This document shows positions 1 to 64,000 of a DNA stretch of 64,000 bases, in pieces; the stretch's first letter is position 1; each line of letters opens with the position of its first letter. The DNA is taken from the NCBI GenBank assembly GCA_016839815.1, contig JAEOTM010000069.1, forward strand, positions 1 to 64,000. Reading direction: 5' to 3'. The notes below the pieces were generated by a model that was not told the DNA's origin, did no database searches, and was given only the letters and a program-made list of their open reading frames with translations. Origin of the DNA: Candidatus Hodarchaeota archaeon. Lineage in GTDB: Archaea; Asgardarchaeota; Heimdallarchaeia; Hodarchaeales; Hodarchaeaceae. The position numbers and the translations under genes are program-made.

Positions 1-1
1 C

Positions 2-1813
2 TCACTATACGAAGAACTACTTCCTGGAAATTATGAGAAAAGTTATGCGAATCCACAATATTCTGTAAAAGTCTTTGGGGATAAATATGGACAATTAATC
101 TCGTGGTTTTATACACTTTACAGGCGTTATATCACTTATGCCTTTTATCATAAACAATTCAAAATGGAAGAGTATAATCAGTTCTTCATTGATGTTTATA
201 ATTATGTCAAGAATAATCAGATTGACTATGACACCCTTAAGGAAAAAATAACAAGTGTTGCGAAAAAAGATAGGACTAAAGAGGTATATTACCAGTATAA
301 AGAGCAGTATGATCCTGAATTTAAATATTATACATCAATAATAATGAATGACGATTTAAATGACCCTAGGTACCTATTCAAACTTGGAACTTACATTACT
401 GATAATGAAATACAAGCAAGTAGATTCATTGCCCAATATCCATCTGATAAATTAAATTCATTAGCTGAACAGATCGTTAAAGCCTACTATAATGGTTTTT
501 TACGAGATAACAAAGAAGAATTTCTTAAACAAAAATCAACAATCGGCTTCTTACCAACCGTTGGATTAGAAAAACTGTATAGAAAGATGATCACCTATTT
601 TGATCAGTCTGAAGATAGGTTAAAAACAAGTTTTCTAGGTTATAGGTCAACGAGGGCAAATGAACAATATGATTATGATCATAAATTTGATATTGCACTA
701 TTTCTAGATGAGGATTATAAGGATAAGAGATTAAAAGACTATCAAGAAGGAATTAGTAAAAATGAGGATGTTTTGAATGAATATTCTGGTATCATGTACA
801 TTGAAAAGTTCGGAGATCCTCAATTTAGTCCAGAATCCAAAGAAGAAAATTTAAAACTTACACCAGATCAACAAAAAATCTATCAAGGATTAAATGGGGA
901 AATTATTCAAATAATCAATGAATTTATGCCAAGATCTGAAACTTCGTTTTGTATAGTAGGATTTCCTACACCGAAAATCGGAAAAGACTATGAAGCAATT
1001 TTTGAGGAAACTATCAAAATAAATATGCTTGATTCCACAAAATATGAAAGGATCCAGAGTAAGATCATCGATGTTCTTGATCAGGCTTCCTATGTTCACG
1101 TTAAAGGGAAAGGTGATAATAAAACTAACCTCAAACTTACTATGCAACCTCTAAAAGATCCCTCTATTCAAACCAATTATATGAATTCAGGCGCTTCAGT
1201 CAACATTCCTTGTGGAGAAGTGTTTACAGCTCCACAGCTAGAAGGGACTACTGGAATTCTACATGTTTTTGAAACCTATCAATCAGGATTGCGATTTGAT
1301 AATTTAGTATTAAATTTTGTCGATGGCTACACAACTGATTATACTTGTACTAATTTTGATTCTGAAGAAGAAAATAAGAAGTATATTAAAGAAAATCTAC
1401 TCTTTCCTCACGAGAAATTGCCAATTGGAGAATTTGCTATTGGGACCAATACAATTGCATATATGATGGCAAGAAAGTATAATATAATGAAATTATTACC
1501 CATTCTCATTCTTGAGAAAACTGGACCACACTTTGCGATCGGGGATACTTGTTTTTCCCGAAGAGAAGATGGGGACGTTTTCAATCCCATCAGTAAGAAA
1601 AGTGTATGCTCTAAGGATAATGAAAAATCGATTTTCAGAACAACTGATCCCATGAAAGCATACACCAACAAGCATGAGGATGTTGTTCTTCCTTTTGATG
1701 ATATAGAATTTATCACTGCAATTACAAAAGATGGAGAAAAAATCGATGTAATTAGAAATGGTAGGTTTGCTATTTCAGGAACAGAAGAATTAAATGATCC
1801 ATTGGATAATTAA
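2..1813 (+). CDS. M29-family metallo-aminopeptidase, 5' end cut by window edge
   Basis: Predicted cytosolic dinuclear-metal aminopeptidase that removes N-terminal residues from peptides. The C-terminal third carries the M29 (AmpS/AmpT/PepS) signature blocks in order: GEVFTAP, LPIGEFAIGTN and EKTGPHFAIGDTC, which supply the family's Glu, Glu, His and His/Asp metal ligands. An ATG lies at 164, but the same frame is open without a stop back to position 2 and reads as ordinary protein, so the real start is probably outside the window. Even from 164 it has 549 residues, against about 410 usual for the family, so it has a long N-terminal extension of unknown role. Family call is firm; substrate is unknown. 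Confidence 0.85.
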   Translation, partial: SLYEELLPGNYEKSYANPQYSVKVFGDKYGQLISWFYTLYRRYITYAFYHKQFKMEEYNQFFIDVYNYVKNNQIDYDTLKEKITSVAKKDRTKEVYYQYKEQYDPEFKYYTSIIMNDDLNDPRYLFKLGTYITDNEIQASRFIAQYPSDKLNSLAEQIVKAYYNGFLRDNKEEFLKQKSTIGFLPTVGLEKLYRKMITYFDQSEDRLKTSFLGYRSTRANEQYDYDHKFDIALFLDEDYKDKRLKDYQEGISKNEDVLNEYSGIMYIEKFGDPQFSPESKEENLKLTPDQQKIYQGLNGEIIQIINEFMPRSETSFCIVGFPTPKIGKDYEAIFEETIKINMLDSTKYERIQSKIIDVLDQASYVHVKGKGDNKTNLKLTMQPLKDPSIQTNYMNSGASVNIPCGEVFTAPQLEGTTGILHVFETYQSGLRFDNLVLNFVDGYTTDYTCTNFDSEEENKKYIKENLLFPHEKLPIGEFAIGTNTIAYMMARKYNIMKLLPILILEKTGPHFAIGDTCFSRREDGDVFNPISKKSVCSKDNEKSIFRTTDPMKAYTNKHEDVVLPFDDIEFITAITKDGEKIDVIRNGRFAISGTEELNDPLDN

Positions 1814-1897
1814 TTCTATAACTCTATTTGTCTCCTAAGATCTAACTCCTTTTCCCTTTTTCTGTTTCTTAGTTCCTTCTAGTACAAATTCTTGAAA

Positions 1898-3604
1898 TTA
1901 AGTTATAGTCTCAAAGATTGGAATGGAAATTGAAATTGAATAATTCAGGTAATCCTCAGGAAAACTAGTAATTACCATTTCACCCGCGTTTTTCTGAATG
2001 ATCGCGGTAGCCACAATTAGATTGATTCGTGCAGGACTAGTAGATGTCGCAACAAGTTCTGATTTATCAATTCTAGCATAGTTTTCCATTAAATTCACTT
2101 TAATATCTTCACTTCTAAATTGAAATTTGTACTTCTGGAATTTTTTGATTTTATCAGTATCTAGACCGATTTCTATCATTTTAGAGTCAGGTGGACACAT
2201 TTCGATTATTGTTTCAAGGATCAGTTCAAATGCGGTACCAAGTGTCCCGTCAGATTTCACACTATGTATCGAGGATAAATCGGGAAATTTTATTTCAAAA
2301 TCGGGATGTAAGTCTTGTTTCTTTTGGAATAGATTTTTTATGAATGAAGCGAAGTCTTGATCTATCTCAGAAAACCGAGAGACACTATCAATAGAGAGAA
2401 GATTGTGAGCACCATAGATAAGATTCTTGAGCCGCACATTCTGGTCTTTGGCCATTTTAATAATCTCCCAATTTTTCGAATCAAGTAGATCTTCTTTCCT
2501 TATTGAATCCAAGGCAAAACTTAGAGTTTGTGACACATTAGCGATGTCGTGCGTTAAGATATCTAAAAGAAAATCTTTTCTTTGTTTTAAATACTGAATT
2601 TCGTCGGAATCAAGCATTAATATTCCAATTCGAAGTGGTTGATGAGTCTCCTCCCCTAATGGATAAAAAATGAATTGTGTATTCTGATATTTTCTAGTCC
2701 GATAATTAAAAATGCGCTCTTCTATTTGAGTAACTCTGACATCTGTTTTCACTCGTCCAAACGTTTGAAATACTCCAGTATCAGTATCCCAGACTTCGCC
2801 TAGTCTTAGATGTGATTTTCTCATTAGATCTTCTGGTAAATACTGACGAGCTGTCAAATTGAGGTATTCTACTCTTTCATCTTTCACATTTACAATTAAT
2901 ATTCCTGAATCAACAAGCGTAGCAAAGTGGAAGAACGGAAGAGCTCTAAATCCAATCAATGTTATCAAAATAACCAGTGAACCAATGATAGGAACCATAA
3001 GCTGAAGAGGAGGAGATTTAATTATCCAATAAAACAGACTATCTCCCATGGCAATTAGAAAAAAACCAGAAAATAGCCCTGCTTGATACCAACGGAACAC
3101 TGTTCGCTTCTGAACGATTACTGGAATCACACGGAATAATGCCAATACAACTAATAGAATGATGAATACTGCAATTAAAATTGCTACAGAATAATTAATA
3201 TCGTTCCTAACAGGAGTAGCACTCAGATCAGACGGTAAGAGCATACTTAAAGGAATTAGAATCCCTATCAAAAGGATCACAGTTGCACCGTGTAGTATTC
3301 TGTTAAAATTCCCCCATAAAGTATCCGTAGGAAGATGAAAAGCATTTTTTATCCAGATAGCGATACAAAGTAGTAGGAGAGCTAAATCTAACGCGACTAG
3401 GCGATTAAGTATATCATTCTGGATATCAAATGCCACCATAAGGATCCAAATATATCTAAGGGACCATAAGAGAAGTGCAGGTATTGAATAACGAATTTCA
3501 TCATAATTTCGATATTTTCTAGTATAGTAGAGATAGAAGGCTATGGCTAGTGGAAGGAGAATATTTAGAATCAGAAGAAGAAATTTATAGGGATCTACTT
3601 CCAT
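1898..3604 (-). CDS. 7TM sensor with PAS-like domain and histidine-kinase-like C-terminus
   Basis: 568 residues. About seven hydrophobic helices fill residues 8-228, in a layout like archaeal/bacterial 7TM sensor kinases. A PAS-like segment follows (about 226-335), then a helix with the H-box-like LTHDIANVSQ, where His352 would be the phospho-acceptor. The C-terminal region where a HATPase_c domain belongs (about 440-568) lacks a clear N-box Asn and the Gly-rich G1/G2 boxes, so ATP binding is doubtful. No response regulator is adjacent. It may be a signalling pseudokinase or a very divergent kinase. ATG start at 3604; the gene lies alone on its strand between two plus-strand genes. Confidence 0.6.
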   Translation of the reverse strand: MEVDPYKFLLLILNILLPLAIAFYLYYTRKYRNYDEIRYSIPALLLWSLRYIWILMVAFDIQNDILNRLVALDLALLLLCIAIWIKNAFHLPTDTLWGNFNRILHGATVILLIGILIPLSMLLPSDLSATPVRNDINYSVAILIAVFIILLVVLALFRVIPVIVQKRTVFRWYQAGLFSGFFLIAMGDSLFYWIIKSPPLQLMVPIIGSLVILITLIGFRALPFFHFATLVDSGILIVNVKDERVEYLNLTARQYLPEDLMRKSHLRLGEVWDTDTGVFQTFGRVKTDVRVTQIEERIFNYRTRKYQNTQFIFYPLGEETHQPLRIGILMLDSDEIQYLKQRKDFLLDILTHDIANVSQTLSFALDSIRKEDLLDSKNWEIIKMAKDQNVRLKNLIYGAHNLLSIDSVSRFSEIDQDFASFIKNLFQKKQDLHPDFEIKFPDLSSIHSVKSDGTLGTAFELILETIIEMCPPDSKMIEIGLDTDKIKKFQKYKFQFRSEDIKVNLMENYARIDKSELVATSTSPARINLIVATAIIQKNAGEMVITSFPEDYLNYSISISIPIFETIT

Positions 3605-3715
3605 GTAACAATTCTCATGTCAATTGCTAAAAAAGGTTGTTAAATCAGTTGGATAATACTTGAACTAGTAAGGAGAAAAGGACATAATCCAAGTAAAACT
3701 TCGTGAAATCAAATT

Positions 3716-4471
3716 TTGCTAAATGAGTGGTTAAATAAATTGAAAATAATTAAATTCTTTGAACACCATTATAATTTAAAATCAGCTAAGGTTTTAGAAG
3801 CCTATCAAGGATACTTAGTGGCAGGTAAAGTAAAAAAAACTCCCAGATGCTTTTGGATAAATAAACAAAACATCGAAGGATTAACCGAAATTACTAAGAT
3901 TTTAGCGATTGAAACTGCCTTCCAGGGGATTTTATCTTTGATTCCAGGAGGGTCATTTGCTTATCGACTCATTAAGGATCAAATCGGTTATCCCCCGCGT
4001 TTTAACATTATTTTTGAGCCTGATTTATATGAGATCAAGTATAATTATATTTCTTTAGACAAAGAAGGACAGCCTCAGAATATTATTGATACCGTAACCC
4101 AACGTGTGGATGATGCGGCTAAACTCGCCGTAAAAGCGGGTGAAAAACTACAGGATACAGTCCTTGACATACTCAAGCGGAAAAAGAGTACAGATGAAGT
4201 TAGAGAAGAACCCTCAGATGATCCGATCCTTGGATTTACCTATATTCGCTTCTATGACAGAACGAGTCTAATTCGAAATAAGATCGTGAAAAAGAGGATT
4301 CGAGAAACTGAATCACGATCAGGGAAAATTACGAAACAGATGGTTTCTGAACTCGCTCCTTCGATTATTGTCAGTTTTAAAACCACTGCTAATGAAGAAG
4401 CAGTTGATTTTCTTAAACATCTACAATCCCTTGGATTTAAAGTGCATTTTTCAAAAGAAGTGCAAAATTAA
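3716..4471 (+). CDS. Conserved-looking protein of unknown function
   Basis: 251 residues, not recognised. The only plausible start is TTG at 3716: an in-frame TGA lies just upstream at 3704 and the next in-frame Met is far inside the protein. It has a short hydrophobic stretch around residues 60-85 (rich in Ile, Leu and Gly), a beta-rich middle, a charged Lys/Glu segment near 145-170, and a C-terminal segment that could be an alpha/beta ferredoxin-like unit. No signal peptide or metal motif is visible. It converges on the citrate lyase gene, with 8 bases between the stop codons. Confidence 0.6.
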   Translation: MLNEWLNKLKIIKFFEHHYNLKSAKVLEAYQGYLVAGKVKKTPRCFWINKQNIEGLTEITKILAIETAFQGILSLIPGGSFAYRLIKDQIGYPPRFNIIFEPDLYEIKYNYISLDKEGQPQNIIDTVTQRVDDAAKLAVKAGEKLQDTVLDILKRKKSTDEVREEPSDDPILGFTYIRFYDRTSLIRNKIVKKRIRETESRSGKITKQMVSELAPSIIVSFKTTANEEAVDFLKHLQSLGFKVHFSKEVQN

Positions 4472-4479
4472 TGAAAAAC

Positions 4480-6039
4480 TCAGTCGTTGATTTTGTATAT
4501 CACATCTAAATAGGTACCATCACGGTATTCGACAAGTGTTGTAATTTCAGATGAAAGATTAGGTGTTATTGGAGACGCTTGACTATGAGATTCTTCTTTT
4601 AGGTCTTCAATCGATCTTAGGGGAAGTTTGGCTTTGCATAATCGTTTTTCGATTTTTGATCGTTTTGGTGTGGAATGAGGATTTAATGCAATTCCTCCAT
4701 CGGTGATAATTAGGTCAATACTATCTCCAGGAGTACTGACAGTAGTTACAGAGTCGAGAATCGACGGAACTTTTCGTGCAAGAGGAACAACGATCATACT
4801 CACCTTAGCTCGAGCAGCATCTTGATGACCACCGATCCCGGAGTTTAAAAGACCATTACTAAAAGTATTAACATTTACATTAAAATTTACATCAACCTCA
4901 GTTGCACCAAGAACCGTAAAATCTGTATTTAAGGCAATACACCCTTTATTAAAAGGGTTGTACGCAGCATCAATAGAAACTTCAATATGATTCTCATTCC
5001 TCTGCAAAGATTCAATGGCTCCTAGATCGAAAGATTGAGCATCATATATTGCAGTGAATAAGCCCTCTTCAAGCATTTTCACAGAATTAGTTGCAATTCC
5101 TCCAAATATATACCCTCCTTGGATCTTTTTATCTGCCATCAATTCTTTCAAATACTGAGATGCTGCTAAGGACATCCCTCCTGCTCCTGCTTGCCAGTTT
5201 AATCCAGTCGTTAAATACCCTGAATGCTCCATTACTTGAACAACGGTCTCTGCGATCCCTAAACGTTGGGGTGATGGCTTTCTACCTAAGCTTCCAGAAG
5301 CAATTTTTTGAGGATCACCAATTTTGTCGACTTCTAGTACATAATCCACGCGGCTGGAAGGGATGCTTGGATGTACCAAGGGTTTATCCACAACTGTATC
5401 CGTTACACCAACCACGGTATTTGCATATAATGAATCTGTTTCTAAGGGATATCCTAAGCTACCAAACGCACTTTTACCTTGAGTTCCTGTTAAATTTCCA
5501 ATGTAATCACACATAGAAGCAGCAATGAACGCAACATCGACTGATAAGCTACCCTCCTGAACAGCACGAGTCCTTCCTCCATGTGAACGAAGAATAGTGG
5601 GAATATTGACTTCTCCGCGAGATATTGCGTTTCCTAAGGGGCCATTTATACTACCCTCAATTCTGCCAATAACTCCCGATTGGATATGTTCAATTAACGG
5701 AGTGTGTACAGGAAATAATGCGGTTGTAGCCAGTGTGATATTCTTAATTCCATAAGCAGCAAGACCATCAACGATAGGGAGGACGACATTATCGCCATCT
5801 CTCAAGGAATGATGAAAGGAAATTGACATCCCATTACGTAATGGTAAAACTTCTAACAGTCCGTCAAGAGTATCGAAAAATCGTTTTGTTTTCCGTGAAA
5901 CAAATGTTGACTGATAGGGAGGTCCTACTCGTTTACCCGTTATAGTACTACCATGAATTCCCTTATAGGGTCTTAATACTCTATTAAACACTTTTTCAGG
6001 AAATCTTCTTCCTAAAATATTTGTAACATGTGTAGTCAT
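4480..6039 (-). CDS. citF: Citrate lyase alpha subunit-type CoA transferase
   Basis: 519 residues, close to the ~510 of bacterial CitF, which transfers the acyl carrier or CoA thioester to citrate to make the citryl thioester. The family's Gly-rich and paired alpha/beta transferase domains run through the whole length; recognisable segments include SFHHSLRDGD near the N-terminus, SHGGRTRAVQ, NWQAGAGGMSL and GGHQDAARAKVS. ATG start at 6039 has GGAG 8 bases upstream. No citD (acyl carrier) or citE (lyase beta) lies nearby. Instead a citrate-synthase-fold lyase is encoded divergently from 6278, so this enzyme may use acetyl-CoA and make free citryl-CoA; that last point is inference. Confidence 0.88.
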   Translation of the reverse strand: MTTHVTNILGRRFPEKVFNRVLRPYKGIHGSTITGKRVGPPYQSTFVSRKTKRFFDTLDGLLEVLPLRNGMSISFHHSLRDGDNVVLPIVDGLAAYGIKNITLATTALFPVHTPLIEHIQSGVIGRIEGSINGPLGNAISRGEVNIPTILRSHGGRTRAVQEGSLSVDVAFIAASMCDYIGNLTGTQGKSAFGSLGYPLETDSLYANTVVGVTDTVVDKPLVHPSIPSSRVDYVLEVDKIGDPQKIASGSLGRKPSPQRLGIAETVVQVMEHSGYLTTGLNWQAGAGGMSLAASQYLKELMADKKIQGGYIFGGIATNSVKMLEEGLFTAIYDAQSFDLGAIESLQRNENHIEVSIDAAYNPFNKGCIALNTDFTVLGATEVDVNFNVNVNTFSNGLLNSGIGGHQDAARAKVSMIVVPLARKVPSILDSVTTVSTPGDSIDLIITDGGIALNPHSTPKRSKIEKRLCKAKLPLRSIEDLKEESHSQASPITPNLSSEITTLVEYRDGTYLDVIYKIND

Positions 6040-6277
6040 TATAGGAGCTCCGTTTAATGGATCACTACAATTAGGAAACGGTAGTAAAATCTATTGCAAA
6101 AAGGGTTTTCTTCGAGCCAGTATGGGCATCTTTCATGTGGTATCTTTTGAGAGCTCGCTAGAGGATGAAAAAATTAAACTAGTTCCTATTTGCATTCTAT
6201 TTACTTCTAAGTCTTTGATGTCAGTTAGGTCAGAAATATTAATAGAATCTGTAAACCCTACAAAGAAGTAGTGGGAA

Positions 6278-7045
6278 ATGATTATGTGGGAAACAAAAAT
6301 CACGAAAGTCTCTCCAAATGAACTGTTAATTCGAGGATATCCTCTTGATGAACTTATTGGCACCATATCTTACGCAGCAGGAATATTTCTAGCTCTTAAA
6401 GGGGATCTACCAACATCACAAGAAGAAAAAGTTATTAACTCCATCTTAGTTGCGACTATGGATCATGGGGTAACTGCACCTAGTGCTGTAACGGCTAGAA
6501 CTGTTGCTTCATGTGGAGTACCTATTACCACGGCTATGGGAGCTGGAATACTTGCTGTTGGGGATTATCATGGTGGAGCAGGGGAAGAATGCATCAAATT
6601 TCTGAAAAAATCATTTAAATTACAAGAAAAGGGTCAATCACTATCAGAATTAGCAACAAAAATAGTAACGGAAGCAAAAACGAGAAAACAACGAATACCA
6701 GGGTTTGGGCACAGGTTTCATAGCGATGATCCTCGTACTAAAAAACTACTTCTGGTTGCTGAAGAAGCAGAAATTAGCGGAAAATTCGTAGAATTAGCAA
6801 AACTGATTGCTATAGAGTTAACAACCCAGTTAAAAAGGCCTTTACCTCTCAATGTTGATGGTGCAATAGGGGCGTTATTAGCAGACATGGGATTCGATGC
6901 TCAGCTCGGGAAAGCCTTCTTCGCAATCTCGCGGATTACTGGGTTAACAGCTCATATTCTGGAAGAATATTCTCAACGTCCTGTTAGGACAATTATCCCA
7001 TCAGAAGCGAAATACACAGGTGAGGAAAAACGGCCAGTGCCATGA
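6278..7045 (+). CDS. Citryl-CoA lyase (citrate synthase superfamily, short form)
   Basis: 255 residues. It matches the compact citrate-synthase-fold proteins annotated as citryl-CoA lyase, similar to the C-terminal part of ATP-citrate lyase, rather than full citrate synthase (~370-430). The superfamily's active-site residues are in place: MDHGVTAPS (His63), GDYHGGAG (His98), PGFGHRFHSDDPR (His145) and NVDGAIGALL (Asp194). Expected reaction: citryl-CoA to acetyl-CoA plus oxaloacetate, or the reverse. The start is ATG 6278 or ATG 6284; GGGAA lies just upstream. Encoded divergently from citF with a shared 238-base spacer, which suggests co-control. It converges on the FAD reductase gene at 7051. 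Confidence 0.8.
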   Translation: MIMWETKITKVSPNELLIRGYPLDELIGTISYAAGIFLALKGDLPTSQEEKVINSILVATMDHGVTAPSAVTARTVASCGVPITTAMGAGILAVGDYHGGAGEECIKFLKKSFKLQEKGQSLSELATKIVTEAKTRKQRIPGFGHRFHSDDPRTKKLLLVAEEAEISGKFVELAKLIAIELTTQLKRPLPLNVDGAIGALLADMGFDAQLGKAFFAISRITGLTAHILEEYSQRPVRTIIPSEAKYTGEEKRPVP

Positions 7046-7050
7046 AATCC

Positions 7051-8034
7051 TCATAGAATCTGCCTTTTAACATCATCTTGTTCCTTCAAATGTTCTTGTT
7101 TCCAATAGGGATCCCTAATGAATAAGTATGCCCCATGAGCCGCTAATGCTCCCTGAGCCGCTGCTACAGCAGCTAGCTGATATGGGGTGACAATATCCCC
7201 AGCCGCAAAGATCCCCTCAACATTCGTACGCATGAGATCATCCACAGTAATGAATTTTCCAGAGAAATTCAAACCTAGATTTTCAAATATTTCCGTATTG
7301 GGTTTTAATCCAACTGCAAGTATGACACAGTCAACTTCCAAGTCGAATTTCTTATGAGTATCAACATTTTCAAGAATTACCCCTTCTACACGTTGCTTAC
7401 CAGTAATCTCCAAGATATTAGTCTTAAGTAAGACTTCAGCTAATTTCTCATCATTTACTTTCGCAAGATTCATCTCAGAGGCGCGGAATGCATCCCGTCT
7501 GTGTGCAAGATAGACTTTATCAGCGACACTCGCGAGATCTAAAACCGCATCAATCGCTGTATCGCCACCACCGACTACAAGAACACGTTTATCATAAAAA
7601 ACCGCGGGTTCAATGACATAGGGATAAACACCGCGATTCTTTTTTGAGAATTTAGCCTCACCAGGAATTCCTAATTCGTTAGGTTTCATTCCTGTTGCAA
7701 TAATAATGGCTTTCGCTTGAAATTTTGATCCTTCAGCAGATTCAAGTGTTAGATCTTTAAAAATTTTTGTGATCCGATCCTTTACTAAGTGTACACCATG
7801 ATCAGCTGCTTGTCGAACCCATTCTGATACTAAATGATCTGCTCGAATACTTGGGGTTCCTGGATAATTATAGATCTTCTTTTGAGGGTAAATTGTAGAT
7901 AGTAACCCACCCCAAGTTCCCCCTTCGAATACAGCTGCTCGTAATCCTTTTCCAGATGCAACAATTCCAGCTGATAACCCTGCAGGACCTCCTCCTACAA
8001 TAATTACATCAAAATGCATAGTTCGATCTGACAT
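7051..8034 (-). CDS. Ferredoxin/flavodoxin-NADP reductase-like flavoprotein (TrxR fold, no CxxC)
   Basis: 327 residues with the two-dinucleotide-domain layout of thioredoxin reductase: N-terminal FAD motif VGGGPAGLSAG, central NAD(P)H motif VVGGGDTAID, and C-terminal FAD motif GIFAAGDIV. The redox-active CATC found at this point in true thioredoxin reductases is absent: the segment after NRGVYP reads YVIEPAVFYDK. Length and missing cysteines fit the YumC-type ferredoxin-NADP+ reductases. It would pass electrons between NAD(P)H and ferredoxin, rubredoxin or flavodoxin. The HRRDAFRAS segment after the NAD(P) site suggests NADPH preference. ATG start at 8034. Confidence 0.75.
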   Translation of the reverse strand: MSDRTMHFDVIIVGGGPAGLSAGIVASGKGLRAAVFEGGTWGGLLSTIYPQKKIYNYPGTPSIRADHLVSEWVRQAADHGVHLVKDRITKIFKDLTLESAEGSKFQAKAIIIATGMKPNELGIPGEAKFSKKNRGVYPYVIEPAVFYDKRVLVVGGGDTAIDAVLDLASVADKVYLAHRRDAFRASEMNLAKVNDEKLAEVLLKTNILEITGKQRVEGVILENVDTHKKFDLEVDCVILAVGLKPNTEIFENLGLNFSGKFITVDDLMRTNVEGIFAAGDIVTPYQLAAVAAAQGALAAHGAYLFIRDPYWKQEHLKEQDDVKRQIL

Positions 8035-8240
8035 TTCAAAATTCCCCGAACAATAATTCTCAATTTCGATTTTAGTTCTAATTTTTAAAACTACATTGTT
8101 GTGTTAGTAGTAAAGATACTCTTTTGCCTATGATAGACGAAAAAATCAATGTACATACACACTAATTAGGTTTGAGAACTAGGATCAAAATGAAGAAAAA
8201 GGAGGGAAAATAGTCCTTTTCAGTAGTAGTTTGAGATAAT

Positions 8241-10109
8241 CTATTTTTCAAGTAATTGCTTCATAAAATCGGTAGTCCGAGTAATCATAGTATTGGGATC
8301 TTTTAAATTTCCTTCAGCCAACTCTTGGTTTTCAAGTAATTGAAAACTACACTTTTTTAATAACAAAGATTCTGGATCAGTTTCAAATAGTTTTTTCAAT
8401 CCTATGATAATTGGATGTGAAGAATTTAACTCCATTATCTTAGCCATCGGAATATAATCTTCCGTCATATATTTCATCATCCGTGTATATGCAGCAGCAC
8501 CTTGTCCAAGCAAACGACACGGACTATCTGTTAATGCATCGGTAAAACGGACATCAATGACACGGTCACCTAAAATCTCTTTTACTCGGACAACGAAGGG
8601 ATCTTTATCTTTCTCCTCTTCTTTTTCTTCAGTCTCCTCTGTGTCATCATCGGACTCTTTGGGAGGTTCAGGTTCAGCTTGATCAATAGCTTTGAAAGCT
8701 TTTTCGCTGAAGGTAGTTACATGCATCATTAAGAACGTATCAATAGGTTCATCAAAAAGTATTATTTCTTGATCAAGTTTCTTGTAATGTTCTAGATGGG
8801 GACTTTGTTTCAGTGATTGAAGGTTTTCACCTAGAAGATAGAGTATCTCTTCTTGATCCTCTGGCATCCCATCAACATACTTTGCAAGGGTTATCGGTTT
8901 ATCTTCAGATTTTGATGTTTTTACTCTAATAAGCTCAAGTAGTTTTTGACGCCGTTTTTGATCATTTGCTATACCTTCTTTCAAGAATACAGAGAACTGC
9001 TTATACCATTCGAGAAATTTTTCTTCATATTCATCTGCGAAATTACTTAGCTCATCGATAATTTTCTTCGTTATCGACTTGGAAATACGACGTATTGTCC
9101 GATCTACCTGGATTACTTCCCTGCTGACATTTAAGGGAAGATCTTCAGAATCAACCACTCCAAACACAAAACGGAGATATTCAGGTAATAAATCCTTTGC
9201 TTTCTCTTGAATGAGGATTTTTTTACTGTATAATTTTAGCCCATAATCCTGAAATTGGACAGAGGTCATGGAACGATCTCGTCGGCTAGGTAAAAATAGT
9301 AACGCTTTAAATTGAATTGGGACATCAACGTTCATTCGAATGCGATGAAAGGGTTCTGTGAAATCCATGGATACTTGTCTGTAAAAATCATTGTATTCCT
9401 CATCCTTGACCTCATCCTCTGCTTGATGCCAGATAGGTGTCTGTCTATTAATTGGGTTTTCCTCCTCACCGATTCGGATGGGAAAGCCTACGAAATCACT
9501 GTATTTCTTGATAATAGTTTCTAACTTGTATTTATTCAAAAATTCCTTGGCATCTTCCTTTAGGGTCAGAATAATCTCAGTTCCGCGAGAAGATTTATCT
9601 GCGTAAGAAACTGAAAATTTACCCGTTCCCTCAGATTTCCATTCAATTCCTTTAGAATCAGCTGTAAAAGACCGTGATCGGACAGTTACGTTAGAGGCGA
9701 CAATAAAGGATGAATAGAATCCAACTCCAAATTGACCGATTAAATTTGCTACATCGGATGTATCATCAAGTTCTTTTAGAAATTCAAGTGTTCCACTCTG
9801 CGCAATGGTACCAAGATTCTGTACAGTCTCCTCATACGTCATACCGACCCCGGTGTCGGTTACCGTAATGGTATTTTCATCTTCATCAAAAGAAATATGA
9901 ATAGCTAATTCTACATCTGGATCCAGCATGTTTTCCTTTTGTTCAAGCTGCACTATCCGAAATCGATGTAAAGCATCAGCAGCATTTGAAATTAATTCAC
10001 GTAAAAAGATTTCACGATTTTTATAAAGCCTATTAATTAATATGTCAAGAACTTTTTGAATTTCAGCTTGGAAATCGAAAGTTTTGCTCTCTTCACTCAT
10101 ATAGTACAC
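8241..10109 (-). CDS. htpG: Molecular chaperone Hsp90 / HtpG
   Basis: Cytosolic ATP-dependent chaperone, about 620 residues, the length of bacterial HtpG. The GHKL ATPase N-domain shows RELISNAADALHR, DTGVGMT and GQFGVGFYSSF. The middle domain has the LPSRRDRS and NVSREVIQVDRT segments (catalytic Arg loop). An acidic linker rich in Glu, Asp and Lys is inserted before the C-terminal dimerisation domain. There is no C-terminal MEEVD, so it is bacterial/organellar-like, not cytosolic eukaryotic. The frame begins at GTG 10109, but ATG 10100 (MSEESK) is an equally likely start. Hsp90 is absent from most archaea, so this copy is notable. It is monocistronic, with about 200-base spacers on both sides. 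Confidence 0.95.
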   Translation of the reverse strand: MYYMSEESKTFDFQAEIQKVLDILINRLYKNREIFLRELISNAADALHRFRIVQLEQKENMLDPDVELAIHISFDEDENTITVTDTGVGMTYEETVQNLGTIAQSGTLEFLKELDDTSDVANLIGQFGVGFYSSFIVASNVTVRSRSFTADSKGIEWKSEGTGKFSVSYADKSSRGTEIILTLKEDAKEFLNKYKLETIIKKYSDFVGFPIRIGEEENPINRQTPIWHQAEDEVKDEEYNDFYRQVSMDFTEPFHRIRMNVDVPIQFKALLFLPSRRDRSMTSVQFQDYGLKLYSKKILIQEKAKDLLPEYLRFVFGVVDSEDLPLNVSREVIQVDRTIRRISKSITKKIIDELSNFADEYEEKFLEWYKQFSVFLKEGIANDQKRRQKLLELIRVKTSKSEDKPITLAKYVDGMPEDQEEILYLLGENLQSLKQSPHLEHYKKLDQEIILFDEPIDTFLMMHVTTFSEKAFKAIDQAEPEPPKESDDDTEETEEKEEEKDKDPFVVRVKEILGDRVIDVRFTDALTDSPCRLLGQGAAAYTRMMKYMTEDYIPMAKIMELNSSHPIIIGLKKLFETDPESLLLKKCSFQLLENQELAEGNLKDPNTMITRTTDFMKQLLEK

Positions 10110-10326
10110 AATCCTCTGGAATATACCCCATAAAATGAAATTTGACCTTGGAAAACTATTATTGGAATAAAAATTAATCCTTTATGGATTCTTCTTAGAA
10201 TAAGACAATTTAAAAGGGGGCGATAGGCTTTGGACTTTGTACTTACTCGAGAAAAATACTACATAATTCTGCGAAAAAAAGGAATTTAGTAATAACTCGG
10301 GTGTAACACGTAAAGAGATGAAGATT

Positions 10327-10461
10327 ATGGCTAAGTTCGAGTGCATGATATGCGGTTATGTTTATGATGAAGACGCAGAGGGAGTGAAATTCGAAGATCT
10401 CCCTGATGACTGGGTATGCCCAGAATGTGGAGCACCTAAAGAAGATTTTGAAGAAATCTAA
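10327..10461 (+). CDS. Rubredoxin (short form)
   Basis: 44 residues. A one-iron electron carrier with the two CxxCG knuckles: CMICGYVYD at the N-terminus and WVCPECGAP at the C-terminus, with conserved Tyr, Trp and Pro core residues. The usual rubredoxin is 52-54 residues; this one lacks about 8-9 residues of the loop between knuckles ([10 protein letters not shown] replaces the longer Asp/Gly/Pro loop). An in-frame ATG three codons upstream (10318) is an alternative start. It lies directly upstream of the flavodiiron gene, its usual electron acceptor, and the FAD reductase at 7051 could supply the electrons. A T-rich stretch follows the stop. Confidence 0.93.
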
Positions 10462-10471
10462 GCTTCACCCA

Positions 10472-10498
10472 TTCTCTTTTTTTCTTTTTTTCGTTTTC
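10472..10498 (+). terminator. T-rich intrinsic archaeal-type terminator
   Basis: Two runs of seven and nine T, separated by single C residues, lie directly after the rubredoxin stop codon and before the flavodiiron start. Archaeal RNA polymerase stops on such U-tracts without a hairpin. It may give partial termination, producing more rubredoxin than flavodiiron message. Confidence 0.45.
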
Positions 10499-10521
10499 CA
10501 CCTGTTAACAAGGTGAATTTA

Positions 10522-11741
10522 ATGGTCTGTATTGAAATAACTCCTAATATTTATTGGAATGGTTTGAATGATCGAACTAGTGACCTTTTTGAAGGGATCT
10601 GGCCGATCACGAAAGAAGGTGTTTCCTATAATTCCTATATCATTAATGATGAAAAAGTGGCATTGATTGATCTGGTAAAAGGGATCAAGACGGATGACTT
10701 TTTAAGTCAGATAGAAGAGGTTGTGGATCCAACAAAAGTAGATTATGTTATTATTAACCATATGGAACCTGATCATACAGGTATGATTAAAACCATGCGA
10801 AAAGTTGCTCCAAATGTTATATTTGTCGGTTCAGAAAGAACAAAACAAATGCTAGAAAAATTTTATCAGCTGGATACCAACTTCAAGATTGTAAAACTGG
10901 TGATAGTCTTGAACTTGGGACTCATGTTCTAGAATTTTATGATATCCCATTTGTCCACTGGCCGGAAACAATCGCCACCTATGAACGAACTAGCAAGATA
11001 TTATTTCCATGTGATGCATTTGGCAGTTATGGAGCGTTAGGAGGATCAATTTTTGACGATGAGTACGAAGATCTAGACTTTTACAAGGAAGAGGCGCTAC
11101 GTTATTATTCTAACATTATAGCAAAGTTTAGTCGTTTCACTTTGAAAGCAATTAACTTGTTAAAAGACTTAGATATTCAAATTATTGCACCCTCGCACGG
11201 TTTAATTTGGAGGAATCCAAAAGAAATAATAGACCTTTATGAAAAATGGGCCCGATATGGAACAGAAACGGCAGGAGAAGAAGGGGTCACCTTTCTCTAT
11301 GCCTCAATGTATGGAAATACTGAGAAACTCATGGGAGCAGTCGCTCAAGGCTTATCCCAGGAGGGAATCCCGATTAAAATATTTGATGTTGCCCGAACCC
11401 ACGTAAGTTATATTCTTCCTTACCTCTGGAAATATAGAGGAGTGGTTATTGGCACTCCTACTTACGAAGCAAAGCTCTTTCCCCCAATGGCTTATGTGTT
11501 AGATATTGCTACCTCAAAACGTGTTATTAACAAAGAAGTAATCCGATTTGGTTCATATGGATGGTCAGGTGGAGCCCAACGTGACCTAGAACCTCGGTTA
11601 GATAAACTCAAATGGAATCTCCTTGAATTTTATGAATGGCAGGGAGGTCCTACATTAGAAGATTTCCAAAAGGGGGAAGAACTAGGGAAAAGGTTTGCTC
11701 AGCATCTGAAAAATCTATATTTAACGCGAGAAAACGAGTGA
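10522..11741 (+). CDS. fprA: Flavodiiron protein (FprA / rubredoxin:oxygen oxidoreductase), one frameshift
   Basis: Reduces O2 to water or NO to N2O using a diiron site and FMN. The N-terminal metallo-beta-lactamase domain keeps all iron ligands: NHMEPDH (His80, Glu82, Asp84, His85), VHWPET (His), PCDAFGS (Asp) and APSHGLIW (His). A flavodoxin domain follows (YASMYGNTEKL, FGSYGWSGG). The reading frame changes once, at the AAAA run 10893-10896: upstream it is frame 1, downstream frame 0. One more A there would restore a continuous protein of about 406 residues, the normal family length. ATG 10522 is preferred (GGTGA six bases upstream) over GTG 10513. The shift may be a sequencing/assembly error, a real mutation, or a -1 slip. 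Confidence 0.88.
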
Positions 11742-11835
11742 AATCAATCCTTCGGAATAATCAGAAAAAGATTCTTACTTAACGTTTAAAACCATAATCT
11801 CATCTAAAAAATCTCTGAAAGAAGAGTGACTGATT

Positions 11836-12807
11836 ATGAAATATCGTCGAATGGGACATACTGGAATAAAAGTTAGTGAAATAAGTTTAGGGGCTTGGTT
11901 GACTTATGGTGGAACTGTAGAGCAACAAAGTGCCGAAAAATGTTTAACTAAAGCTGTAGAATTAGGAATAAACTTCATTGATATTGCAGATGTGTATGCA
12001 CGCGGAAAAGCAGAAGAAGTTGTGGGTAAAGTAATTGCTAATTATGATAGAAAAGATTTAGTGATCTCTAGCAAAGTTTTTTGGCCAATGTCTGATGGAA
12101 TTAATGATAGAGGCCTTTCAAGAAAGCATATTATGGAAAGTATTGATCGTTCCTTAGAAAGAATTGGAACAGACTATTTAGATATTTATTTTGCACATAG
12201 GTTTGATTATTATACAGATCTGGAAGAAACTATTCGAGCGATGTCAGATTTGGTTGATCAGGGAGTTGTTCATTATTGGGGTTCATCAGTATGGCCTGCA
12301 GTCCAGTTAGAACGCGCGGTATGGTTAGCCAAAGATTTGGGACTACATCCGCCTCGTGTTGAGCAACCACGGTATAATATGCTAGATAGATTTATTGAAT
12401 TAGATATCATGGAGACCTGCAACCGAAACGGGATCGGAATTGTCTGTTGGTCACCCTTAGCTCAAGGAGTATTAACTGGGAAGTATAATGATGGAATTCC
12501 TGAAGGAAGTCGTGCTACCACAAGTGATTTTATTAAGCACGATTTAACTGAAGAGAATTTCGCTAGAGTTCGTCGATTACAAGAAATTGCTGCAAGTAAA
12601 GATATAGCAGTAAGTCAGCTAGCTCTTGCATGGATCCTCAGAAGAGAGGAGATGACGAGTACCATTACTGGAGCTACTTCTGAATCACATGTAATCTCCA
12701 ATGTCGCAGCGTCTGATATTCCTTTAGATAATGAAACATTGGAAGAAATTGAGACAATTTTGAAGAATAAACCTGAAACTCATCCTGTTTATCGACCACC
12801 CTGGTAA
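11836..12807 (+). CDS. Aldo/keto reductase, Kv-beta-like subfamily
   Basis: 323 residues, a TIM-barrel NADPH oxidoreductase acting on carbonyl compounds. The AKR catalytic tetrad is visible: FIDIADVYARG (Asp, Tyr), ISSKVFW (Lys) and YFAHRFD (His). RRMGHTGIKVSEISLGAW at the start and HYWGSSVWP and GVLTGKY later match the subfamily related to potassium-channel beta subunits and YghZ. The C-terminal NADP-binding segment (TSTITGATSESHV) is intact. ATG 11836 has GAAGAGTG just upstream. It stands alone after the flavodiiron gene; its physiological substrate cannot be told from sequence. Confidence 0.9.
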   Translation: MKYRRMGHTGIKVSEISLGAWLTYGGTVEQQSAEKCLTKAVELGINFIDIADVYARGKAEEVVGKVIANYDRKDLVISSKVFWPMSDGINDRGLSRKHIMESIDRSLERIGTDYLDIYFAHRFDYYTDLEETIRAMSDLVDQGVVHYWGSSVWPAVQLERAVWLAKDLGLHPPRVEQPRYNMLDRFIELDIMETCNRNGIGIVCWSPLAQGVLTGKYNDGIPEGSRATTSDFIKHDLTEENFARVRRLQEIAASKDIAVSQLALAWILRREEMTSTITGATSESHVISNVAASDIPLDNETLEEIETILKNKPETHPVYRPPW

Positions 12808-12956
12808 AAAAACAAGAAAAAAATAATTTACGTAGTCACCACGGACGCAACAACGTAGGTGTACAAACAATTTGGAGTGAATGAGATTTTAGGGGGATGA
12901 TTTATGGGAAAGCAAAGATTGGGACTACGTAAATTATTAGACGAAAGTAGGAACTG

Positions 12957-13121
12957 TTAAGCGGCAGATCGGTCAATCTTCTCTGGGGATTTAACTTCAG
13001 GCACGAGATTTTGGGTGTAAAGAACACCATTGTAGTTAAGGTATTCTAAGGCGAGTCGAAGTCGTGTTTCTTGATGGATTAAAGCTAGCCGCTCGTCAGA
13101 GTTTAGCACTGGTTGAGTCAT
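12957..13121 (-). CDS. Microprotein, 54 residues, LEYLNY family member 1
   Basis: ATG at 13121 with GAGGA six bases upstream on the minus strand; TAA at 12957-12959. The middle of the protein reads RLRLALEYLNYNGVLYT. The neighbouring 51-residue protein at 13319-13474 has RLQSTLEYLNYTGPVFT at the equivalent place, so the two are paralogs. N-terminal half is probably helical, followed by a short aromatic turn, then a polar tail rich in Pro, Lys and Glu. No cysteines, signal peptide or membrane helix. Function unknown. Shared protein sequence plus a good ribosome site make chance unlikely. Confidence 0.6.
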   Translation of the reverse strand: MTQPVLNSDERLALIHQETRLRLALEYLNYNGVLYTQNLVPEVKSPEKIDRSAA

Positions 13122-13318
13122 TTAGTTCCTCTAATTTATGAACCTCAACCTTAATTTTTATAGTTCCGTAACATTTCCAGAATATACCTCTCTGTAGAAC
13201 TACCCATTGTGTAGTTTTATAGAAAAAAGAGAAAAGGAGAAAAGGGAGAAAAAGGCGGTTGAGAGTCTTCTTGACCCGACTTAAATAATCAATGGACGCT
13301 CTTTACGATTATCTTATG

Positions 13319-13474
13319 TTAGTACGCAGATGACCCAATAATTTTCAGTGAGCTTTTCTGGTCCTCCGTACTCGGTTCACTACGAACGCTCGTAAACACG
13401 GGGCCAGTATAATTGAGATATTCGAGAGTACTTTGTAATCGTTCTTGTGATGGTTGTAGTAATGGCCTTTTCAT
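13319..13474 (-). CDS. Microprotein, 51 residues, LEYLNY family member 2
   Basis: ATG at 13474, TAA at 13319-13321. The core ERLQSTLEYLNYTGPVFTS lines up without gaps with the 54-residue protein 200 bases away (identical LEYLNY, then x-Gly-x-hydrophobic-aromatic-Thr). The C-terminal tail is Ser/Thr/Glu-rich and not shared. No clear Shine-Dalgarno is visible upstream, so it may be leaderless. It is about 200 bases upstream of member 1 on the same strand, so both could be on one transcript. Function unknown. Confidence 0.55.
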   Translation of the reverse strand: MKRPLLQPSQERLQSTLEYLNYTGPVFTSVRSEPSTEDQKSSLKIIGSSAY

Positions 13475-13617
13475 ACAAAACCAGAAGACCAGAGGTATTT
13501 ATATTTCTGGGTGATACGTCAGTAGTACGAAGAGAAGATTATCCCATCTACTAGAAGATGCTAGAAATGGAAAAAAATTAACTTATTAATCCTATACAAG
13601 ACTTGAAAGGGGAGACG

Positions 13618-13719
13618 ATGAAAGCTGGGGAGATTCTTCAAGTCTACGGAGATAAAGGGGACCTTGATATTTTAAATAAGCAAGAACTTCATTTAGATTA
13701 CTTAAGTCAAGTGAATTAG
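13618..13719 (+). CDS. Possible 33-residue small ORF
   Basis: ATG 13618 is preceded by a strong GGGGAGA ribosome site and the frame ends at TAG 13717-13719, followed by a T-run at 13748-13755. The product is a hydrophilic Asp/Glu/Leu-rich peptide starting MKAGEILQVYGDKGD. It does not resemble the two microproteins beside it. It could be a real small protein, the remnant of a longer gene, or chance. Confidence 0.35.
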   Translation: MKAGEILQVYGDKGDLDILNKQELHLDYLSQVN

Positions 13720-13747
13720 TATCGATCATTTTCCTCAACTATTATTC

Positions 13748-13755
13748 TTTTTTTT
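13748..13755 (+). terminator. Oligo-T run after small ORF
   Basis: Eight consecutive T within a T-rich stretch, 28 bases after the stop of the 33-codon ORF; typical of archaeal U-tract termination. Confidence 0.3.
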
Positions 13756-13917
13756 GTTTATATATTCATAATTGTCTACGTGAATTACGAGATATCGCTA
13801 TAAAAACCCGTAGAGGGGGAATATTAGATCTTATTATGCCTTTACTTACGCACTAAGTCTTGAAGGAACAACATTTTTACAGTTGCATCCGATAAAAAAA
13901 AGGAGAAGAAAAAAAGA

Positions 13918-15159
13918 TTAGTTTTTACTTAGATATTCACGAATCGCAATTGCAGCAGCACTTCCTTCTCCCGCTGCGGCGACTGCTTGCTTTACGGATC
14001 CTAATCGACAATCCCCAGCAGCAAATATTCCTTTCGCAGACGTTTGTTGGTTAGTAGTTACTACAAAGCCTTGAGAATCCAGAGTGATATGCTTCAAAAA
14101 CACTGTATTCGGTGATAAGCCGATAAAAACAAAGATTCCATCAGGATAATACTCTTCCACTTTACCTGTATCATGATGTTTAACTGTAACCTTCTCTAAC
14201 TTATCCTCACCAAATAATTCTACCACTTCGGAATTTACCCAAACATCCATTCCCTCTCTATCCTTTACTTTCTCTTGTAAAACTGGTGAAGCCCGTGGTT
14301 TGTCTTTACGAACAAGGATAGTCACTTCTTTCGCAAATTTCTCCTTCAAAAACAATGACTCTTCAAAAGCACTGTTTCCTCCTCCTACTACAAATATCTT
14401 TTTATTTTTATAGAAGAATCCATCACAAGTGGCACAATAATGGATAGTTACTCCTAAAAGTGCATCAGAACCAGGAACAACCAGCTGACGATAATTTGAT
14501 CCTGTTGCAATCAAAACTGTTGAGCAAGTAAACTCCTGAGACTCTGTTTTTACTACTCTGAACTGACATTCCTCAAAGGAGCCGTCTTGATGGCAAGTAC
14601 TCACCTCAAGTACCTTTTGCGGAGAAAGAATTTCCACTCCAAACCGTTCAGCCTGTGTCTTTACATTTTCAGCAAATTGAGCACCAGAGATCCCCTCTGG
14701 AAATCCTGGGAAGTTATCCAGTTTATTAGTAATAAAGGCTTGTCCTCCCACTGTTGACTGTTCTATGACTAGAACATCATACCCATCTCTTGCAAGGTAA
14801 ATAGCTGCAGTGAGACCTGCTGGTCCCGCGCCTATAATAATCGTATGGTAAAATGATTTCTTAGCTTTTGTTGCTAATCCTAAAAAATTTGCCAGCTCAA
14901 AATTACTGGGTTCCACAAAGATTTTTCGTTCTCCTTCCTTAATTACTTCCACTGCAGGGATTTTTCGTTTTTTTGTACTAAAAATCTCTTCATTCGTATC
15001 ATACACAAACTGTAACGCCTTTTCTCCTTCTGGACCTGGCCTTTCTATATCAAACCATCCATAATGAATTCGTTGTTCCCCTAAATATTTTTTGGTACGT
15101 CTACAGTCACTACACCAATTTGCACCGTAGACATTAACTATTACATCTTCTGTAGGCAT
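13918..15159 (-). CDS. Glutaredoxin-like domain fused to thioredoxin reductase
   Basis: 413 residues. Residues 1-95 form a thioredoxin-fold domain of the glutaredoxin/mycoredoxin type with active site NWCSDC (Cys16, Cys19) and a cis-Pro loop at KIPAV. Residues 103-413 are a complete thioredoxin reductase: FAD motif IIGAGPAGLTAA, redox centre YCATCDG (Cys242, Cys245), NADPH motif VVGGGNSAFEE and C-terminal GIFAAGDCR. It is probably a self-contained NADPH-driven disulfide reductase, with the N-domain replacing a free thioredoxin. ATG start at 15159; 18 bases downstream of the acyl-CoA dehydrogenase on the same strand, so the two may be co-transcribed. Confidence 0.9.
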   Translation of the reverse strand: MPTEDVIVNVYGANWCSDCRRTKKYLGEQRIHYGWFDIERPGPEGEKALQFVYDTNEEIFSTKKRKIPAVEVIKEGERKIFVEPSNFELANFLGLATKAKKSFYHTIIIGAGPAGLTAAIYLARDGYDVLVIEQSTVGGQAFITNKLDNFPGFPEGISGAQFAENVKTQAERFGVEILSPQKVLEVSTCHQDGSFEECQFRVVKTESQEFTCSTVLIATGSNYRQLVVPGSDALLGVTIHYCATCDGFFYKNKKIFVVGGGNSAFEESLFLKEKFAKEVTILVRKDKPRASPVLQEKVKDREGMDVWVNSEVVELFGEDKLEKVTVKHHDTGKVEEYYPDGIFVFIGLSPNTVFLKHITLDSQGFVVTTNQQTSAKGIFAAGDCRLGSVKQAVAAAGEGSAAAIAIREYLSKN

Positions 15160-15177
15160 TACTTTCCTCTCTCATTG

Positions 15178-16350
15178 TTAACTATACACTCTATCAAATA
15201 CAGGGGCATACTTGGATAGCATATACCGTCCTATGATCATTCGCTGTACTTGACTCGTTCCTTCATAAATTTGGTACAACTTTGCATCTCGGAAAAGCTT
15301 CTCAATTAGGTAATTGGTAGTATACCCGTACCCTCCAAAGATTTGTAGGGCATCTGAAGCGGTTTTCATGCCATAATCTGTTGCAAATGCCTTGGCACAA
15401 CTAGCCATTACGGTATTATCCTGTCCTTGGTCTGCCTGCCAAGCTGATTGCCAGGTTAAGAGTCGCGCGGCCTCATAGTGCATCTTCATTTCAGCAATCA
15501 TAAATTGAATGGCTTGAAAGTTGGCGATCTCTGTTTCGAAGGCTTTTCTCTTTTTAGCATAGGCAATTGCGTACTCCATGGCCCCTCGAGCCATCCCGCA
15601 GGCAAATGCACCAATTGTAGGACGAGTATGAGCAAAAGTTTGCATTGCTAGTGGAAAAGCTTTTCCTGGTTCTCCAAGAACATTTTCTATTGGTACTCGC
15701 ACATCCCCTAACCGCAACATAACTGTATTCGATGCTTTATGACCCATTTTCGGTATAGGTTTTCCAAGGGTTAACCCCTTACTTTTTGTAGGAACGACAA
15801 CAGCCGTGATACCTTTATGTCTTGTAGTTCCCTCCAAACGACAGAAAAGACTTATTATTAAGCTTACTCCACCGTTTGTTATCCACATCTTTCGGCCATT
15901 GATAATTAGTTCATCCTCTTCTACTCTAGCTGTTGTAGATATTCCTGCTACATCACTCCCCATTCCTGGTTCGCTTGTAGCAAAGGACGCAAACTGTAGT
16001 TTTTCTGTAAACGGTCTCAGAAATTTTTCTTTCTGTTCTTCATTTCCCCCTAAAATAATTGGTTCCTGTCCTAGACTATTGCAGAAAAGCGAAGTCGTTA
16101 TCCCTGGATCGGCTGCTGCTGTTTCCTCAACTAATAAACATGAATCAAGAATACCCATTCCCTGTCCTCCATACTCTGAGGGAATTGTGATATTAAGTAA
16201 CCCCTGTTTAAACGCCTTTTCATAGACATCGTATGGAAATTCTCCCGTTTGATCATATTTGCGGGAAACTGGAAGTATTTCGTTTATCGCAAACTCACGT
16301 GCTTTCTGTTGAAGTACCATTTGCTTTTTGGATAAGCTAAAATCAATCAT
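15178..16350 (-). CDS. Acyl-CoA dehydrogenase
   Basis: 390 residues, the standard length for the FAD flavoenzyme catalysing the first step of beta-oxidation or amino-acid acyl-CoA oxidation. Visible landmarks: FATSEPGMGSDVAG (FAD/substrate binding), WITNGG, the RKAFETEIANFQAIQ segment, DALQIFGGYGYT, and the C-terminal QIYEGTSQVQR containing the catalytic Glu of short-chain members. Electrons would go to an electron-transfer flavoprotein that is not encoded in this window. ATG start at 16350. Substrate chain length cannot be assigned. Confidence 0.93.
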   Translation of the reverse strand: MIDFSLSKKQMVLQQKAREFAINEILPVSRKYDQTGEFPYDVYEKAFKQGLLNITIPSEYGGQGMGILDSCLLVEETAAADPGITTSLFCNSLGQEPIILGGNEEQKEKFLRPFTEKLQFASFATSEPGMGSDVAGISTTARVEEDELIINGRKMWITNGGVSLIISLFCRLEGTTRHKGITAVVVPTKSKGLTLGKPIPKMGHKASNTVMLRLGDVRVPIENVLGEPGKAFPLAMQTFAHTRPTIGAFACGMARGAMEYAIAYAKKRKAFETEIANFQAIQFMIAEMKMHYEAARLLTWQSAWQADQGQDNTVMASCAKAFATDYGMKTASDALQIFGGYGYTTNYLIEKLFRDAKLYQIYEGTSQVQRMIIGRYMLSKYAPVFDRVYS

Positions 16351-16545
16351 CGTTAAGACACCTACAATGGTAACTTGAATAACAAATACCTTCCCTCAAT
16401 TCCTTCAAAAATATTCGCCCAATGATTGCGTAAGTGGGTTATAGTAATTCGAAATTACTTAAGATGTACTGAAAAATTGAATTTTACTTCTCTTGGTAGA
16501 GATAGTAATAAGAATTCAATTCCCGATATCAGTTATTCAAGTTCT

Positions 16546-18360
16546 TTACAGTTCACTCTCATCATATTCTATGGGGAGTATTTCTTGGTTCATAATACTT
16601 GAATTACCTTCCCTTCTCCTAGAAAGATCGAATGGAAGAAATGTAAAACAGAGAAGGAGAATCATTACTATCACAAAAGCGAATAGCGGAGCAGTTACGT
16701 TCCAATCAAACATAAAAAGGAATGGACGTGCGACGTTAAGCTCCATTCCAATGGTGATGTTATAGCGACGTGCTAGTATTCCAAGAAAGGAACCATATTC
16801 CATTAAACCGACACTAGTTATAAAACCTAGTCCAAATGATAACCGAAGTTTTCGTAAAAGAAGTTCCGATTTATTTTGTTGAAATTGACACCCGATAATC
16901 ATACCCATTGGTAGACTGATGAGCAAAATTATGAAGAGTGTACTCAGAGGTAACCAGAGATATTGGTCGTCAAATAGCCTTGCTGTCGTTGATATTGAAT
17001 TTCCAATGTATAAGAATAATCCTGTAATTATTACAGTCGGAAGAAGATTAGAAATATGCTTCTGACCCCGAGGAAGTAATTTGGTAAGTATAAAACCTAT
17101 CACAGCAGCTAGCCCACTTATTCCACCTACTAAACAGATCAGGCGAAGGGAAGCCAGTATGCGACTGAAAATATCCTGTCCAGCCCAATTTGTACCAAAG
17201 ATATGAGCACCTCCTGGAGCAGTTAAAGGTAGAAATCCCTCATTAAAATCATCGTGCACGGGATCAAAAGGAGTAAGGAAGGAAATTCCTACCAAAACTA
17301 CAAGAAAGGCTAAAAAACCAATTATTAGAATTCTTTCACTTCGATTATGCTTGAAATCCGCTCTGATTTGATTTACAATTTCATCAAGAGATCTGGAAGA
17401 TTGTTCATCTAAACTATCAGTTTTCAACGGAAGAGGAATGAGACTAATAATGATAAATCCAATAAGAATCATAAATCCATAATTATACACTGAAGCGAAT
17501 ATGACAGGTATGTTCCTTATCATTAAGCTAGCATGAAAGTACCGTCCAAGGCCGGGCCACATATAAAGTGTTTCAAATATAAAATCTCCAAGGAAAAACG
17601 AAAAATATGTCAGTTTAAGTGTAGTCCGAATCTCCAGCTTAGCAGCAATTGTGATTAATCCAACCATTATCGCGAAGAAACTTATGCTTAATACAGGAAG
17701 GAAATTTCGTGCCATAGACGGTACATCATCCCGCCATCCTGGTACAATTCGCACTCCTTCCCAAATTAACCCTGGATCGAAGACTGATTGAAAGATAAGA
17801 ATGATTAAGAAGAGTAAGAATGGACTGGTTATCGCGATAATTTTCACTACTGTGTCCAATAATCTTGATTTATAGAGATTAATATCTTCCAATACTCTAA
17901 TTATTATAAAAGGAGAAAGTATGATTATAGTGAGAGTTAAAGCTCCACTCATAATTACTTCAGTAGCACCTGAGAGTGATGCAAGCTCTCCTGCGATAGC
18001 TCCACCAGTAACCCAGTTTGTACCAAAATCTCCACTGAAATATTTCGAAAAAAGGTCTACTACTGAAAACGGGAATGCTGGAAGATTCAAACTAGTTCGA
18101 AGGGCATTGTATTGATCCATTAAGGGTGCTAATTCCTCAGTAGATAACTTTGGTAGTATTGTTCTCGGATCAACTGCTCCTCCGAATATTAATACTAGTA
18201 AGTCTCCAATTAATAAGTTATAAATAGTAAAGAGAACTGTAAAGGCAATTAAAAACGCAAGAACTGATGTCAGTATTGAAAATCCTGCATTTATAGCATA
18301 TGGTTTTGAGTAAATTCTCAATTTCTCAATGATCTCATCTTGTATAGGTTGTTCTTCCAT
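16546..18360 (-). CDS. Fused DppB/DppC-like ABC permease
   Basis: 604 residues, polytopic. The first half resembles DppB/OppB: an N-terminal helix, an external loop (about residues 70-130), a TM bundle, and TLYMWPGLGRYFHASL near the usual EAA region. The second half resembles DppC/OppC: a new N-terminal helix near residue 345, then SFLTPFDPVHDD and GGAHIFGTNWAGQDIFSRIL, the hallmark entrance of DppC. Both halves of a peptide/nickel-type permease are thus in one chain. No solute-binding protein or ATPase genes are adjacent. The second half's helices look degenerate, so transport function is unproven. Confidence 0.75.
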   Translation of the reverse strand: MEEQPIQDEIIEKLRIYSKPYAINAGFSILTSVLAFLIAFTVLFTIYNLLIGDLLVLIFGGAVDPRTILPKLSTEELAPLMDQYNALRTSLNLPAFPFSVVDLFSKYFSGDFGTNWVTGGAIAGELASLSGATEVIMSGALTLTIIILSPFIIIRVLEDINLYKSRLLDTVVKIIAITSPFLLFLIILIFQSVFDPGLIWEGVRIVPGWRDDVPSMARNFLPVLSISFFAIMVGLITIAAKLEIRTTLKLTYFSFFLGDFIFETLYMWPGLGRYFHASLMIRNIPVIFASVYNYGFMILIGFIIISLIPLPLKTDSLDEQSSRSLDEIVNQIRADFKHNRSERILIIGFLAFLVVLVGISFLTPFDPVHDDFNEGFLPLTAPGGAHIFGTNWAGQDIFSRILASLRLICLVGGISGLAAVIGFILTKLLPRGQKHISNLLPTVIITGLFLYIGNSISTTARLFDDQYLWLPLSTLFIILLISLPMGMIIGCQFQQNKSELLLRKLRLSFGLGFITSVGLMEYGSFLGILARRYNITIGMELNVARPFLFMFDWNVTAPLFAFVIVMILLLCFTFLPFDLSRRREGNSSIMNQEILPIEYDESEL

Positions 18361-18667
18361 AATATACCCCTCAACTAAAAAGGAGATTGTTAAATCTGAT
18401 TCACTATTGATGTCAATAACGAATTTAAAAGATTTATCTCCCCAAAAGTTTGAAATGATTCAATGTAAAGATTCTTCCCTTGTTAGTTCAGAGGGTAATT
18501 TTTTACAACAATTTGCCAGAGTCTTCATCAATCTGGAATAAATATAACTGATTCCCCCCTTTACCTCTTAAATGTGTGCGACGAACAGCAGAAATTATAT
18601 AATTTGGGACTATTTGGCAATAAACTGATCTATTTTTCTAAACACATATTTCTAAGGGTATTTTTCG
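18361..18667. other. 307-base intergenic region between permease and tmk
   Basis: Divergent promoter region for the permease (minus) and thymidylate kinase (plus). It contains a TATA element for tmk at 18595-18602 and no convincing gene; a 70-codon open frame overlapping the permease start has no supporting signals. Confidence 0.5.
18595..18602 (+). promoter_or_regulatory. TATA box for thymidylate kinase
   Basis: TTATATAA, preceded by a purine-rich GCAGAAA that could serve as BRE. It would place the transcription start near 18627 and give a ~40-base leader with TAAGGG near the ATG at 18668. Confidence 0.5.
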
Positions 18668-19309
18668 ATGAAATCTCTTTCACGGGGCATTCTAATCGCT
18701 TTTGAAGGTATCGATGGCTCTGGAAAGACTACCCAAATTCATAAAGTAGCAGAGTACTTACGAGGTTTGAATTTCTCACTAACCTTAACGCATGAACCAA
18801 ATCCCAACAGCCCATTTTGTCAATTAATTCAACAGAAAGTGAAAAAGCAACGGGAACAGGTTTCTCCTGAACAGGAATTAGAGTGGTATACAGAGGATCG
18901 ACGATGGGATATCGAGAATAATATTCTTCCTGCACTAAAGAGAAATGAACTAGTGTTAGTTGATCGGTATTATTTATCGAGTGCGGCATATCAAGGTGCC
19001 TTAGAAGTTTTCACCATGGACTATGTCTTAGAAAGAAATGCTTTCGCCAAACGTCCAGATCTATGGATTATCCTAGATGTTCCAGTCAAACTCGGCCAAG
19101 CACGACTACAAATGCGTAATAAGCGAAATGATGACCAGTTGGAAAAAGCCGAATATCAGAAAAAGGTTCTAGTTAATTATCACAAACTCTCCGATATGGA
19201 TATCGGTGGTAAAGTAATATGGATTGATGCGAGTATTGAGGAAACTGAATTAACCCAGGTTATTACGAAGACAATACTTGAATTTCTCGAAGAGTATATT
19301 GTACAGTAA
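18668..19309 (+). CDS. tmk: Thymidylate kinase
   Basis: 213 residues. Phosphorylates dTMP to dTDP with ATP for DNA synthesis. P-loop FEGIDGSGKTTQ at the N-terminus, the DRYYLSSAAYQG motif (Asp/Arg/Tyr for the dTMP phosphate and base), and a lid segment with several Arg (QMRNKRNDDQ). Length is normal. ATG start at 18668. Its stop directly abuts the stop of the convergent gene at 19310. Confidence 0.95.
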   Translation: MKSLSRGILIAFEGIDGSGKTTQIHKVAEYLRGLNFSLTLTHEPNPNSPFCQLIQQKVKKQREQVSPEQELEWYTEDRRWDIENNILPALKRNELVLVDRYYLSSAAYQGALEVFTMDYVLERNAFAKRPDLWIILDVPVKLGQARLQMRNKRNDDQLEKAEYQKKVLVNYHKLSDMDIGGKVIWIDASIEETELTQVITKTILEFLEEYIVQ

Positions 19310-19783
19310 TCACTTTTTCAAAAGAGCTCGTGCAGATGTAATATAGCCTTCCAGATTCCGTAAAGTTTCTTGTTGAAAGGTTTGTACAGTCTCAGCTGTT
19401 TTGGTATTATCATAAATTGCACTGGCCTGCTGAAGAATTTTAATATCATTAATGAGTTTGGATATGTCTTTGATCAATTTCTCGTCTTTTTCGAAGTTCA
19501 TGCCTCGTATTCTGACTAGTAAGGCTAACGCGTCAGTAAACTGAAGATCATAGACCAGAATAAGCGCACGAATAAAGAGACTTTGTGAAATCACTAATTG
19601 GGCATTATAATCAGCATTTCTATCTATTCGATTCAAAAATTGAATTGCTGTCTGGACCTGACCTTCCTCTATGTATGCCTTTGCCAACATGAAATTCCTG
19701 AAATCACGAAGTTCCATAAAATTCTGGAGAGCATTCTCTATCCGTTGTAGTGATAGCCGAATTTCTCCATCAAGTAATGCCAT
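19310..19783 (-). CDS. Helical (TPR-like) protein of unknown function
   Basis: 157 residues, almost entirely amphipathic helices; the segments around residues 28-50 and 70-92 (AKAYIEEGQVQTAIQFL; IRALILVYDLQFTDALALL) look like degenerate tetratricopeptide units. No catalytic motif, signal or membrane helix. ATG at 19783. It converges with tmk with no spacer. Possibly an adaptor protein. Confidence 0.6.
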   Translation of the reverse strand: MALLDGEIRLSLQRIENALQNFMELRDFRNFMLAKAYIEEGQVQTAIQFLNRIDRNADYNAQLVISQSLFIRALILVYDLQFTDALALLVRIRGMNFEKDEKLIKDISKLINDIKILQQASAIYDNTKTAETVQTFQQETLRNLEGYITSARALLKK

Positions 19784-19983
19784 CGGTTAGGTCAACCCAA
19801 ATTGAATTTTATCTCAGATTATCCTGTCTTTATATGATCTAATAGAAGTCACCTTTCTTACTGACTTCTCATGTTCCTCGAAGAAGGTGTCTGATTATAA
19901 AGATTTGGATAATTACTGTGTAGTTATTTTGCTCAAAAACGGTAAGTAACTCCCTCTGATAATCATCATTGAAATAGAAATAT

Positions 19984-20262
19984 TTATCTTGTTCGCTTAA
20001 TGATATGATAGCCAAACTTCGTTTTTACTGGAATTTGTGTCATCTGGTTCTTTTGTAATGCGAATGCAGCTTTTTCAAATTCTTTAACCATTTGTCCGCG
20101 TCCGAATTCTCCTAGATTTCCTCCTTTTTTCTTTGACGGACAAGTACTGTGTTTTCGTGCCATTTCTTCAAACTTTGCACCACCATTGATTTCCTCAATG
20201 ATTTCCTCTGCTAAAGTCTTCTTCTCTACAAGTATATGGCGTGCTGTTACTTTATTTGTCAT
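19984..20262 (-). CDS. Parvulin-type peptidyl-prolyl cis/trans isomerase (PpiC)
   Basis: 92 residues from ATG 20262. A stand-alone parvulin domain, like E. coli Par10 and the small archaeal parvulins. Landmarks: ARHILVEKK (first active-site His), FEEMARKHSTCPSKKKGG, GNLGEFGRGQMVKEFEKAAF (one continuous run) and KTKFGYHIIKRT (second His). Cytosolic: no signal or membrane helix. In-frame alternatives at ATG 20268 and TTG 20271 exist; the site is 4-13 bases after the end of the upstream small gene, suggesting coupled translation. Confidence 0.93.
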   Translation of the reverse strand: MTNKVTARHILVEKKTLAEEIIEEINGGAKFEEMARKHSTCPSKKKGGNLGEFGRGQMVKEFEKAAFALQKNQMTQIPVKTKFGYHIIKRTR

Positions 20263-20274
20263 AATCATCAACTT

Positions 20275-20458
20275 TTAGCGTTCTGGTAATTCTGGTAATG
20301 TGTGTGTTTCTGCATAATCCTTGATCATTTTCAAAATTTCGGTATCGGTTAAGACTTCATTCTGTTGTTTCTAGAAATTGTAGTTCCTTTGGACCCTTGA
20401 AAGAAGCAGATAAATCAAAATTCCAATCATAAACTAATTGCGATATATTTCGATACAT
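20275..20458 (-). pseudogene. Small gene upstream of parvulin, apparently frameshifted
   Basis: ATG 20458 has GAGGG eight bases upstream and opens a 33-codon frame ending TGA at 20357-20359. In the +1 frame, which opens just before that TGA, sequence continues as NEVLTDTEILKMIKDYAE and ends at TAA 20275-20277, four bases before the parvulin region. Removing one A from the GAAAC run near 20366-20370 joins them into a 60-residue protein. It may be a sequencing error or a recently broken gene. No family recognised. Confidence 0.4.
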
Positions 20459-20476
20459 CGGAATACCCTCTTTTGA

Positions 20477-23400
20477 CTATTTCCCAGATAAAGTCTTCCA
20501 GTTATAACCTTGCTCTGTTATCCGTGTTTTATTCACAAAAAGATGCATTTTAAACCATGTAGTTAAACCTACAATCTCATCTACACATACCAAGTTCGGA
20601 TTCTCTCTAAACCATTTATATGCTCCTGGATACATTTCTGCATACGGAGGAACTCCAGTACCTTTTTCAGCATCCCACCAATGGCCCGTATGGTTAACTA
20701 TGACCCAAAAAGTAATATTAGGACGTGAATTAGTGAAGTATGTATGGACGGTGCTTGAGGAATTTGATGAAAAGGGATAATTCCCTGTATTTAGCACTTC
20801 ATATTCTAAATAATATCTTAACGCAAATTGGGTACCAGTCTCGTGAATTGCCCAAGTACTATAATTATAATCTCCACCATGATTATTGATGTAGATAGCC
20901 ATCTCCTGATACCGGAGATCGAATATTTGACTATAATGAGCATTAACAGAAACATTTAATAACATTCCTGACAATATGAGAGCAAGGATTATAGTTAATT
21001 GAGGTTTAATTTTAGGTTGTAACCAGTAGAGAGCCACAATTAAGATAATCAATCCCACAAAGGTAGCTAGAGGTGCTCCAAGCTCCATTACATCTGTAAT
21101 CCATGAAGAATCAAAATTCAAGAGTGTATCAAATAAGTCATGAAATATTAGGTCATAAAGCTTGTACAAGCCACTTCCCCCTCTAAACCATTGGTCAATG
21201 AAGTATTTATACGCAAATCCAGCCGTTATAATTCCAGGAAACGTTTTTAAGACATAAAAACAGAGAAATGCAAATGGAAGAAGATAAATTGAGGCTACAA
21301 ACAGATGTTCGGATAATCTACCAATAGATACACTCTCATAGAAAATCGGATAGAGGATGAATGTCCAACCAATCTCGAAGAAGAAATATCCCCCAGCCAG
21401 ACCTTTTTCTACGTTATCCACAGCTAATAATCGCATTTGTTTAGAGGAATAAATATACCCTGCGCCTTTTGCCGCAATGGCGAAATATGGGATTACAAGG
21501 GGGATATAATAGTAATTAAGTTGGAACATCGCAGGGAAAAAGACTAAAGGAACAACAAGTAACCATGCAATCAGAGCTGATCCCAATGCGGGATTACGTC
21601 GTTCTGAAAAGAAGAAAGCCCACAATCCGATAATAAAGAACGGTAACATAACCAGTAATGCATAATCATTTATCGCCCCTCCCACACTACGAGCTAGACT
21701 ATATTTGGTTCCGTATGCATATCGCCAGCCGATATAATATTCGAAAAATAGGAAGGCATATGTCAAAATTGTATCAGGATTATTTGGACCACCAGGTCTA
21801 TTGGGATCTCCTGCGAGTTCTCCTGGTGTCCGTAATGGCCAAGGAAAATCTCCATTTATAAGATTGATATCCATGTATTGGATCCAAGCAATAAAAGGAT
21901 AAAAACTCAGAATAATAATAATGACTGTGATTCCAATGAATAGGATGTGTGACGAGAATATTGATAGTTCTAATCGTGAACGTAATCTAGCTTTTAGATT
22001 ATAAGTTTCAATGAGATAATTCTTAAACTGGGGGTAATAAGATAATAGAGGAATTAGTAGTAGGGAGATAGCTATACCAAAGAGGGTTATCTGGGCTGCA
22101 TCTCTGTCAAAAATATGTCCCATAAGAAGAATCCCTACAAACCAGAACAGTAACCATACACCCATTATGATTAAGGGAATACTGTCTATAAGTTCATAGA
22201 GAAAACGAACAAATACTCGATCAGTTGAAATATAGTCTAATAAGACTCCAAAGGCTATTAGCCCAACAAGTATGGCAAAAACCGCACCTAAAGATGCAGC
22301 AATGATTTCTAATAATGCTAATGTAAAAAATTCATTTTCTAATGATTCTATTTGACCAAGTACCTCACTAGGTAAAAAGAAAAGAAATACTTTTATGATA
22401 GGATAGATACCATCAATAATTGACATATTGTTAGTACTCAATTCTGTCCCAAATTCAATAAATGCTCCCTCAAGGCGTTTGTAAAAGACAGAAACAAATA
22501 TAATCCCAGTAAATGAGGCAAATATACTACCCAGTATTGAAAGCAATAGCTCAATATACGTCTCTTTAACTAGTTTGTCTTTCCAAAAGTGTAGAAACAC
22601 AGAATATATTGTACCCGCACTAGCACTAGCAATAATCAAGCTAGCGAACAGAAGTTGAGTAAAAATGAAATTAAATAGAAAACTAATGATTAATGTAACT
22701 AAGAACACGATATACGGGAAGGCTATTATATTATTCTTCTGTGAGGATTCCTTTTCCTCGTTTGATTCTGAAAAAGTCAGGGAAAACGAGTTTTGGATTG
22801 CATGTAAAGTTGGTTTCAGTTTGGTGAAATCGACATGTCGTTCCATATATCGAAATATTAAATAAAGGGCTAAGGAGGGGCCAATCAGAATTCCTTGCCA
22901 AGCTTTTGTCATAATATTTAGGACATTTAGAATGCCTGTTAAGATAATTAATAAATAACCCTTTCTCAAATCATTATCAACAAATATTGCATCAATCGCA
23001 CGAACTCCTGCTAAAAGTACAATACTCCCCATAAAAATTACAAAAGGATCAATGTATGCAGTACGTGAGTAAAAGGTGAGGAAGGAAGCTAAGGCAATTA
23101 ATAACCCAGCAATGACATGAGCACTCTGATTTTCTTTTTGATGACTGAATAAAAGGTATACAACTACTGCAAGGCCAGCACCACCTATTGCGTTCATTCC
23201 GTTTGCCGCAAAACTGCTTTTTCCAAAGATATTCATAAGTAGTGCACCAAAGATAAAAGAAAACGGGGGTTTGTCAAACAATTGCAGTTGTGTATCGTTC
23301 CCACGATAATATAATGGTGTAAAAGGATCGGATAACCCATCAGCAATCCGTGATGCAATAGAAACAAACCAACCTTCATCCCACATATCAATTGAGGCAG

Positions 23401-23554
23401 TATAAACGATCTTAACCCAAAAAGCCAATGCTCCAACTAGGAATAGCAGTCTGTACTTTACAAAATACTCCCAGAGTTTATAGGCGATCTTTTCTAACGT
23501 TTGATTGTCTACTAGCTTTGTCTTTGGTTTTTGATCCTCTTCTGGGCTACTCAT
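20477..23554 (-). CDS. GT-C membrane glycosyltransferase (PMT/ArnT-like)
   Basis: 1025 residues with about 15-20 transmembrane helices. The N-terminal helix is followed by IDMWDEGWF (Asp59-Glu60), the catalytic acidic motif of the dolichyl-phosphate-mannose/ArnT type, then LFDKPPFSF, the DKPP motif diagnostic for this group. It would transfer a sugar from a polyprenyl/dolichyl-phosphate carrier to a protein or lipid on the outer face. It is much longer than the usual 450-600 residues because of a long insert of helices (about residues 230-530). The C-terminal ~150 residues form an external soluble domain. A candidate modifier of the Ser/Thr/Asn-rich surface proteins at 31-37 kb, which is inference. 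Confidence 0.82.
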   Translation of the reverse strand: MSSPEEDQKPKTKLVDNQTLEKIAYKLWEYFVKYRLLFLVGALAFWVKIVYTASIDMWDEGWFVSIASRIADGLSDPFTPLYYRGNDTQLQLFDKPPFSFIFGALLMNIFGKSSFAANGMNAIGGAGLAVVVYLLFSHQKENQSAHVIAGLLIALASFLTFYSRTAYIDPFVIFMGSIVLLAGVRAIDAIFVDNDLRKGYLLIILTGILNVLNIMTKAWQGILIGPSLALYLIFRYMERHVDFTKLKPTLHAIQNSFSLTFSESNEEKESSQKNNIIAFPYIVFLVTLIISFLFNFIFTQLLFASLIIASASAGTIYSVFLHFWKDKLVKETYIELLLSILGSIFASFTGIIFVSVFYKRLEGAFIEFGTELSTNNMSIIDGIYPIIKVFLFFLPSEVLGQIESLENEFFTLALLEIIAASLGAVFAILVGLIAFGVLLDYISTDRVFVRFLYELIDSIPLIIMGVWLLFWFVGILLMGHIFDRDAAQITLFGIAISLLLIPLLSYYPQFKNYLIETYNLKARLRSRLELSIFSSHILFIGITVIIIILSFYPFIAWIQYMDINLINGDFPWPLRTPGELAGDPNRPGGPNNPDTILTYAFLFFEYYIGWRYAYGTKYSLARSVGGAINDYALLVMLPFFIIGLWAFFFSERRNPALGSALIAWLLVVPLVFFPAMFQLNYYYIPLVIPYFAIAAKGAGYIYSSKQMRLLAVDNVEKGLAGGYFFFEIGWTFILYPIFYESVSIGRLSEHLFVASIYLLPFAFLCFYVLKTFPGIITAGFAYKYFIDQWFRGGSGLYKLYDLIFHDLFDTLLNFDSSWITDVMELGAPLATFVGLIILIVALYWLQPKIKPQLTIILALILSGMLLNVSVNAHYSQIFDLRYQEMAIYINNHGGDYNYSTWAIHETGTQFALRYYLEYEVLNTGNYPFSSNSSSTVHTYFTNSRPNITFWVIVNHTGHWWDAEKGTGVPPYAEMYPGAYKWFRENPNLVCVDEIVGLTTWFKMHLFVNKTRITEQGYNWKTLSGK

Positions 23555-23719
23555 CTCTATCCTTCCATCTTTTTACTCATTAGGTTTAAGTCAGTTTTGC
23601 CTTCAACCTATTATAGTTATTAAAGGTAAGAGATAGATATAAGAAAATTATAAGGGAAAATGTTTTCTAGGTGAATATCCTATACAAATAGGTAGAGAAC
23701 TTAGTCGGGAAAGTAATCT

Positions 23720-25537
23720 ATGAGTGACCTTCAGTTAGAGCCAATAGAAATTTTAATATACCAAGCAAACTATGGAAAAGCTCTAAGTACCCTAAAAGAA
23801 TATGAGGATACAAACAAACTTTCAAATAACGATCATTTGAAATTAAAATACTTGAAAAGTCTCTATTTTCTTAGAAAAGGGCTGAATAAGGAAGGAAAGA
23901 AAGCTGCTGAAGAATTCCTTAAGATTAGTGAAGAACTATTAGATCCAATGCGAGAAATTGATGCACTTTTTCATCTAGGCTCATTCTTGTCGAACTTGGG
24001 AGAACCCGAAGCAGCAATTGAACGAATTAGTAGAGCAAAAAAGCTACTCCCCTTACTCTCTACAGAACATCCAATCGAAATACAGACAAGGAAGGCAGAT
24101 CTTCTCTGTCTTGAGGGGATTATTCTTCGAACTAGAGGTGAGAGTACTAAGGCTTTGGAAGTTTTTCAAAAAAGTCTTTTCTTCCGTGAAAAGATTGGAA
24201 ATGAAATTAAAATTATCGATTCTCATGTTCAACTAGCCTTAACATTTTATCATGGATTAAATGCTCATAAAGTTCATAAAACAGCGGAAAAATGTATGAA
24301 ACTTAGCAAAGCTTTAAAATACAAAAGAGGGGTCGCACTAGCCAATTTAGGGTTCGGGGCAGTCCATAGACTTAGAGGAGAACTTCAAGAGGCCATAGTT
24401 TTTTTTGAACAAGGCTTGAAAATTGCTCAAGAACTGGAAGATCTATTTGTCACCAGTTTTGCTGTTGATGCGCTTAGTGGTGTTTATTTTGACCTGGGAG
24501 AACTGAACAAAGGATTAGATCTTTTAGACAAACTAGAGGTTTTGAACAAAAAAACTGGTAATTTTTGGTATGAAACGACTGTTTTTAACAATCGTGGAGC
24601 AATCCAGATGTATATGGGAGAAGTTGACAACGCTTTAAACAACTTATCAAAAAGCTTGGCATATGGAGAGAAGATTGGAAACGTTAAGGGGTTAATCATC
24701 AATCTTCTTAATATAGGTGAGGTTTTTTCCATGATGGGTGATGATACATCATCCATAGAATATCTTGAACGTTCTATAAACATGGCGAAGGAACATAACT
24801 TTGGATATGGACATTCAACAGGCTTATTCACATTAATTCGATACCATCATAGATCCCTATCCAAAGATAGAATGGATGATATCTTAACCAAATTTAAACA
24901 GTTATCAGAGATTCATAGTGATCTTCCGTATGTAAGTCAACAGTACCGCCTTTCTAAGGCAATTGTACTTACTTATAAAGGTAGACTCTCGGATAAAATA
25001 GCTGCACAGGCTATCTTTAAAGAAATAAGTGAGGAAGATTGCATTCATCTCGAAAATACTGTTGTTGCGCTTTTATACTTAAGTGAATTATTATTATTCG
25101 AATTAGAAACAACAGGGAACAACACAGCTTTAGAAGAATTAAATAGGATTACGCAAAGATTACTAAAGGTTGCAAAGATTCAACATGCATATCCTTACAT
25201 GTCTGAGGCTTTCTTGATTCAATCAAAATTAAAACTCATTGCCTTCGATATTGAGGAATCCCAGCGATTACTTTCCCAGGCACATCTTATTACTGAAGAG
25301 AAAGGATTACATAGATTAAGTCGGATCATTAGTATTGAAGAAGAAGCAATGCTTAAGCTTTTTCATATCTGGGAAAAAATCCTTGATCAAAAGCCTTCTA
25401 TTAGTGATATAATCAAGATTTCGCGGGTAGAAGATTTGTTGAGAGGAGTTAGTCAAAATAAATTATATCAAAATGAAGAGGAAGTCATCGCGTATGCTGA
25501 TAAAGCTCTTCAAATTGCAAAGGCATGGAAAACGTAA
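23720..25537 (+). CDS. TPR-repeat protein
   Basis: 605 residues of tetratricopeptide-type helix pairs throughout; clear repeats include LGEPEAAIERISRAKK, RGESTKALEVFQKSL, RGELQEAIVFFEQGLKIA, MGEVDNALNNLSKSL and MGDDTSSIEYLERSI. The pattern resembles the MalT/LGN-type TPR domains used for protein-protein contacts, but no DNA-binding or ATPase domain is attached. Soluble. ATG 23720. It is followed after 34 bases by the GIY-YIG gene and may share its transcript. Confidence 0.85.
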   Translation: MSDLQLEPIEILIYQANYGKALSTLKEYEDTNKLSNNDHLKLKYLKSLYFLRKGLNKEGKKAAEEFLKISEELLDPMREIDALFHLGSFLSNLGEPEAAIERISRAKKLLPLLSTEHPIEIQTRKADLLCLEGIILRTRGESTKALEVFQKSLFFREKIGNEIKIIDSHVQLALTFYHGLNAHKVHKTAEKCMKLSKALKYKRGVALANLGFGAVHRLRGELQEAIVFFEQGLKIAQELEDLFVTSFAVDALSGVYFDLGELNKGLDLLDKLEVLNKKTGNFWYETTVFNNRGAIQMYMGEVDNALNNLSKSLAYGEKIGNVKGLIINLLNIGEVFSMMGDDTSSIEYLERSINMAKEHNFGYGHSTGLFTLIRYHHRSLSKDRMDDILTKFKQLSEIHSDLPYVSQQYRLSKAIVLTYKGRLSDKIAAQAIFKEISEEDCIHLENTVVALLYLSELLLFELETTGNNTALEELNRITQRLLKVAKIQHAYPYMSEAFLIQSKLKLIAFDIEESQRLLSQAHLITEEKGLHRLSRIISIEEEAMLKLFHIWEKILDQKPSISDIIKISRVEDLLRGVSQNKLYQNEEEVIAYADKALQIAKAWKT

Positions 25538-25571
25538 CTGATGCATTATTCTTTTTTAGTAAGGGATTAGA

Positions 25572-25982
25572 ATGCCATTTTGGGTCTATATGTTACTTGT
25601 AGGAGATAAATCACGAGGTTATAACCGTAAAATTTATACTGGCTATACTAATCATCTTATCAATCGTCTTACTCAGCATACTGGGTTAAACAGCACTAAA
25701 GGTGCACGAATCACTCGGAAACAACCAATTGAATTAGTGTATTTAGAGAGATTTGCCTCACGGAAACTCGCTCTAAAGCGTGAATGGGATTTTAAACATA
25801 CAAGTCCTTTAAACCAAAAGGTGACGAAAATCTCTCTAATAAAACAATTTCAAGAATCGAATGCCGATATCTTAAGTGATTTGAATGATACTTTTGAGCA
25901 ACATAATCAGTTTCTTGAGTCTATGATATCTTCTCTGAAAAATATTGAAAAAGAGATGAGCTCCAGAGTTCAACCTAAGTGA
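25572..25982 (+). CDS. GIY-YIG nuclease-domain protein
   Basis: 136 residues. The N-terminal 85 are a GIY-YIG domain of the small stand-alone type (UPF0213/YhbQ-like): WVYML and YTGYTNHLINRLTQH supply the Tyr/Tyr-Gly and Arg positions, and RKLALKREWDFKH carries the conserved Lys/Glu region. The Lys/Glu-rich C-terminal ~45 residues are extra and look helical. Probable role is nicking or processing of DNA; cellular target unknown. ATG 25572. Confidence 0.85.
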   Translation: MPFWVYMLLVGDKSRGYNRKIYTGYTNHLINRLTQHTGLNSTKGARITRKQPIELVYLERFASRKLALKREWDFKHTSPLNQKVTKISLIKQFQESNADILSDLNDTFEQHNQFLESMISSLKNIEKEMSSRVQPK

Positions 25983-26055
25983 TTTGGTAATTTATTTTGG
26001 AATATATTTTAAGATAGAGATTAAACAGACCCTTTATTGGAAGTGATTGATAACA

Positions 26056-27393
26056 ATGGTTGACCCACTTTTGATTGGAGTATCCTTCTTCTTGTTAATT
26101 GTACTATTTATCGTTATTCGTAGAACAGAACTCATTCCGTATCTTTATATCTATTTTATTGGGAAGAAAGATCTTCCTGTTAACCTTCCAAGTGATTTTG
26201 GTCTAGAGCCAATCTCAATTTCCTTTCCAGTGGGAGAAAATATGCAGAACGCTTGGTTTTTCCCTAGTAAACAGGATAATGACGCAACCATTCTGATGAT
26301 TCCCGATTGGATTACTGAACAATCGTTGGAGAATAGTTTGAAGACATCTGGAGTATTACAATTAATGGGGTTTAACGTTTTACTCCCAATTATACATCAT
26401 ATTGATGAATCAACCCGCCTTCTTCTTAAAAAGAATTTATCCCCACGATATTACACTTCAACCATTGAAAGCGCGTATGAGTACCTTATATCACGGAAAG
26501 ATCTCGATAAACGCAAAATTGCTGTGTACAGTGATTCATTTAGCACATTACTAGTAAGTAGCTTAGTAGGAGATCAGGCCATCCAGGCTGTTGTCCTTGA
26601 AAATGGACCCAGTTCACTCGGAACTTTAATTTCTCATCAATTTCCCTACACAGGATTCGGAGTTAGAGTCATTAGAAGTATACTCCGTCATCTACTAGGC
26701 GTATTTCTGTGGAAAACACGTTGGGATAGAGGTCGTTCTTTATCTATGCTCCATTCCTGCCCCACATTTCTTGTATCAGTCTTCAATCATAGAGATCAAC
26801 CAAATCGGAATATCTTCAAAAATTTCACCTCTTTATATAAACCAAAACAACTCTGGCTCGAAAATGCACTTCTTCCATCAGGGGGGATTCGTGATACATG
26901 GCCAGAGGAATATTTTTCACAGGTAAAGCATTTCTATGACCGATGGATAAACAAAGATCCCGCACCTGAATGGCATTGTGAGATGAAGGTATCAAAGAGT
27001 GGGAAAAAGGAATATACAACTTCACTTACAATTTCAGTTCTTCCTCCTCAGATGGAACAGCTTCCATTAAATATTACTTTGTCTAACCGAAAGAATCAGT
27101 TACATCAAGAACGAGTATGGTTTTTAGGAGCAGAACAGACTTATCAAATTCAAACCCCTTTTCGATCAAACTTTCACTCTCTGTTACCTTATTTTAACAT
27201 AGAAAGAACTGGAAATGAGCAGATTCCCTGGATTAAACTAGAGGCAGAGGAAGCTCTCATACATACGGTTCAAACCATTGTTTCTCTTAATCTATCAGAT
27301 TTGATTGACTATGAAGAAAGATATTTTATGACCAAAGATCAATTAGTAAAGGACATCAAGTCAGAAGAATCCGTTTCTGCTACCCTACCTTAG
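26056..27393 (+). CDS. Membrane-anchored alpha/beta-hydrolase-like protein
   Basis: 445 residues from ATG 26056 (GTGAT eight bases upstream; TTG 26047 is an alternative). One N-terminal membrane helix (LLIGVSFFLLIVLFIVI), then an alpha/beta-hydrolase-like domain: ILMIPDW in the oxyanion region and KIAVYSDSFSTLLVSSL where a Gly-x-Ser-x-Gly nucleophile elbow is expected. Here it reads Ser-Asp-Ser-Phe-Ser, so activity is doubtful. The C-terminal ~130 residues are beta-rich and unassigned. Its 3' end overlaps the convergent Cys-rich gene by 14 bases. Confidence 0.6.
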   Translation: MVDPLLIGVSFFLLIVLFIVIRRTELIPYLYIYFIGKKDLPVNLPSDFGLEPISISFPVGENMQNAWFFPSKQDNDATILMIPDWITEQSLENSLKTSGVLQLMGFNVLLPIIHHIDESTRLLLKKNLSPRYYTSTIESAYEYLISRKDLDKRKIAVYSDSFSTLLVSSLVGDQAIQAVVLENGPSSLGTLISHQFPYTGFGVRVIRSILRHLLGVFLWKTRWDRGRSLSMLHSCPTFLVSVFNHRDQPNRNIFKNFTSLYKPKQLWLENALLPSGGIRDTWPEEYFSQVKHFYDRWINKDPAPEWHCEMKVSKSGKKEYTTSLTISVLPPQMEQLPLNITLSNRKNQLHQERVWFLGAEQTYQIQTPFRSNFHSLLPYFNIERTGNEQIPWIKLEAEEALIHTVQTIVSLNLSDLIDYEERYFMTKDQLVKDIKSEESVSATLP

Positions 27394-27676
27394 CAAATTG
27401 ACAGGATTCACAAAAAGGAGAATTATGAGCAAACAATGAGCAATGAAATCTGATCTTTCTTGAATTTTTTACAGAAAAATAAAGGCATTCAATATTAAAT
27501 TTTTCCTGTTTTACTTTTTCTAGATTGCCAATCTTCCCTTCTTCAAAAAAACCGCACTGATTTGGGCACTTACTAATCCACTCATGATATTTAATACAAA
27601 AAGAAAGGGAATTTCCTGAAGTAGTCAGTAAAGCGATGCACGGCTTGAATATTGAGTTATCTATCTCTTGTCCCAC
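27380..27676 (-). CDS. Small Cys-rich protein, paralog 1
   Basis: 98 residues with eight cysteines. The order is C-x13-C-x9-C-P-x2-C-x22-C-x14-C-x9-C-x2-C. The protein at 53106-53420 has the same C-x9-CPxxC-x22-C core with identical spacing and the same ending, so the two form a family. Likely zinc- or Fe-S-binding, judged by CPNQC and CESC pairs. Soluble, no signal peptide. GTG start at 27676 with GGTGA six bases upstream. It overlaps the end of the hydrolase-like gene on the other strand. Family not recognised. Confidence 0.7.
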   Translation of the reverse strand: MGQEIDNSIFKPCIALLTTSGNSLSFCIKYHEWISKCPNQCGFFEEGKIGNLEKVKQEKFNIECLYFSVKNSRKIRFHCSLFAHNSPFCESCQFAKVG

Positions 27677-27808
27677 TCATGTCACCGTTCAAAATATAGT
27701 GTAGTCTATTCCATTATAAGCATCTCGATTTTCGTTCAAATTTTGAGTATATATGCTTCATACAGAATCAGTACCAGATGACTCATTTTTCTCTGAGGCT
27801 AAATTCAA

Positions 27809-28264
27809 ATGACAACTATGCTACAGGATCCCCACATACTCATCTATGATAACTTATTTTTCAGATTATCGCTTGGAAAATGCGATATACGCATTTTCAA
27901 GGAATCAGAATGGTTTACCGAGGAATATGTTCTTGTAAGACCTGTTTATCAGAATCGGTTGGTTCTGCTCAAAGATATTCTATCATCTTCTAGTGACAGA
28001 TTAAAGAGATCTATCTCTAAGGAAAACGGAAATTTTATTGAAAAAAGTGGTCAATTTATTCAATTCATTAACTACTCAGACATAACAAATCGAGAATTAA
28101 TTGGATTGGGTTTGCGAATTACTTCGAATTCTAAAATATCTCCACAAATACTTGAAACTTTAATGGAGGATAGAATTCAGAAGATCATGTTTCTTCTCTC
28201 AAGAGGTATGTTAAAATCTCAATATCATCGGATAGATTACTTGGATATTGAAATAATGATATAA
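27809..28264 (+). CDS. Unknown protein, first gene of a three-gene cluster
   Basis: 151 residues, mixed alpha/beta, no recognised motif, signal peptide or membrane helix. ATG 27809. It ends 13 bases before the Cas4-like gene, and that gene overlaps the next by 8 bases, so the three are very probably one operon. Confidence 0.6.
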   Translation: MTTMLQDPHILIYDNLFFRLSLGKCDIRIFKESEWFTEEYVLVRPVYQNRLVLLKDILSSSSDRLKRSISKENGNFIEKSGQFIQFINYSDITNRELIGLGLRITSNSKISPQILETLMEDRIQKIMFLLSRGMLKSQYHRIDYLDIEIMI

Positions 28265-28277
28265 ACAATGATTCACT

Positions 28278-29063
28278 ATGGCTACCATTACTTCAGAACT
28301 ATTAGAACAATACTTGGATTGTCCACGCCATTTTTATTTTAGTAAAATACGTGGGATTAAGCTAGCCGAGAATTCTAGATGGGAAGTTATTGAATGGAAT
28401 CGGAATCGAATAAAGAAAATTACATTTGAGTATTGTTCTTATCTTTCTAAAATTTTAGGACAGGAAATTGGTAAGAAAATTGAAAATCTCGAAAAACTTA
28501 GTAACGTACTTCCTTTAAGTTCCTACTGCGTATTTGCTACTTCATCTCGTACGGAAGCCAATTTCGATCTAATTCCCAAGATTTGTGCATATTTAAATTT
28601 CGTTTTATTCTCTATATGGCAAGAAAGCAAATTAAAGCACAAAAAAAAACGAATCCCAGTTTCTCTCACATTTCTTCCCAAAGCAGACATTCCCCATGAC
28701 CTGATATGTGAAAATCCAACGGCTTTAATTGAATATTCGGATAATAAAACAGCATTAGTACATCAGAATTATACATCTCCGCAGGAAAAAGGGAATGAAC
28801 ATTCTACAGACGTAGTTACTTTATTCTTAGTCAATTTGTTTCACTCTAACTTGACTAGAATCATTTCAATTGATTATCGAACAATGAAAATATCTTTTGA
28901 TAGCATAAGTAAATACAAGTCTCAATTCTTAAGATCTAAGTTGCATAAAAAGGTAAAATATTTCACTTTGCAAGAATTTGAACCTCAAATATCTAATGTG
29001 TGTGATATTTGCGAGTTTAAAATGATATGTGATCATTCGAAGGAAGGAATAAGAGATGGTTGA
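28278..29063 (+). CDS. Cas4/AddB-like Fe-S protein with degenerate nuclease centre
   Basis: 261 residues. The N-terminus has LLEQYLDCPRHFYFSKIRGI (Cys15) and the C-terminus NVCDICEFKMICDH (Cys242, 245, 251): one N-terminal plus C-x2-C-x5-C, the 4Fe-4S arrangement of Cas4, AddB and Dna2-type nucleases. The PD-(D/E)XK core expected between them is not evident: the best candidate strand (PTALIEYSDNKTALVHQNY) lacks the paired Asp, the Glu-x-Lys and the Gln-x3-Tyr motif. It probably binds DNA through the cluster fold but does not cut, or is strongly diverged. No CRISPR array or cas1 is near. Confidence 0.65.
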   Translation: MATITSELLEQYLDCPRHFYFSKIRGIKLAENSRWEVIEWNRNRIKKITFEYCSYLSKILGQEIGKKIENLEKLSNVLPLSSYCVFATSSRTEANFDLIPKICAYLNFVLFSIWQESKLKHKKKRIPVSLTFLPKADIPHDLICENPTALIEYSDNKTALVHQNYTSPQEKGNEHSTDVVTLFLVNLFHSNLTRIISIDYRTMKISFDSISKYKSQFLRSKLHKKVKYFTLQEFEPQISNVCDICEFKMICDHSKEGIRDG

Positions 29064-29925
29064 ACTATTGGATCTTTTGGTAGATGCGTTTGGTGATTTC
29101 ATAAATTGGTATGCACTGGAAGCTGTGCAGGGGGAAAATCTAGTAGATTTTTTTGTAAAGCAGATTTCATATTATATCGTACTTCAAATAGTTCTATATT
29201 TTATTCCCTTTTTACGCAGAATATTAATGATTTTTTTTCTTCCCTTCCGCTGGATACATGTCTATTTACATGTCTATACAGCCAAACAGATAATGAAAGA
29301 AATTGAGTCTCGTAAAGAGTCAGGAGAAAAAGAACCAGTTATTGATACAGGTAATCTTCGTGCATCTTTAATCTCAGGAATTGATGTCCCAGATGAGAAT
29401 CCAGGATTATTAATGGGATTCAATCGATTTCATTATGCTCGTAGAGTTGCGTTGGCACCAAATAAACTGGCATTTATAATGTTAATCGGGTATTTGATTG
29501 TGACTCCTCTGATTTTTGCGGATACAGGGGTTCTTTCTTCTCAAGTAGGAGGATTAGTACATTTGTACCTATTTATCGGAATATTTGGAGTTCTTATGCC
29601 AAGTCTAAATGACTGGTATTTTCTGATTCATGCTTTAATGATAAATTTAGAAATTAGACCATTCTGGTTTTACAATGCCATTCTGGTGTATGTTATTTTC
29701 ACATTTGACACTCTCTGGAGAACACAAAATTTCTTCCTTTCTATACTAATTGGAACAGTATGGTTTGTACTCTATATAATTGGTTTATTTGTTGTAGGAT
29801 ATATTGCCCAAGGTGGAACTATCAAAAAACCAGTTTTATATTGGATACCAACCGAAAAACCTATGACACCATTCTCAAAGAAACCAGAAATCGATTTTCT
29901 TTCATTGGAAGACCTTGACCTCTAA
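29056..29925 (+). CDS. Polytopic membrane protein of unknown function
   Basis: 289 residues with about six hydrophobic helices. The first pair ends in WIHVYLHVYTAKQ, with two His spaced by three residues at a membrane edge, which could bind metal. A soluble loop (about residues 85-135) separates it from four further helices, and the C-terminus is polar and acidic. ATG 29056 overlaps the Cas4-like gene by 8 bases, so translation is coupled. No family recognised. Confidence 0.65.
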   Translation: MVELLDLLVDAFGDFINWYALEAVQGENLVDFFVKQISYYIVLQIVLYFIPFLRRILMIFFLPFRWIHVYLHVYTAKQIMKEIESRKESGEKEPVIDTGNLRASLISGIDVPDENPGLLMGFNRFHYARRVALAPNKLAFIMLIGYLIVTPLIFADTGVLSSQVGGLVHLYLFIGIFGVLMPSLNDWYFLIHALMINLEIRPFWFYNAILVYVIFTFDTLWRTQNFFLSILIGTVWFVLYIIGLFVVGYIAQGGTIKKPVLYWIPTEKPMTPFSKKPEIDFLSLEDLDL

Positions 29926-29939
29926 TAATTAACAATCAT

Positions 29940-30641
29940 TCAAATCGAGAACAGATTAAAGTCTGTTGATCCAATATAATTATTGAACATATAGAAATCT
30001 AATGAAGATTTGGAATTAGATTTATATAAAACAGATTTTGTGATACAAAAAGGATCTAAAAAAGTATTTTTATGATTTTTTTCCTTTGAACTGGTAGAAA
30101 GGGGATGATGAGTTATAATGATAGGTATTTTTCTTATAGAAGCAATTTTTCGAAGATCTAACATATAAACAAATATATTGCGATTCCATTTCTTTTTAGA
30201 TTCCTTGAAAAGCTCAATAAATTGTAAGGGCGATCCAAATATTGTATCTAAAACTATAAGAGAGAGGTTTGGAGAATCTCCCTCCAGAATTTTCTTACTT
30301 AGAATAATTGCGTCAATAAATGAGGTTGGATTGAAAAATTGGATATTATCCAAAAATTCAGATGTTTTGAGGACTTTTTTAAGAGTCTGGAATCGAATAT
30401 TTCCTGAAAAATTTGAATAAAGAATTTCTGCATCCTGATTGTATGTAAGCAATGAATTTATAATTCGTTGACAGAACCACGACTTTCCAACTCCGGGTTC
30501 ACCAATTGTTAAATGGAGATGTCCTTCATAAACTCCTCCAGTAATGCTATCTATAAAATTAATCCCTGTTGGAATTTTTTGTAAGATTTCAAGCTCTTCA
30601 CTCATAAAAGAGAGGCTTTTAACTAAAAATCTCGTTTTCAT
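29940..30641 (-). CDS. RecA-superfamily (RadB/KaiC-like) ATPase
   Basis: 233 residues, single RecA-fold domain. PTGINFIDSITGGVYEGHL precedes Walker A GEPGVGKS (residues 47-54); Walker B is LIVLDT. IPIIITHHPLS fills the position of the sensor Asn/His strand. It lacks the N-terminal helix-hairpin-helix domain of RadA, so RadB or KaiC-like ATPases are the nearest types. ATG 30641 overlaps the upstream stop in ATGA, showing translational coupling; MSEELE at 30605 is an internal alternative. It is last in the five-gene surface-protein operon. Confidence 0.75.
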   Translation of the reverse strand: MKTRFLVKSLSFMSEELEILQKIPTGINFIDSITGGVYEGHLHLTIGEPGVGKSWFCQRIINSLLTYNQDAEILYSNFSGNIRFQTLKKVLKTSEFLDNIQFFNPTSFIDAIILSKKILEGDSPNLSLIVLDTIFGSPLQFIELFKESKKKWNRNIFVYMLDLRKIASIRKIPIIITHHPLSTSSKEKNHKNTFLDPFCITKSVLYKSNSKSSLDFYMFNNYIGSTDFNLFSI

Positions 30642-31090
30642 CCTGATTCGACCACAAAATGTGTGGATTCTTCTACTGGAAACAGTTCTCTAGATGTCAA
30701 AACAGTAATTATACATAATTTTGCTAATTTTTTAATATACATCCAGATTTCATTATTATTAGCACAATTAGGAGGATGATGAATAATTACTGACGAAAAA
30801 CCCTTTTTTATTACTTCTGAAAGAATAGTGGGCTTAATTAAATAATTATAATCATCAATTGAGAGGAACTCCATAAAGTAAATATTCTCTAGTGCAGGTC
30901 GTTGATGGGAAAAATTATGTAATAATATTAAGGGGATTACTCTAAAATCGATCCAGAGTACCTTGGGTATAACCCATTCATTGTATTTCTCCTTTAAAAT
31001 GAAGTGAACACATGTTTCATATTCTCCTATTACCACATTAGGCTGAGAGAAAGTTATTGAACATTGAGAACTATTCATTCGATTCTTCAC
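30638..31090 (-). CDS. Unknown protein in surface-protein operon
   Basis: 150 residues. No P-loop; an alternating beta/alpha pattern with VIIHHPPNC and CIITVLTSREL strands suggests a Rossmann- or RecA-like half domain without an ATP site, possibly a partner of the following ATPase. GTG start at 31090 overlaps the previous stop (GTGA). Four-base overlap with the next gene. Function not recognised. Confidence 0.6.
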   Translation of the reverse strand: MKNRMNSSQCSITFSQPNVVIGEYETCVHFILKEKYNEWVIPKVLWIDFRVIPLILLHNFSHQRPALENIYFMEFLSIDDYNYLIKPTILSEVIKKGFSSVIIHHPPNCANNNEIWMYIKKLAKLCIITVLTSRELFPVEESTHFVVESG

Positions 31091-32151
31091 AATCTCCCTA
31101 GTTCAGACTCTAAAATCTGATCATCTTTTTCAGTAAGTTCCTCCTGGTAGACATAATAATATGGAATCCCAAAGAGTACAAAAATTAAGAGAGGAGTCAT
31201 TATAATTCCTGGGATAGGATGATCTATCAAATCTAGATTATTATTTGAAATTAATTTTTCTTTTAATACTCCATGAACTTGGAGTGTAAATGTTATGTCG
31301 GAATAACCATCATGAGAGTCAATGATTGGAATAATATGAATATCAATATACCAGACGTGATCTTTCAGGTCATCTTGATTTATAGTGGTGTTGATAACAG
31401 CGATATTGTCCTCAATCAGATACTTACTACTCTGCCCTGTTGTAAGGGAGAGGTAATCAAATTTACCTCCTATAATTTCTAACTCAAGATTAGTGGTTAA
31501 TAATTGATTATCTGGAATTTGGACGGGAAGATAGCTTCTCAAGAGTAAACGCTCACCAAAATATGAAATTTGTGAGGATTGAAGAATAAAGTGAAAGTTT
31601 TTTGACGTAATCAATAAGGGTTGCTCAGTAAGGGGTTGTACAAGATTTATAGCATAAAGAGAGGCTGAAAATATTTTAAAATTGTATTCAACTTCACGCC
31701 ACGAAATCAGAGCATCCAAATAAATGGAAATGGAAATTGAGAGGGTTTCTTGATAAGTATAATTTAACGGGATAATCAATGTTTGAGGTCGATCAAATTG
31801 GTAAACCAAACAATTCTTGAGTCCATCTCGTTCCTTACTAGAAAACGAGTGATCAGTACTTAAATCGTTAATCTTGGAAGAAGTCTGAATGAAGTCAATT
31901 GCTTCTCCATAATTTTGTACTGATAAGTTCAGAAATAGTTTGTCCCATTGTTTCGATAACACAACTAATCTCGTAAAGGTGATTTCGGGATTATTCATCA
32001 TGTAAGCAATATTCAAATTATAAGATCTGTCAACTTCTTCTCTTTGCTGGGAAAAAACCAGTGAAGATCCCTCACAAATACTTAGTACACTGTGAATACT
32101 CAAAAAAATACTAAAAATAATACAAATTTGTCTTCTATCACCTAGAAACAT
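31087..32151 (-). CDS. Secreted membrane-anchored protein
   Basis: 354 residues. An N-terminal signal peptide (CIIFSIFLSIHSVLS core) is followed by a ~290-residue external beta-rich region and one C-terminal membrane helix (PLLIFVLFGIPYYYV) with a short acidic cytoplasmic tail. The outer part resembles immunoglobulin-like surface domains but has no specific family signature. It starts 2 bases after the YdjM-like gene and overlaps the next gene by 4 bases. Confidence 0.7.
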   Translation of the reverse strand: MFLGDRRQICIIFSIFLSIHSVLSICEGSSLVFSQQREEVDRSYNLNIAYMMNNPEITFTRLVVLSKQWDKLFLNLSVQNYGEAIDFIQTSSKINDLSTDHSFSSKERDGLKNCLVYQFDRPQTLIIPLNYTYQETLSISISIYLDALISWREVEYNFKIFSASLYAINLVQPLTEQPLLITSKNFHFILQSSQISYFGERLLLRSYLPVQIPDNQLLTTNLELEIIGGKFDYLSLTTGQSSKYLIEDNIAVINTTINQDDLKDHVWYIDIHIIPIIDSHDGYSDITFTLQVHGVLKEKLISNNNLDLIDHPIPGIIMTPLLIFVLFGIPYYYVYQEELTEKDDQILESELGRL

Positions 32152-32153
32152 GC

Positions 32154-32720
32154 TTACTGGCCCCTAAATAATGATAAAAGTACACGGGAGAAGTTTAAGG
32201 AGAAGAAAAATAATCCCATATTTCCCAAGTTTTTATTTGCTCTTGGATCATTAAATGGAATACGTGCTATACGGAATTGTTTTGAATTTTGGGGGAAGGT
32301 CCAATGAAACTTATAATGTTTTACAGGATGGTTACTAAAAACGGATTGTCTTCCTAAAGGTAATCCACCTGGATTCAATGAATCCAGTAGCAAATGTGAT
32401 CCCCAACTTATTGCTATTAGGGAGATTAGGATTTCTAACATCATAATATGTAATATTTGCGCAAGATATACAAAGGGAAGAAAATAAATCATTGTCCAAG
32501 GAGAATGGGATAGTGGATGCCTATAACGTGAAATTAAAACACCTTCATTTTCAAATTCCACCCCGATATTCCTATCAATGATGTTAGGAACCCAACTAAA
32601 TAAGCTGGTAAAAAGAGACACAATCAGCACAACCCCTGAATAAATACTGTCATCAATTACGAACATTCCATATAAATTCGTCAAACCTAAAGAAAATAGG
32701 TAATGTGTCATATCTTTCAT
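32154..32720 (-). CDS. YdjM/DUF457-type membrane-bound metal-dependent hydrolase
   Basis: 188 residues, four to five membrane helices. Conserved family residues are visible: DMTHYLF (His) at the start, SWVPNIIDR (Asp), SRYRHPLSHSP (Arg-His and His-Ser) and WGSHLLLDSLNPGGLPL (His, Asp). Predicted membrane enzyme or zinc-dependent hydrolase acting on lipid-linked substrates, by family. Five bases after the giant surface protein gene and two before the next. Confidence 0.8.
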   Translation of the reverse strand: MKDMTHYLFSLGLTNLYGMFVIDDSIYSGVVLIVSLFTSLFSWVPNIIDRNIGVEFENEGVLISRYRHPLSHSPWTMIYFLPFVYLAQILHIMMLEILISLIAISWGSHLLLDSLNPGGLPLGRQSVFSNHPVKHYKFHWTFPQNSKQFRIARIPFNDPRANKNLGNMGLFFFSLNFSRVLLSLFRGQ

Positions 32721-32725
32721 TCTAG

Positions 32726-35700
32726 TCAGTTTTCCTTTCTTCGAAAATATACATTAGCAAGAGTGGCAAAAGCAGCGAATAGACTTATTCCAATTCCAGA
32801 TTCAATTAAGTCATTTAGTCCTATCTGGGAGTGAATTTTTTGTTGAGTTTCTGTTTGAGAACTTTGTGGTGATTGAGTAGTTCCAGTAGTTTGTTCGGTA
32901 GTAAAAGATTGCTCTTCCGAACCATTCACCTGGATATTAGGAAAATATTTCACTGTTTGTTGACCAATATCATCTATTACTGATATCTGGAGTACATATA
33001 CCCCTGATGTCAAAAAGAACTCAAGGATAACGTGAGAATCATTTATTTGTGTGAACGGATATTCTACACCATTAATATACAGAACTGCTTTATCAACAAG
33101 ATAATCATCAGAAACTTCGATTACCAATCGATAAAGTACACCCGAGGTTATATTTTCCAAAAGAAAAAGAGTGGAATCACCGATAAGGGGAGGTGAATCA
33201 GAAGAATTAAAAATTGCGGTATACCGACTAGAATGTCCATAGATATCAAAAACAGACAAATTAAATTCCCAAACATCTGGAATTAACCATGGGGAAGTAA
33301 ATCTCCAAATTTGATAACTCCCCATTGTCGATTCGTAAATTAAGGTTCCATTTACCGAATATTCTTCAGTAGCACCTTGAATGATGAAGGTCGGTATTTC
33401 TTCTGCAATCGATGCATTTGCCTTTTCGATCCGAATCTCTAAACTAAATCCGTTTCGTTCGAAAGATGAATCCATTATGATAATTTGAGGGGCATACCAT
33501 GAGATATTGTATCTTTTATTTAGTGAAGGGTTATTATCCCATGGATACCACATATTCAAACTTACTGTATAATTTTCTGGATCACAAAACACTTGTGTAT
33601 ACCATTGATTTCCATAGATGTTGCTTAGACTATAATCTGCTCCCGCTAAGGTAACTTGGACAAGATCAAGATCAATAGACTGAGAATCTATAGTTGCTCT
33701 TACTTCATACCTATTTGACTCCCAGGATGTAGATAGTGATGTAATCGTAGGTAGTGGTGCAACCCAGAGTTCAAAAAAGATTCGAGTATCATACAGTCCT
33801 TCAGTAGTATTTGCATACAAATAAACTTCCCAAGTACCAGGAGAAGGAAATTGAAAACTAAGACGATAATCCTGAAAGAATGCATCCCATTCTAATATGC
33901 CTACATTACTTCCATTAATATATAACCCGACTGTGTTGAAATTAGGATTTGAGAGAATTTCTGTGTTTACATAGTAATTACCTGCAGCATCTATCTTGGT
34001 GATCTGTGAATTGATTATTAGATTCACGTGTTCAACAACAGAAAAGCAAATTTTCTTTGTATTTACATTCCCTGCTGCATCATACGAATAGATATTCAGT
34101 GAGTAAGTCCCAAATAGCAAATTCAAATTTGATATACTATGTGGAGTATAGGTTTGATTTGTACTATGTATCTCTGAGATACAATAAAGTATTGTTTCAC
34201 CATCTGAATCTATACTCAACGGCACAGCATCGGTATAGCTGTAATTATAGGGAGAAACAATATTTAAATACGGAATAATTGTATCAACGTTGAAAAAACA
34301 CGATTTAATGATAGCATTACCCGCAATGTCATTAACCTGAATGGTAAGGTTATGACTTCCCTCTGATAAGTTAGACAGACTTGTACCTGAACCTCCAACA
34401 GTATGGACACCATCTAGGAACACAAATACCTCTTCTTCGTTAGTTAAGAATGAAAGTAGAACAGAATTCATGTTATAAGACTCATTCCTAGGACTAACTA
34501 TGATTAATGACGGTTCAGTTAGATCAATACTGAAAAATGAAGAAACGAAAGATATTTCACCATAGGAATTTTCCCCATAGGCATTACAGGTATAGAAACC
34601 TTCTGGTAATTCACGAAAAACGGTTTCACTCCATGAAACATTTGTTTGGTCCAAAGGTTCAATATTATACCAATAACTATCAGCATTTCCTTGGAAGGAT
34701 ATCTCTAGGATCGACCCGTATACAGAATTATTCGATGGGGAAAGAATTTCTAGTGCAGAGGGTAGAGATCTAATCATGATGGAATATTGACCACTAATGG
34801 ACGCATTATAATAATCTTCACTGTTTAATGGCACTTTTACTGCAATTGTATAGGTTCCAGGTTGATCAAATAAGATGAGGAAATGAAAAATTCCAGCTCC
34901 ATTTGTGGAATCTATCGCCGTTTCAATACCATTTACAAGTAGGATGGAATCTACTCCTGAAATTGGACCAGATACTTCTCCAAGGACAGTTCCATCAATA
35001 TTGATGGATAAATTGACAAGAGCTTCCGCAGGAATACTGATAGAAATCTGAAGATCTTCAATAACTGTTATTTCATGCGAATATACATGATAGTAAACAT
35101 AAGTCTCATTACTAACAATTAATATTTCCTTAACTCCTGTACTAGTAAATATATACGCATACGAATGTTGTCCAGCCTGAATCCCACCTTTCCAAAGCAA
35201 ATCATTGATCCAAATTTGATAAGATTCTGAACAGTTGACCATGAATTGATAGTAATCATTTGTATTCCCAAATTCAGCCCCAGTAACTTCCATATTCGCA
35301 ACACTGTACATAGTTGCATGATCATATTTCAAATTCGTTTGATTTGAATTTGATGCACGTAAAGTTAACCCTCCTTTATAATAAGGAGTGGACCAATTGT
35401 AATTTCCTATTCCAGAGCCATTTAACGTGAATACTGTTATAAACTCCCAATTCGTGGATCCATCTCGTTGCCAATGCAACCTTATGTCCTCATTTAAACC
35501 GCCTTCAATGGATATTACTGACCAATGATTAGCAAGAATGGCACTCTCAATGAGAAGTGAGAGAGGAGGACGAATTGTGATGGTAAAGATTCCTGGATTT
35601 GGAGTTGCGAGATAATATCTTCCCAAATTCCCTTGATAACTGCACTGCAGAATATGAATTCCTATCTGAGCTGATTCAGCTACAATGAAATCAAAATAAA

Positions 35701-37540
35701 ATAATCCTTCTGCATTGGACTGTACAGCACCCAAGTATTCTCCAGTAGTCGTATCTGTAAAATGGATTGCTTCATTCATTACAGCCTCTCCATCCTCATC
35801 TAATAAAAATCCCCAAAAACGGCCTATTTGTCCATAAACAAGCTCCGTTGCATTCTGATTGAGCGATTCTAAATGAGGAACGGAGAAAATTGTAAGTTTA
35901 AACCTCGTAACTCCAGTATCAAAGTTCATAGATCCGTGGAAGTACATAAGCAAGTCGATATCCCCAACGGGATGATTTTTTGAAACAGAGTAATCGAAGA
36001 CTAGACCTGCAATGCAATTTTGGGTACTAATAATGGTAGAATTAGTAAACATTAACGAAACTAATCCTTCATTAATCACGATACCCCCAGATAGTACTGT
36101 TACTTGGATCTGTGTATTTGTATTACGATGTACTCCTCCACTATCGTAAGTTAAGTCAAATTCGATTATTCCTTTAATTGGGATAGTAACAACACTCGTA
36201 ACCGCAAGAAGATTCGGATCTAGCTCAAAGAGGGAGAGAAGGAACTCATGATTTCCAATTGTAATATTCTCTGTTAGTGAATATGTAAAGGAAACATATC
36301 CATTAGTATTCGTAGACTTATTCATCAATGAAATATTTCCCTCCGTTAAATCTTTCAGTTCAACTTGACATAGAACAGGAACCGTGTGTATATCCTCTAA
36401 AGTAACATACGCCTCTAGATGGATTGTTTCATTTTGTTTGTATTCTGAAGAATTCAAATAGTATTGAATCCTTGCACGGTCTTGGACTGTTATTGATGAA
36501 GAGATATTAGCATATATCTCGTGTACGTCATTCTTAAGCTCTGTATAAATGACCAAATTTCCCAAAGGTATAGAACTGTTGGGAGAAAAAAAGAATTGAA
36601 AATTACGGATACTGAGAATTTTTTCAACTAGGACGATTGGTTGTAAATTAATCTCATAAAATATTGAAATAGTAAGTCCACTTGGATTGTCCCCAAGCAC
36701 TGTAGTATTAATTAATACTGATTCTTCTACTCGGTTTAGTGTTGTTGCATTAATTGTTTGATGAAGTGAGTACCCAGAGCTTAGAATGGTCACATTAACC
36801 TGATTTGACGAACAAGGTGTTGTTTGACTCTGAGAACTTCCTGTATAGTTAGCAAAAAATTGAACCAAACCAACGGATGAGAATAGTGGAATACGATAAT
36901 CAAACTCAATGGTTAAGATGGCGGGATCAGTGCCTGGATAATAGTTTTCTAATGGACCCATAGTCCAAATAACCGGAGAACCGATCAAACTAGAACTTGT
37001 AACTGTAATAAAGCCACCCTGAAACCACCATCTATAATGTATGAATAAATCAAGGGTAAAATGGATGGAAGCGTCCTTATATACGGTTGTAGAATTCACA
37101 GATAATTGTAAAGAAGTACTACGAGTACTCCCTGCAGTAATCTCCTCAAAGGTGATAGAACATGAGTCATTGGAGGGAAGATATTCCGCAAATCCTGAAT
37201 ATTCTGCTAGAAAAATATGGTCCCCTATCTGAAGAGGAGACGGAACAATCCACTCAATTTGTCCAGTACCATTGGAAATTATTGTGTCGATATATTCTCC
37301 AGTGAACAGATCAGTTAATCGAACTTGACCAAACGCAACTGGATCATAACCTGTATACGTCCAAATAGTGAACTGAATTATATCACCTAATCCTACAGTT
37401 CCTTTATCAGCTAAAATTGTTGTTGAGGTCTCTAGATTTGATGCACGAGCCTCATTGGATCCCAGATTAACTGTCAGAACTAATCCAAATATGAGAAAGA
37501 CAAAGGAGTACTGCTTAACATTTCGTTTTTTTATCCACAA
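32726..37540 (-). CDS. Giant surface protein with Ig-like repeats and C-terminal anchor
   Basis: 1604 residues. An N-terminal signal peptide (YSFVFLIFGLVLTVNLG) is followed by about 1,500 residues of repeated beta-sandwich-like segments. Repeated phrases such as ISIDTDG-like strands and PxLxIxSPxN modules (SPRNESYNMN, SPYNYSYTDA, SPSNNSVYGS) fit bacterial Ig/cadherin-type repeats. Many Asn-x-Ser/Thr sequons are present. A Thr/Ser/Gln stalk (about 1545-1572) leads to a single TM helix and RRKEN tail. Probable S-layer or adhesin protein. TTG start at 37540; no better Met gives the signal peptide. First gene of a five-gene operon. Confidence 0.8.
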   Translation of the reverse strand: MWIKKRNVKQYSFVFLIFGLVLTVNLGSNEARASNLETSTTILADKGTVGLGDIIQFTIWTYTGYDPVAFGQVRLTDLFTGEYIDTIISNGTGQIEWIVPSPLQIGDHIFLAEYSGFAEYLPSNDSCSITFEEITAGSTRSTSLQLSVNSTTVYKDASIHFTLDLFIHYRWWFQGGFITVTSSSLIGSPVIWTMGPLENYYPGTDPAILTIEFDYRIPLFSSVGLVQFFANYTGSSQSQTTPCSSNQVNVTILSSGYSLHQTINATTLNRVEESVLINTTVLGDNPSGLTISIFYEINLQPIVLVEKILSIRNFQFFFSPNSSIPLGNLVIYTELKNDVHEIYANISSSITVQDRARIQYYLNSSEYKQNETIHLEAYVTLEDIHTVPVLCQVELKDLTEGNISLMNKSTNTNGYVSFTYSLTENITIGNHEFLLSLFELDPNLLAVTSVVTIPIKGIIEFDLTYDSGGVHRNTNTQIQVTVLSGGIVINEGLVSLMFTNSTIISTQNCIAGLVFDYSVSKNHPVGDIDLLMYFHGSMNFDTGVTRFKLTIFSVPHLESLNQNATELVYGQIGRFWGFLLDEDGEAVMNEAIHFTDTTTGEYLGAVQSNAEGLFYFDFIVAESAQIGIHILQCSYQGNLGRYYLATPNPGIFTITIRPPLSLLIESAILANHWSVISIEGGLNEDIRLHWQRDGSTNWEFITVFTLNGSGIGNYNWSTPYYKGGLTLRASNSNQTNLKYDHATMYSVANMEVTGAEFGNTNDYYQFMVNCSESYQIWINDLLWKGGIQAGQHSYAYIFTSTGVKEILIVSNETYVYYHVYSHEITVIEDLQISISIPAEALVNLSINIDGTVLGEVSGPISGVDSILLVNGIETAIDSTNGAGIFHFLILFDQPGTYTIAVKVPLNSEDYYNASISGQYSIMIRSLPSALEILSPSNNSVYGSILEISFQGNADSYWYNIEPLDQTNVSWSETVFRELPEGFYTCNAYGENSYGEISFVSSFFSIDLTEPSLIIVSPRNESYNMNSVLLSFLTNEEEVFVFLDGVHTVGGSGTSLSNLSEGSHNLTIQVNDIAGNAIIKSCFFNVDTIIPYLNIVSPYNYSYTDAVPLSIDSDGETILYCISEIHSTNQTYTPHSISNLNLLFGTYSLNIYSYDAAGNVNTKKICFSVVEHVNLIINSQITKIDAAGNYYVNTEILSNPNFNTVGLYINGSNVGILEWDAFFQDYRLSFQFPSPGTWEVYLYANTTEGLYDTRIFFELWVAPLPTITSLSTSWESNRYEVRATIDSQSIDLDLVQVTLAGADYSLSNIYGNQWYTQVFCDPENYTVSLNMWYPWDNNPSLNKRYNISWYAPQIIIMDSSFERNGFSLEIRIEKANASIAEEIPTFIIQGATEEYSVNGTLIYESTMGSYQIWRFTSPWLIPDVWEFNLSVFDIYGHSSRYTAIFNSSDSPPLIGDSTLFLLENITSGVLYRLVIEVSDDYLVDKAVLYINGVEYPFTQINDSHVILEFFLTSGVYVLQISVIDDIGQQTVKYFPNIQVNGSEEQSFTTEQTTGTTQSPQSSQTETQQKIHSQIGLNDLIESGIGISLFAAFATLANVYFRRKEN

Positions 37541-37587
37541 TCTAGTAACTCTCGATGATTATCCCTTCCTGTGTTTTTATATTCAAA

Positions 37588-37620
37588 ATGAATATTTATA
37601 AGTAGTATATAAAAAAACAA
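37588..37620. promoter_or_regulatory. Divergent TATA boxes for radA and the surface-protein operon
   Basis: TATATAAA at 37606-37613 faces radA; on the other strand CTTATAAATA (37593-37602) faces the surface operon. The two elements lie four bases apart, so the same 33 bases would serve both, and initiation complexes may compete. Confidence 0.5.
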
Positions 37621-37692
37621 TTTTTTCACGATTTCAGATATTTAAGGTTCAGCTGGATTCCAAGTTGAATACAACAAAATCGGTGTATGTTT

Positions 37693-38709
37693 ATGGCAAA
37701 AGCTGAATCAAAAAAAGAAAAAGCTGTTGTAGAGGACTTAGTTTCTGAAAAAAGTAAGAAAACTAAGGGAAAAAATCAAAAAGAAGCCAATTTTTTGGAT
37801 ACTATCTCTGGAATAGGCCCTACTACGCGAAAAAGACTAGAAGAGGCTGGATTTGGCAGTAAAGAGACCATCGCTCTAGCTACACGATCCCAGCTCTCAG
37901 ATATTTCTGGAATTGCAGAAAAAACCGCTACTGTCCTTATCCGAGAAGCACGGTCACAATTTGATCTCGGTTTAAAACCTGGATCGCATTACGCAAAACT
38001 CGGAGAAACTCGTCAGTATCTCACTACCTCATCTCAAGCATTTGATGACCTTCTTGGAGGAGGTTTCGAAACAGGATCGATAACAGAGATCGCAGGCGAA
38101 AATGGATGTGGAAAAACACAAATTTCTCATCAGTTAGCAGTTAACTGTGTAAAAAATGGCAAAGATGTTGTCTGGATTGATACTGAGGGAACATTTCGAT
38201 TTACTAGAATTTCTCAAATGGCTGAAGCCCTAAATCTTGACCCTGATGCAATATTGTCTCAAATTACGGTTGGTCGAGCATTCAATAGCGAACATCAGAT
38301 GGCACTCACAGAAGAAGCATTAACCATGGTTCAAAATGTAGGACTAATTATTGTGGATTCCCTAATGGCACACTTTCGTTCAGAGTTTGCAGGAAGAGCT
38401 ACCTTGGCCGAACGTCAACAGCTAATAGGAAAATATCTTGCATTTATAGCTAAGCAATCAGAAATATTGAATTGTGTTGCAGTAGTTACTAATCAAGTAT
38501 CAGCGAAACCTGATGCAATGTTCTTTGGAGATCCTAACAAACCAATTGGTGGTAATGTAGTAGGCCATACCGTGACAACTAGATTGATGATTCGCAAAGG
38601 AAAAGATATAAAACGAACAGCTACACTAACAAAAAATCCAGAGTTACCTGATGGAAAAATTGAATTTTCAATCGATACAGATGGGATCCGCGACTATTCA
38701 AGTAAATAG
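37693..38709 (+). CDS. radA: RadA recombinase
   Basis: 338 residues. Archaeal Rad51 homolog for strand exchange in homologous recombination. A Lys/Glu-rich N-terminal tail, then a helix-hairpin-helix domain (ISGIGPTTRKRLEEAGF), then the RecA core: Walker A GENGCGKT, Walker B LIIVDSLM, FRSEFAGRATLAERQQ, and the C-terminal GGNVVGHTVTTRL. ATG 37693 is preferred over ATG 37687 because GGTG lies at 37681 with proper spacing. It heads a plus-strand group with the HerA-like and XPD-like genes. Confidence 0.95.
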   Translation: MAKAESKKEKAVVEDLVSEKSKKTKGKNQKEANFLDTISGIGPTTRKRLEEAGFGSKETIALATRSQLSDISGIAEKTATVLIREARSQFDLGLKPGSHYAKLGETRQYLTTSSQAFDDLLGGGFETGSITEIAGENGCGKTQISHQLAVNCVKNGKDVVWIDTEGTFRFTRISQMAEALNLDPDAILSQITVGRAFNSEHQMALTEEALTMVQNVGLIIVDSLMAHFRSEFAGRATLAERQQLIGKYLAFIAKQSEILNCVAVVTNQVSAKPDAMFFGDPNKPIGGNVVGHTVTTRLMIRKGKDIKRTATLTKNPELPDGKIEFSIDTDGIRDYSSK

Positions 38710-38748
38710 TCCTCCCTTTTTTCTGTATGGAGCTGAACTGGGACGCTT

Positions 38749-41337
38749 TTGACTCAAATATCTACGAAAATTCTTGAAGATAATACGACTCTTCTCCAGA
38801 TTGAACATCCATTGACTAGTAGGGAAGTTCTATATGCTTCCAAAGGAGTTTTGGTATCATATTTTGCTATCCAACCAGTTCATGATCTTGACAATGCTGC
38901 ACGGAATTTATTTCGTGTAACAAGTCAACCTGGAGTGCAGATCCTCCGACAAACATTCACAGCTCTCCCACGAAAATCGAAAGCTTATTCAAAACGAGAT
39001 GTCTCCTATACAGGCCTTTCTCTTATTGTACGTGTGTTCCATCATTTTCATATTCGTTCTGAATCCACATTACCCATAATATTACGACATATAAGAAAAG
39101 AGTTTCTCAAACAGCGTACCCTAACCTATACTATTCTCAAGGTAGCTGGATTCGAGGTTTCACTCGCTAAAGGAAAAAGAATTTTCGATTTGCATTTTCG
39201 GGGAAAAAAGATGAAAGAAGGAATCTCCATCTTCCCTTCTCAAACAGGATCAAAATCTAAATTACTTGATAGATTCTTTAATCTTGAACGAGTACCCTCA
39301 CGATTTATCCAGGACTTTGCAGTCCCTGATTTACCTGTAATTCATAGAATAGGTTATCGAGTTGATAATACAGCGATCCCTGTTGGCTTTGCAGACTTAT
39401 CTGCTGGATCAATCCTTGTATGCGGGTCAGATAATTCGGAACTCATCACGCTCTTTCAGAATCTGACACTCTCATTTAGTATTTCGAAAAATAACAGAGG
39501 TTTATTCATTATCGATACCCACAACGAGTTTAATGGGTTAATTCAACATTTTAGATCTTCAGAATCAAATAAACAGGGAATAAATCTTCAAGTGTTCCAA
39601 TTGGGTACAAATATGTTTATTAATCTCTGTGATGTCATTATTCCTCCCTCTCCTAGTGGTAAAAAGCAGAAATCCGAAGCTATTGAAGCATGGAAAGCTC
39701 ATCTTGTTAGTAATATTCTTTTATGCTCCTTATCAACTTCTGATTATCTTACATCGCGATTTGCAATACCTCTCGAAGCACAAATTCGAAATGCAGCCAC
39801 TGGAAGATCTATCTTCACCTTGGAAGATGTTACAACAACTATTGGTTCATCAACTTCTGGTGAGCTAGAGTCAGAGATCGGAGCAACCGATGGAATTTTT
39901 GCTGATATTATGGCCATCGAACATTTAAACGGAATTTTAGATCAATTTAAGGCATTTAAAGAGGTAAATTACCCTGCATTTACTGGTCATCTCAGTAATT
40001 CTCTTTTTCGTGATGATTCTATTACAATTTTTCAATTTGGTGCACAACCTCCAATGATAAAGCGAGCTACAGTTGCTTTCTTACTTCAATTCCTATCAAT
40101 GGTTGCTAGAAACGGTGTGGTAGTCTTTCCCCATGCAGATGAGATTCTGAGTAGAAAAACTCCTTATGGAAGGAATGAAACAGGTATTCCCACAGTATTG
40201 ATTGACTCGGTAAATAACCTCTCTCGAGAGAATGTTTTGGTTTTAGGTGGTCAAAGTGTTCAAGCCTTAGCTTCCAAAGTAAACTCCTTTGAGCAAATTA
40301 AAAATCAAATTTACTTACGTTTAGTGAATACACTGGATAGAGAAATCGTAATAACTCAACACCAATTAAAAGTAGGGAATGGTGTTCAATCCGCTACAAT
40401 TGAAAGACAAATATTGGGAATAATGGAAGGAGAAGGATTATTATTTCGAAGTGATACGTCTCAGAGTACCGCATATCATTTTAAGATGGATCGAGCTAAA
40501 GTACCAATAAATCTTAATCCAGTCAAAGTCACAGAGACAAAACTAAGGGGATCAAAGACTTTTGGTCTCATTCCACAGAAATTTGCACTTTTAATGAACC
40601 TACTAAAAACTCTCAAAGCACAGCCTCTTAATCGAGATATGTTACATGATGAACTTGAAATTGAGAGTAGAGACGAGACACTACTTGAACAGATGAAACA
40701 ACAGGATTTATACTCAGAAAGAGAAATTGATGCAGCGAGACAATGGGAAATAACTGTTAAAGGTTCAGAATTTTACGATAATCAAGTGGCATTAATGGAA
40801 AATTTACCAGCAGCTCCCACTACTGAGGAAGCAGAATCAATTGAACAGAAAATTGCCATTTCAGAAAGATTTTTTGATAGAACTGCTTCCAAGCAGAAAT
40901 TACAGGAAGAAAATGTCAAGATCAAAAATATGGTTGGAGAATTACTAAATTTTCTATATCAAATGCAAGGTTCTATCCCTTGGGTACGTTACGCTCAATA
41001 TACAGATTTAAAGGAAATAAATGGTATTGAAGGTCAGGATTTTCGTCAATTGTACAATCTCGCCTTAGAAATATGTTCAGATATTTGGCTAGATATAAAG
41101 AATGTTAGAAAGATCCATAAGAACGATAATGTACCATCTATTCCAATCATACCATCGATTCCTGGCAATAATTCCGGGAATCTTGATAAATTTTTACCTG
41201 ATGATAGATATGTCTCACTGCAGACTTTTAGTAAGGCACTAGGACTTAAGAAGTACCCTGATCATGGGATTCTCGATGTACATTTTAAATTTCTTAAACA
41301 GGGAAAACGCCTTGTTGAAGAATTAAACTTGGAGTGA
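38749..41337 (+). CDS. HerA/FtsK-superfamily-like protein without Walker A lysine
   Basis: 862 residues. A middle domain resembles the HerA/DUF87 translocase core: SAGSILVCGSDNSELITLF (about 219-237) stands where the P-loop should be but lacks Gly-Lys-Ser/Thr; GLFIIDTHNEFNGLI matches the Walker B strand with its Asp-x-His-x-Glu-Phe signature. HADEIL and LVLGGQSVQAL fit later core strands. The N-terminal ~200 residues are beta-rich and the C-terminal ~300 helical. Probably binds but does not hydrolyse ATP. TTG start at 38749, 39 bases after radA; the XPD-like gene follows 11 bases later. Confidence 0.65.
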   Translation: MTQISTKILEDNTTLLQIEHPLTSREVLYASKGVLVSYFAIQPVHDLDNAARNLFRVTSQPGVQILRQTFTALPRKSKAYSKRDVSYTGLSLIVRVFHHFHIRSESTLPIILRHIRKEFLKQRTLTYTILKVAGFEVSLAKGKRIFDLHFRGKKMKEGISIFPSQTGSKSKLLDRFFNLERVPSRFIQDFAVPDLPVIHRIGYRVDNTAIPVGFADLSAGSILVCGSDNSELITLFQNLTLSFSISKNNRGLFIIDTHNEFNGLIQHFRSSESNKQGINLQVFQLGTNMFINLCDVIIPPSPSGKKQKSEAIEAWKAHLVSNILLCSLSTSDYLTSRFAIPLEAQIRNAATGRSIFTLEDVTTTIGSSTSGELESEIGATDGIFADIMAIEHLNGILDQFKAFKEVNYPAFTGHLSNSLFRDDSITIFQFGAQPPMIKRATVAFLLQFLSMVARNGVVVFPHADEILSRKTPYGRNETGIPTVLIDSVNNLSRENVLVLGGQSVQALASKVNSFEQIKNQIYLRLVNTLDREIVITQHQLKVGNGVQSATIERQILGIMEGEGLLFRSDTSQSTAYHFKMDRAKVPINLNPVKVTETKLRGSKTFGLIPQKFALLMNLLKTLKAQPLNRDMLHDELEIESRDETLLEQMKQQDLYSEREIDAARQWEITVKGSEFYDNQVALMENLPAAPTTEEAESIEQKIAISERFFDRTASKQKLQEENVKIKNMVGELLNFLYQMQGSIPWVRYAQYTDLKEINGIEGQDFRQLYNLALEICSDIWLDIKNVRKIHKNDNVPSIPIIPSIPGNNSGNLDKFLPDDRYVSLQTFSKALGLKKYPDHGILDVHFKFLKQGKRLVEELNLE

Positions 41338-41348
41338 GATGAAGCTCA

Positions 41349-43091
41349 ATGGAAATAAATCTCCCCTTAAAATTGGAATTATTTCCCCATGAAGAATTAC
41401 GAGCATATCAGGCGAGATTCCTACGCTTTGTAGAAAAACACACTAGATCTATTATTCATGCTCCAGTCGGATTCGGTAAAACGGTGATGGCCTTAACCAG
41501 TACATTACCATTAGTGAAGACTCAGCAGTATCAACTTTACATCTTTGTTAGAACAAAAGCGCAAATTTTCCGTGTTTTCTTTGAACAATTACGTAAAATT
41601 GCCAATACTGACAAATACGGTTATTTAACTGCTCTTCCATTAATCTTGAAGTCGGATTTATGCATTAGAGGTGATGTTCCATTTTTCTATCAGGGAATTT
41701 GTGGAAAAATTCGATGTCCACATTTTGAAAAGGCACGTTCCATCCCTGAAGAAGACTTTCCAACCATTGTTGAGCAGGTTCCCATCACAACTCATGAAGA
41801 GGAGATAACGATTGAGACTTTCAAGGACACACTACAGGAATTTGGTTGTCCCTATTATATCATCAAGCGTTGTATCCCTTATGCAAATATTATCGTTACC
41901 ACCCATACATATCTAAGAAGTAAAATTTTGCAAGGTATTCTCTCCACATTCCTACAAAAAAGCCTTTTTCCTAATAAAATCTGTGTTATTGATGAAGGAC
42001 ATAATTTTTCTGCAGAAATTGAGGCTGAAATCTCTTTAAATGACATCTATAAAGCCAGAGATATTATTCCTCTAAAAGTATTTGATTTACTACAGAATAT
42101 GATTCAAAATCGAACCGGAAGAATCGATCGTCCACCTAATTTAACCTCTGATGCAATAGATGCATTTCTTGATCATCAAATCAAATTATCTCCTTGGGAA
42201 CAGACGCACCTCCTTCTAGTTAAAGATTTTTTAAACAGTCGCGGAGAAATCTGGATTTCTGATTCAGAAAAATTGTTACAGCTTAATCCCTTCCCTCAAA
42301 CAACATTTAGATTTATCAACAATGAGTTCCAAAGTATCCTATTAATGTCTGGAACATTCCAACCTGTAGCATCTTATAAAACTCTTTATGGTATAAATTA
42401 TCCAGGTCTGTTCATTCCATCAGATTTCCAGTATAGTTTGAATGGCATTCTTTATCACAGGCAATTCAGCACAAAATATCGAGAAAGAACGTCCCAGACC
42501 TTTCAAGCAATGGCTTATGTAATAGAACGATTACATCAAAGAAACCCTTTTCATACGATCGTTTTTACTCCCTCACATGAATTAAAGCAGAAGATTCTGG
42601 CCCATATGGCTTTGTCAAATATTTATATTGAACAACCTGATGAAAGACCTTTTTTTATTGAAGACCTTAATAAGAAGTCGCATGAGGTTATTTTTGGGGT
42701 GCTAGGGGGAAAATTATCAGAAGGAATTGAAATCCTCGATCCGCGAACTAATCGTAGCCTATTAACTTTAATTATTATTGCTGGAGTGCCATATACACGT
42801 CCAGATATAACAAATCGATTAATAAAAAGTCTTTATACACGAAAATGGGGTAAGAGAATGGCTGATCACCTTTCTCTATTACCTGTCACTCGATCAATTA
42901 CGCAAGCAATAGGAAGAGGAATTCGATCAGAATCAGACTTCGCAGCCAGTTTAATCTTGGATTACCGAGCTGCTACCTTACGCACAATGTTACCTGGAGC
43001 AATCATTTTTCGTGATCTTAATGCTTGTTATCGAACATTTGACTCTTTTTTTACAAAAATGAGAAGGGAATTTCTAACGAAATATCCGTAA
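41349..43091 (+). CDS. XPD/Rad3-like Fe-S DNA helicase
   Basis: 580 residues, normal for archaeal XPD. Superfamily 2 5'-3' helicase with Walker A APVGFGKT (38-45), the Fe-S cysteines C105, C118, C123 and C167 between motifs Ia and II (family spacing is roughly kept; C175 is an extra), DEGH (215-218) for the usual DEAH, LLMSGTF (motif III), and QAIGRGIRSESD (motif VI with Arg fingers). All helicase motifs are present, so it should be active. Together with RadA and the HerA-like protein upstream it suggests a DNA-repair function. Confidence 0.88.
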   Translation: MEINLPLKLELFPHEELRAYQARFLRFVEKHTRSIIHAPVGFGKTVMALTSTLPLVKTQQYQLYIFVRTKAQIFRVFFEQLRKIANTDKYGYLTALPLILKSDLCIRGDVPFFYQGICGKIRCPHFEKARSIPEEDFPTIVEQVPITTHEEEITIETFKDTLQEFGCPYYIIKRCIPYANIIVTTHTYLRSKILQGILSTFLQKSLFPNKICVIDEGHNFSAEIEAEISLNDIYKARDIIPLKVFDLLQNMIQNRTGRIDRPPNLTSDAIDAFLDHQIKLSPWEQTHLLLVKDFLNSRGEIWISDSEKLLQLNPFPQTTFRFINNEFQSILLMSGTFQPVASYKTLYGINYPGLFIPSDFQYSLNGILYHRQFSTKYRERTSQTFQAMAYVIERLHQRNPFHTIVFTPSHELKQKILAHMALSNIYIEQPDERPFFIEDLNKKSHEVIFGVLGGKLSEGIEILDPRTNRSLLTLIIIAGVPYTRPDITNRLIKSLYTRKWGKRMADHLSLLPVTRSITQAIGRGIRSESDFAASLILDYRAATLRTMLPGAIIFRDLNACYRTFDSFFTKMRREFLTKYP

Positions 43092-43104
43092 GAATTGAAT
43101 TCAG

Positions 43105-44523
43105 TTACTTATTTCCCTCACCTAAATTCTTAAGATGGAAAAACCGTGCTTCTTCACTGGTTTGTTTTGTAAGCAAGAAGATTCTTGGAATTGGCACCAA
43201 TAAATGATTTAACCTCTCGAAAATATCTGCATTTACATCATATGCAACAATGATGTTTGCTAGATTCGCAATTTGATCATTAACTGAATTTGAGATACAT
43301 ACTTGAATCTTTTTACTACTAAAGCCAAAGAGATTCTTTTCTAGTTGTAAACCGCAGAGGGAGGAAATCAGTTGAGTTATATGAGTTACCGATATTCCTT
43401 TTTCCTTCAATCTTCTTTCAAGAAACTTTGCGTTGTACCTATTATTCGTGACAAGAGAAACGTTTGTCTTATGTGTATCAATAAGTTTAAGAATCTGGTT
43501 AAATTTAGGATGCTCCAATTTGGGGAATAGTAAAACATACTCACGAAGTTTCTTAATGAGAGGATTCCCTAAAAACTCAACTAATGCTTTTTTACCGATA
43601 ATATTATCTGAATCGTTTAAACGACTCTGTAATTTATTAAGATAGGATGTGAAAGCTGGAAATCCCTGAGAAATTACTATTCGCTGCATGTTCATGATTC
43701 GCTGTAAATTTGCTGTTTTTACGAGATGTTTTCCAGGCTTATCATTTAATAAACTCTCATGGATAGCTGCTATTTGCTGAGGTGTGCTTTTTACTGAGAC
43801 ACTAAAACCTAGGTGTTCAAGTTCCATCAATCGATTCTTCTTCATTTGATCAAGAATGTCTAGTACAAAAAAATATTCCTTGGGTAGAGGAAGGGAATAG
43901 TGTTGAATATTTGATCTTTCACTCCGAATATCTCCATCAATCTTGACAATTTCCATAAGCTCTAAGTTTAAACACGCTTGTTCAAGTTTGATATTATTTT
44001 TCTCTCTTGAAAGACCTACTAGCTTTTTTGGAGTCAAGTTGCTAATAATGTATCTCAAGGATGATGAGGAAACCCCCATTTCGGCATAATCGATAATAAC
44101 CAATGAAAAATGATCTTTTTCAAAGAAAGATTGTTTATAATCATTCTTTACCGTTTTAGGAGTAGATATTATAATACTATATCGATTGTAATCCATTTTT
44201 CGTGCTTGGGGAAGGATTTGTCCATTGTGAATTGTCACAACCTGATTTATATATTCTTGAATTCCTGTCTTGAATATTTCTTGGATCTGTCGTTTTGTAA
44301 GAATTAAAACTCTTGGAATTGCTTCCAGTCCTTTCTCTAACGAAATATTCAAACTTATAAGCAAAGATAATATCCGAAATAGTTTTTCTTCTATCCGATA
44401 TTGTAATAAACTATTCTGTTTCTGAATTTGTGCTAAGAGGACTTGTTCTTCGAGTGTGGGAGAGAACTTCAACTTATGAGAAGGATTTCCATTGGTTTCT
44501 GTCAAACTCACACTGAGGTCCAT
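43105..44523 (-). CDS. Hef/FANCM-like helicase-fold protein, catalytic motifs lost
   Basis: 472 residues aligning by pattern to archaeal Hef helicase domains: RVLILTKRQIQEIF (motif Ia strand), IIISTPKTVKND (motif Ib), LVIIDYAEMG where DEAH should be, KKLVGLSRE where the TAS motif should be, PLPKEYFFVLDIL, and LEHPKFNQILKLID, the Hef-type His-Pro-Lys helix. There is no Walker A, DEAH is DYAE, and no motif VI QxxGR is seen. The ERCC4 nuclease domain is also missing. It is likely a non-enzymatic scaffold from the Hef/FANCM lineage. ATG start at 44523; converges on the XPD gene. Confidence 0.65.
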   Translation of the reverse strand: MDLSVSLTETNGNPSHKLKFSPTLEEQVLLAQIQKQNSLLQYRIEEKLFRILSLLISLNISLEKGLEAIPRVLILTKRQIQEIFKTGIQEYINQVVTIHNGQILPQARKMDYNRYSIIISTPKTVKNDYKQSFFEKDHFSLVIIDYAEMGVSSSSLRYIISNLTPKKLVGLSREKNNIKLEQACLNLELMEIVKIDGDIRSERSNIQHYSLPLPKEYFFVLDILDQMKKNRLMELEHLGFSVSVKSTPQQIAAIHESLLNDKPGKHLVKTANLQRIMNMQRIVISQGFPAFTSYLNKLQSRLNDSDNIIGKKALVEFLGNPLIKKLREYVLLFPKLEHPKFNQILKLIDTHKTNVSLVTNNRYNAKFLERRLKEKGISVTHITQLISSLCGLQLEKNLFGFSSKKIQVCISNSVNDQIANLANIIVAYDVNADIFERLNHLLVPIPRIFLLTKQTSEEARFFHLKNLGEGNK

Positions 44524-44556
44524 CCTAACTCCAAAGGAACATGATTTCTCCTTTAA

Positions 44557-44784
44557 TTACTTCAATCCTTCTATTGGTTCCACCCAGTTTCGGTGTGCGC
44601 TACAAGAAATTACTTTTGAATTTTTTACCACTAATACTGAGGGCATGCGTCTATTCAACAGTAAAGAACATATACCTCCGATCCCCCAATTTGCAAATTC
44701 ACATATTTGACATAATGGACTATTTACAAAAATTTCATCAAGAAAAGGTAGACTAGTTGGTCGGAATATTGGTTGACTTGTCAC
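44557..44784 (-). CDS. Small Cys protein upstream of Hef-like gene
   Basis: 75 residues. GTG start at 44784 with AGGTGA seven bases upstream. NSPLCQICEFANWG contains a C-x2-C pair, then single Cys at GGIC and ISCSAH, so a zinc site is possible. NSPxCxxCxFAxxG matches the end of the Cys-rich protein at 27380 (NSPFCESCQFAKVG), but the rest does not. It ends 33 bases before the Hef-like start on the same strand. Confidence 0.5.
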   Translation of the reverse strand: MTSQPIFRPTSLPFLDEIFVNSPLCQICEFANWGIGGICSLLLNRRMPSVLVVKNSKVISCSAHRNWVEPIEGLK

Positions 44785-44879
44785 TTGCGATTCACCTAGA
44801 TATCTACTCTGTTACTATCCATCTAGTATAGGTGAATGAGACTTAAATATCTAAAAACCCCTCCTCCGAATTTTTCAAG

Positions 44880-44887
44880 TATAAAAA
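44880..44887 (+). promoter_or_regulatory. TATA element, possibly leaderless gene
   Basis: TATAAAAA lies 26 bases upstream of the GTG at 44906, the usual TATA-to-start-site distance, so the following mRNA may begin at or very close to its start codon. ATG at 44915 would give a short leader. Confidence 0.4.
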
Positions 44888-44905
44888 CTAAAAAACTAAT
44901 CCATA

Positions 44906-45418
44906 GTGAAGAAGATGTTATCAGAAAAACAACTAACTGAACGTTTAGAAATCTATCTGAGAGATCATTTACAATTCCAAACATATCTTGAACTACAGAT
45001 TAATAGTAATGAAAATTTTAAGATCTCCGAAATAATAAACCAAGAGTCCTTTCGAATTGACTTAGCAGGCATCAGTCAAATAGATGGGTCGATACACTTT
45101 GTAGAAGCGGAAACCCAGATACATATCAACCATCCCACAATATTCCGTCATTTTTGTGACTATTGCTATTTATTATGTCCTGACGAACAATTTACCCTGC
45201 TTAATTCTACGACTGTAGATGAACAACTCTCTTGGGCTCGAGAAGAGGGAATTGGAATTATATCCATCTCGAAAGAAGGACGAGTTAGAAATCGTATCCA
45301 TGCAGTCCAACAGCCGTTAGACTCTGAAATTCGGAAAGTAGTTATACAGACGATGAATAATCGGTATAATATTCCATTTTCTACCATCCCATTATGGGAC
45401 CGTTCCAGGGAGTCATAA
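44906..45418 (+). CDS. PD-(D/E)XK nuclease-fold protein (MmcB/RecB-like)
   Basis: 170 residues. A beta-strand pair reads FRIDLAGIS (Asp52) and IHFVEAETQ (Glu67, Glu69), the Asp...Glu-x-Glu/Lys pattern of restriction-like nucleases. Downstream, HPTIFRHFCDYCYLLC and REEGIGIISISKEG fit the family's helix and final strand, as in MmcB-type repair proteins. It differs from the consensus in having Glu in place of the catalytic Lys. GTG 44906 or ATG 44915 start. Downstream by 43 bases is the TPR/zinc protein. Confidence 0.6.
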   Translation: MKKMLSEKQLTERLEIYLRDHLQFQTYLELQINSNENFKISEIINQESFRIDLAGISQIDGSIHFVEAETQIHINHPTIFRHFCDYCYLLCPDEQFTLLNSTTVDEQLSWAREEGIGIISISKEGRVRNRIHAVQQPLDSEIRKVVIQTMNNRYNIPFSTIPLWDRSRES

Positions 45419-45461
45419 TTTTAAACTGAAGTGATTAATTATTACTCGAAAGAAAAAAAAA

Positions 45462-45968
45462 TTGTTAGTGTGTTCACCAACAGAGAGAAAAAAAGCAGAA
45501 CTTTTCAACCAAATAGATACACTTTTCCAAGAGAACCGATTCGAGCAAGCAATAACCAATTTGCATTATTTATTACGAACTGATCCATCTCGAGAGCAAG
45601 ATATCCGTTTCAAGTTAGCACAAATCTTTTTCAAAAGAAATGAAATAGATCAGACCTTAAATATACTATCTCCTCTGCTACCAAGTTCGAAACGTAATAT
45701 CACAGAGCTAGCAATCCAATCCTTTATTTCTCTAGATGAAAAGGAAAATTCCCTCCGAATACTTGTAAATTCACCATTACATGACTACGAAAAAAGAAAG
45801 CTGTATCAAAGGTACTTTTCAGACTCCCCAGAGGGACAAGACAATTTTTCGATTTGGCCCCAGTTGGACATTTATTGTCCTGAGTGTGGAGATTATCTGT
45901 TCTTTCACCAAGAGAAAATAGTTTGTTTAAAATGTCATCAAAAAGAAATTTCTAAGTTTCTTGCTTAG
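45462..45968 (+). CDS. TPR-like protein with C-terminal zinc ribbon
   Basis: 168 residues. The N-terminal two-thirds are TPR-like helices (RFEQAITNLHYLLRTDP, NEIDQTLNILSPLL). The last 35 residues hold a zinc ribbon, CPECG and CLKCH, with spacing typical for a small rubredoxin-type ribbon. Start uncertain: TTG 45462 is shown but has no good ribosome site. Might be a nucleic-acid or protein-binding adaptor of the repair cluster. Confidence 0.6.
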   Translation: MLVCSPTERKKAELFNQIDTLFQENRFEQAITNLHYLLRTDPSREQDIRFKLAQIFFKRNEIDQTLNILSPLLPSSKRNITELAIQSFISLDEKENSLRILVNSPLHDYEKRKLYQRYFSDSPEGQDNFSIWPQLDIYCPECGDYLFFHQEKIVCLKCHQKEISKFLA

Positions 45969-45993
45969 TTCTTCAAAGTTTGAACTCTTTAGC

Positions 45994-47121
45994 CTAGTCG
46001 GATCCTATAGACTCTTTTATTTTCCCTTTTGCTAGCTTGATTTGCTCTGTCACCTTCGTGAGAATTGGCTTTTCTTCTTCGCTAAGCGTTCCCTCAATAA
46101 TTTCAAATTCACCTTCATCACTTTCAAGTAGTATATCACTTTCCTGTGTTACACCTTTTTCGGATTCAACTTGATCTCCTCTCTCTTCAATCAAGGATTC
46201 TGATAGTTTTCTTTCACTTATCTTGTCTAACCCAATTATTTCCTCACCTTTTTCCTTGATCTTATCAGCAGTTAATAATTTAGGGGATTTATTTTCGTTA
46301 GAATCTGTGGTTTTAATCTGGATTTTCCTTTTTGAATCTAAAGATGTATGAGACCTTGTGAAACTTCCCATTAAATCAGACATAATTTCCTCTTCGGTTT
46401 CAGATGCGAAATCTTCATCTGTTTGATTCCCTGATTCATCAGGAATGGTTGGAGATTCTCCTCCAAGGTTTTTAGAAAGGACAATAGGGTTATGTACTCC
46501 GTTATCAGGATCAATTGGGTTCTTTAAATTATGTGAATTAACAGAGTTTGAAACCAGATGGTTCTGATCACCAAAGATATTGGGATTTTTTATAATACTG
46601 ATTACTAATCCAGGAATAATTTTCTGAATAGCCACTTGGAAATCAACACTTCGTTCTTTAATGTCATGAATGAACCTTTCCATCTCTTTCTCAGAACTTA
46701 GCAATAAAGGATAATTAAACTCAGGAAATTCAATACTCAATGAGAAGATCGTCTTGGAAGAATCCTCAATAACACGAAAATCAAACTCCTGTAAGTTTTT
46801 GAGAACTGAGAGACGATAATCTTCAGGTTTTGCTTCAATCCTATAATCAAGGAAAACTGTTGTTATATTGTCATATGCAGAGAAAATTATCATAGCTTCT
46901 GGAAGGAGATCTGAATAGAAGATTTCATGACTTGATTTAATGTTTGTAAAGTGAAACATGTCTATTTGAAGCTTCCTATCAGCATTATCCAGCATTAAAC
47001 CAACGAAGTACCCCACTCCTCCAAAAAGGAATATAATTATTGAATTAGAATTAATTACTAAGAACAGAATGTTACCAAATAGGAATCCAATAATTGTTGT
47101 TAAAATGCTCTTACTTATCAT
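45994..47121 (-). CDS. Membrane protein with long acidic tail
   Basis: 375 residues. Two N-terminal membrane helices (about 5-25 and 28-45), a compact alpha/beta domain (50-180), then a Glu/Asp/Ser-rich low-complexity tail (about 200-370) likely to be disordered in the cytoplasm. No family recognised. ATG 47121. It converges on the zinc-ribbon gene with a 25-base gap. Confidence 0.6.
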   Translation of the reverse strand: MISKSILTTIIGFLFGNILFLVINSNSIIIFLFGGVGYFVGLMLDNADRKLQIDMFHFTNIKSSHEIFYSDLLPEAMIIFSAYDNITTVFLDYRIEAKPEDYRLSVLKNLQEFDFRVIEDSSKTIFSLSIEFPEFNYPLLLSSEKEMERFIHDIKERSVDFQVAIQKIIPGLVISIIKNPNIFGDQNHLVSNSVNSHNLKNPIDPDNGVHNPIVLSKNLGGESPTIPDESGNQTDEDFASETEEEIMSDLMGSFTRSHTSLDSKRKIQIKTTDSNENKSPKLLTADKIKEKGEEIIGLDKISERKLSESLIEERGDQVESEKGVTQESDILLESDEGEFEIIEGTLSEEEKPILTKVTEQIKLAKGKIKESIGSD

Positions 47122-47234
47122 TATTCCTCATTTCCATTCTCCTGCCGAAAATCTGAGATAATCTAGACTAATCAATAATGGATTCGTAACCTGCCTTAAA
47201 TATCTGAAATTCAATAATTCTCTAAATAATTAAT

Positions 47235-49991
47235 TCAAGCAATAAATATCCTACAGTCATTATAATCCGTACCGAGGGGGATTTCCTTATTTTGTAAGAT
47301 AAAAGCAAGAATTTGCTGCGCTCCCGCTTTATCCAACAATGTGTTATTCTTACTGCAGCGGGGTAAAAAGCAACATTTTGGACAGCCATCTTGGCAGTCA
47401 CATTCTAGAATTTCACTGGCTCGTAAAAATAGATCAGATAAGTGACTCATTAGCATCTCACAAATTCCATAACCCGTGGATTGATCAAATAAAAGGATGT
47501 ATCCCTGAGGTAGTAATGTTAATCCACCAATTTCGTGAATCTGTCCTCCAATAAACGGTAAACTTGCATGTATAAGGACATGAACGAGAGTATGTAAAGA
47601 ATTATTAAACCGATTTTGATCTAATTGGACATTCAAGGAAGATCTGGGGATTTGAAACAATAAACCTCTGGATTGAGACGAATAATATTGTGGTTCCCGT
47701 AATTTCTTGGTTTCTGTTCCAGATGGTGTTTGAAGTGTATAACCAACAACTGATTGTAGAATTTTCGCTGTAACGAGACCAAATTCCAAACCATAAACTG
47801 AAACTGTGGACTTATGAATTTCCAGAATTTGGGGTTTCATTCTAGTAAGGGGGAATGTCTGACCCCAAACACTTTTGGGTTTTATCAGTTCCGCCCACCC
47901 CCGGAATCCATTAAACCGATAACTAATTACCCGGTATTTTGCACCTCCAGCTAAATAATAAGCCCCTGGATATAACTCATACATTGCAAGTGGCATACTT
48001 CGTTTGCCTATTTGTTTTCCACCACGAATCCTGATTATAATCTCATGATTCGTTCCTCTAATTGAATACTTTCGAACTTTTTCAATCCCTTGTTCTGTAG
48101 GAACGAAAATATCATTCTCAAATCTCTGAAGATAGTTCTTTTTGTCTAATTCCTTGATTGCTGATACATACTCTGGAAATTCATTTATCCCTAATGGATG
48201 GTCGAGAGCTGCGGTAAGAAGTTGATGATCGACAACATTTGGATTGGTTGGGTCGAAAAATATATCCTCTACTTCTTGGTAATAACGTTCGGGGTTATTA
48301 TAATAATAATGACAAATCGGATCATCTGCATTAAGATGAATGATTGCTACAGCATCTTGTCCTTTTCTTCCAGCTCTTCCAATCCTTTGGATAGCACGAT
48401 TCGCAGAAATTGGAGGGGTAACTACGATTTCTAAAGCTCCAATATCGATTCCCAATTCCAAGGTTGGAGTAGCTATTAAAAGATCGATATCTCCTTCTCT
48501 GAATTGTGTCTCCACTTCTTCACGAACTTTTTTATCTAATCCCGCTCTATGTATCCCAATCTTCTCCGAAGTCCCCCGTAAACGTTGAAAAAGATATTCA
48601 GCACTACGATGAGAGTCTTGAAACGCCAAGATTTTTCCATATGGTTTAATTGAATTAAGTAAACTTGTAATACCATCAAAGGTTGACATGCCATCAAAAG
48701 GAGCGATCATTAAAAAATGCAATCGTCCTCTTCGGCCATGTTGACATTCAACTACTGTAATTGAGCGATTCAACAGGCGACTGGTGAAATTCTGTGGATT
48801 AGCAACTGTTGCAGAAGAAGCGATAAATTGGATCCTATTATCAACAATACGCTCAAGGCGTCGAAGAATAAAATACATATTACTCCCAAATGTTCCAGAA
48901 AAGGTATGAACTTCATCCAATATGACGATTTTCAAATTAGATACTAAATTTTGAAAAAATCCTGAGTTTTTCCCAATTCCAAGATGATAATGAAGAATAT
49001 CTGGGTTTGTAATCAGAATTTCTGGAGGATTAGCAAAGATCTTTTTTCGTCGATATTGAGAGGTATCTCCATCAAAGACTTCTACTGATAATTTTAAGAG
49101 CGAAGCAAGTTCGGTTATTTTTCTTAACTGATCCTTAGCTAAAGCCTTCTGGGGATAAATAATTAATAATTGTACTCCATATCCCACGAAATCTTTAATC
49201 TTTATCAGCGCAGGAAGAAGAAATCCTTCTGTTTTCCCATTACCTGTCGGGGCAACAATGCATACATCTTGATTCGCTAGAATTTTTTTGTAGGCTTCTT
49301 CCTGAAACTTATAAAGCCGTTTAATCCCCTTTGAATTCAGATACTTTATAATCTCATAGTTATTAATGAATTGTATTTTCTTTCCATATTCACCACTTTG
49401 TTTATCAAAAAAACGATAGTCTACTATCTGATGCTGACCGAAATGAACTAGCTGTTTAATGACCACTGGAAGAGCTTCTTCCTCAATCTTAAAATGTGCA
49501 TAAAATTCATTTAAGGAGAAAATACTCTTTGGTGCATTGCTTTGTATCTGCTTCGCTTTCTGTAAACCCAACGGATGATCACTTGGTAGAGTTTTAAGTT
49601 TTCCTGTGCTTGCTAAGCGTGTTTTTACCTTAGGATTAAGTGAAACACCTCCTCCTTTCAATGAATAGAATTTCTGTAAACAGAATTCCGCTTTTTCATT
49701 TTCTTTTAATTTGAAGTAAAGAGAAGATAATGCCTTCCAGGTATCACGATGCTGACTATCTTGTTGTAAAATCCTTCCAAATACAAGTTTAGCCTCATTA
49801 TAACATTTAATCTTGATAAAACGACTAGCAATTGTAGACAACAATGAAATTGAAGGTTTGGGAGAAGAAGAGTCAATGATATTCTTAAATGAAACTACCA
49901 TAGCATCAAGATCTCTTGTCAAAGCATAATCTTCAAGAGCAGACTCATACTGTTTCCAGAGGAGCTTTTCCTTTTCGTGAGCTAGTGTCAT
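47235..49991 (-). CDS. MrfA/Hrq1-type DEAD-like helicase with TPR N-terminus
   Basis: 918 residues. Residues 40-110 form TPR-like helices not usual for this family. The SF2 core has Walker A APTGNGKT (247-254), box II ILDEVHT, ASSATVANP (motif III), ATPTLELGIDIG and RAIQRIGRAGRKGQD (motif VI). The C-terminal DUF1998-type region ends in CDCQDGCPKCCFLPRC, the metal-binding Cys cluster of MrfA. Family members are 3'-5' helicases acting in excision repair of DNA lesions such as mitomycin damage. All helicase motifs are intact. ATG 49991. Confidence 0.88.
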   Translation of the reverse strand: MTLAHEKEKLLWKQYESALEDYALTRDLDAMVVSFKNIIDSSSPKPSISLLSTIASRFIKIKCYNEAKLVFGRILQQDSQHRDTWKALSSLYFKLKENEKAEFCLQKFYSLKGGGVSLNPKVKTRLASTGKLKTLPSDHPLGLQKAKQIQSNAPKSIFSLNEFYAHFKIEEEALPVVIKQLVHFGQHQIVDYRFFDKQSGEYGKKIQFINNYEIIKYLNSKGIKRLYKFQEEAYKKILANQDVCIVAPTGNGKTEGFLLPALIKIKDFVGYGVQLLIIYPQKALAKDQLRKITELASLLKLSVEVFDGDTSQYRRKKIFANPPEILITNPDILHYHLGIGKNSGFFQNLVSNLKIVILDEVHTFSGTFGSNMYFILRRLERIVDNRIQFIASSATVANPQNFTSRLLNRSITVVECQHGRRGRLHFLMIAPFDGMSTFDGITSLLNSIKPYGKILAFQDSHRSAEYLFQRLRGTSEKIGIHRAGLDKKVREEVETQFREGDIDLLIATPTLELGIDIGALEIVVTPPISANRAIQRIGRAGRKGQDAVAIIHLNADDPICHYYYNNPERYYQEVEDIFFDPTNPNVVDHQLLTAALDHPLGINEFPEYVSAIKELDKKNYLQRFENDIFVPTEQGIEKVRKYSIRGTNHEIIIRIRGGKQIGKRSMPLAMYELYPGAYYLAGGAKYRVISYRFNGFRGWAELIKPKSVWGQTFPLTRMKPQILEIHKSTVSVYGLEFGLVTAKILQSVVGYTLQTPSGTETKKLREPQYYSSQSRGLLFQIPRSSLNVQLDQNRFNNSLHTLVHVLIHASLPFIGGQIHEIGGLTLLPQGYILLFDQSTGYGICEMLMSHLSDLFLRASEILECDCQDGCPKCCFLPRCSKNNTLLDKAGAQQILAFILQNKEIPLGTDYNDCRIFIA

Positions 49992-50083
49992 AACTACTCA
50001 TTAATTGATAATGAATTTTCCTTAAGAATGCAAAATCCTTTTTTGTGTTAATTACTTTAAATTCCTAGATTCCTTAAAAAGAG

Positions 50084-50093
50084 TATATAAAAA
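50084..50093 (+). promoter_or_regulatory. TATA box for the LuxE-like operon
   Basis: TATATAAAAA with a preceding purine-rich AAAAAGAG (BRE-like) lies 87 bases upstream of ATG 50171; transcription would begin near 50115. Confidence 0.5.
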
Positions 50094-50170
50094 AATTCAC
50101 GATTAGGCAATATTAGACCCATTTTCGAATATTTAAGCCATTCTCGGTATCAGTAGTAGAGGTTTGGAAA

Positions 50171-51607
50171 ATGGTTACTGAGAATATAACGACCCACCTA
50201 CTTTCGGGGGAAAGACAATCAGAGATGTTTCAAAATCCGCAATCATTAGTTAATGCTACTAATGAGGAATTATTCAGTCTCGAAGCGGATTTTGTACATC
50301 GAGTACAATTAGCAGGAGCTCGAAAACGGTTCGAGTACTTTATTCCAAGAATTAAAGCTTTAAAAAAGCTGGCAGACGAACAGAATATCTCAGAGATTAC
50401 GAGTCTTAATGATCTAGCTCCTATTCTCTTTCAACACACCGTCTACAAAAGCTATCCATTAGCCTTCATTGAGAAGAAGAAGTTTGATAAGCTTACAGCT
50501 TGGTTAGATAAGCTTACTACACACGATTTGTCGACAATTGTGACGAATGAGTGTAATTCTATCGACTCTTGGTTAGAAGCAATCGAAAAGCAGTCCAATA
50601 TTCGAATTGTCCACAGTACGGGTACGAGCGGGAAGTTAAGTTTTCTTCCAAGAAGCGAGAGTGAAATGGACAATTTTAAGCAAGCGTTCTATTTGTTTAT
50701 TGAGGTCCTCACAGGTGTGAATCCCCATACTACACATATGCCTGTTTTCTTCCCAAGTTTTGCTGATGGGAGACAATTAGCCCAAAGGGTACTAAGTCGA
50801 TTTGGCCCAATGTTAGCAGGATCTGAAGGGGAATATCATACTGCAATTCCTGGTTATCTTTCCGCGGACTTCATGTCTCTTGCAGGTAGATTACAAGCAG
50901 CAAAAGCTAAAGGAGAATTAGGAAAACTCCAAATGCTTAAAGCATTGAGCTATAACAAAGGTGAGCTCATCCGATTAAAACGGAATCGTCCGAAATATAT
51001 GGCAGCTTTCTTTGATAATATGATTAGTAATTATCGTGGTCGTCAAGTTTTCATGCTTGGAACGCTCACATCAATGATTGAAGCCGCATTAGAAGGAGAA
51101 AAACAAGGATTGAGTCATGTTTTCGCCCCTAATTCCGCAATAGTAACTGGAGGGGGACTTAAAGGACAAACTGTTCCTGATGACTGGTATGAAAGAATCT
51201 GTACTTTCTATGGTGTCAAAAGTATCAGAGATGGCTATGGAATGACGGAAACAACTGGTTACATGCCTTCTTGTGAACAGAATCACTACCATATCTATCC
51301 ACATTTCATTCCGTTTGTTTTCGACTTGGTTGATGGTCAAGTATTGCCCCGAAAAGGGATTCAAACTGGACGGTTTGGTTTCTATGACCTGCTCACTGAA
51401 AGTTATTGGGGTGGGTTCCTAACAGGTGATGAAGTAACAATTCACTGGGATGAGCAATGCACATGTGGACGCACTGGTCCTTGGCTTGAAAAGAGTATCC
51501 ATCGTATTAGTGAGAAAAATGATGGGGACGACAAAATTAGCTGTGCAGGGAGTCAAGAAGCATATGACTCGTTTATCGACTATTTATTGGATATAGAGGA
51601 AGAGTAA
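50171..51607 (+). CDS. LuxE-like acyl-protein synthetase (AMP-forming)
   Basis: 478 residues. Adenylate-forming enzyme of the LuxE type, which activates a fatty acid as acyl-AMP and transfers it to the partner reductase. Visible motifs: IVHSTGTSGKLSF (P-loop-like, 147-159), VTGGGLKGQ, DGYGMTETTGYMPSC (ATP-binding A5-like) and a C-terminal TGDEVTIHWDEQCTCGRTG. Slightly longer than bacterial LuxE (~370). No luciferase luxA/luxB genes are near. Thirty bases downstream lies the LuxC-like reductase, its natural partner. Confidence 0.8.
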   Translation: MVTENITTHLLSGERQSEMFQNPQSLVNATNEELFSLEADFVHRVQLAGARKRFEYFIPRIKALKKLADEQNISEITSLNDLAPILFQHTVYKSYPLAFIEKKKFDKLTAWLDKLTTHDLSTIVTNECNSIDSWLEAIEKQSNIRIVHSTGTSGKLSFLPRSESEMDNFKQAFYLFIEVLTGVNPHTTHMPVFFPSFADGRQLAQRVLSRFGPMLAGSEGEYHTAIPGYLSADFMSLAGRLQAAKAKGELGKLQMLKALSYNKGELIRLKRNRPKYMAAFFDNMISNYRGRQVFMLGTLTSMIEAALEGEKQGLSHVFAPNSAIVTGGGLKGQTVPDDWYERICTFYGVKSIRDGYGMTETTGYMPSCEQNHYHIYPHFIPFVFDLVDGQVLPRKGIQTGRFGFYDLLTESYWGGFLTGDEVTIHWDEQCTCGRTGPWLEKSIHRISEKNDGDDKISCAGSQEAYDSFIDYLLDIEEE

Positions 51608-51637
51608 CTTCTTCCATTTCTTTTTGAGGACACTAAC

Positions 51638-53086
51638 ATGCAAACAATTCTTACAAAACCGCTTGAATCTGACATCTTTGAAATTCCAATTATCCTACGA
51701 GGAAAACTAATTCACGATTATTCTGACACTTTTGGTGGAAGGAACGGAGCAAAATTCATTACTCCAAGTGCACGGAAGTATGTAAATCAAATTGCCCTGT
51801 CTGACCCATCAAAAATGAAGGATCTATATGATCTATCCATAGAAGAGATTATCTTGTTTCTTCGCGATTTAGGGCAACGGTTAGTCTTACATGAAAATGA
51901 ACACCTTCAAGCTGCCTACAAACTCGCGTGTGAAGCCTCAGGTTTAACGCCAGAAGTTTTAAATACAACATATCGAACTTTACCGATGTTATTTCTTCCA
52001 TCCAATGTCCGAGAGATGCTTGAAAAGAGGAAAATTCGCAAATATCTGGAATCCTGGGTACCCACCACGATGGAAGATGGACGAACAATATCAATTAGAG
52101 CTTTTGGCTCTCGTACAGTTCATATTATTGCAGGTAACGTACCAACCGTTTCTGCCGCTTCACTGATTAGAGGTTGTAGTACACGTTGTGATACTATTTT
52201 CAAATTACCATCCAACGACCCACTCACAGCAACAGCATTAGTTCAAACAATGATCGATATGGAACCAAATCATCCTCTTACTAAGCATACAAGTGTCCTT
52301 TATTGGAGAGGAGGCGATACAGAATTTGAGGAGCGATTTTACCATCCCGATAATATCGATAAAATTATCGCTTGGGGAGGTTTCAACTCAATCAAACACA
52401 TTAGTCAGTATTTACAGGCTGGACTCGATCTTATCACCTTCGATCCTAAAATCAGTATCTCTATTATTGGAAACGAAGCGTTTCAGAATTTCCAAACTCT
52501 TCAGTTAGCAGCTCAGCGAGCAGCTATTGATGTTGGATCGTTTAATCAAGAGGCCTGTTTAAATTCTCGCATAATGTATGTACAATCTGGAACATCTGAT
52601 GAGGGAATTCAACGTCTGAATTCATTTGGAAAAATGTTGTACTCAGCTCTTGTTAATCTTCCTTCACATGTGTCAACCTCACCTAAAATCTTTGATAAAA
52701 CGCTCAAAGACGATATTGATGGAATACGTCTAGAAGAGGATTTTTATCGAGTATACGGGGGTAAAAATAACGAAGGTGCAGTTATTGTTTCTCAATTTGA
52801 TGAACCAGTAGACTTTTCTCACAGGTTATGCAGTAGAGTCGTTAATCTTGTTCCTATAGATAACGTTGATACTGCAATTCAGTCAGTAAACTCCTATACC
52901 CAAACGGTTGGTATTTTCCCTGAATCATTAAAACTCCAACTACGAAATACCCTACCCCTCTATGGAGTTCAACGAGTAGTTTCCTTAGGATTTGCGGCCA
53001 CAGCTAGTCTAGCAACACCTCAAGATGCGATTGAACCTGTTAGAAGGATGTGCAAATGGATCACTGATGAAAAATCCGTAACGTAA
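51638..53086 (+). CDS. LuxC-like acyl-CoA/acyl-enzyme reductase
   Basis: 482 residues, the LuxC length. Aldehyde dehydrogenase superfamily enzyme that reduces an activated acyl group to the aldehyde with NADPH. The nucleophile is Cys307 in GSFNQEACLNSR; VHIIAGNVPTVSA and IIAWGG fit the NADPH-binding region. With the LuxE-like protein it would form a fatty acid reductase. ATG 51638. Only 19 bases precede the Cys-rich protein gene, so these three genes form an operon. Confidence 0.85.
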   Translation: MQTILTKPLESDIFEIPIILRGKLIHDYSDTFGGRNGAKFITPSARKYVNQIALSDPSKMKDLYDLSIEEIILFLRDLGQRLVLHENEHLQAAYKLACEASGLTPEVLNTTYRTLPMLFLPSNVREMLEKRKIRKYLESWVPTTMEDGRTISIRAFGSRTVHIIAGNVPTVSAASLIRGCSTRCDTIFKLPSNDPLTATALVQTMIDMEPNHPLTKHTSVLYWRGGDTEFEERFYHPDNIDKIIAWGGFNSIKHISQYLQAGLDLITFDPKISISIIGNEAFQNFQTLQLAAQRAAIDVGSFNQEACLNSRIMYVQSGTSDEGIQRLNSFGKMLYSALVNLPSHVSTSPKIFDKTLKDDIDGIRLEEDFYRVYGGKNNEGAVIVSQFDEPVDFSHRLCSRVVNLVPIDNVDTAIQSVNSYTQTVGIFPESLKLQLRNTLPLYGVQRVVSLGFAATASLATPQDAIEPVRRMCKWITDEKSVT

Positions 53087-53105
53087 TAAAGTTGGAGGGA
53101 TTCAT

Positions 53106-53420
53106 GTGGATGCCTGTCAACATCAAGTTATAGATCAATCTATAGAAACAACTCTATTCCTATGTGTAGTTTATAAAGACTATTTTCAATCTTGCCCGTC
53201 TAAATGTCCTTATTACAGATCAGGTTCTCCTCTAACGTTTGCTTATCTTTATAGTAAAAATTTTGATTTTGAGTGTACATACTTTCAGAGTTTAGTGCAG
53301 TGTACAGCACACGATAGCCAGTCATTCATTTGTGAACTAACGAAGAAGCCACCTGATTGCCCTAATTGCCCATTAAAACTAGTTTCTAATTCAGGTGTCA
53401 ATTCGGGAGTTAGGTCCTAA
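53106..53420 (+). CDS. Small Cys-rich protein, paralog 2
   Basis: 104 residues, eight cysteines arranged C-x15-C-x9-C-P-x2-C-x22-C... and ending C-x8-C-x2-C, with one extra Cys in the loop. The central C-x9-CPxxC-x22-C spacing is identical to that of the protein at 27380-27676; FECTYF/IECLYF and the CxxC ending are also shared. Likely binds zinc or an Fe-S cluster. GTG start at 53106 with GGAGG seven bases upstream. It follows the LuxC-like gene by 19 bases and may be a redox or structural partner. Confidence 0.7.
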   Translation: MDACQHQVIDQSIETTLFLCVVYKDYFQSCPSKCPYYRSGSPLTFAYLYSKNFDFECTYFQSLVQCTAHDSQSFICELTKKPPDCPNCPLKLVSNSGVNSGVRS

Positions 53421-53523
53421 TTATTGATGATGCGAATTTTTGTCACTAAAGTATAATTTTTAGGAAGGTTATGTTATCAGACCTTTATTTCTGATAAATA
53501 TACGATATCGTTGGGATCAGTTA

Positions 53524-54159
53524 ATGGAACACAATGACGACCTTACAAAGCTTTTAGAAGATTTGGAGGCATCTAGCTCATATATACGAGCCGAAACTAT
53601 TAGAAAAATTGGGAAAATGAAAATCCCAATAACTGATATTCCAATGGAACTGCATTCGAGACTTGTCAAAGCACTTTCTGACCCAGCACCGGAAGTACGG
53701 GCGGAAGTAGTAATGACACTAGCATTTCTTGAAGGAGATATCATAAATCCCCTCCTAGAACCATTATTATCCGATCCTATTGATATCGTTCGTAGTAACA
53801 CAATTTCTGCATTGAGTTATACTCAAGCACCATTGACGGAATTAATATCAGAAAAACTCCTTAATTGCATGAATGAAAAAAGCATTCAAATCAGAGATAG
53901 ATGTGCTAGAGCATTAGGACGATTACGAGTTAGAGGAGCAGAGAAGATTTTATTAGATACTCTAGAGAATGATTCATCACCTGTAGTTAGAACTGGAGCG
54001 GCAGTAGGCCTAGGACAACTAGAATTTTTAGACTCGGAAATACTTGACAAATTGAATAGTCGGTTGGATAATGAAGACTCTGAATTAGTAAAACAGACAA
54101 TAAAAGAAGTTATTTCCATTCATTCCACGAGAAATCCTAAACCTTTAGCTGATTTTTGA
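53524..54159 (+). CDS. HEAT-repeat protein
   Basis: 211 residues of PBS-lyase-type HEAT repeats: SSYIRAETIRKIGKM, APEVRAEVVMTLAF, IDIVRSNTISALSY, IQIRDRCARALGRL and SPVVRTGAAVGLGQL, about 30-35 residues each. A protein-interaction scaffold; no enzyme domain attached. Some relatives act as lyases for bilins, but there is no indication of that here. ATG 53524, 103 bases downstream of the Cys-rich gene. Confidence 0.85.
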   Translation: MEHNDDLTKLLEDLEASSSYIRAETIRKIGKMKIPITDIPMELHSRLVKALSDPAPEVRAEVVMTLAFLEGDIINPLLEPLLSDPIDIVRSNTISALSYTQAPLTELISEKLLNCMNEKSIQIRDRCARALGRLRVRGAEKILLDTLENDSSPVVRTGAAVGLGQLEFLDSEILDKLNSRLDNEDSELVKQTIKEVISIHSTRNPKPLADF

Positions 54160-54287
54160 TTCTTGGGTGTTTAAATAGTAGAGACAGGTTAAATAAACGG
54201 ATACCACTCTTCCAGGTTTTTGGGGGAATTTTCCCTCAAAAACCAGCTCTCCCCCTGTTAACTTCAAATAGTTCTAAGAAATACTAG

Positions 54288-55322
54288 TCATTCTCTTGGT
54301 GCGTCGGTTACCCATTTCTCTGGGGAGAACCAGCCATGACTACGTTTTTCTTCAATAAGTTCATCCCGAATATCGGTAAAATAGTAAGTGGTTCCTCCAA
54401 TTGTTTTGATTATGCTTTTGACACCAGGTAATTCCGTTAATTGGGCTTGAATTTTTCCTACTTCAGTATAGGAGGAACAATAGAAGGATAAAAAGAGAAC
54501 AGGCCTATCAGCGGATCGCCATGAACTAAGTGGCCAGAAATTAGGTATGGTATTAATTTCTTGCATGATTTCCTGTTGAATTAAGTAATTTAAAATAGTG
54601 AATTCGCACTGAAACATTGTCAAAGTTTCTTTAGGTGATTTCACAGGATTTATCTGAATGGTTTCCTGAATCAGATGATGATGACGGAGATAATCTAGTC
54701 TCTCGTTGATAACCTCAACCTCAATTTCTATACGTTTGGTAAGCTCTTGTAGGGAAAGTCGGCCTTGTTCTCTTAGATGAGCTAATATAAGCCAATCTTC
54801 CCTCTCAAGTGATACTAGATCTTGAGTCGGATTAGCACTACCTGTATTAACAAGTGGAGTAACAGGATAAAGATGTAGTTCCTCAAAAGCACCATGAAAT
54901 TGCTGAAAATGTTCTGCTAGTTCGATAAAATCTTTCTTATTACTGTATCTTGCATAAGCAAATCCTTCATGAGCAGTTCCTATTGAAATTGATTCAATTG
55001 TAGAATGTATCCCTAGTAATGTTAAGCGATTAAGCTCTAAGGGAGATAGAGATCGGAAAATGATTATTGCATTATGTAGATTGAGGAGTAAAGGATTTAG
55101 AACTACAGTAAACTTTAGAATGGTGTGATTATTAACCAACCGTTGAATTCGTATACCTACGTCTTCAGGAGATAAATTCAAGTTAGAGGCAAGCTGGGAA
55201 AATGAAATACGACAGGATTGTGCTAAACCAAAGAGAATACTTTTATCAAAGACATCCATAATATAAACTTGCCCTGTCCTCTTTTTAACGTCGTTTCTGT
55301 CGTTTTCTGTTCGATATTTCAA
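54288..55322 (-). CDS. Lrp/AsnC-type double winged-helix regulator
   Basis: 344 residues. Two winged-helix units: the first near residues 25-70 (LAQSCRISFSQLASNLNLS), the second near 175-220 (AHLREQGRLSLQELTKRIEI), each with a following alpha/beta segment like the Lrp ligand-binding (RAM) domain. A duplicated Lrp-like regulator that probably senses a small molecule and controls local genes. The start is TTG 55322 or ATG 55259 (MDVFDKS). It follows thiolase by 13 bases, so it is in the beta-oxidation operon and may regulate it. Confidence 0.75.
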   Translation of the reverse strand: MKYRTENDRNDVKKRTGQVYIMDVFDKSILFGLAQSCRISFSQLASNLNLSPEDVGIRIQRLVNNHTILKFTVVLNPLLLNLHNAIIIFRSLSPLELNRLTLLGIHSTIESISIGTAHEGFAYARYSNKKDFIELAEHFQQFHGAFEELHLYPVTPLVNTGSANPTQDLVSLEREDWLILAHLREQGRLSLQELTKRIEIEVEVINERLDYLRHHHLIQETIQINPVKSPKETLTMFQCEFTILNYLIQQEIMQEINTIPNFWPLSSWRSADRPVLFLSFYCSSYTEVGKIQAQLTELPGVKSIIKTIGGTTYYFTDIRDELIEEKRSHGWFSPEKWVTDAPRE

Positions 55323-55335
55323 TTTTACCTTTGGA

Positions 55336-56640
55336 TTAAAAATCTAAATTCTCAATAATTGTAGCTAAACCCTGTCCTCCTCCCACACATGCGTTCGCAA
55401 CCCCATATTTTCCATTCTTATCCTTCAATATACGAGCTAAAGTTCCTGTGAGACGAATCATTGTTGCTCCTAATGGATGACCGATCGCTGTTGATCCTCC
55501 CTTAATATTAACTTTGTCTTCAGGAATATTAAACTTATCCATACAATTCAAGGCTACAATGCAAAACGCTTCATTAATTTCCCAGAAATCAATATCTTCA
55601 GCTGTTAGGTTAGCATGTTCTAGTGCTTTTTGTGTAGCGGGAACAGGTCCCCTTCCCATAACCCTTGGATCAACTCCTGCCCATCCAATTGAGATTATAC
55701 GTGCCATAGCCTCTAAATTTCTTAATTTTGCTTCTTCAGCTTCCATAAGGAGAGCTGTTGTGGCACCTGCATTCAATGGAGATGAATTCCCTGCAGTAAT
55801 AACTCCTTCTCCTGTTCCTTCACGTTCAATATATCCTTCTTTTCCTCCATTTTTATCAAGATAAAATGGAACAGATATTCTACGTAATCCAGCCACTCCT
55901 TCTAATGTAGATTTTCTTGCGGTCATATCTTTTTCTACTAGCATTGGTATATCAGGATTTCCTGCAACGTGCCCTTCTATTGGTATAATTTCTCCTCCGT
56001 TCACTCCATTGGTGAACCATTTCTCCTCTTGACTCTTAATAGTTAAGTTGTGGGACCTTACCCCAAATTTATCTAAATCCTCTTTAGTGAATTTTGGTAT
56101 CTCTTCTTCATATAACCGTTGCGCAGTCTGCAACATATTCATTGAAGTTTCCATATCATATTCAGGGTGATAAAATAAGCTGTTTTCATCCTTATATCTT
56201 TCTATCGCAGGATCTATACCCACTCTTCTTACTCTTGTCATATGTTCGAAGCCTGTAGCTAATGCACACTTAGTATACCCAGTCATTATTTCCATCGCCA
56301 ACATATGAATTCCTGCTCCTGCAGAGGAACATTGTTTATCGATAAAAAACGAGGAAACTTTTTCTGGAAAACCTGCTAAGAAAAGGGGTATCTTCCCACC
56401 ATAAGTCCAATTCTCAAGCACTCCAGAAGCAACACCTACGGAAACCTCTTCAATGTCATGCCTAGAGATCTCCTTATCCGCCAATTTACCATCAAAAAAT
56501 TTTATCAGTAAACGGGCTAGTAACTCATCTCCACGAATTCCCCCAAAGACATCTCGCTCGGGTTGATTTGGTCTCGAACGTGAAAAAGCCGTACGAGCAT
56601 AATCAACCAGCCATACTTCCTTAATTCCCAAATTCATCAT
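55336..56640 (-). CDS. Thiolase (acetyl-CoA C-acyltransferase)
   Basis: 434 residues, slightly longer than usual (~395). Cleaves 3-ketoacyl-CoA to acetyl-CoA and a shortened acyl-CoA, or condenses two acetyl-CoA. Active site: nucleophilic Cys in KQCSSAGAG, NEAFCIVAL, HPLGATM with the His, and the second Cys in ACVGGGQG. ATG start near 56640 overlaps the enoyl-CoA hydratase stop, so the two are translationally coupled. Confidence 0.93.
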   Translation of the reverse strand: MMNLGIKEVWLVDYARTAFSRSRPNQPERDVFGGIRGDELLARLLIKFFDGKLADKEISRHDIEEVSVGVASGVLENWTYGGKIPLFLAGFPEKVSSFFIDKQCSSAGAGIHMLAMEIMTGYTKCALATGFEHMTRVRRVGIDPAIERYKDENSLFYHPEYDMETSMNMLQTAQRLYEEEIPKFTKEDLDKFGVRSHNLTIKSQEEKWFTNGVNGGEIIPIEGHVAGNPDIPMLVEKDMTARKSTLEGVAGLRRISVPFYLDKNGGKEGYIEREGTGEGVITAGNSSPLNAGATTALLMEAEEAKLRNLEAMARIISIGWAGVDPRVMGRGPVPATQKALEHANLTAEDIDFWEINEAFCIVALNCMDKFNIPEDKVNIKGGSTAIGHPLGATMIRLTGTLARILKDKNGKYGVANACVGGGQGLATIIENLDF

Positions 56641-57464
56641 TTCCCTTGAAACTCGGGTTTTCTTTTCTCGAGGAATGCCGAAATACCTTCTGCTACATCC
56701 TTACTTTGTGAATTAATTGCGTATCCCATTTGCTCAAATTGTAATCCTATATTAAGTGGTGCTTGAGTTCCGTAGTCAATACTTTTCTTAATAAGGAATA
56801 AGCTGTTGGTAGCAGCATTTCCTAACCATGAAGCCTTTTCGTGAATAAACTCTTCAAATTTCTCATCATCTACTATGTATGAAAGAACGCCCCACTCAAA
56901 CATTGTCTCTGCAGATAAAAGCTCTCCAAAAAACATCATTCTCTTAGCCCTCATCTTGCCAAGGTTTTTTATTAACCGTTGAGTCCCTCCATTTGCGGGA
57001 AAAATTCCTCGTTGGACTTCAGGAAGCCCAAAGATTGAGCGTTTTGAAGCAATTGAAATATCACAAGCTAAGACTAGTTCAAAGCCCCCACCTAATGCAT
57101 AACCATCAATTGCCGCAATAAGTGGTTTATGAAACTCCTCAATCAAATCATAATATTTATGTCTTCTATACATCGCATGACTTTGATGTCTCAGATTATT
57201 TGGATCAAGATCAGCACTCCCTCTATCCGAGAGATCGGCACCAGCAGAAAAAGCAGGTTTCTTTGAATACTCTTTCGTCCCTCTTAAGACAACGCAACGA
57301 ATGCTTGGATCAACTTCAATAGATTCTAACGCTTCAGATATCTCTTTTAATGTTTGGACCTGAAGCGCATTCAACTTATCAGGACGATTGATTGATATGA
57401 CTGCATAGTGACCTTCTTCATTATGCTCAATTCTCACATGTTCATATTTACTCTCTTCAGTCAT
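56637..57464 (-). CDS. Enoyl-CoA hydratase
   Basis: 275 residues, crotonase fold. Hydrates trans-2-enoyl-CoA to 3-hydroxyacyl-CoA. Catalytic Glu residues sit in LGGGFELVLACD and FGLPEVQRG; PANGGTQRL matches the family's PGxGGTQRL with Asn for Gly. KKPAFSAGADLSDRG forms the CoA-binding region. ATG 57464. Upstream of thiolase on the same strand. Confidence 0.93.
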   Translation of the reverse strand: MTEESKYEHVRIEHNEEGHYAVISINRPDKLNALQVQTLKEISEALESIEVDPSIRCVVLRGTKEYSKKPAFSAGADLSDRGSADLDPNNLRHQSHAMYRRHKYYDLIEEFHKPLIAAIDGYALGGGFELVLACDISIASKRSIFGLPEVQRGIFPANGGTQRLIKNLGKMRAKRMMFFGELLSAETMFEWGVLSYIVDDEKFEEFIHEKASWLGNAATNSLFLIKKSIDYGTQAPLNIGLQFEQMGYAINSQSKDVAEGISAFLEKRKPEFQGK

Positions 57465-57552
57465 TATTCAAACCTCTTCCACGTTGAATTTCTATAAAGG
57501 TTCAAATATTTTATTAGAGAAAGAAGACTTGGAAGAGAGAATCAAACTAAAT

Positions 57553-58737
57553 CTATTCGTTTCCTATCCTTTTCAAAAGAGAATTATCTCGAATCCATTC
57601 ATGGGCACGAAATATCTCTTTGTCGTATTTAACAGATAGATTATCAAGGAATGAGGTTAAATCAGATAGGTTCATTTGTTTTACCAATTCAAAAGGTCCT
57701 GATGGATTATGATAAAACTTTGTCATGCCAATGTCAATATCCTGAATTGTCGCCACCTCTTCTTCGAAAACTTTGACCGCTTCATTGATCTGAACACGCA
57801 TCAGATTCATTATATCATAATTCGCAGGATATGACAAATCGATTATTGGTCTCTTACCTCCTGAACGCCATTTATAGATACCCTCTCCAGTTTTCCTACC
57901 CAACTTATTCTCTTGTACCAACCTTGACACAGTCTTTGTGGGGGAATAATCAGGAGAAAGATTATCTGCTAAAGATTTAGAACTATCATATACAACATCA
58001 AGCCCAATATAATCAAGAAGTTCATAAGGACCCATAACCATCTTTTTGTTTAATGCTACAGCATCGATACTTTCCGGAGTATATTCATTGTTGTCAAGCA
58101 TTAATTGAACCAAAAGCATTGAAGGTGCCATAATTCGATTACAAATAAATCCAGGACTATCTTTGGAAATTATTGGTATTCTATTTCCTGCTTTCACAAA
58201 ATCAAGAGCACGCAGAACCGTCCTTTCAGATGTTTTTTCCCCTCGAATTATTTCAACAACTTCAGCAAGTACGGGTGGTGTAGAGAAATGTACTCCAACA
58301 ACTAATTCTGGTCGATTGGTAAAATTAGCAATATGTGTAATACTCAATGTTGAAGTATTTGATGCTAAGAGAGCATTTCTTGGAGAAAGAATATCTAACT
58401 TCTTAAAAACCTTCTTTTTCAGTTTTATTTGCTCAGGAATGGCTTCAATGCAAAAATCTGCATCTTTAACAGATTCTTCTAGACTTGTAGAAGTTTTAAG
58501 ATTATTGAGAAGTTGTTTATACATTCCTTCAGTTATTACTGCCTTTTCTACAAATTTCCTTAAAGAAGAGTCAATTAACGTCCGTCCCTTACAAACTGCA
58601 GACTCCTCAATATCAACAAGAGAAACCTCGTAACCAGATAAAAGAGCTACCTCTGCAATTCCATGTCCCATCAAACCTGCCCCTATAACCGACACTCGTT
58701 TAATATTATTAGCATCGAAATTAGAATCTTCTTCCAT
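57553..58737 (-). CDS. 3-hydroxyacyl-CoA dehydrogenase, copy 1
   Basis: 394 residues. NAD-dependent oxidation of 3-hydroxyacyl-CoA. N-terminal Rossmann domain with VIGAGLMGHGIAE; catalytic His in GVHFSTPPVLAEVVEI, which departs from the usual HFFNPVP; then two helical C-terminal HAD domains, the second less conserved. The 394 residues agree with the duplicated C-domain form. ATG 58737. 88 bases upstream of the enoyl-CoA hydratase. Confidence 0.9.
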   Translation of the reverse strand: MEEDSNFDANNIKRVSVIGAGLMGHGIAEVALLSGYEVSLVDIEESAVCKGRTLIDSSLRKFVEKAVITEGMYKQLLNNLKTSTSLEESVKDADFCIEAIPEQIKLKKKVFKKLDILSPRNALLASNTSTLSITHIANFTNRPELVVGVHFSTPPVLAEVVEIIRGEKTSERTVLRALDFVKAGNRIPIISKDSPGFICNRIMAPSMLLVQLMLDNNEYTPESIDAVALNKKMVMGPYELLDYIGLDVVYDSSKSLADNLSPDYSPTKTVSRLVQENKLGRKTGEGIYKWRSGGKRPIIDLSYPANYDIMNLMRVQINEAVKVFEEEVATIQDIDIGMTKFYHNPSGPFELVKQMNLSDLTSFLDNLSVKYDKEIFRAHEWIRDNSLLKRIGNE

Positions 58738-58972
58738 TATGAATTATCAGCCCTTTTCTTGATGTATTCTTCTCCTAACTCATATTACTATTTATCATAG
58801 GAGGATATTTGAGAAGGATTTACACGATACCGAAGCAATTTCCATACTTTACATAGAAAGATATGCAAAATAAGTACTTGAAGCAAGTAGTAGTAAACGG
58901 AAATATTAAGATACCGCAAAAATAGTGCAAGGAAAAGTAAGAAATCGGATTTGTTAATGAGTTGAAAAAAGA

Positions 58973-60172
58973 ATGATCGATTTAAAGCTATCTGAAGAGC
59001 AGATTATGTTACGTGACAGTGTTAGAGATTATGTTGAGCGAGATGTAGCTCCAAAGATTGATGAGTATGACAAAGCCCAAAAAAGCCTCTATCCCGAAGT
59101 CCTACCCAAGATGGGAGAGTTGGGTATACTTGGGGTTTGCATACCAGAAAAGTACGGTGGTGCGGGTTTTGATTATATTTCACTTGCCCTCGTGTGTGAA
59201 GAGTTAGAGCGAGTCGATACTTCCTTGAGAGTCATTATGTCAGTCCATACGGCTTTAAGTAGTTGTACATTATGGAGGTGGGCATCAAGAGATCAGAAAG
59301 AGAAATATTTAGCTCCACAGGCTCAAGGAAAGAAAATTGGAGCATTTGGATTAACAGAACCGGGGTGTGGATCCGATGTTGCTAATATTCAAACACGAGC
59401 TGTTCGTGAAGGAGATGAATACGTCTTAAATGGAACAAAACAGTGGATCAGTCTTGCAGATGTGGCAGATAGTTTTCTTATTTTCGCACGAGTGGGAAAA
59501 GAAAAGGGGGTTAAAGGAATTGCTAGTTTTATAGTAGATAAAGAATGTCCAGGACTTACGACTACTTCTTTCCATAATAAATTAGGAGTAAGAGCAGGTG
59601 ATACAGGAGAAGTCAGTTTACAGAATGTTAGAATTCCAGCGGAGAAGTTACTTGGGAAAGAAACAGAGGGATTTAAGATTGCAATGACTGCGTTAGATAA
59701 CGGTCGTTATACAGTCGCAGCAGGTGCTCTGGGGTCTATTAGAGCTAGCCTCGAAGCATCAATAAAATATTCTCATGAAAGGAAAGCTTTTGGTCAAGAA
59801 ATCGGAAAATTCCAATTGATCCAAGAGCATCTTGCATATATGCAAGCGGGTTACGATCAATCACAACTTCTTGTATATAAAGCAGGATGGTTAAAAAATC
59901 AAGGAATCGATAATACACGAGAAACAGGTATGGCAAAGTGGCAAGCTACAAATTACGCCTCTGATGCTGCCAATAGAGCAATCCAAATCCATGGAGCAAT
60001 GGGATTCAGTGGTGATTTTCCTTTAGAACGTTATTGGAGAAACGCACGAGCAAATACTATCCTAGAGGGAACCAATGAAATTCAGAAACTCATACAGGGG
60101 TCTTTTATTCTAGGATATCGGAGAAAACCAGACCTTAGGTGCAGTCTACCTTCTTACAAACCTGGAGAATAA
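58973..60172 (+). CDS. Acyl-CoA dehydrogenase
   Basis: 399 residues. FAD enzyme for the first oxidation of acyl-CoA. Landmarks: GAFGLTEPGCGSDVANI, NGTKQWIS, HERKAFGQEIGKFQLIQ, AIQIHGAMGFSG and ILEGTNEIQKLI with the catalytic Glu. More like the glutaryl/short-branched-chain group than the one at 15178, though substrate is not certain. Only this gene of the cluster is on the plus strand; 235 bases separate it from the divergent 3-hydroxyacyl-CoA dehydrogenase, where promoters must lie. Confidence 0.92.
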   Translation: MIDLKLSEEQIMLRDSVRDYVERDVAPKIDEYDKAQKSLYPEVLPKMGELGILGVCIPEKYGGAGFDYISLALVCEELERVDTSLRVIMSVHTALSSCTLWRWASRDQKEKYLAPQAQGKKIGAFGLTEPGCGSDVANIQTRAVREGDEYVLNGTKQWISLADVADSFLIFARVGKEKGVKGIASFIVDKECPGLTTTSFHNKLGVRAGDTGEVSLQNVRIPAEKLLGKETEGFKIAMTALDNGRYTVAAGALGSIRASLEASIKYSHERKAFGQEIGKFQLIQEHLAYMQAGYDQSQLLVYKAGWLKNQGIDNTRETGMAKWQATNYASDAANRAIQIHGAMGFSGDFPLERYWRNARANTILEGTNEIQKLIQGSFILGYRRKPDLRCSLPSYKPGE

Positions 60173-60200
60173 GCAACCCAAGAGACTTAATCTTCAAGAT

Positions 60201-61388
60201 TCACTCCATTGAAATAAATTTCCCTGATTGGAGTAATTTGATAGGTTTAAGGTACGGTTTATTGAGCTTTTCCGAATATTCCTCAAGGAGTTCCGCTAAT
60301 TGACGATAATTATTCACAGCGTATTCCATCGGACCAGGAAAATTCATCCCTGCAAGTATTGCTTCATCAATCACTTTCCAGCTATTACAAACACCTTCTT
60401 CTAGTACTCGGCAGGCTTCATTGACCCGAATCGCTGTATAGACCATAGAATTTACAATTCCTGCTTTTTTAGATAAATCTGGTCTAGGCCGGCCTTCAGA
60501 CCAGTCATAAAAACCTCGTCCTGTTTTCTTACCTAAGTTACCTTCAGCAATTTGCTTTCTAACAAATTCACCAGGTGAAAAATCAGGTGATAGAGTTTCC
60601 GCATAATATTCTGCAGTATGAAATGATACATCGCGACCAACAAAATCAGCAAGTACTAATCTACTCATCTGCTCATTTGGTCCTGTAATATCTGCATCAA
60701 TTTCTTGCCATGGAATACCTTGTTTGTAGGCGAGATCGAATATATAATCAGAATAAATTCGTTCAGGAGCTAATACACGATTAACAATAAATCCAGGGTG
60801 ATCCTTTAACACTTTTGGAACATATCGTTCTCCTCTCAAACATGGCAAGCTTTCTCCGACTTCAACTCCAATATTCATTGTTTCTTCGGAGCTTTGTTCC
60901 CCTGCAATGATCTCAATCAAACGCATTAAAGGTGCAGGATTGAAGAAGTGCATCCCTATGACATTAGTGGAATTGTTACATGTTTTAGCTATATCCGTGA
61001 TTCGAATACTCGAAGTATTAGAGGCAAAAACACAATGCCTCGGAGAGTTATCAAGTGCTGTTTTGCATACTTTCTGTTTTATGTCCAAATTCTCTACTAT
61101 TGCCTCAATAATGAAATCTGCCTCTTTAACAGCTTCAATCAAGTCGGTAGTGGTTTCCATTCTTGCCAAAATATCAGTGACCATTAATTTTCCCCGTAAT
61201 TGTCCCTTTTTCTCTAGTCTTTTAAGTCCATTCTCAATATAGGTAACTGCATTTTTGATGATATCGTTCTTAACGTCATTCAAGATCACATGATATCCAG
61301 CCATTAAACAAAGCTGGGCAATACCCTTACCCATTTGCCCTACACCTACCACGATAATATTTTCTACCGTTTTCATTTGAATCACCAT
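60201..61388 (-). CDS. 3-hydroxyacyl-CoA dehydrogenase, copy 2
   Basis: 395 residues with Rossmann motif VVGVGQMGKGIAQ, catalytic GMHFFNPAPLMRLIEII (His, Glu), and two C-terminal HAD domains. It keeps the consensus active site better than copy 1. Starts at ATG 61388 or ATG 61376 (MKTVEN). Converges on the acyl-CoA dehydrogenase. The two paralogs probably serve different chain lengths or stereoisomers. Confidence 0.9.
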   Translation of the reverse strand: MVIQMKTVENIIVVGVGQMGKGIAQLCLMAGYHVILNDVKNDIIKNAVTYIENGLKRLEKKGQLRGKLMVTDILARMETTTDLIEAVKEADFIIEAIVENLDIKQKVCKTALDNSPRHCVFASNTSSIRITDIAKTCNNSTNVIGMHFFNPAPLMRLIEIIAGEQSSEETMNIGVEVGESLPCLRGERYVPKVLKDHPGFIVNRVLAPERIYSDYIFDLAYKQGIPWQEIDADITGPNEQMSRLVLADFVGRDVSFHTAEYYAETLSPDFSPGEFVRKQIAEGNLGKKTGRGFYDWSEGRPRPDLSKKAGIVNSMVYTAIRVNEACRVLEEGVCNSWKVIDEAILAGMNFPGPMEYAVNNYRQLAELLEEYSEKLNKPYLKPIKLLQSGKFISME

Positions 61389-61453
61389 TTATAATTTCAT
61401 GATAGTTCTATTAACTTTGCAGGAGTAACTCAAAATCCATAATACTTCGCTAC

Positions 61454-62443
61454 TTATAGTTTTTTTACAAATTTTCCTTCAATTTGAATTTGATTAAGAT
61501 CTCTCAGTTCTTTAATATGCTGTTCAATATGTATCGCTTCAAAATAATCCCAAACAAATGCGGGATTGCTTCGTTTTCCTTTATAGATGAACGACTGATC
61601 AGCAATTTGCTGAACTGTAACTCCCTGTTCATGTGATTCAATAAATTCCAAGATTTCACGTTTCCGGAAGTCGAAACTTTTGGAAAAAGAACCAAGGAGT
61701 TTTAATCCCTCTTCTTTAGTAACCTCATGAAAGTGGCTAGAGATAATTCGGGAAATTTTATGTTTGTTTACGAATTCTAATACACGATCTACAGATTTCC
61801 TAAACGCTTGAAGATCGGAATTTGGCCAACCATACCATGGTCCAAAACTACTAGAGATCTCCATATCTCCGATAAATAAAATCCGGCTTAATGGATCATA
61901 TAGACCAATATGCCCTGGAGAATGACCTGGAAGGTGAATTAACTGAATTTCAGTCACTCCTATGTCAAATAATGCATTGCTATCTACCGATTGTACATCC
62001 ATTAAATTTAAATCCTCCCACGAAGAAAAACCCTCTCGATTCAGAAATGATAACAATCTCTGAGACCACTCTCCCTTTAACTCTAAGGTATCATTTCGAT
62101 TTTGGGAACAGTAATGAAAATAGGCATTTAAGGATAGTAATGCGTCTTTTTCCTGCTCGTGAATCAGTTTTTCCGTATTTGGAAAGATATGAGATCCAAT
62201 GATATGATCTATATGATAATGGGAAAAAAGAATATGATTAATCTCTACGATATTTTTTATCTCTCTTAACTTGCCATTCTGTACTTGGGAGCCAGTATCC
62301 ACGAGTAATGTGGTTTCATTGAAAAAAAGCACTGAATTTGACTGAAGTATTTGTTTTCTGTTTTCGGGATGGATTAATAGGATATGTGGCGCTAAAAGCT
62401 TTCCATGACGAGAAAGTCTTCTATGAATAATAAAGAACACCAC
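61454..62443 (-). CDS. Metallo-beta-lactamase-fold hydrolase
   Basis: 329 residues. Zinc ligands are in SHYHIDHIIG (H-x-H-x-D-H), LPGHSPGHIG (His), LFIGDMEIS (bridging Asp) and SSHFHEV (His). The C-terminal ~80 residues, which include QGVTVQQIADQSFIYKGK, form a helical domain like that of LACTB2/thioesterase-type members. It could be a CoA thioesterase or lactonase of the adjacent pathway; the substrate is unknown. ATG near 62443, 17 bases downstream of livF on the same strand. Confidence 0.85.
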   Translation of the reverse strand: MVFFIIHRRLSRHGKLLAPHILLIHPENRKQILQSNSVLFFNETTLLVDTGSQVQNGKLREIKNIVEINHILFSHYHIDHIIGSHIFPNTEKLIHEQEKDALLSLNAYFHYCSQNRNDTLELKGEWSQRLLSFLNREGFSSWEDLNLMDVQSVDSNALFDIGVTEIQLIHLPGHSPGHIGLYDPLSRILFIGDMEISSSFGPWYGWPNSDLQAFRKSVDRVLEFVNKHKISRIISSHFHEVTKEEGLKLLGSFSKSFDFRKREILEFIESHEQGVTVQQIADQSFIYKGKRSNPAFVWDYFEAIHIEQHIKELRDLNQIQIEGKFVKKL

Positions 62444-62460
62444 AAATCAAAGTGAAAAGA

Positions 62461-63234
62461 TCAGATAATTCCTAGATATGCTTCTTTAACATGGGGATTG
62501 TTAAGTAATTCATCTCTATTCCCCTCTAATTCAATTCTACCTTCTTCTAAAAGGTAACCACGATCACATATTTCCAAGGCAATACTTGCATCCTGTTCTA
62601 CAAGAAGGATGGTAGTTCCAGCAGATTGTATTTTCCGAATTGCATCTATGATATTTTTCTTCACCATGGGAGCTAGGCCCAATGATGGTTCATCTAACAG
62701 GAGGATTTTTGGATCTCCCATTAATGATCGCGCTATTGCAACCATTTGTTGTTCTCCACCGGAGAAATTTCCTGCTTTCTCATCTAATCGTGCTTTCAAA
62801 ACGGGGAATAAATTAAGGACCTGTTCAAAGAGCTCGTCAACTCTACGTTTATCTTCGATTGTATATGCTCCTAAAATCAAATTTTCCTCTACACTTGAAT
62901 CAGTAAATAATCGTCTCCGTTCTGGGCAATGGACAATACCTAACTCAACAATTTTATGCGGTTTGAGAGAACGATTTTTCCCCAACACACGAAAATCAGA
63001 TTTTGTTGATTCACAAATCATCTGACCATCAAAGAAAATTTTTCCTCGTTCGAGTTCAACCAAACCAGAAATTGCCCGTAGTAAGGTGGTTTTTCCTGTT
63101 CCATTGGGACCAATCACGGCAACGAGTTCCCCTGGTTTGACTTTCAGAAAAATAGATGCTAGCGCTATAGCTCTCCCATAATGTACACTTGCACCCTGTA
63201 GTTCAAGTAAATAAGAACTATCTGCTTCAGGCAT
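62461..63234 (-). CDS. livF: LivF-like ABC transporter ATPase
   Basis: 257 residues. Cytoplasmic ATPase of a branched-chain amino acid-type (HAAT) importer. Walker A GPNGTGKTT, NFSGGEQQMVAIAR signature, ILLLDEPSLGL (Walker B) and LVEQDA (His-loop variant with Gln). It carries an insert of about 12 residues (STKSDFRVLGKN) before the Q-loop region. Overlaps the livG stop by 8 bases. Confidence 0.9.
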   Translation of the reverse strand: MPEADSSYLLELQGASVHYGRAIALASIFLKVKPGELVAVIGPNGTGKTTLLRAISGLVELERGKIFFDGQMICESTKSDFRVLGKNRSLKPHKIVELGIVHCPERRRLFTDSSVEENLILGAYTIEDKRRVDELFEQVLNLFPVLKARLDEKAGNFSGGEQQMVAIARSLMGDPKILLLDEPSLGLAPMVKKNIIDAIRKIQSAGTTILLVEQDASIALEICDRGYLLEEGRIELEGNRDELLNNPHVKEAYLGII

Positions 63235-64000
63235 ATTGTACCGCCTCCTTACCTAAATATGCTGCGATTACATCTTCATTATTAGCAATTTCTTTGGGCG
63301 TTCCTTGCCCAATAAGTCGTCCCTGATCAAGAACAATTACTCGATCAACTAAACGCATCAAAATGCCAAGTTTGTGTTCCACAATAGCAATTGTCATCCC
63401 TTTTTCCCGACTCTCTTTAATTAAATGTTCAATGCGGAAAGATTCTTCGTGACTCAAACCTGCAAAAGGTTCGTCTAATAAGAGCAACTCTGGTTGTACA
63501 GCCATTGCTCTAGATATATCTAACCGCTTTAAATCACCGTGAGGAAGAATAAATGCAGGATAATTCTTTTTTTCTGCAAGGTCTACCGTAATTAATGACC
63601 AAGTTGCCCTATTCTTGAGGGTGGAAGGTCTTGAGGTAAGATAATTTGGCACATGTGGTACCATGGCATTTTCAAGAGCATTGAGAAATTTAAATGGCCT
63701 GACTAGTTGAAATGTTCGAGCAATTCCCATACTAGCTATCCTGTAGGGAGATTTTCCGATGATATTTTTTCCATTCAATAGAATTTTCGATCCTTTTTCT
63801 GGTTTAAGAAAACCCGATAAGAGATTAAAGAGTGTGGTCTTACCAGCACCATTAGGACCGATTATCCCAACTAATTCTCCAGCTTTAATAGTAAAATTTA
63901 CTTTATCTACCGCTTTAAGCCCTTTAAAATGCTTGCTTAGATTTTTTACTTCAATCAGTACCGTGCCATCAATTTTAGGAGAGAATGTATCTTCTGTATT
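63227..64000 (-). CDS. livG: LivG-like ABC transporter ATPase, 5' end cut by window edge
   Basis: The reading frame is open from 63227 right to 64000 (258 codons) without a start that is clearly the first, so the gene runs past the window. Motifs: KHFKGLKAVDKVNF, Walker A GPNGAGKTT (near 63855), SPYRIASMGIARTFQ, and Walker B LLLLDEPFAGLSHEE; the signature region is short and reads LPHGDLKRLDIS instead of LSGGQ-RR-like. EHKLGILMRLVDRV gives the His-loop. Partner of LivF in the same importer. Confidence 0.9.
   Translation of the reverse strand, partial: NTEDTFSPKIDGTVLIEVKNLSKHFKGLKAVDKVNFTIKAGELVGIIGPNGAGKTTLFNLLSGFLKPEKGSKILLNGKNIIGKSPYRIASMGIARTFQLVRPFKFLNALENAMVPHVPNYLTSRPSTLKNRATWSLITVDLAEKKNYPAFILPHGDLKRLDISRAMAVQPELLLLDEPFAGLSHEESFRIEHLIKESREKGMTIAIVEHKLGILMRLVDRVIVLDQGRLIGQGTPKEIANNEDVIAAYLGKEAVQYA

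Follow-up and report, generated by a model that had tools for sequence, protein, structure and literature searches.

The window, the whole stretch of 64,000 nt analysed here, lies on contig 9 of a MAG of 4.24 Mb (206 contigs, 89.5% complete, 7.8% contaminated). Its host belongs to the Hodarchaeales within the Asgard archaea; a preliminary description of the DNA had rightly presumed an archaeon. Close relatives of the host are Candidatus Hodarchaeota, including Candidatus Hodarchaeum mangrovi. Three co-directional genes on the plus strand encode a LuxE-like protein, a LuxC-type acyl reductase and a Cys-rich protein, in this order and with gaps of 30 nt and 19 nt; the coordinates, strand and spacings first given for this trio are all exact. 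The features of the locus, together with a related gene elsewhere in the window, are the following:

27380-27676, minus strand: paralogue of the Cys-rich protein, 98 aa, with synteny in several genomes of the genus
50127..50136, plus strand: candidate TATA box of the operon, the conserved A/T-rich element GAATATTTAA, identical in the aligned upstream regions of five genus genomes
50158..50163, plus strand: AGAGGT, candidate ribosome-binding site of LuxE, conserved in the five-genome upstream alignment
50171..51607, plus strand: LuxE-like acyl-protein synthetase, 478 aa, ANL/PaaK fold lacking the usual C-terminal domain
50612..50635, plus strand: ATP phosphate-binding motif HSTGTSGK of LuxE (codons H148-K155), a motif of adenylate-forming enzymes
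51542..51544, plus strand: codon of LuxE Cys458, candidate acyl-transfer Cys (KISCAGSQEAY)
51638..53086, plus strand: LuxC-type acyl reductase, 482 aa (PF05893, PDB 7xc6, hhalign)
52556..52558, plus strand: codon of LuxC Cys307, candidate nucleophile (FNQEACLNS)
53106..53420, plus strand: Cys-rich protein with GTG start, 104 aa, 9 Cys, member of a genus-specific 8-Cys family
53524..54159, plus strand: HEAT-repeat protein (PF13646, 78.7 bits), syntenic neighbour in seven genus loci

Each of the three genes is preceded by a plausible ribosome-binding site, and the GAATATTTAA element, about 35 nt 5' of the LuxE start, would by its sequence act as a TATA box. The HEAT-repeat gene is set off from the Cys-rich gene by a 103-nt gap and is listed as a syntenic neighbour only. 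The operon is not a contamination artefact of the MAG: synteny is found in ten further loci of the genus, the neighbours are conserved across the genus, and the gene order is matched in a 4.9 Mb single-contig genome.

LuxC is present in 10 of the 12 genomes of the Hodarchaeum genus, and the two genomes without it are only about 70% complete. Most loci of the genus share the order helicase, LuxE, LuxC, Cys-rich protein, HEAT-repeat protein and Lrp-like regulator. LuxE directly adjoins LuxC in 10 of 11 loci, and the two genes are split in G007 by 2.8 kb containing a BPL_N/ThuA-like gene (L023:7562-13594). Where dS is unsaturated, dN/dS is 0.03-0.07 for both LuxE and LuxC, indicating strong purifying selection. 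Because the order recurs across the genus and both enzymes are under such selection, the three-gene operon is far beyond chance. Conservation of gene order had been proposed as a check on the preliminary description, and the LuxE-LuxC pairing is indeed kept both in the genus and in bacteria. One genome, G011, contains a second intact LuxE-LuxC-Cys-rich locus in other surroundings (L028, G011:C234) besides the standard one. Remnants of second LuxC copies were detected in two further genomes (L029, G005:C1:3209901-3210498; L030, G002:C57:2481-2711), one of them interrupted by a stop and by a frame break, and such second copies seem to decay.

At the level of sequence, membership of the reductase in the LuxC family is secure. 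It matches PF05893 with 159.9 bits (E 1.1e-46, positions 3-401 of 401, cut-off 21), the LuxC chain of PDB 7xc6 with an E-value of 4e-33, and Photorhabdus LuxC with 100% probability in hhalign. It reaches only 158 of the 750 bits of the NCBIfam LuxC equivalog, and is therefore not an ortholog of lux LuxC. Cys307, which had been named as catalytic, stands at the nucleophile position of LuxC within a Q-x-A-C motif and is invariant in 51 of 51 relatives; its context FNQEAC aligns with YDQRAC of Photorhabdus LuxC, and the acylation site of lux LuxC is Cys286, the Cys within YDQQACFSTQ (PMC8301110).

The identity of the upstream protein is less direct. It scores 18.9 bits against PF04443, under the curated cut-off of 24.9 bits and close to a rival AMP-binding match of 17 bits, and is therefore termed LuxE-like and kept outside Pfam LuxE; the same profile matches 15 of 59 relatives at E<=0.01 (best 2e-7). 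A PDB search with the single sequence gave no match, and a profile built from the 59 relatives found the LuxE chain 7xc6_E as its best PDB match (E 1e-7), followed by PaaK ligases. Alignment with Photorhabdus LuxE by hhalign has 95% probability over the core, with the C-terminal Cys lying outside the aligned part. The ATP motif is strongly conserved (G151 and G154 in 59/59, T152 in 56/59 sequences), as are the YGMTE and TGD motifs. An AlphaFold2 model (pLDDT 90, with a C-terminal arm of low confidence) has a PaaK-like ANL fold (TM about 0.5), and the model and the alignment ends agree that the usual large ANL C-terminal domain is missing. The chain stops 58 residues past TGD, compared with about 39 in LuxE, and PaaK chains extend far longer by their alignment ends. 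Cys458 is present in all 58 relatives that have the region, and the C-terminus containing it (KISCAGSQEAY) resembles that of Photorhabdus LuxE (KGCALSLTEAF). Cys458 is thus a candidate for the acyl-transfer Cys, matched to the known LuxE acyl site, Cys364 (PMC8301110), by position and motif rather than by a continuous profile alignment.

In an alternative assignment, the LuxE-like protein would be a CoA ligase of the PaaK type, and its product, free acyl-CoA, would be reduced by a CoA-dependent LuxC. PaaK-type phenylacetate-CoA ligases share the ANL N-terminal fold and rank first in a fold search with the model, in which 7xc6 LuxE was not among the matches listed, and conserved residues C368, H374, C430 and C432 are reminiscent of the CxCG region of PaaK-type enzymes. 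However, these ligases keep the C-terminal domain and release free acyl-CoA, and CoA ligases use this domain for thioester formation. Its loss here, together with a fully conserved Cys at the LuxE acyl-Cys position, makes the CoA-ligase assignment improbable. The LuxE call, weak by single sequence, stands after the profile, fold, domain-layout and Cys458 tests: what the preliminary description claimed is upheld by the best profile match and by Cys458, but not by the Pfam score, and the structure search, named beforehand as a way to reveal another family, does rank PaaK-type ligases first while the missing domain and Cys458 are LuxE-like.

The pair thus probably constitutes a two-enzyme, ATP- and NAD(P)H-dependent carboxylic-acid reductase working like LuxE/LuxC and standing outside the lux system, a reading that follows from the LuxC membership and nucleophile, the evidence for LuxE, the pairing, the selection on both genes and the alcohol dehydrogenase, SDR, aldo/keto reductase and P450 genes near the bacterial relatives. 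This probability applies to the reaction type; confidence in any single substrate is low. LuxE would adenylate a carboxylic acid with ATP and then transfer the acyl moiety to Cys458 of the same protein, carried on a short mobile C-terminal arm, from where it would be handed over to Cys307 of LuxC. LuxC would then reduce it with NAD(P)H and release an aldehyde. The aldehyde would be consumed by something other than a luciferase, and would probably be reduced to an alcohol or fed into another pathway. A literature search found no member of this LuxE-LuxC subfamily with measured activity.

The lux LuxC/LuxE enzyme feeds bacterial light production. The Hodarchaeal pair resembles this fatty acid reductase (PDB 7xc6; PF05893, PF04443) in the LuxC fold and nucleophile motif, the LuxE core, the C-terminal Cys, the missing large ANL C-terminal domain and the location of both genes in one operon. 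It differs in that LuxE is upstream of LuxC, an extra Cys-rich gene is present, and LuxD and luciferase are missing beside the pair, both in the window and in the genus loci. In addition, lux LuxE has about 370 aa, whereas the Hodarchaeal protein, with 478 aa, is longer in its N-terminal region and has Cys/His positions like those of PaaK. The LuxD search gave no matches, and its control was equally silent everywhere. Bioluminescence was rejected: as the preliminary description had stated, the operon contains no luciferase, nor do the genus loci, and the best matches of the five luciferase-superfamily proteins encoded elsewhere in the genome are F420-dependent LLM families. The pair is a little-studied cousin of the light-feeding enzyme and would serve another purpose here. 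Lux-type acyl reduction outside light production is also represented by luxE/luxC in the flagellin glycosylation islands of Aeromonas (PMC7874193) and by mel2 of Mycobacterium marinum (PMC1793995); both differ from the Hodarchaeal operon in gene company and role, and mel2 is without a clear LuxE.

The genus profile was run against 84,980 species genomes by exact peptide patterns, a method that reports near relatives only. It returned 74 loci, of which 10 are Hodarchaeal and 64 are bacterial; no archaeon besides the Hodarchaeal ones was among them. The bacterial hosts include Sphingomonadaceae, Burkholderiaceae, Halieaceae, Sterolibacterium, Thauera and mycobacteria. The pair is conserved in nearly 60 bacterial loci, and in nearly all complete ones LuxE adjoins LuxC, in either order. 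Annotation is available for three plasmids, and there the LuxE member is labelled 'hypothetical protein'. These bacterial pairs, exemplified by WP_014941048/WP_014941047 of Mycobacterium avium plasmid pP7a, belong to the same subfamily and show the same pairing, with identities to the Hodarchaeal proteins of about 34-41% for LuxE and 44-55% for LuxC; they differ in their bacterial hosts, their varied neighbours and the lack of the Cys-rich gene. On pP7a, an F420-dependent luciferase-superfamily gene is located directly 5' of the pair (L138:11382-15461). In five sphingomonad-type loci (L060, L069, L070, L074 and L097), two differing LuxE-LuxC pairs lie on opposite strands, separated by an aldo/keto reductase gene. 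Many other Asgard genomes encode LuxE-LuxC pairs of two or more other subfamilies (L109-L127), some with a LuxC of 555-590 aa. They share the location of LuxE directly upstream of LuxC, but occupy separate branches of the LuxC tree and are not the source of this operon. Literature on archaeal or Asgard LuxC-LuxE was also searched and held nothing on this subfamily.

The ten Hodarchaeal LuxC sequences group as one clade (100/100) in the tree of this protein, nested among bacterial sequences, while those of other Asgard archaea lie apart, grouped with lux LuxC. The LuxE tree also contains a single Hodarchaeal clade. Descent from a common Asgard LuxC is unsupported by the LuxC tree, in which branches are long. 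As the Hodarchaeal clade is monophyletic, nested among bacteria and separate from the other Asgard pairs, a single transfer of the LuxE-LuxC pair from bacteria to the ancestor of the Hodarchaeum genus is likely; the opposite direction is less likely, given the breadth of the bacterial distribution. The branch uniting the Hodarchaeal with some bacterial sequences is only moderately supported (86/84), so no particular bacterial donor is assigned. The genus ancestor would thus have gained the pair, most simply once, and purifying selection would have kept it since. The case documents the likely transfer of a complete two-enzyme module from a bacterium to an Asgard archaeon, in an order often placed close to eukaryotes.

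The preliminary description proposed that the pair makes fatty aldehydes or alcohols. In the window, a double-HTH Lrp-like regulator is followed by genes for thiolase, enoyl-CoA hydratase, 3-hydroxyacyl-CoA dehydrogenase and acyl-CoA dehydrogenase (54288-60172), a β-oxidation cluster whose enzyme genes lie 2-7 kb downstream. One sub-case of the carboxylate-reductase reading therefore has long-chain fatty acids reduced to fatty aldehydes or alcohols in connection with this cluster. The homology with the lux fatty acid reductase is consistent with it, as are the β-oxidation genes and a Caballeronia locus with an alcohol dehydrogenase directly beside the pair and, nearby, a wax ester synthase. 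However, the cluster is not beside the operon in the sister genus loci compared; the close relative G010 has metallo-β-lactamase and transporter genes in its place. A functional tie to β-oxidation was therefore rejected, the cluster says nothing firm on function, and many bacterial relatives lie beside P450, flavin monooxygenase, amidohydrolase and efflux genes. Fatty acid reduction in this narrow sense is possible but somewhat unlikely.

The other sub-case assumes aromatic, terpenoid or steroid-type acids, with the pair detoxifying or using plant- or sediment-derived acids. It draws on the bacterial hosts listed above and on the genes around their pairs, which encode SDR, AraC/TetR regulators, MFS/efflux proteins, FAD and flavin oxidoreductases, P450, amidohydrolases, aldo/keto reductase, ThDP enzymes, alcohol dehydrogenase, FMO, members of the old-yellow-enzyme family and TonB receptors; a type I PKS is found near the pair of a Pseudonocardia locus. 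Conversely, none of these bacterial clusters was matched to a known pathway, and the Hodarchaeal loci contain none of these partner genes. Such acids are a serious possibility that stops somewhat short of probable, and at least as likely as fatty acids. Of the earlier proposal, the LuxE/LuxC-type enzymes in one operon thus stand, whereas the fatty substrate is one option among several, the nearest relatives lying in bacterial catabolic or secondary-metabolic loci. Its remark that such genes are unexpected in an archaeon was overstated, given the β-oxidation cluster in the window and the LuxE-LuxC pairs of many Asgard genomes. Asgard genomes have also been described as capable of fatty acid use (PMC8163825).

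More tentatively, and at rather low confidence, the pair may represent a distinct class of two-component carboxylic-acid reductase, in which a PaaK-like LuxE with a tethered acyl-Cys works with LuxC, and which spread over catabolic bacteria, was captured by Hodarchaeum, takes isoprenoid, aromatic or steroid-like acids instead of fatty ones and gained a lineage-specific Cys-rich partner. If right, many bacterial gene pairs annotated as 'hypothetical protein' and 'acyl-CoA reductase' would make up a system for carboxylate reduction that parallels the CAR enzymes, and such LuxE-LuxC systems could be useful in biocatalysis.

The Cys-rich protein had been suggested to belong to the complex. It has no match in Pfam or PDB, its AlphaFold2 model has a pLDDT of 39, and its family is characterised by eight invariant or near-invariant Cys residues. 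An obligate role in the complex, as a third subunit or an electron carrier, would fit the good ribosome-binding site of the gene and its position: it follows LuxC by 5-61 nt in all but one of the 11 intact genus loci, and the second locus of G011 is among those that have it. However, the gene is absent from every bacterial LuxE-LuxC pair found and from the G003 locus, and evolves faster than LuxE and LuxC (dN/dS 0.1-0.24). The family occurs in 12 of 226 genomes of the phylum, comprising all 12 of this genus and none of the 214 others searched, and nearly every genus genome also contains unlinked paralogues, such as the one at 27380-27676 of the window. An obligate role is thus rather unlikely, and membership in the complex is weakly supported. 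Since the family is confined to the genus and has unlinked copies, the protein is probably a lineage-specific accessory, stabilised by metal or disulphides and not catalytic, in preference to a core subunit. One of the paralogues has a zinc-ribbon-like tail, a match below the cut-off.
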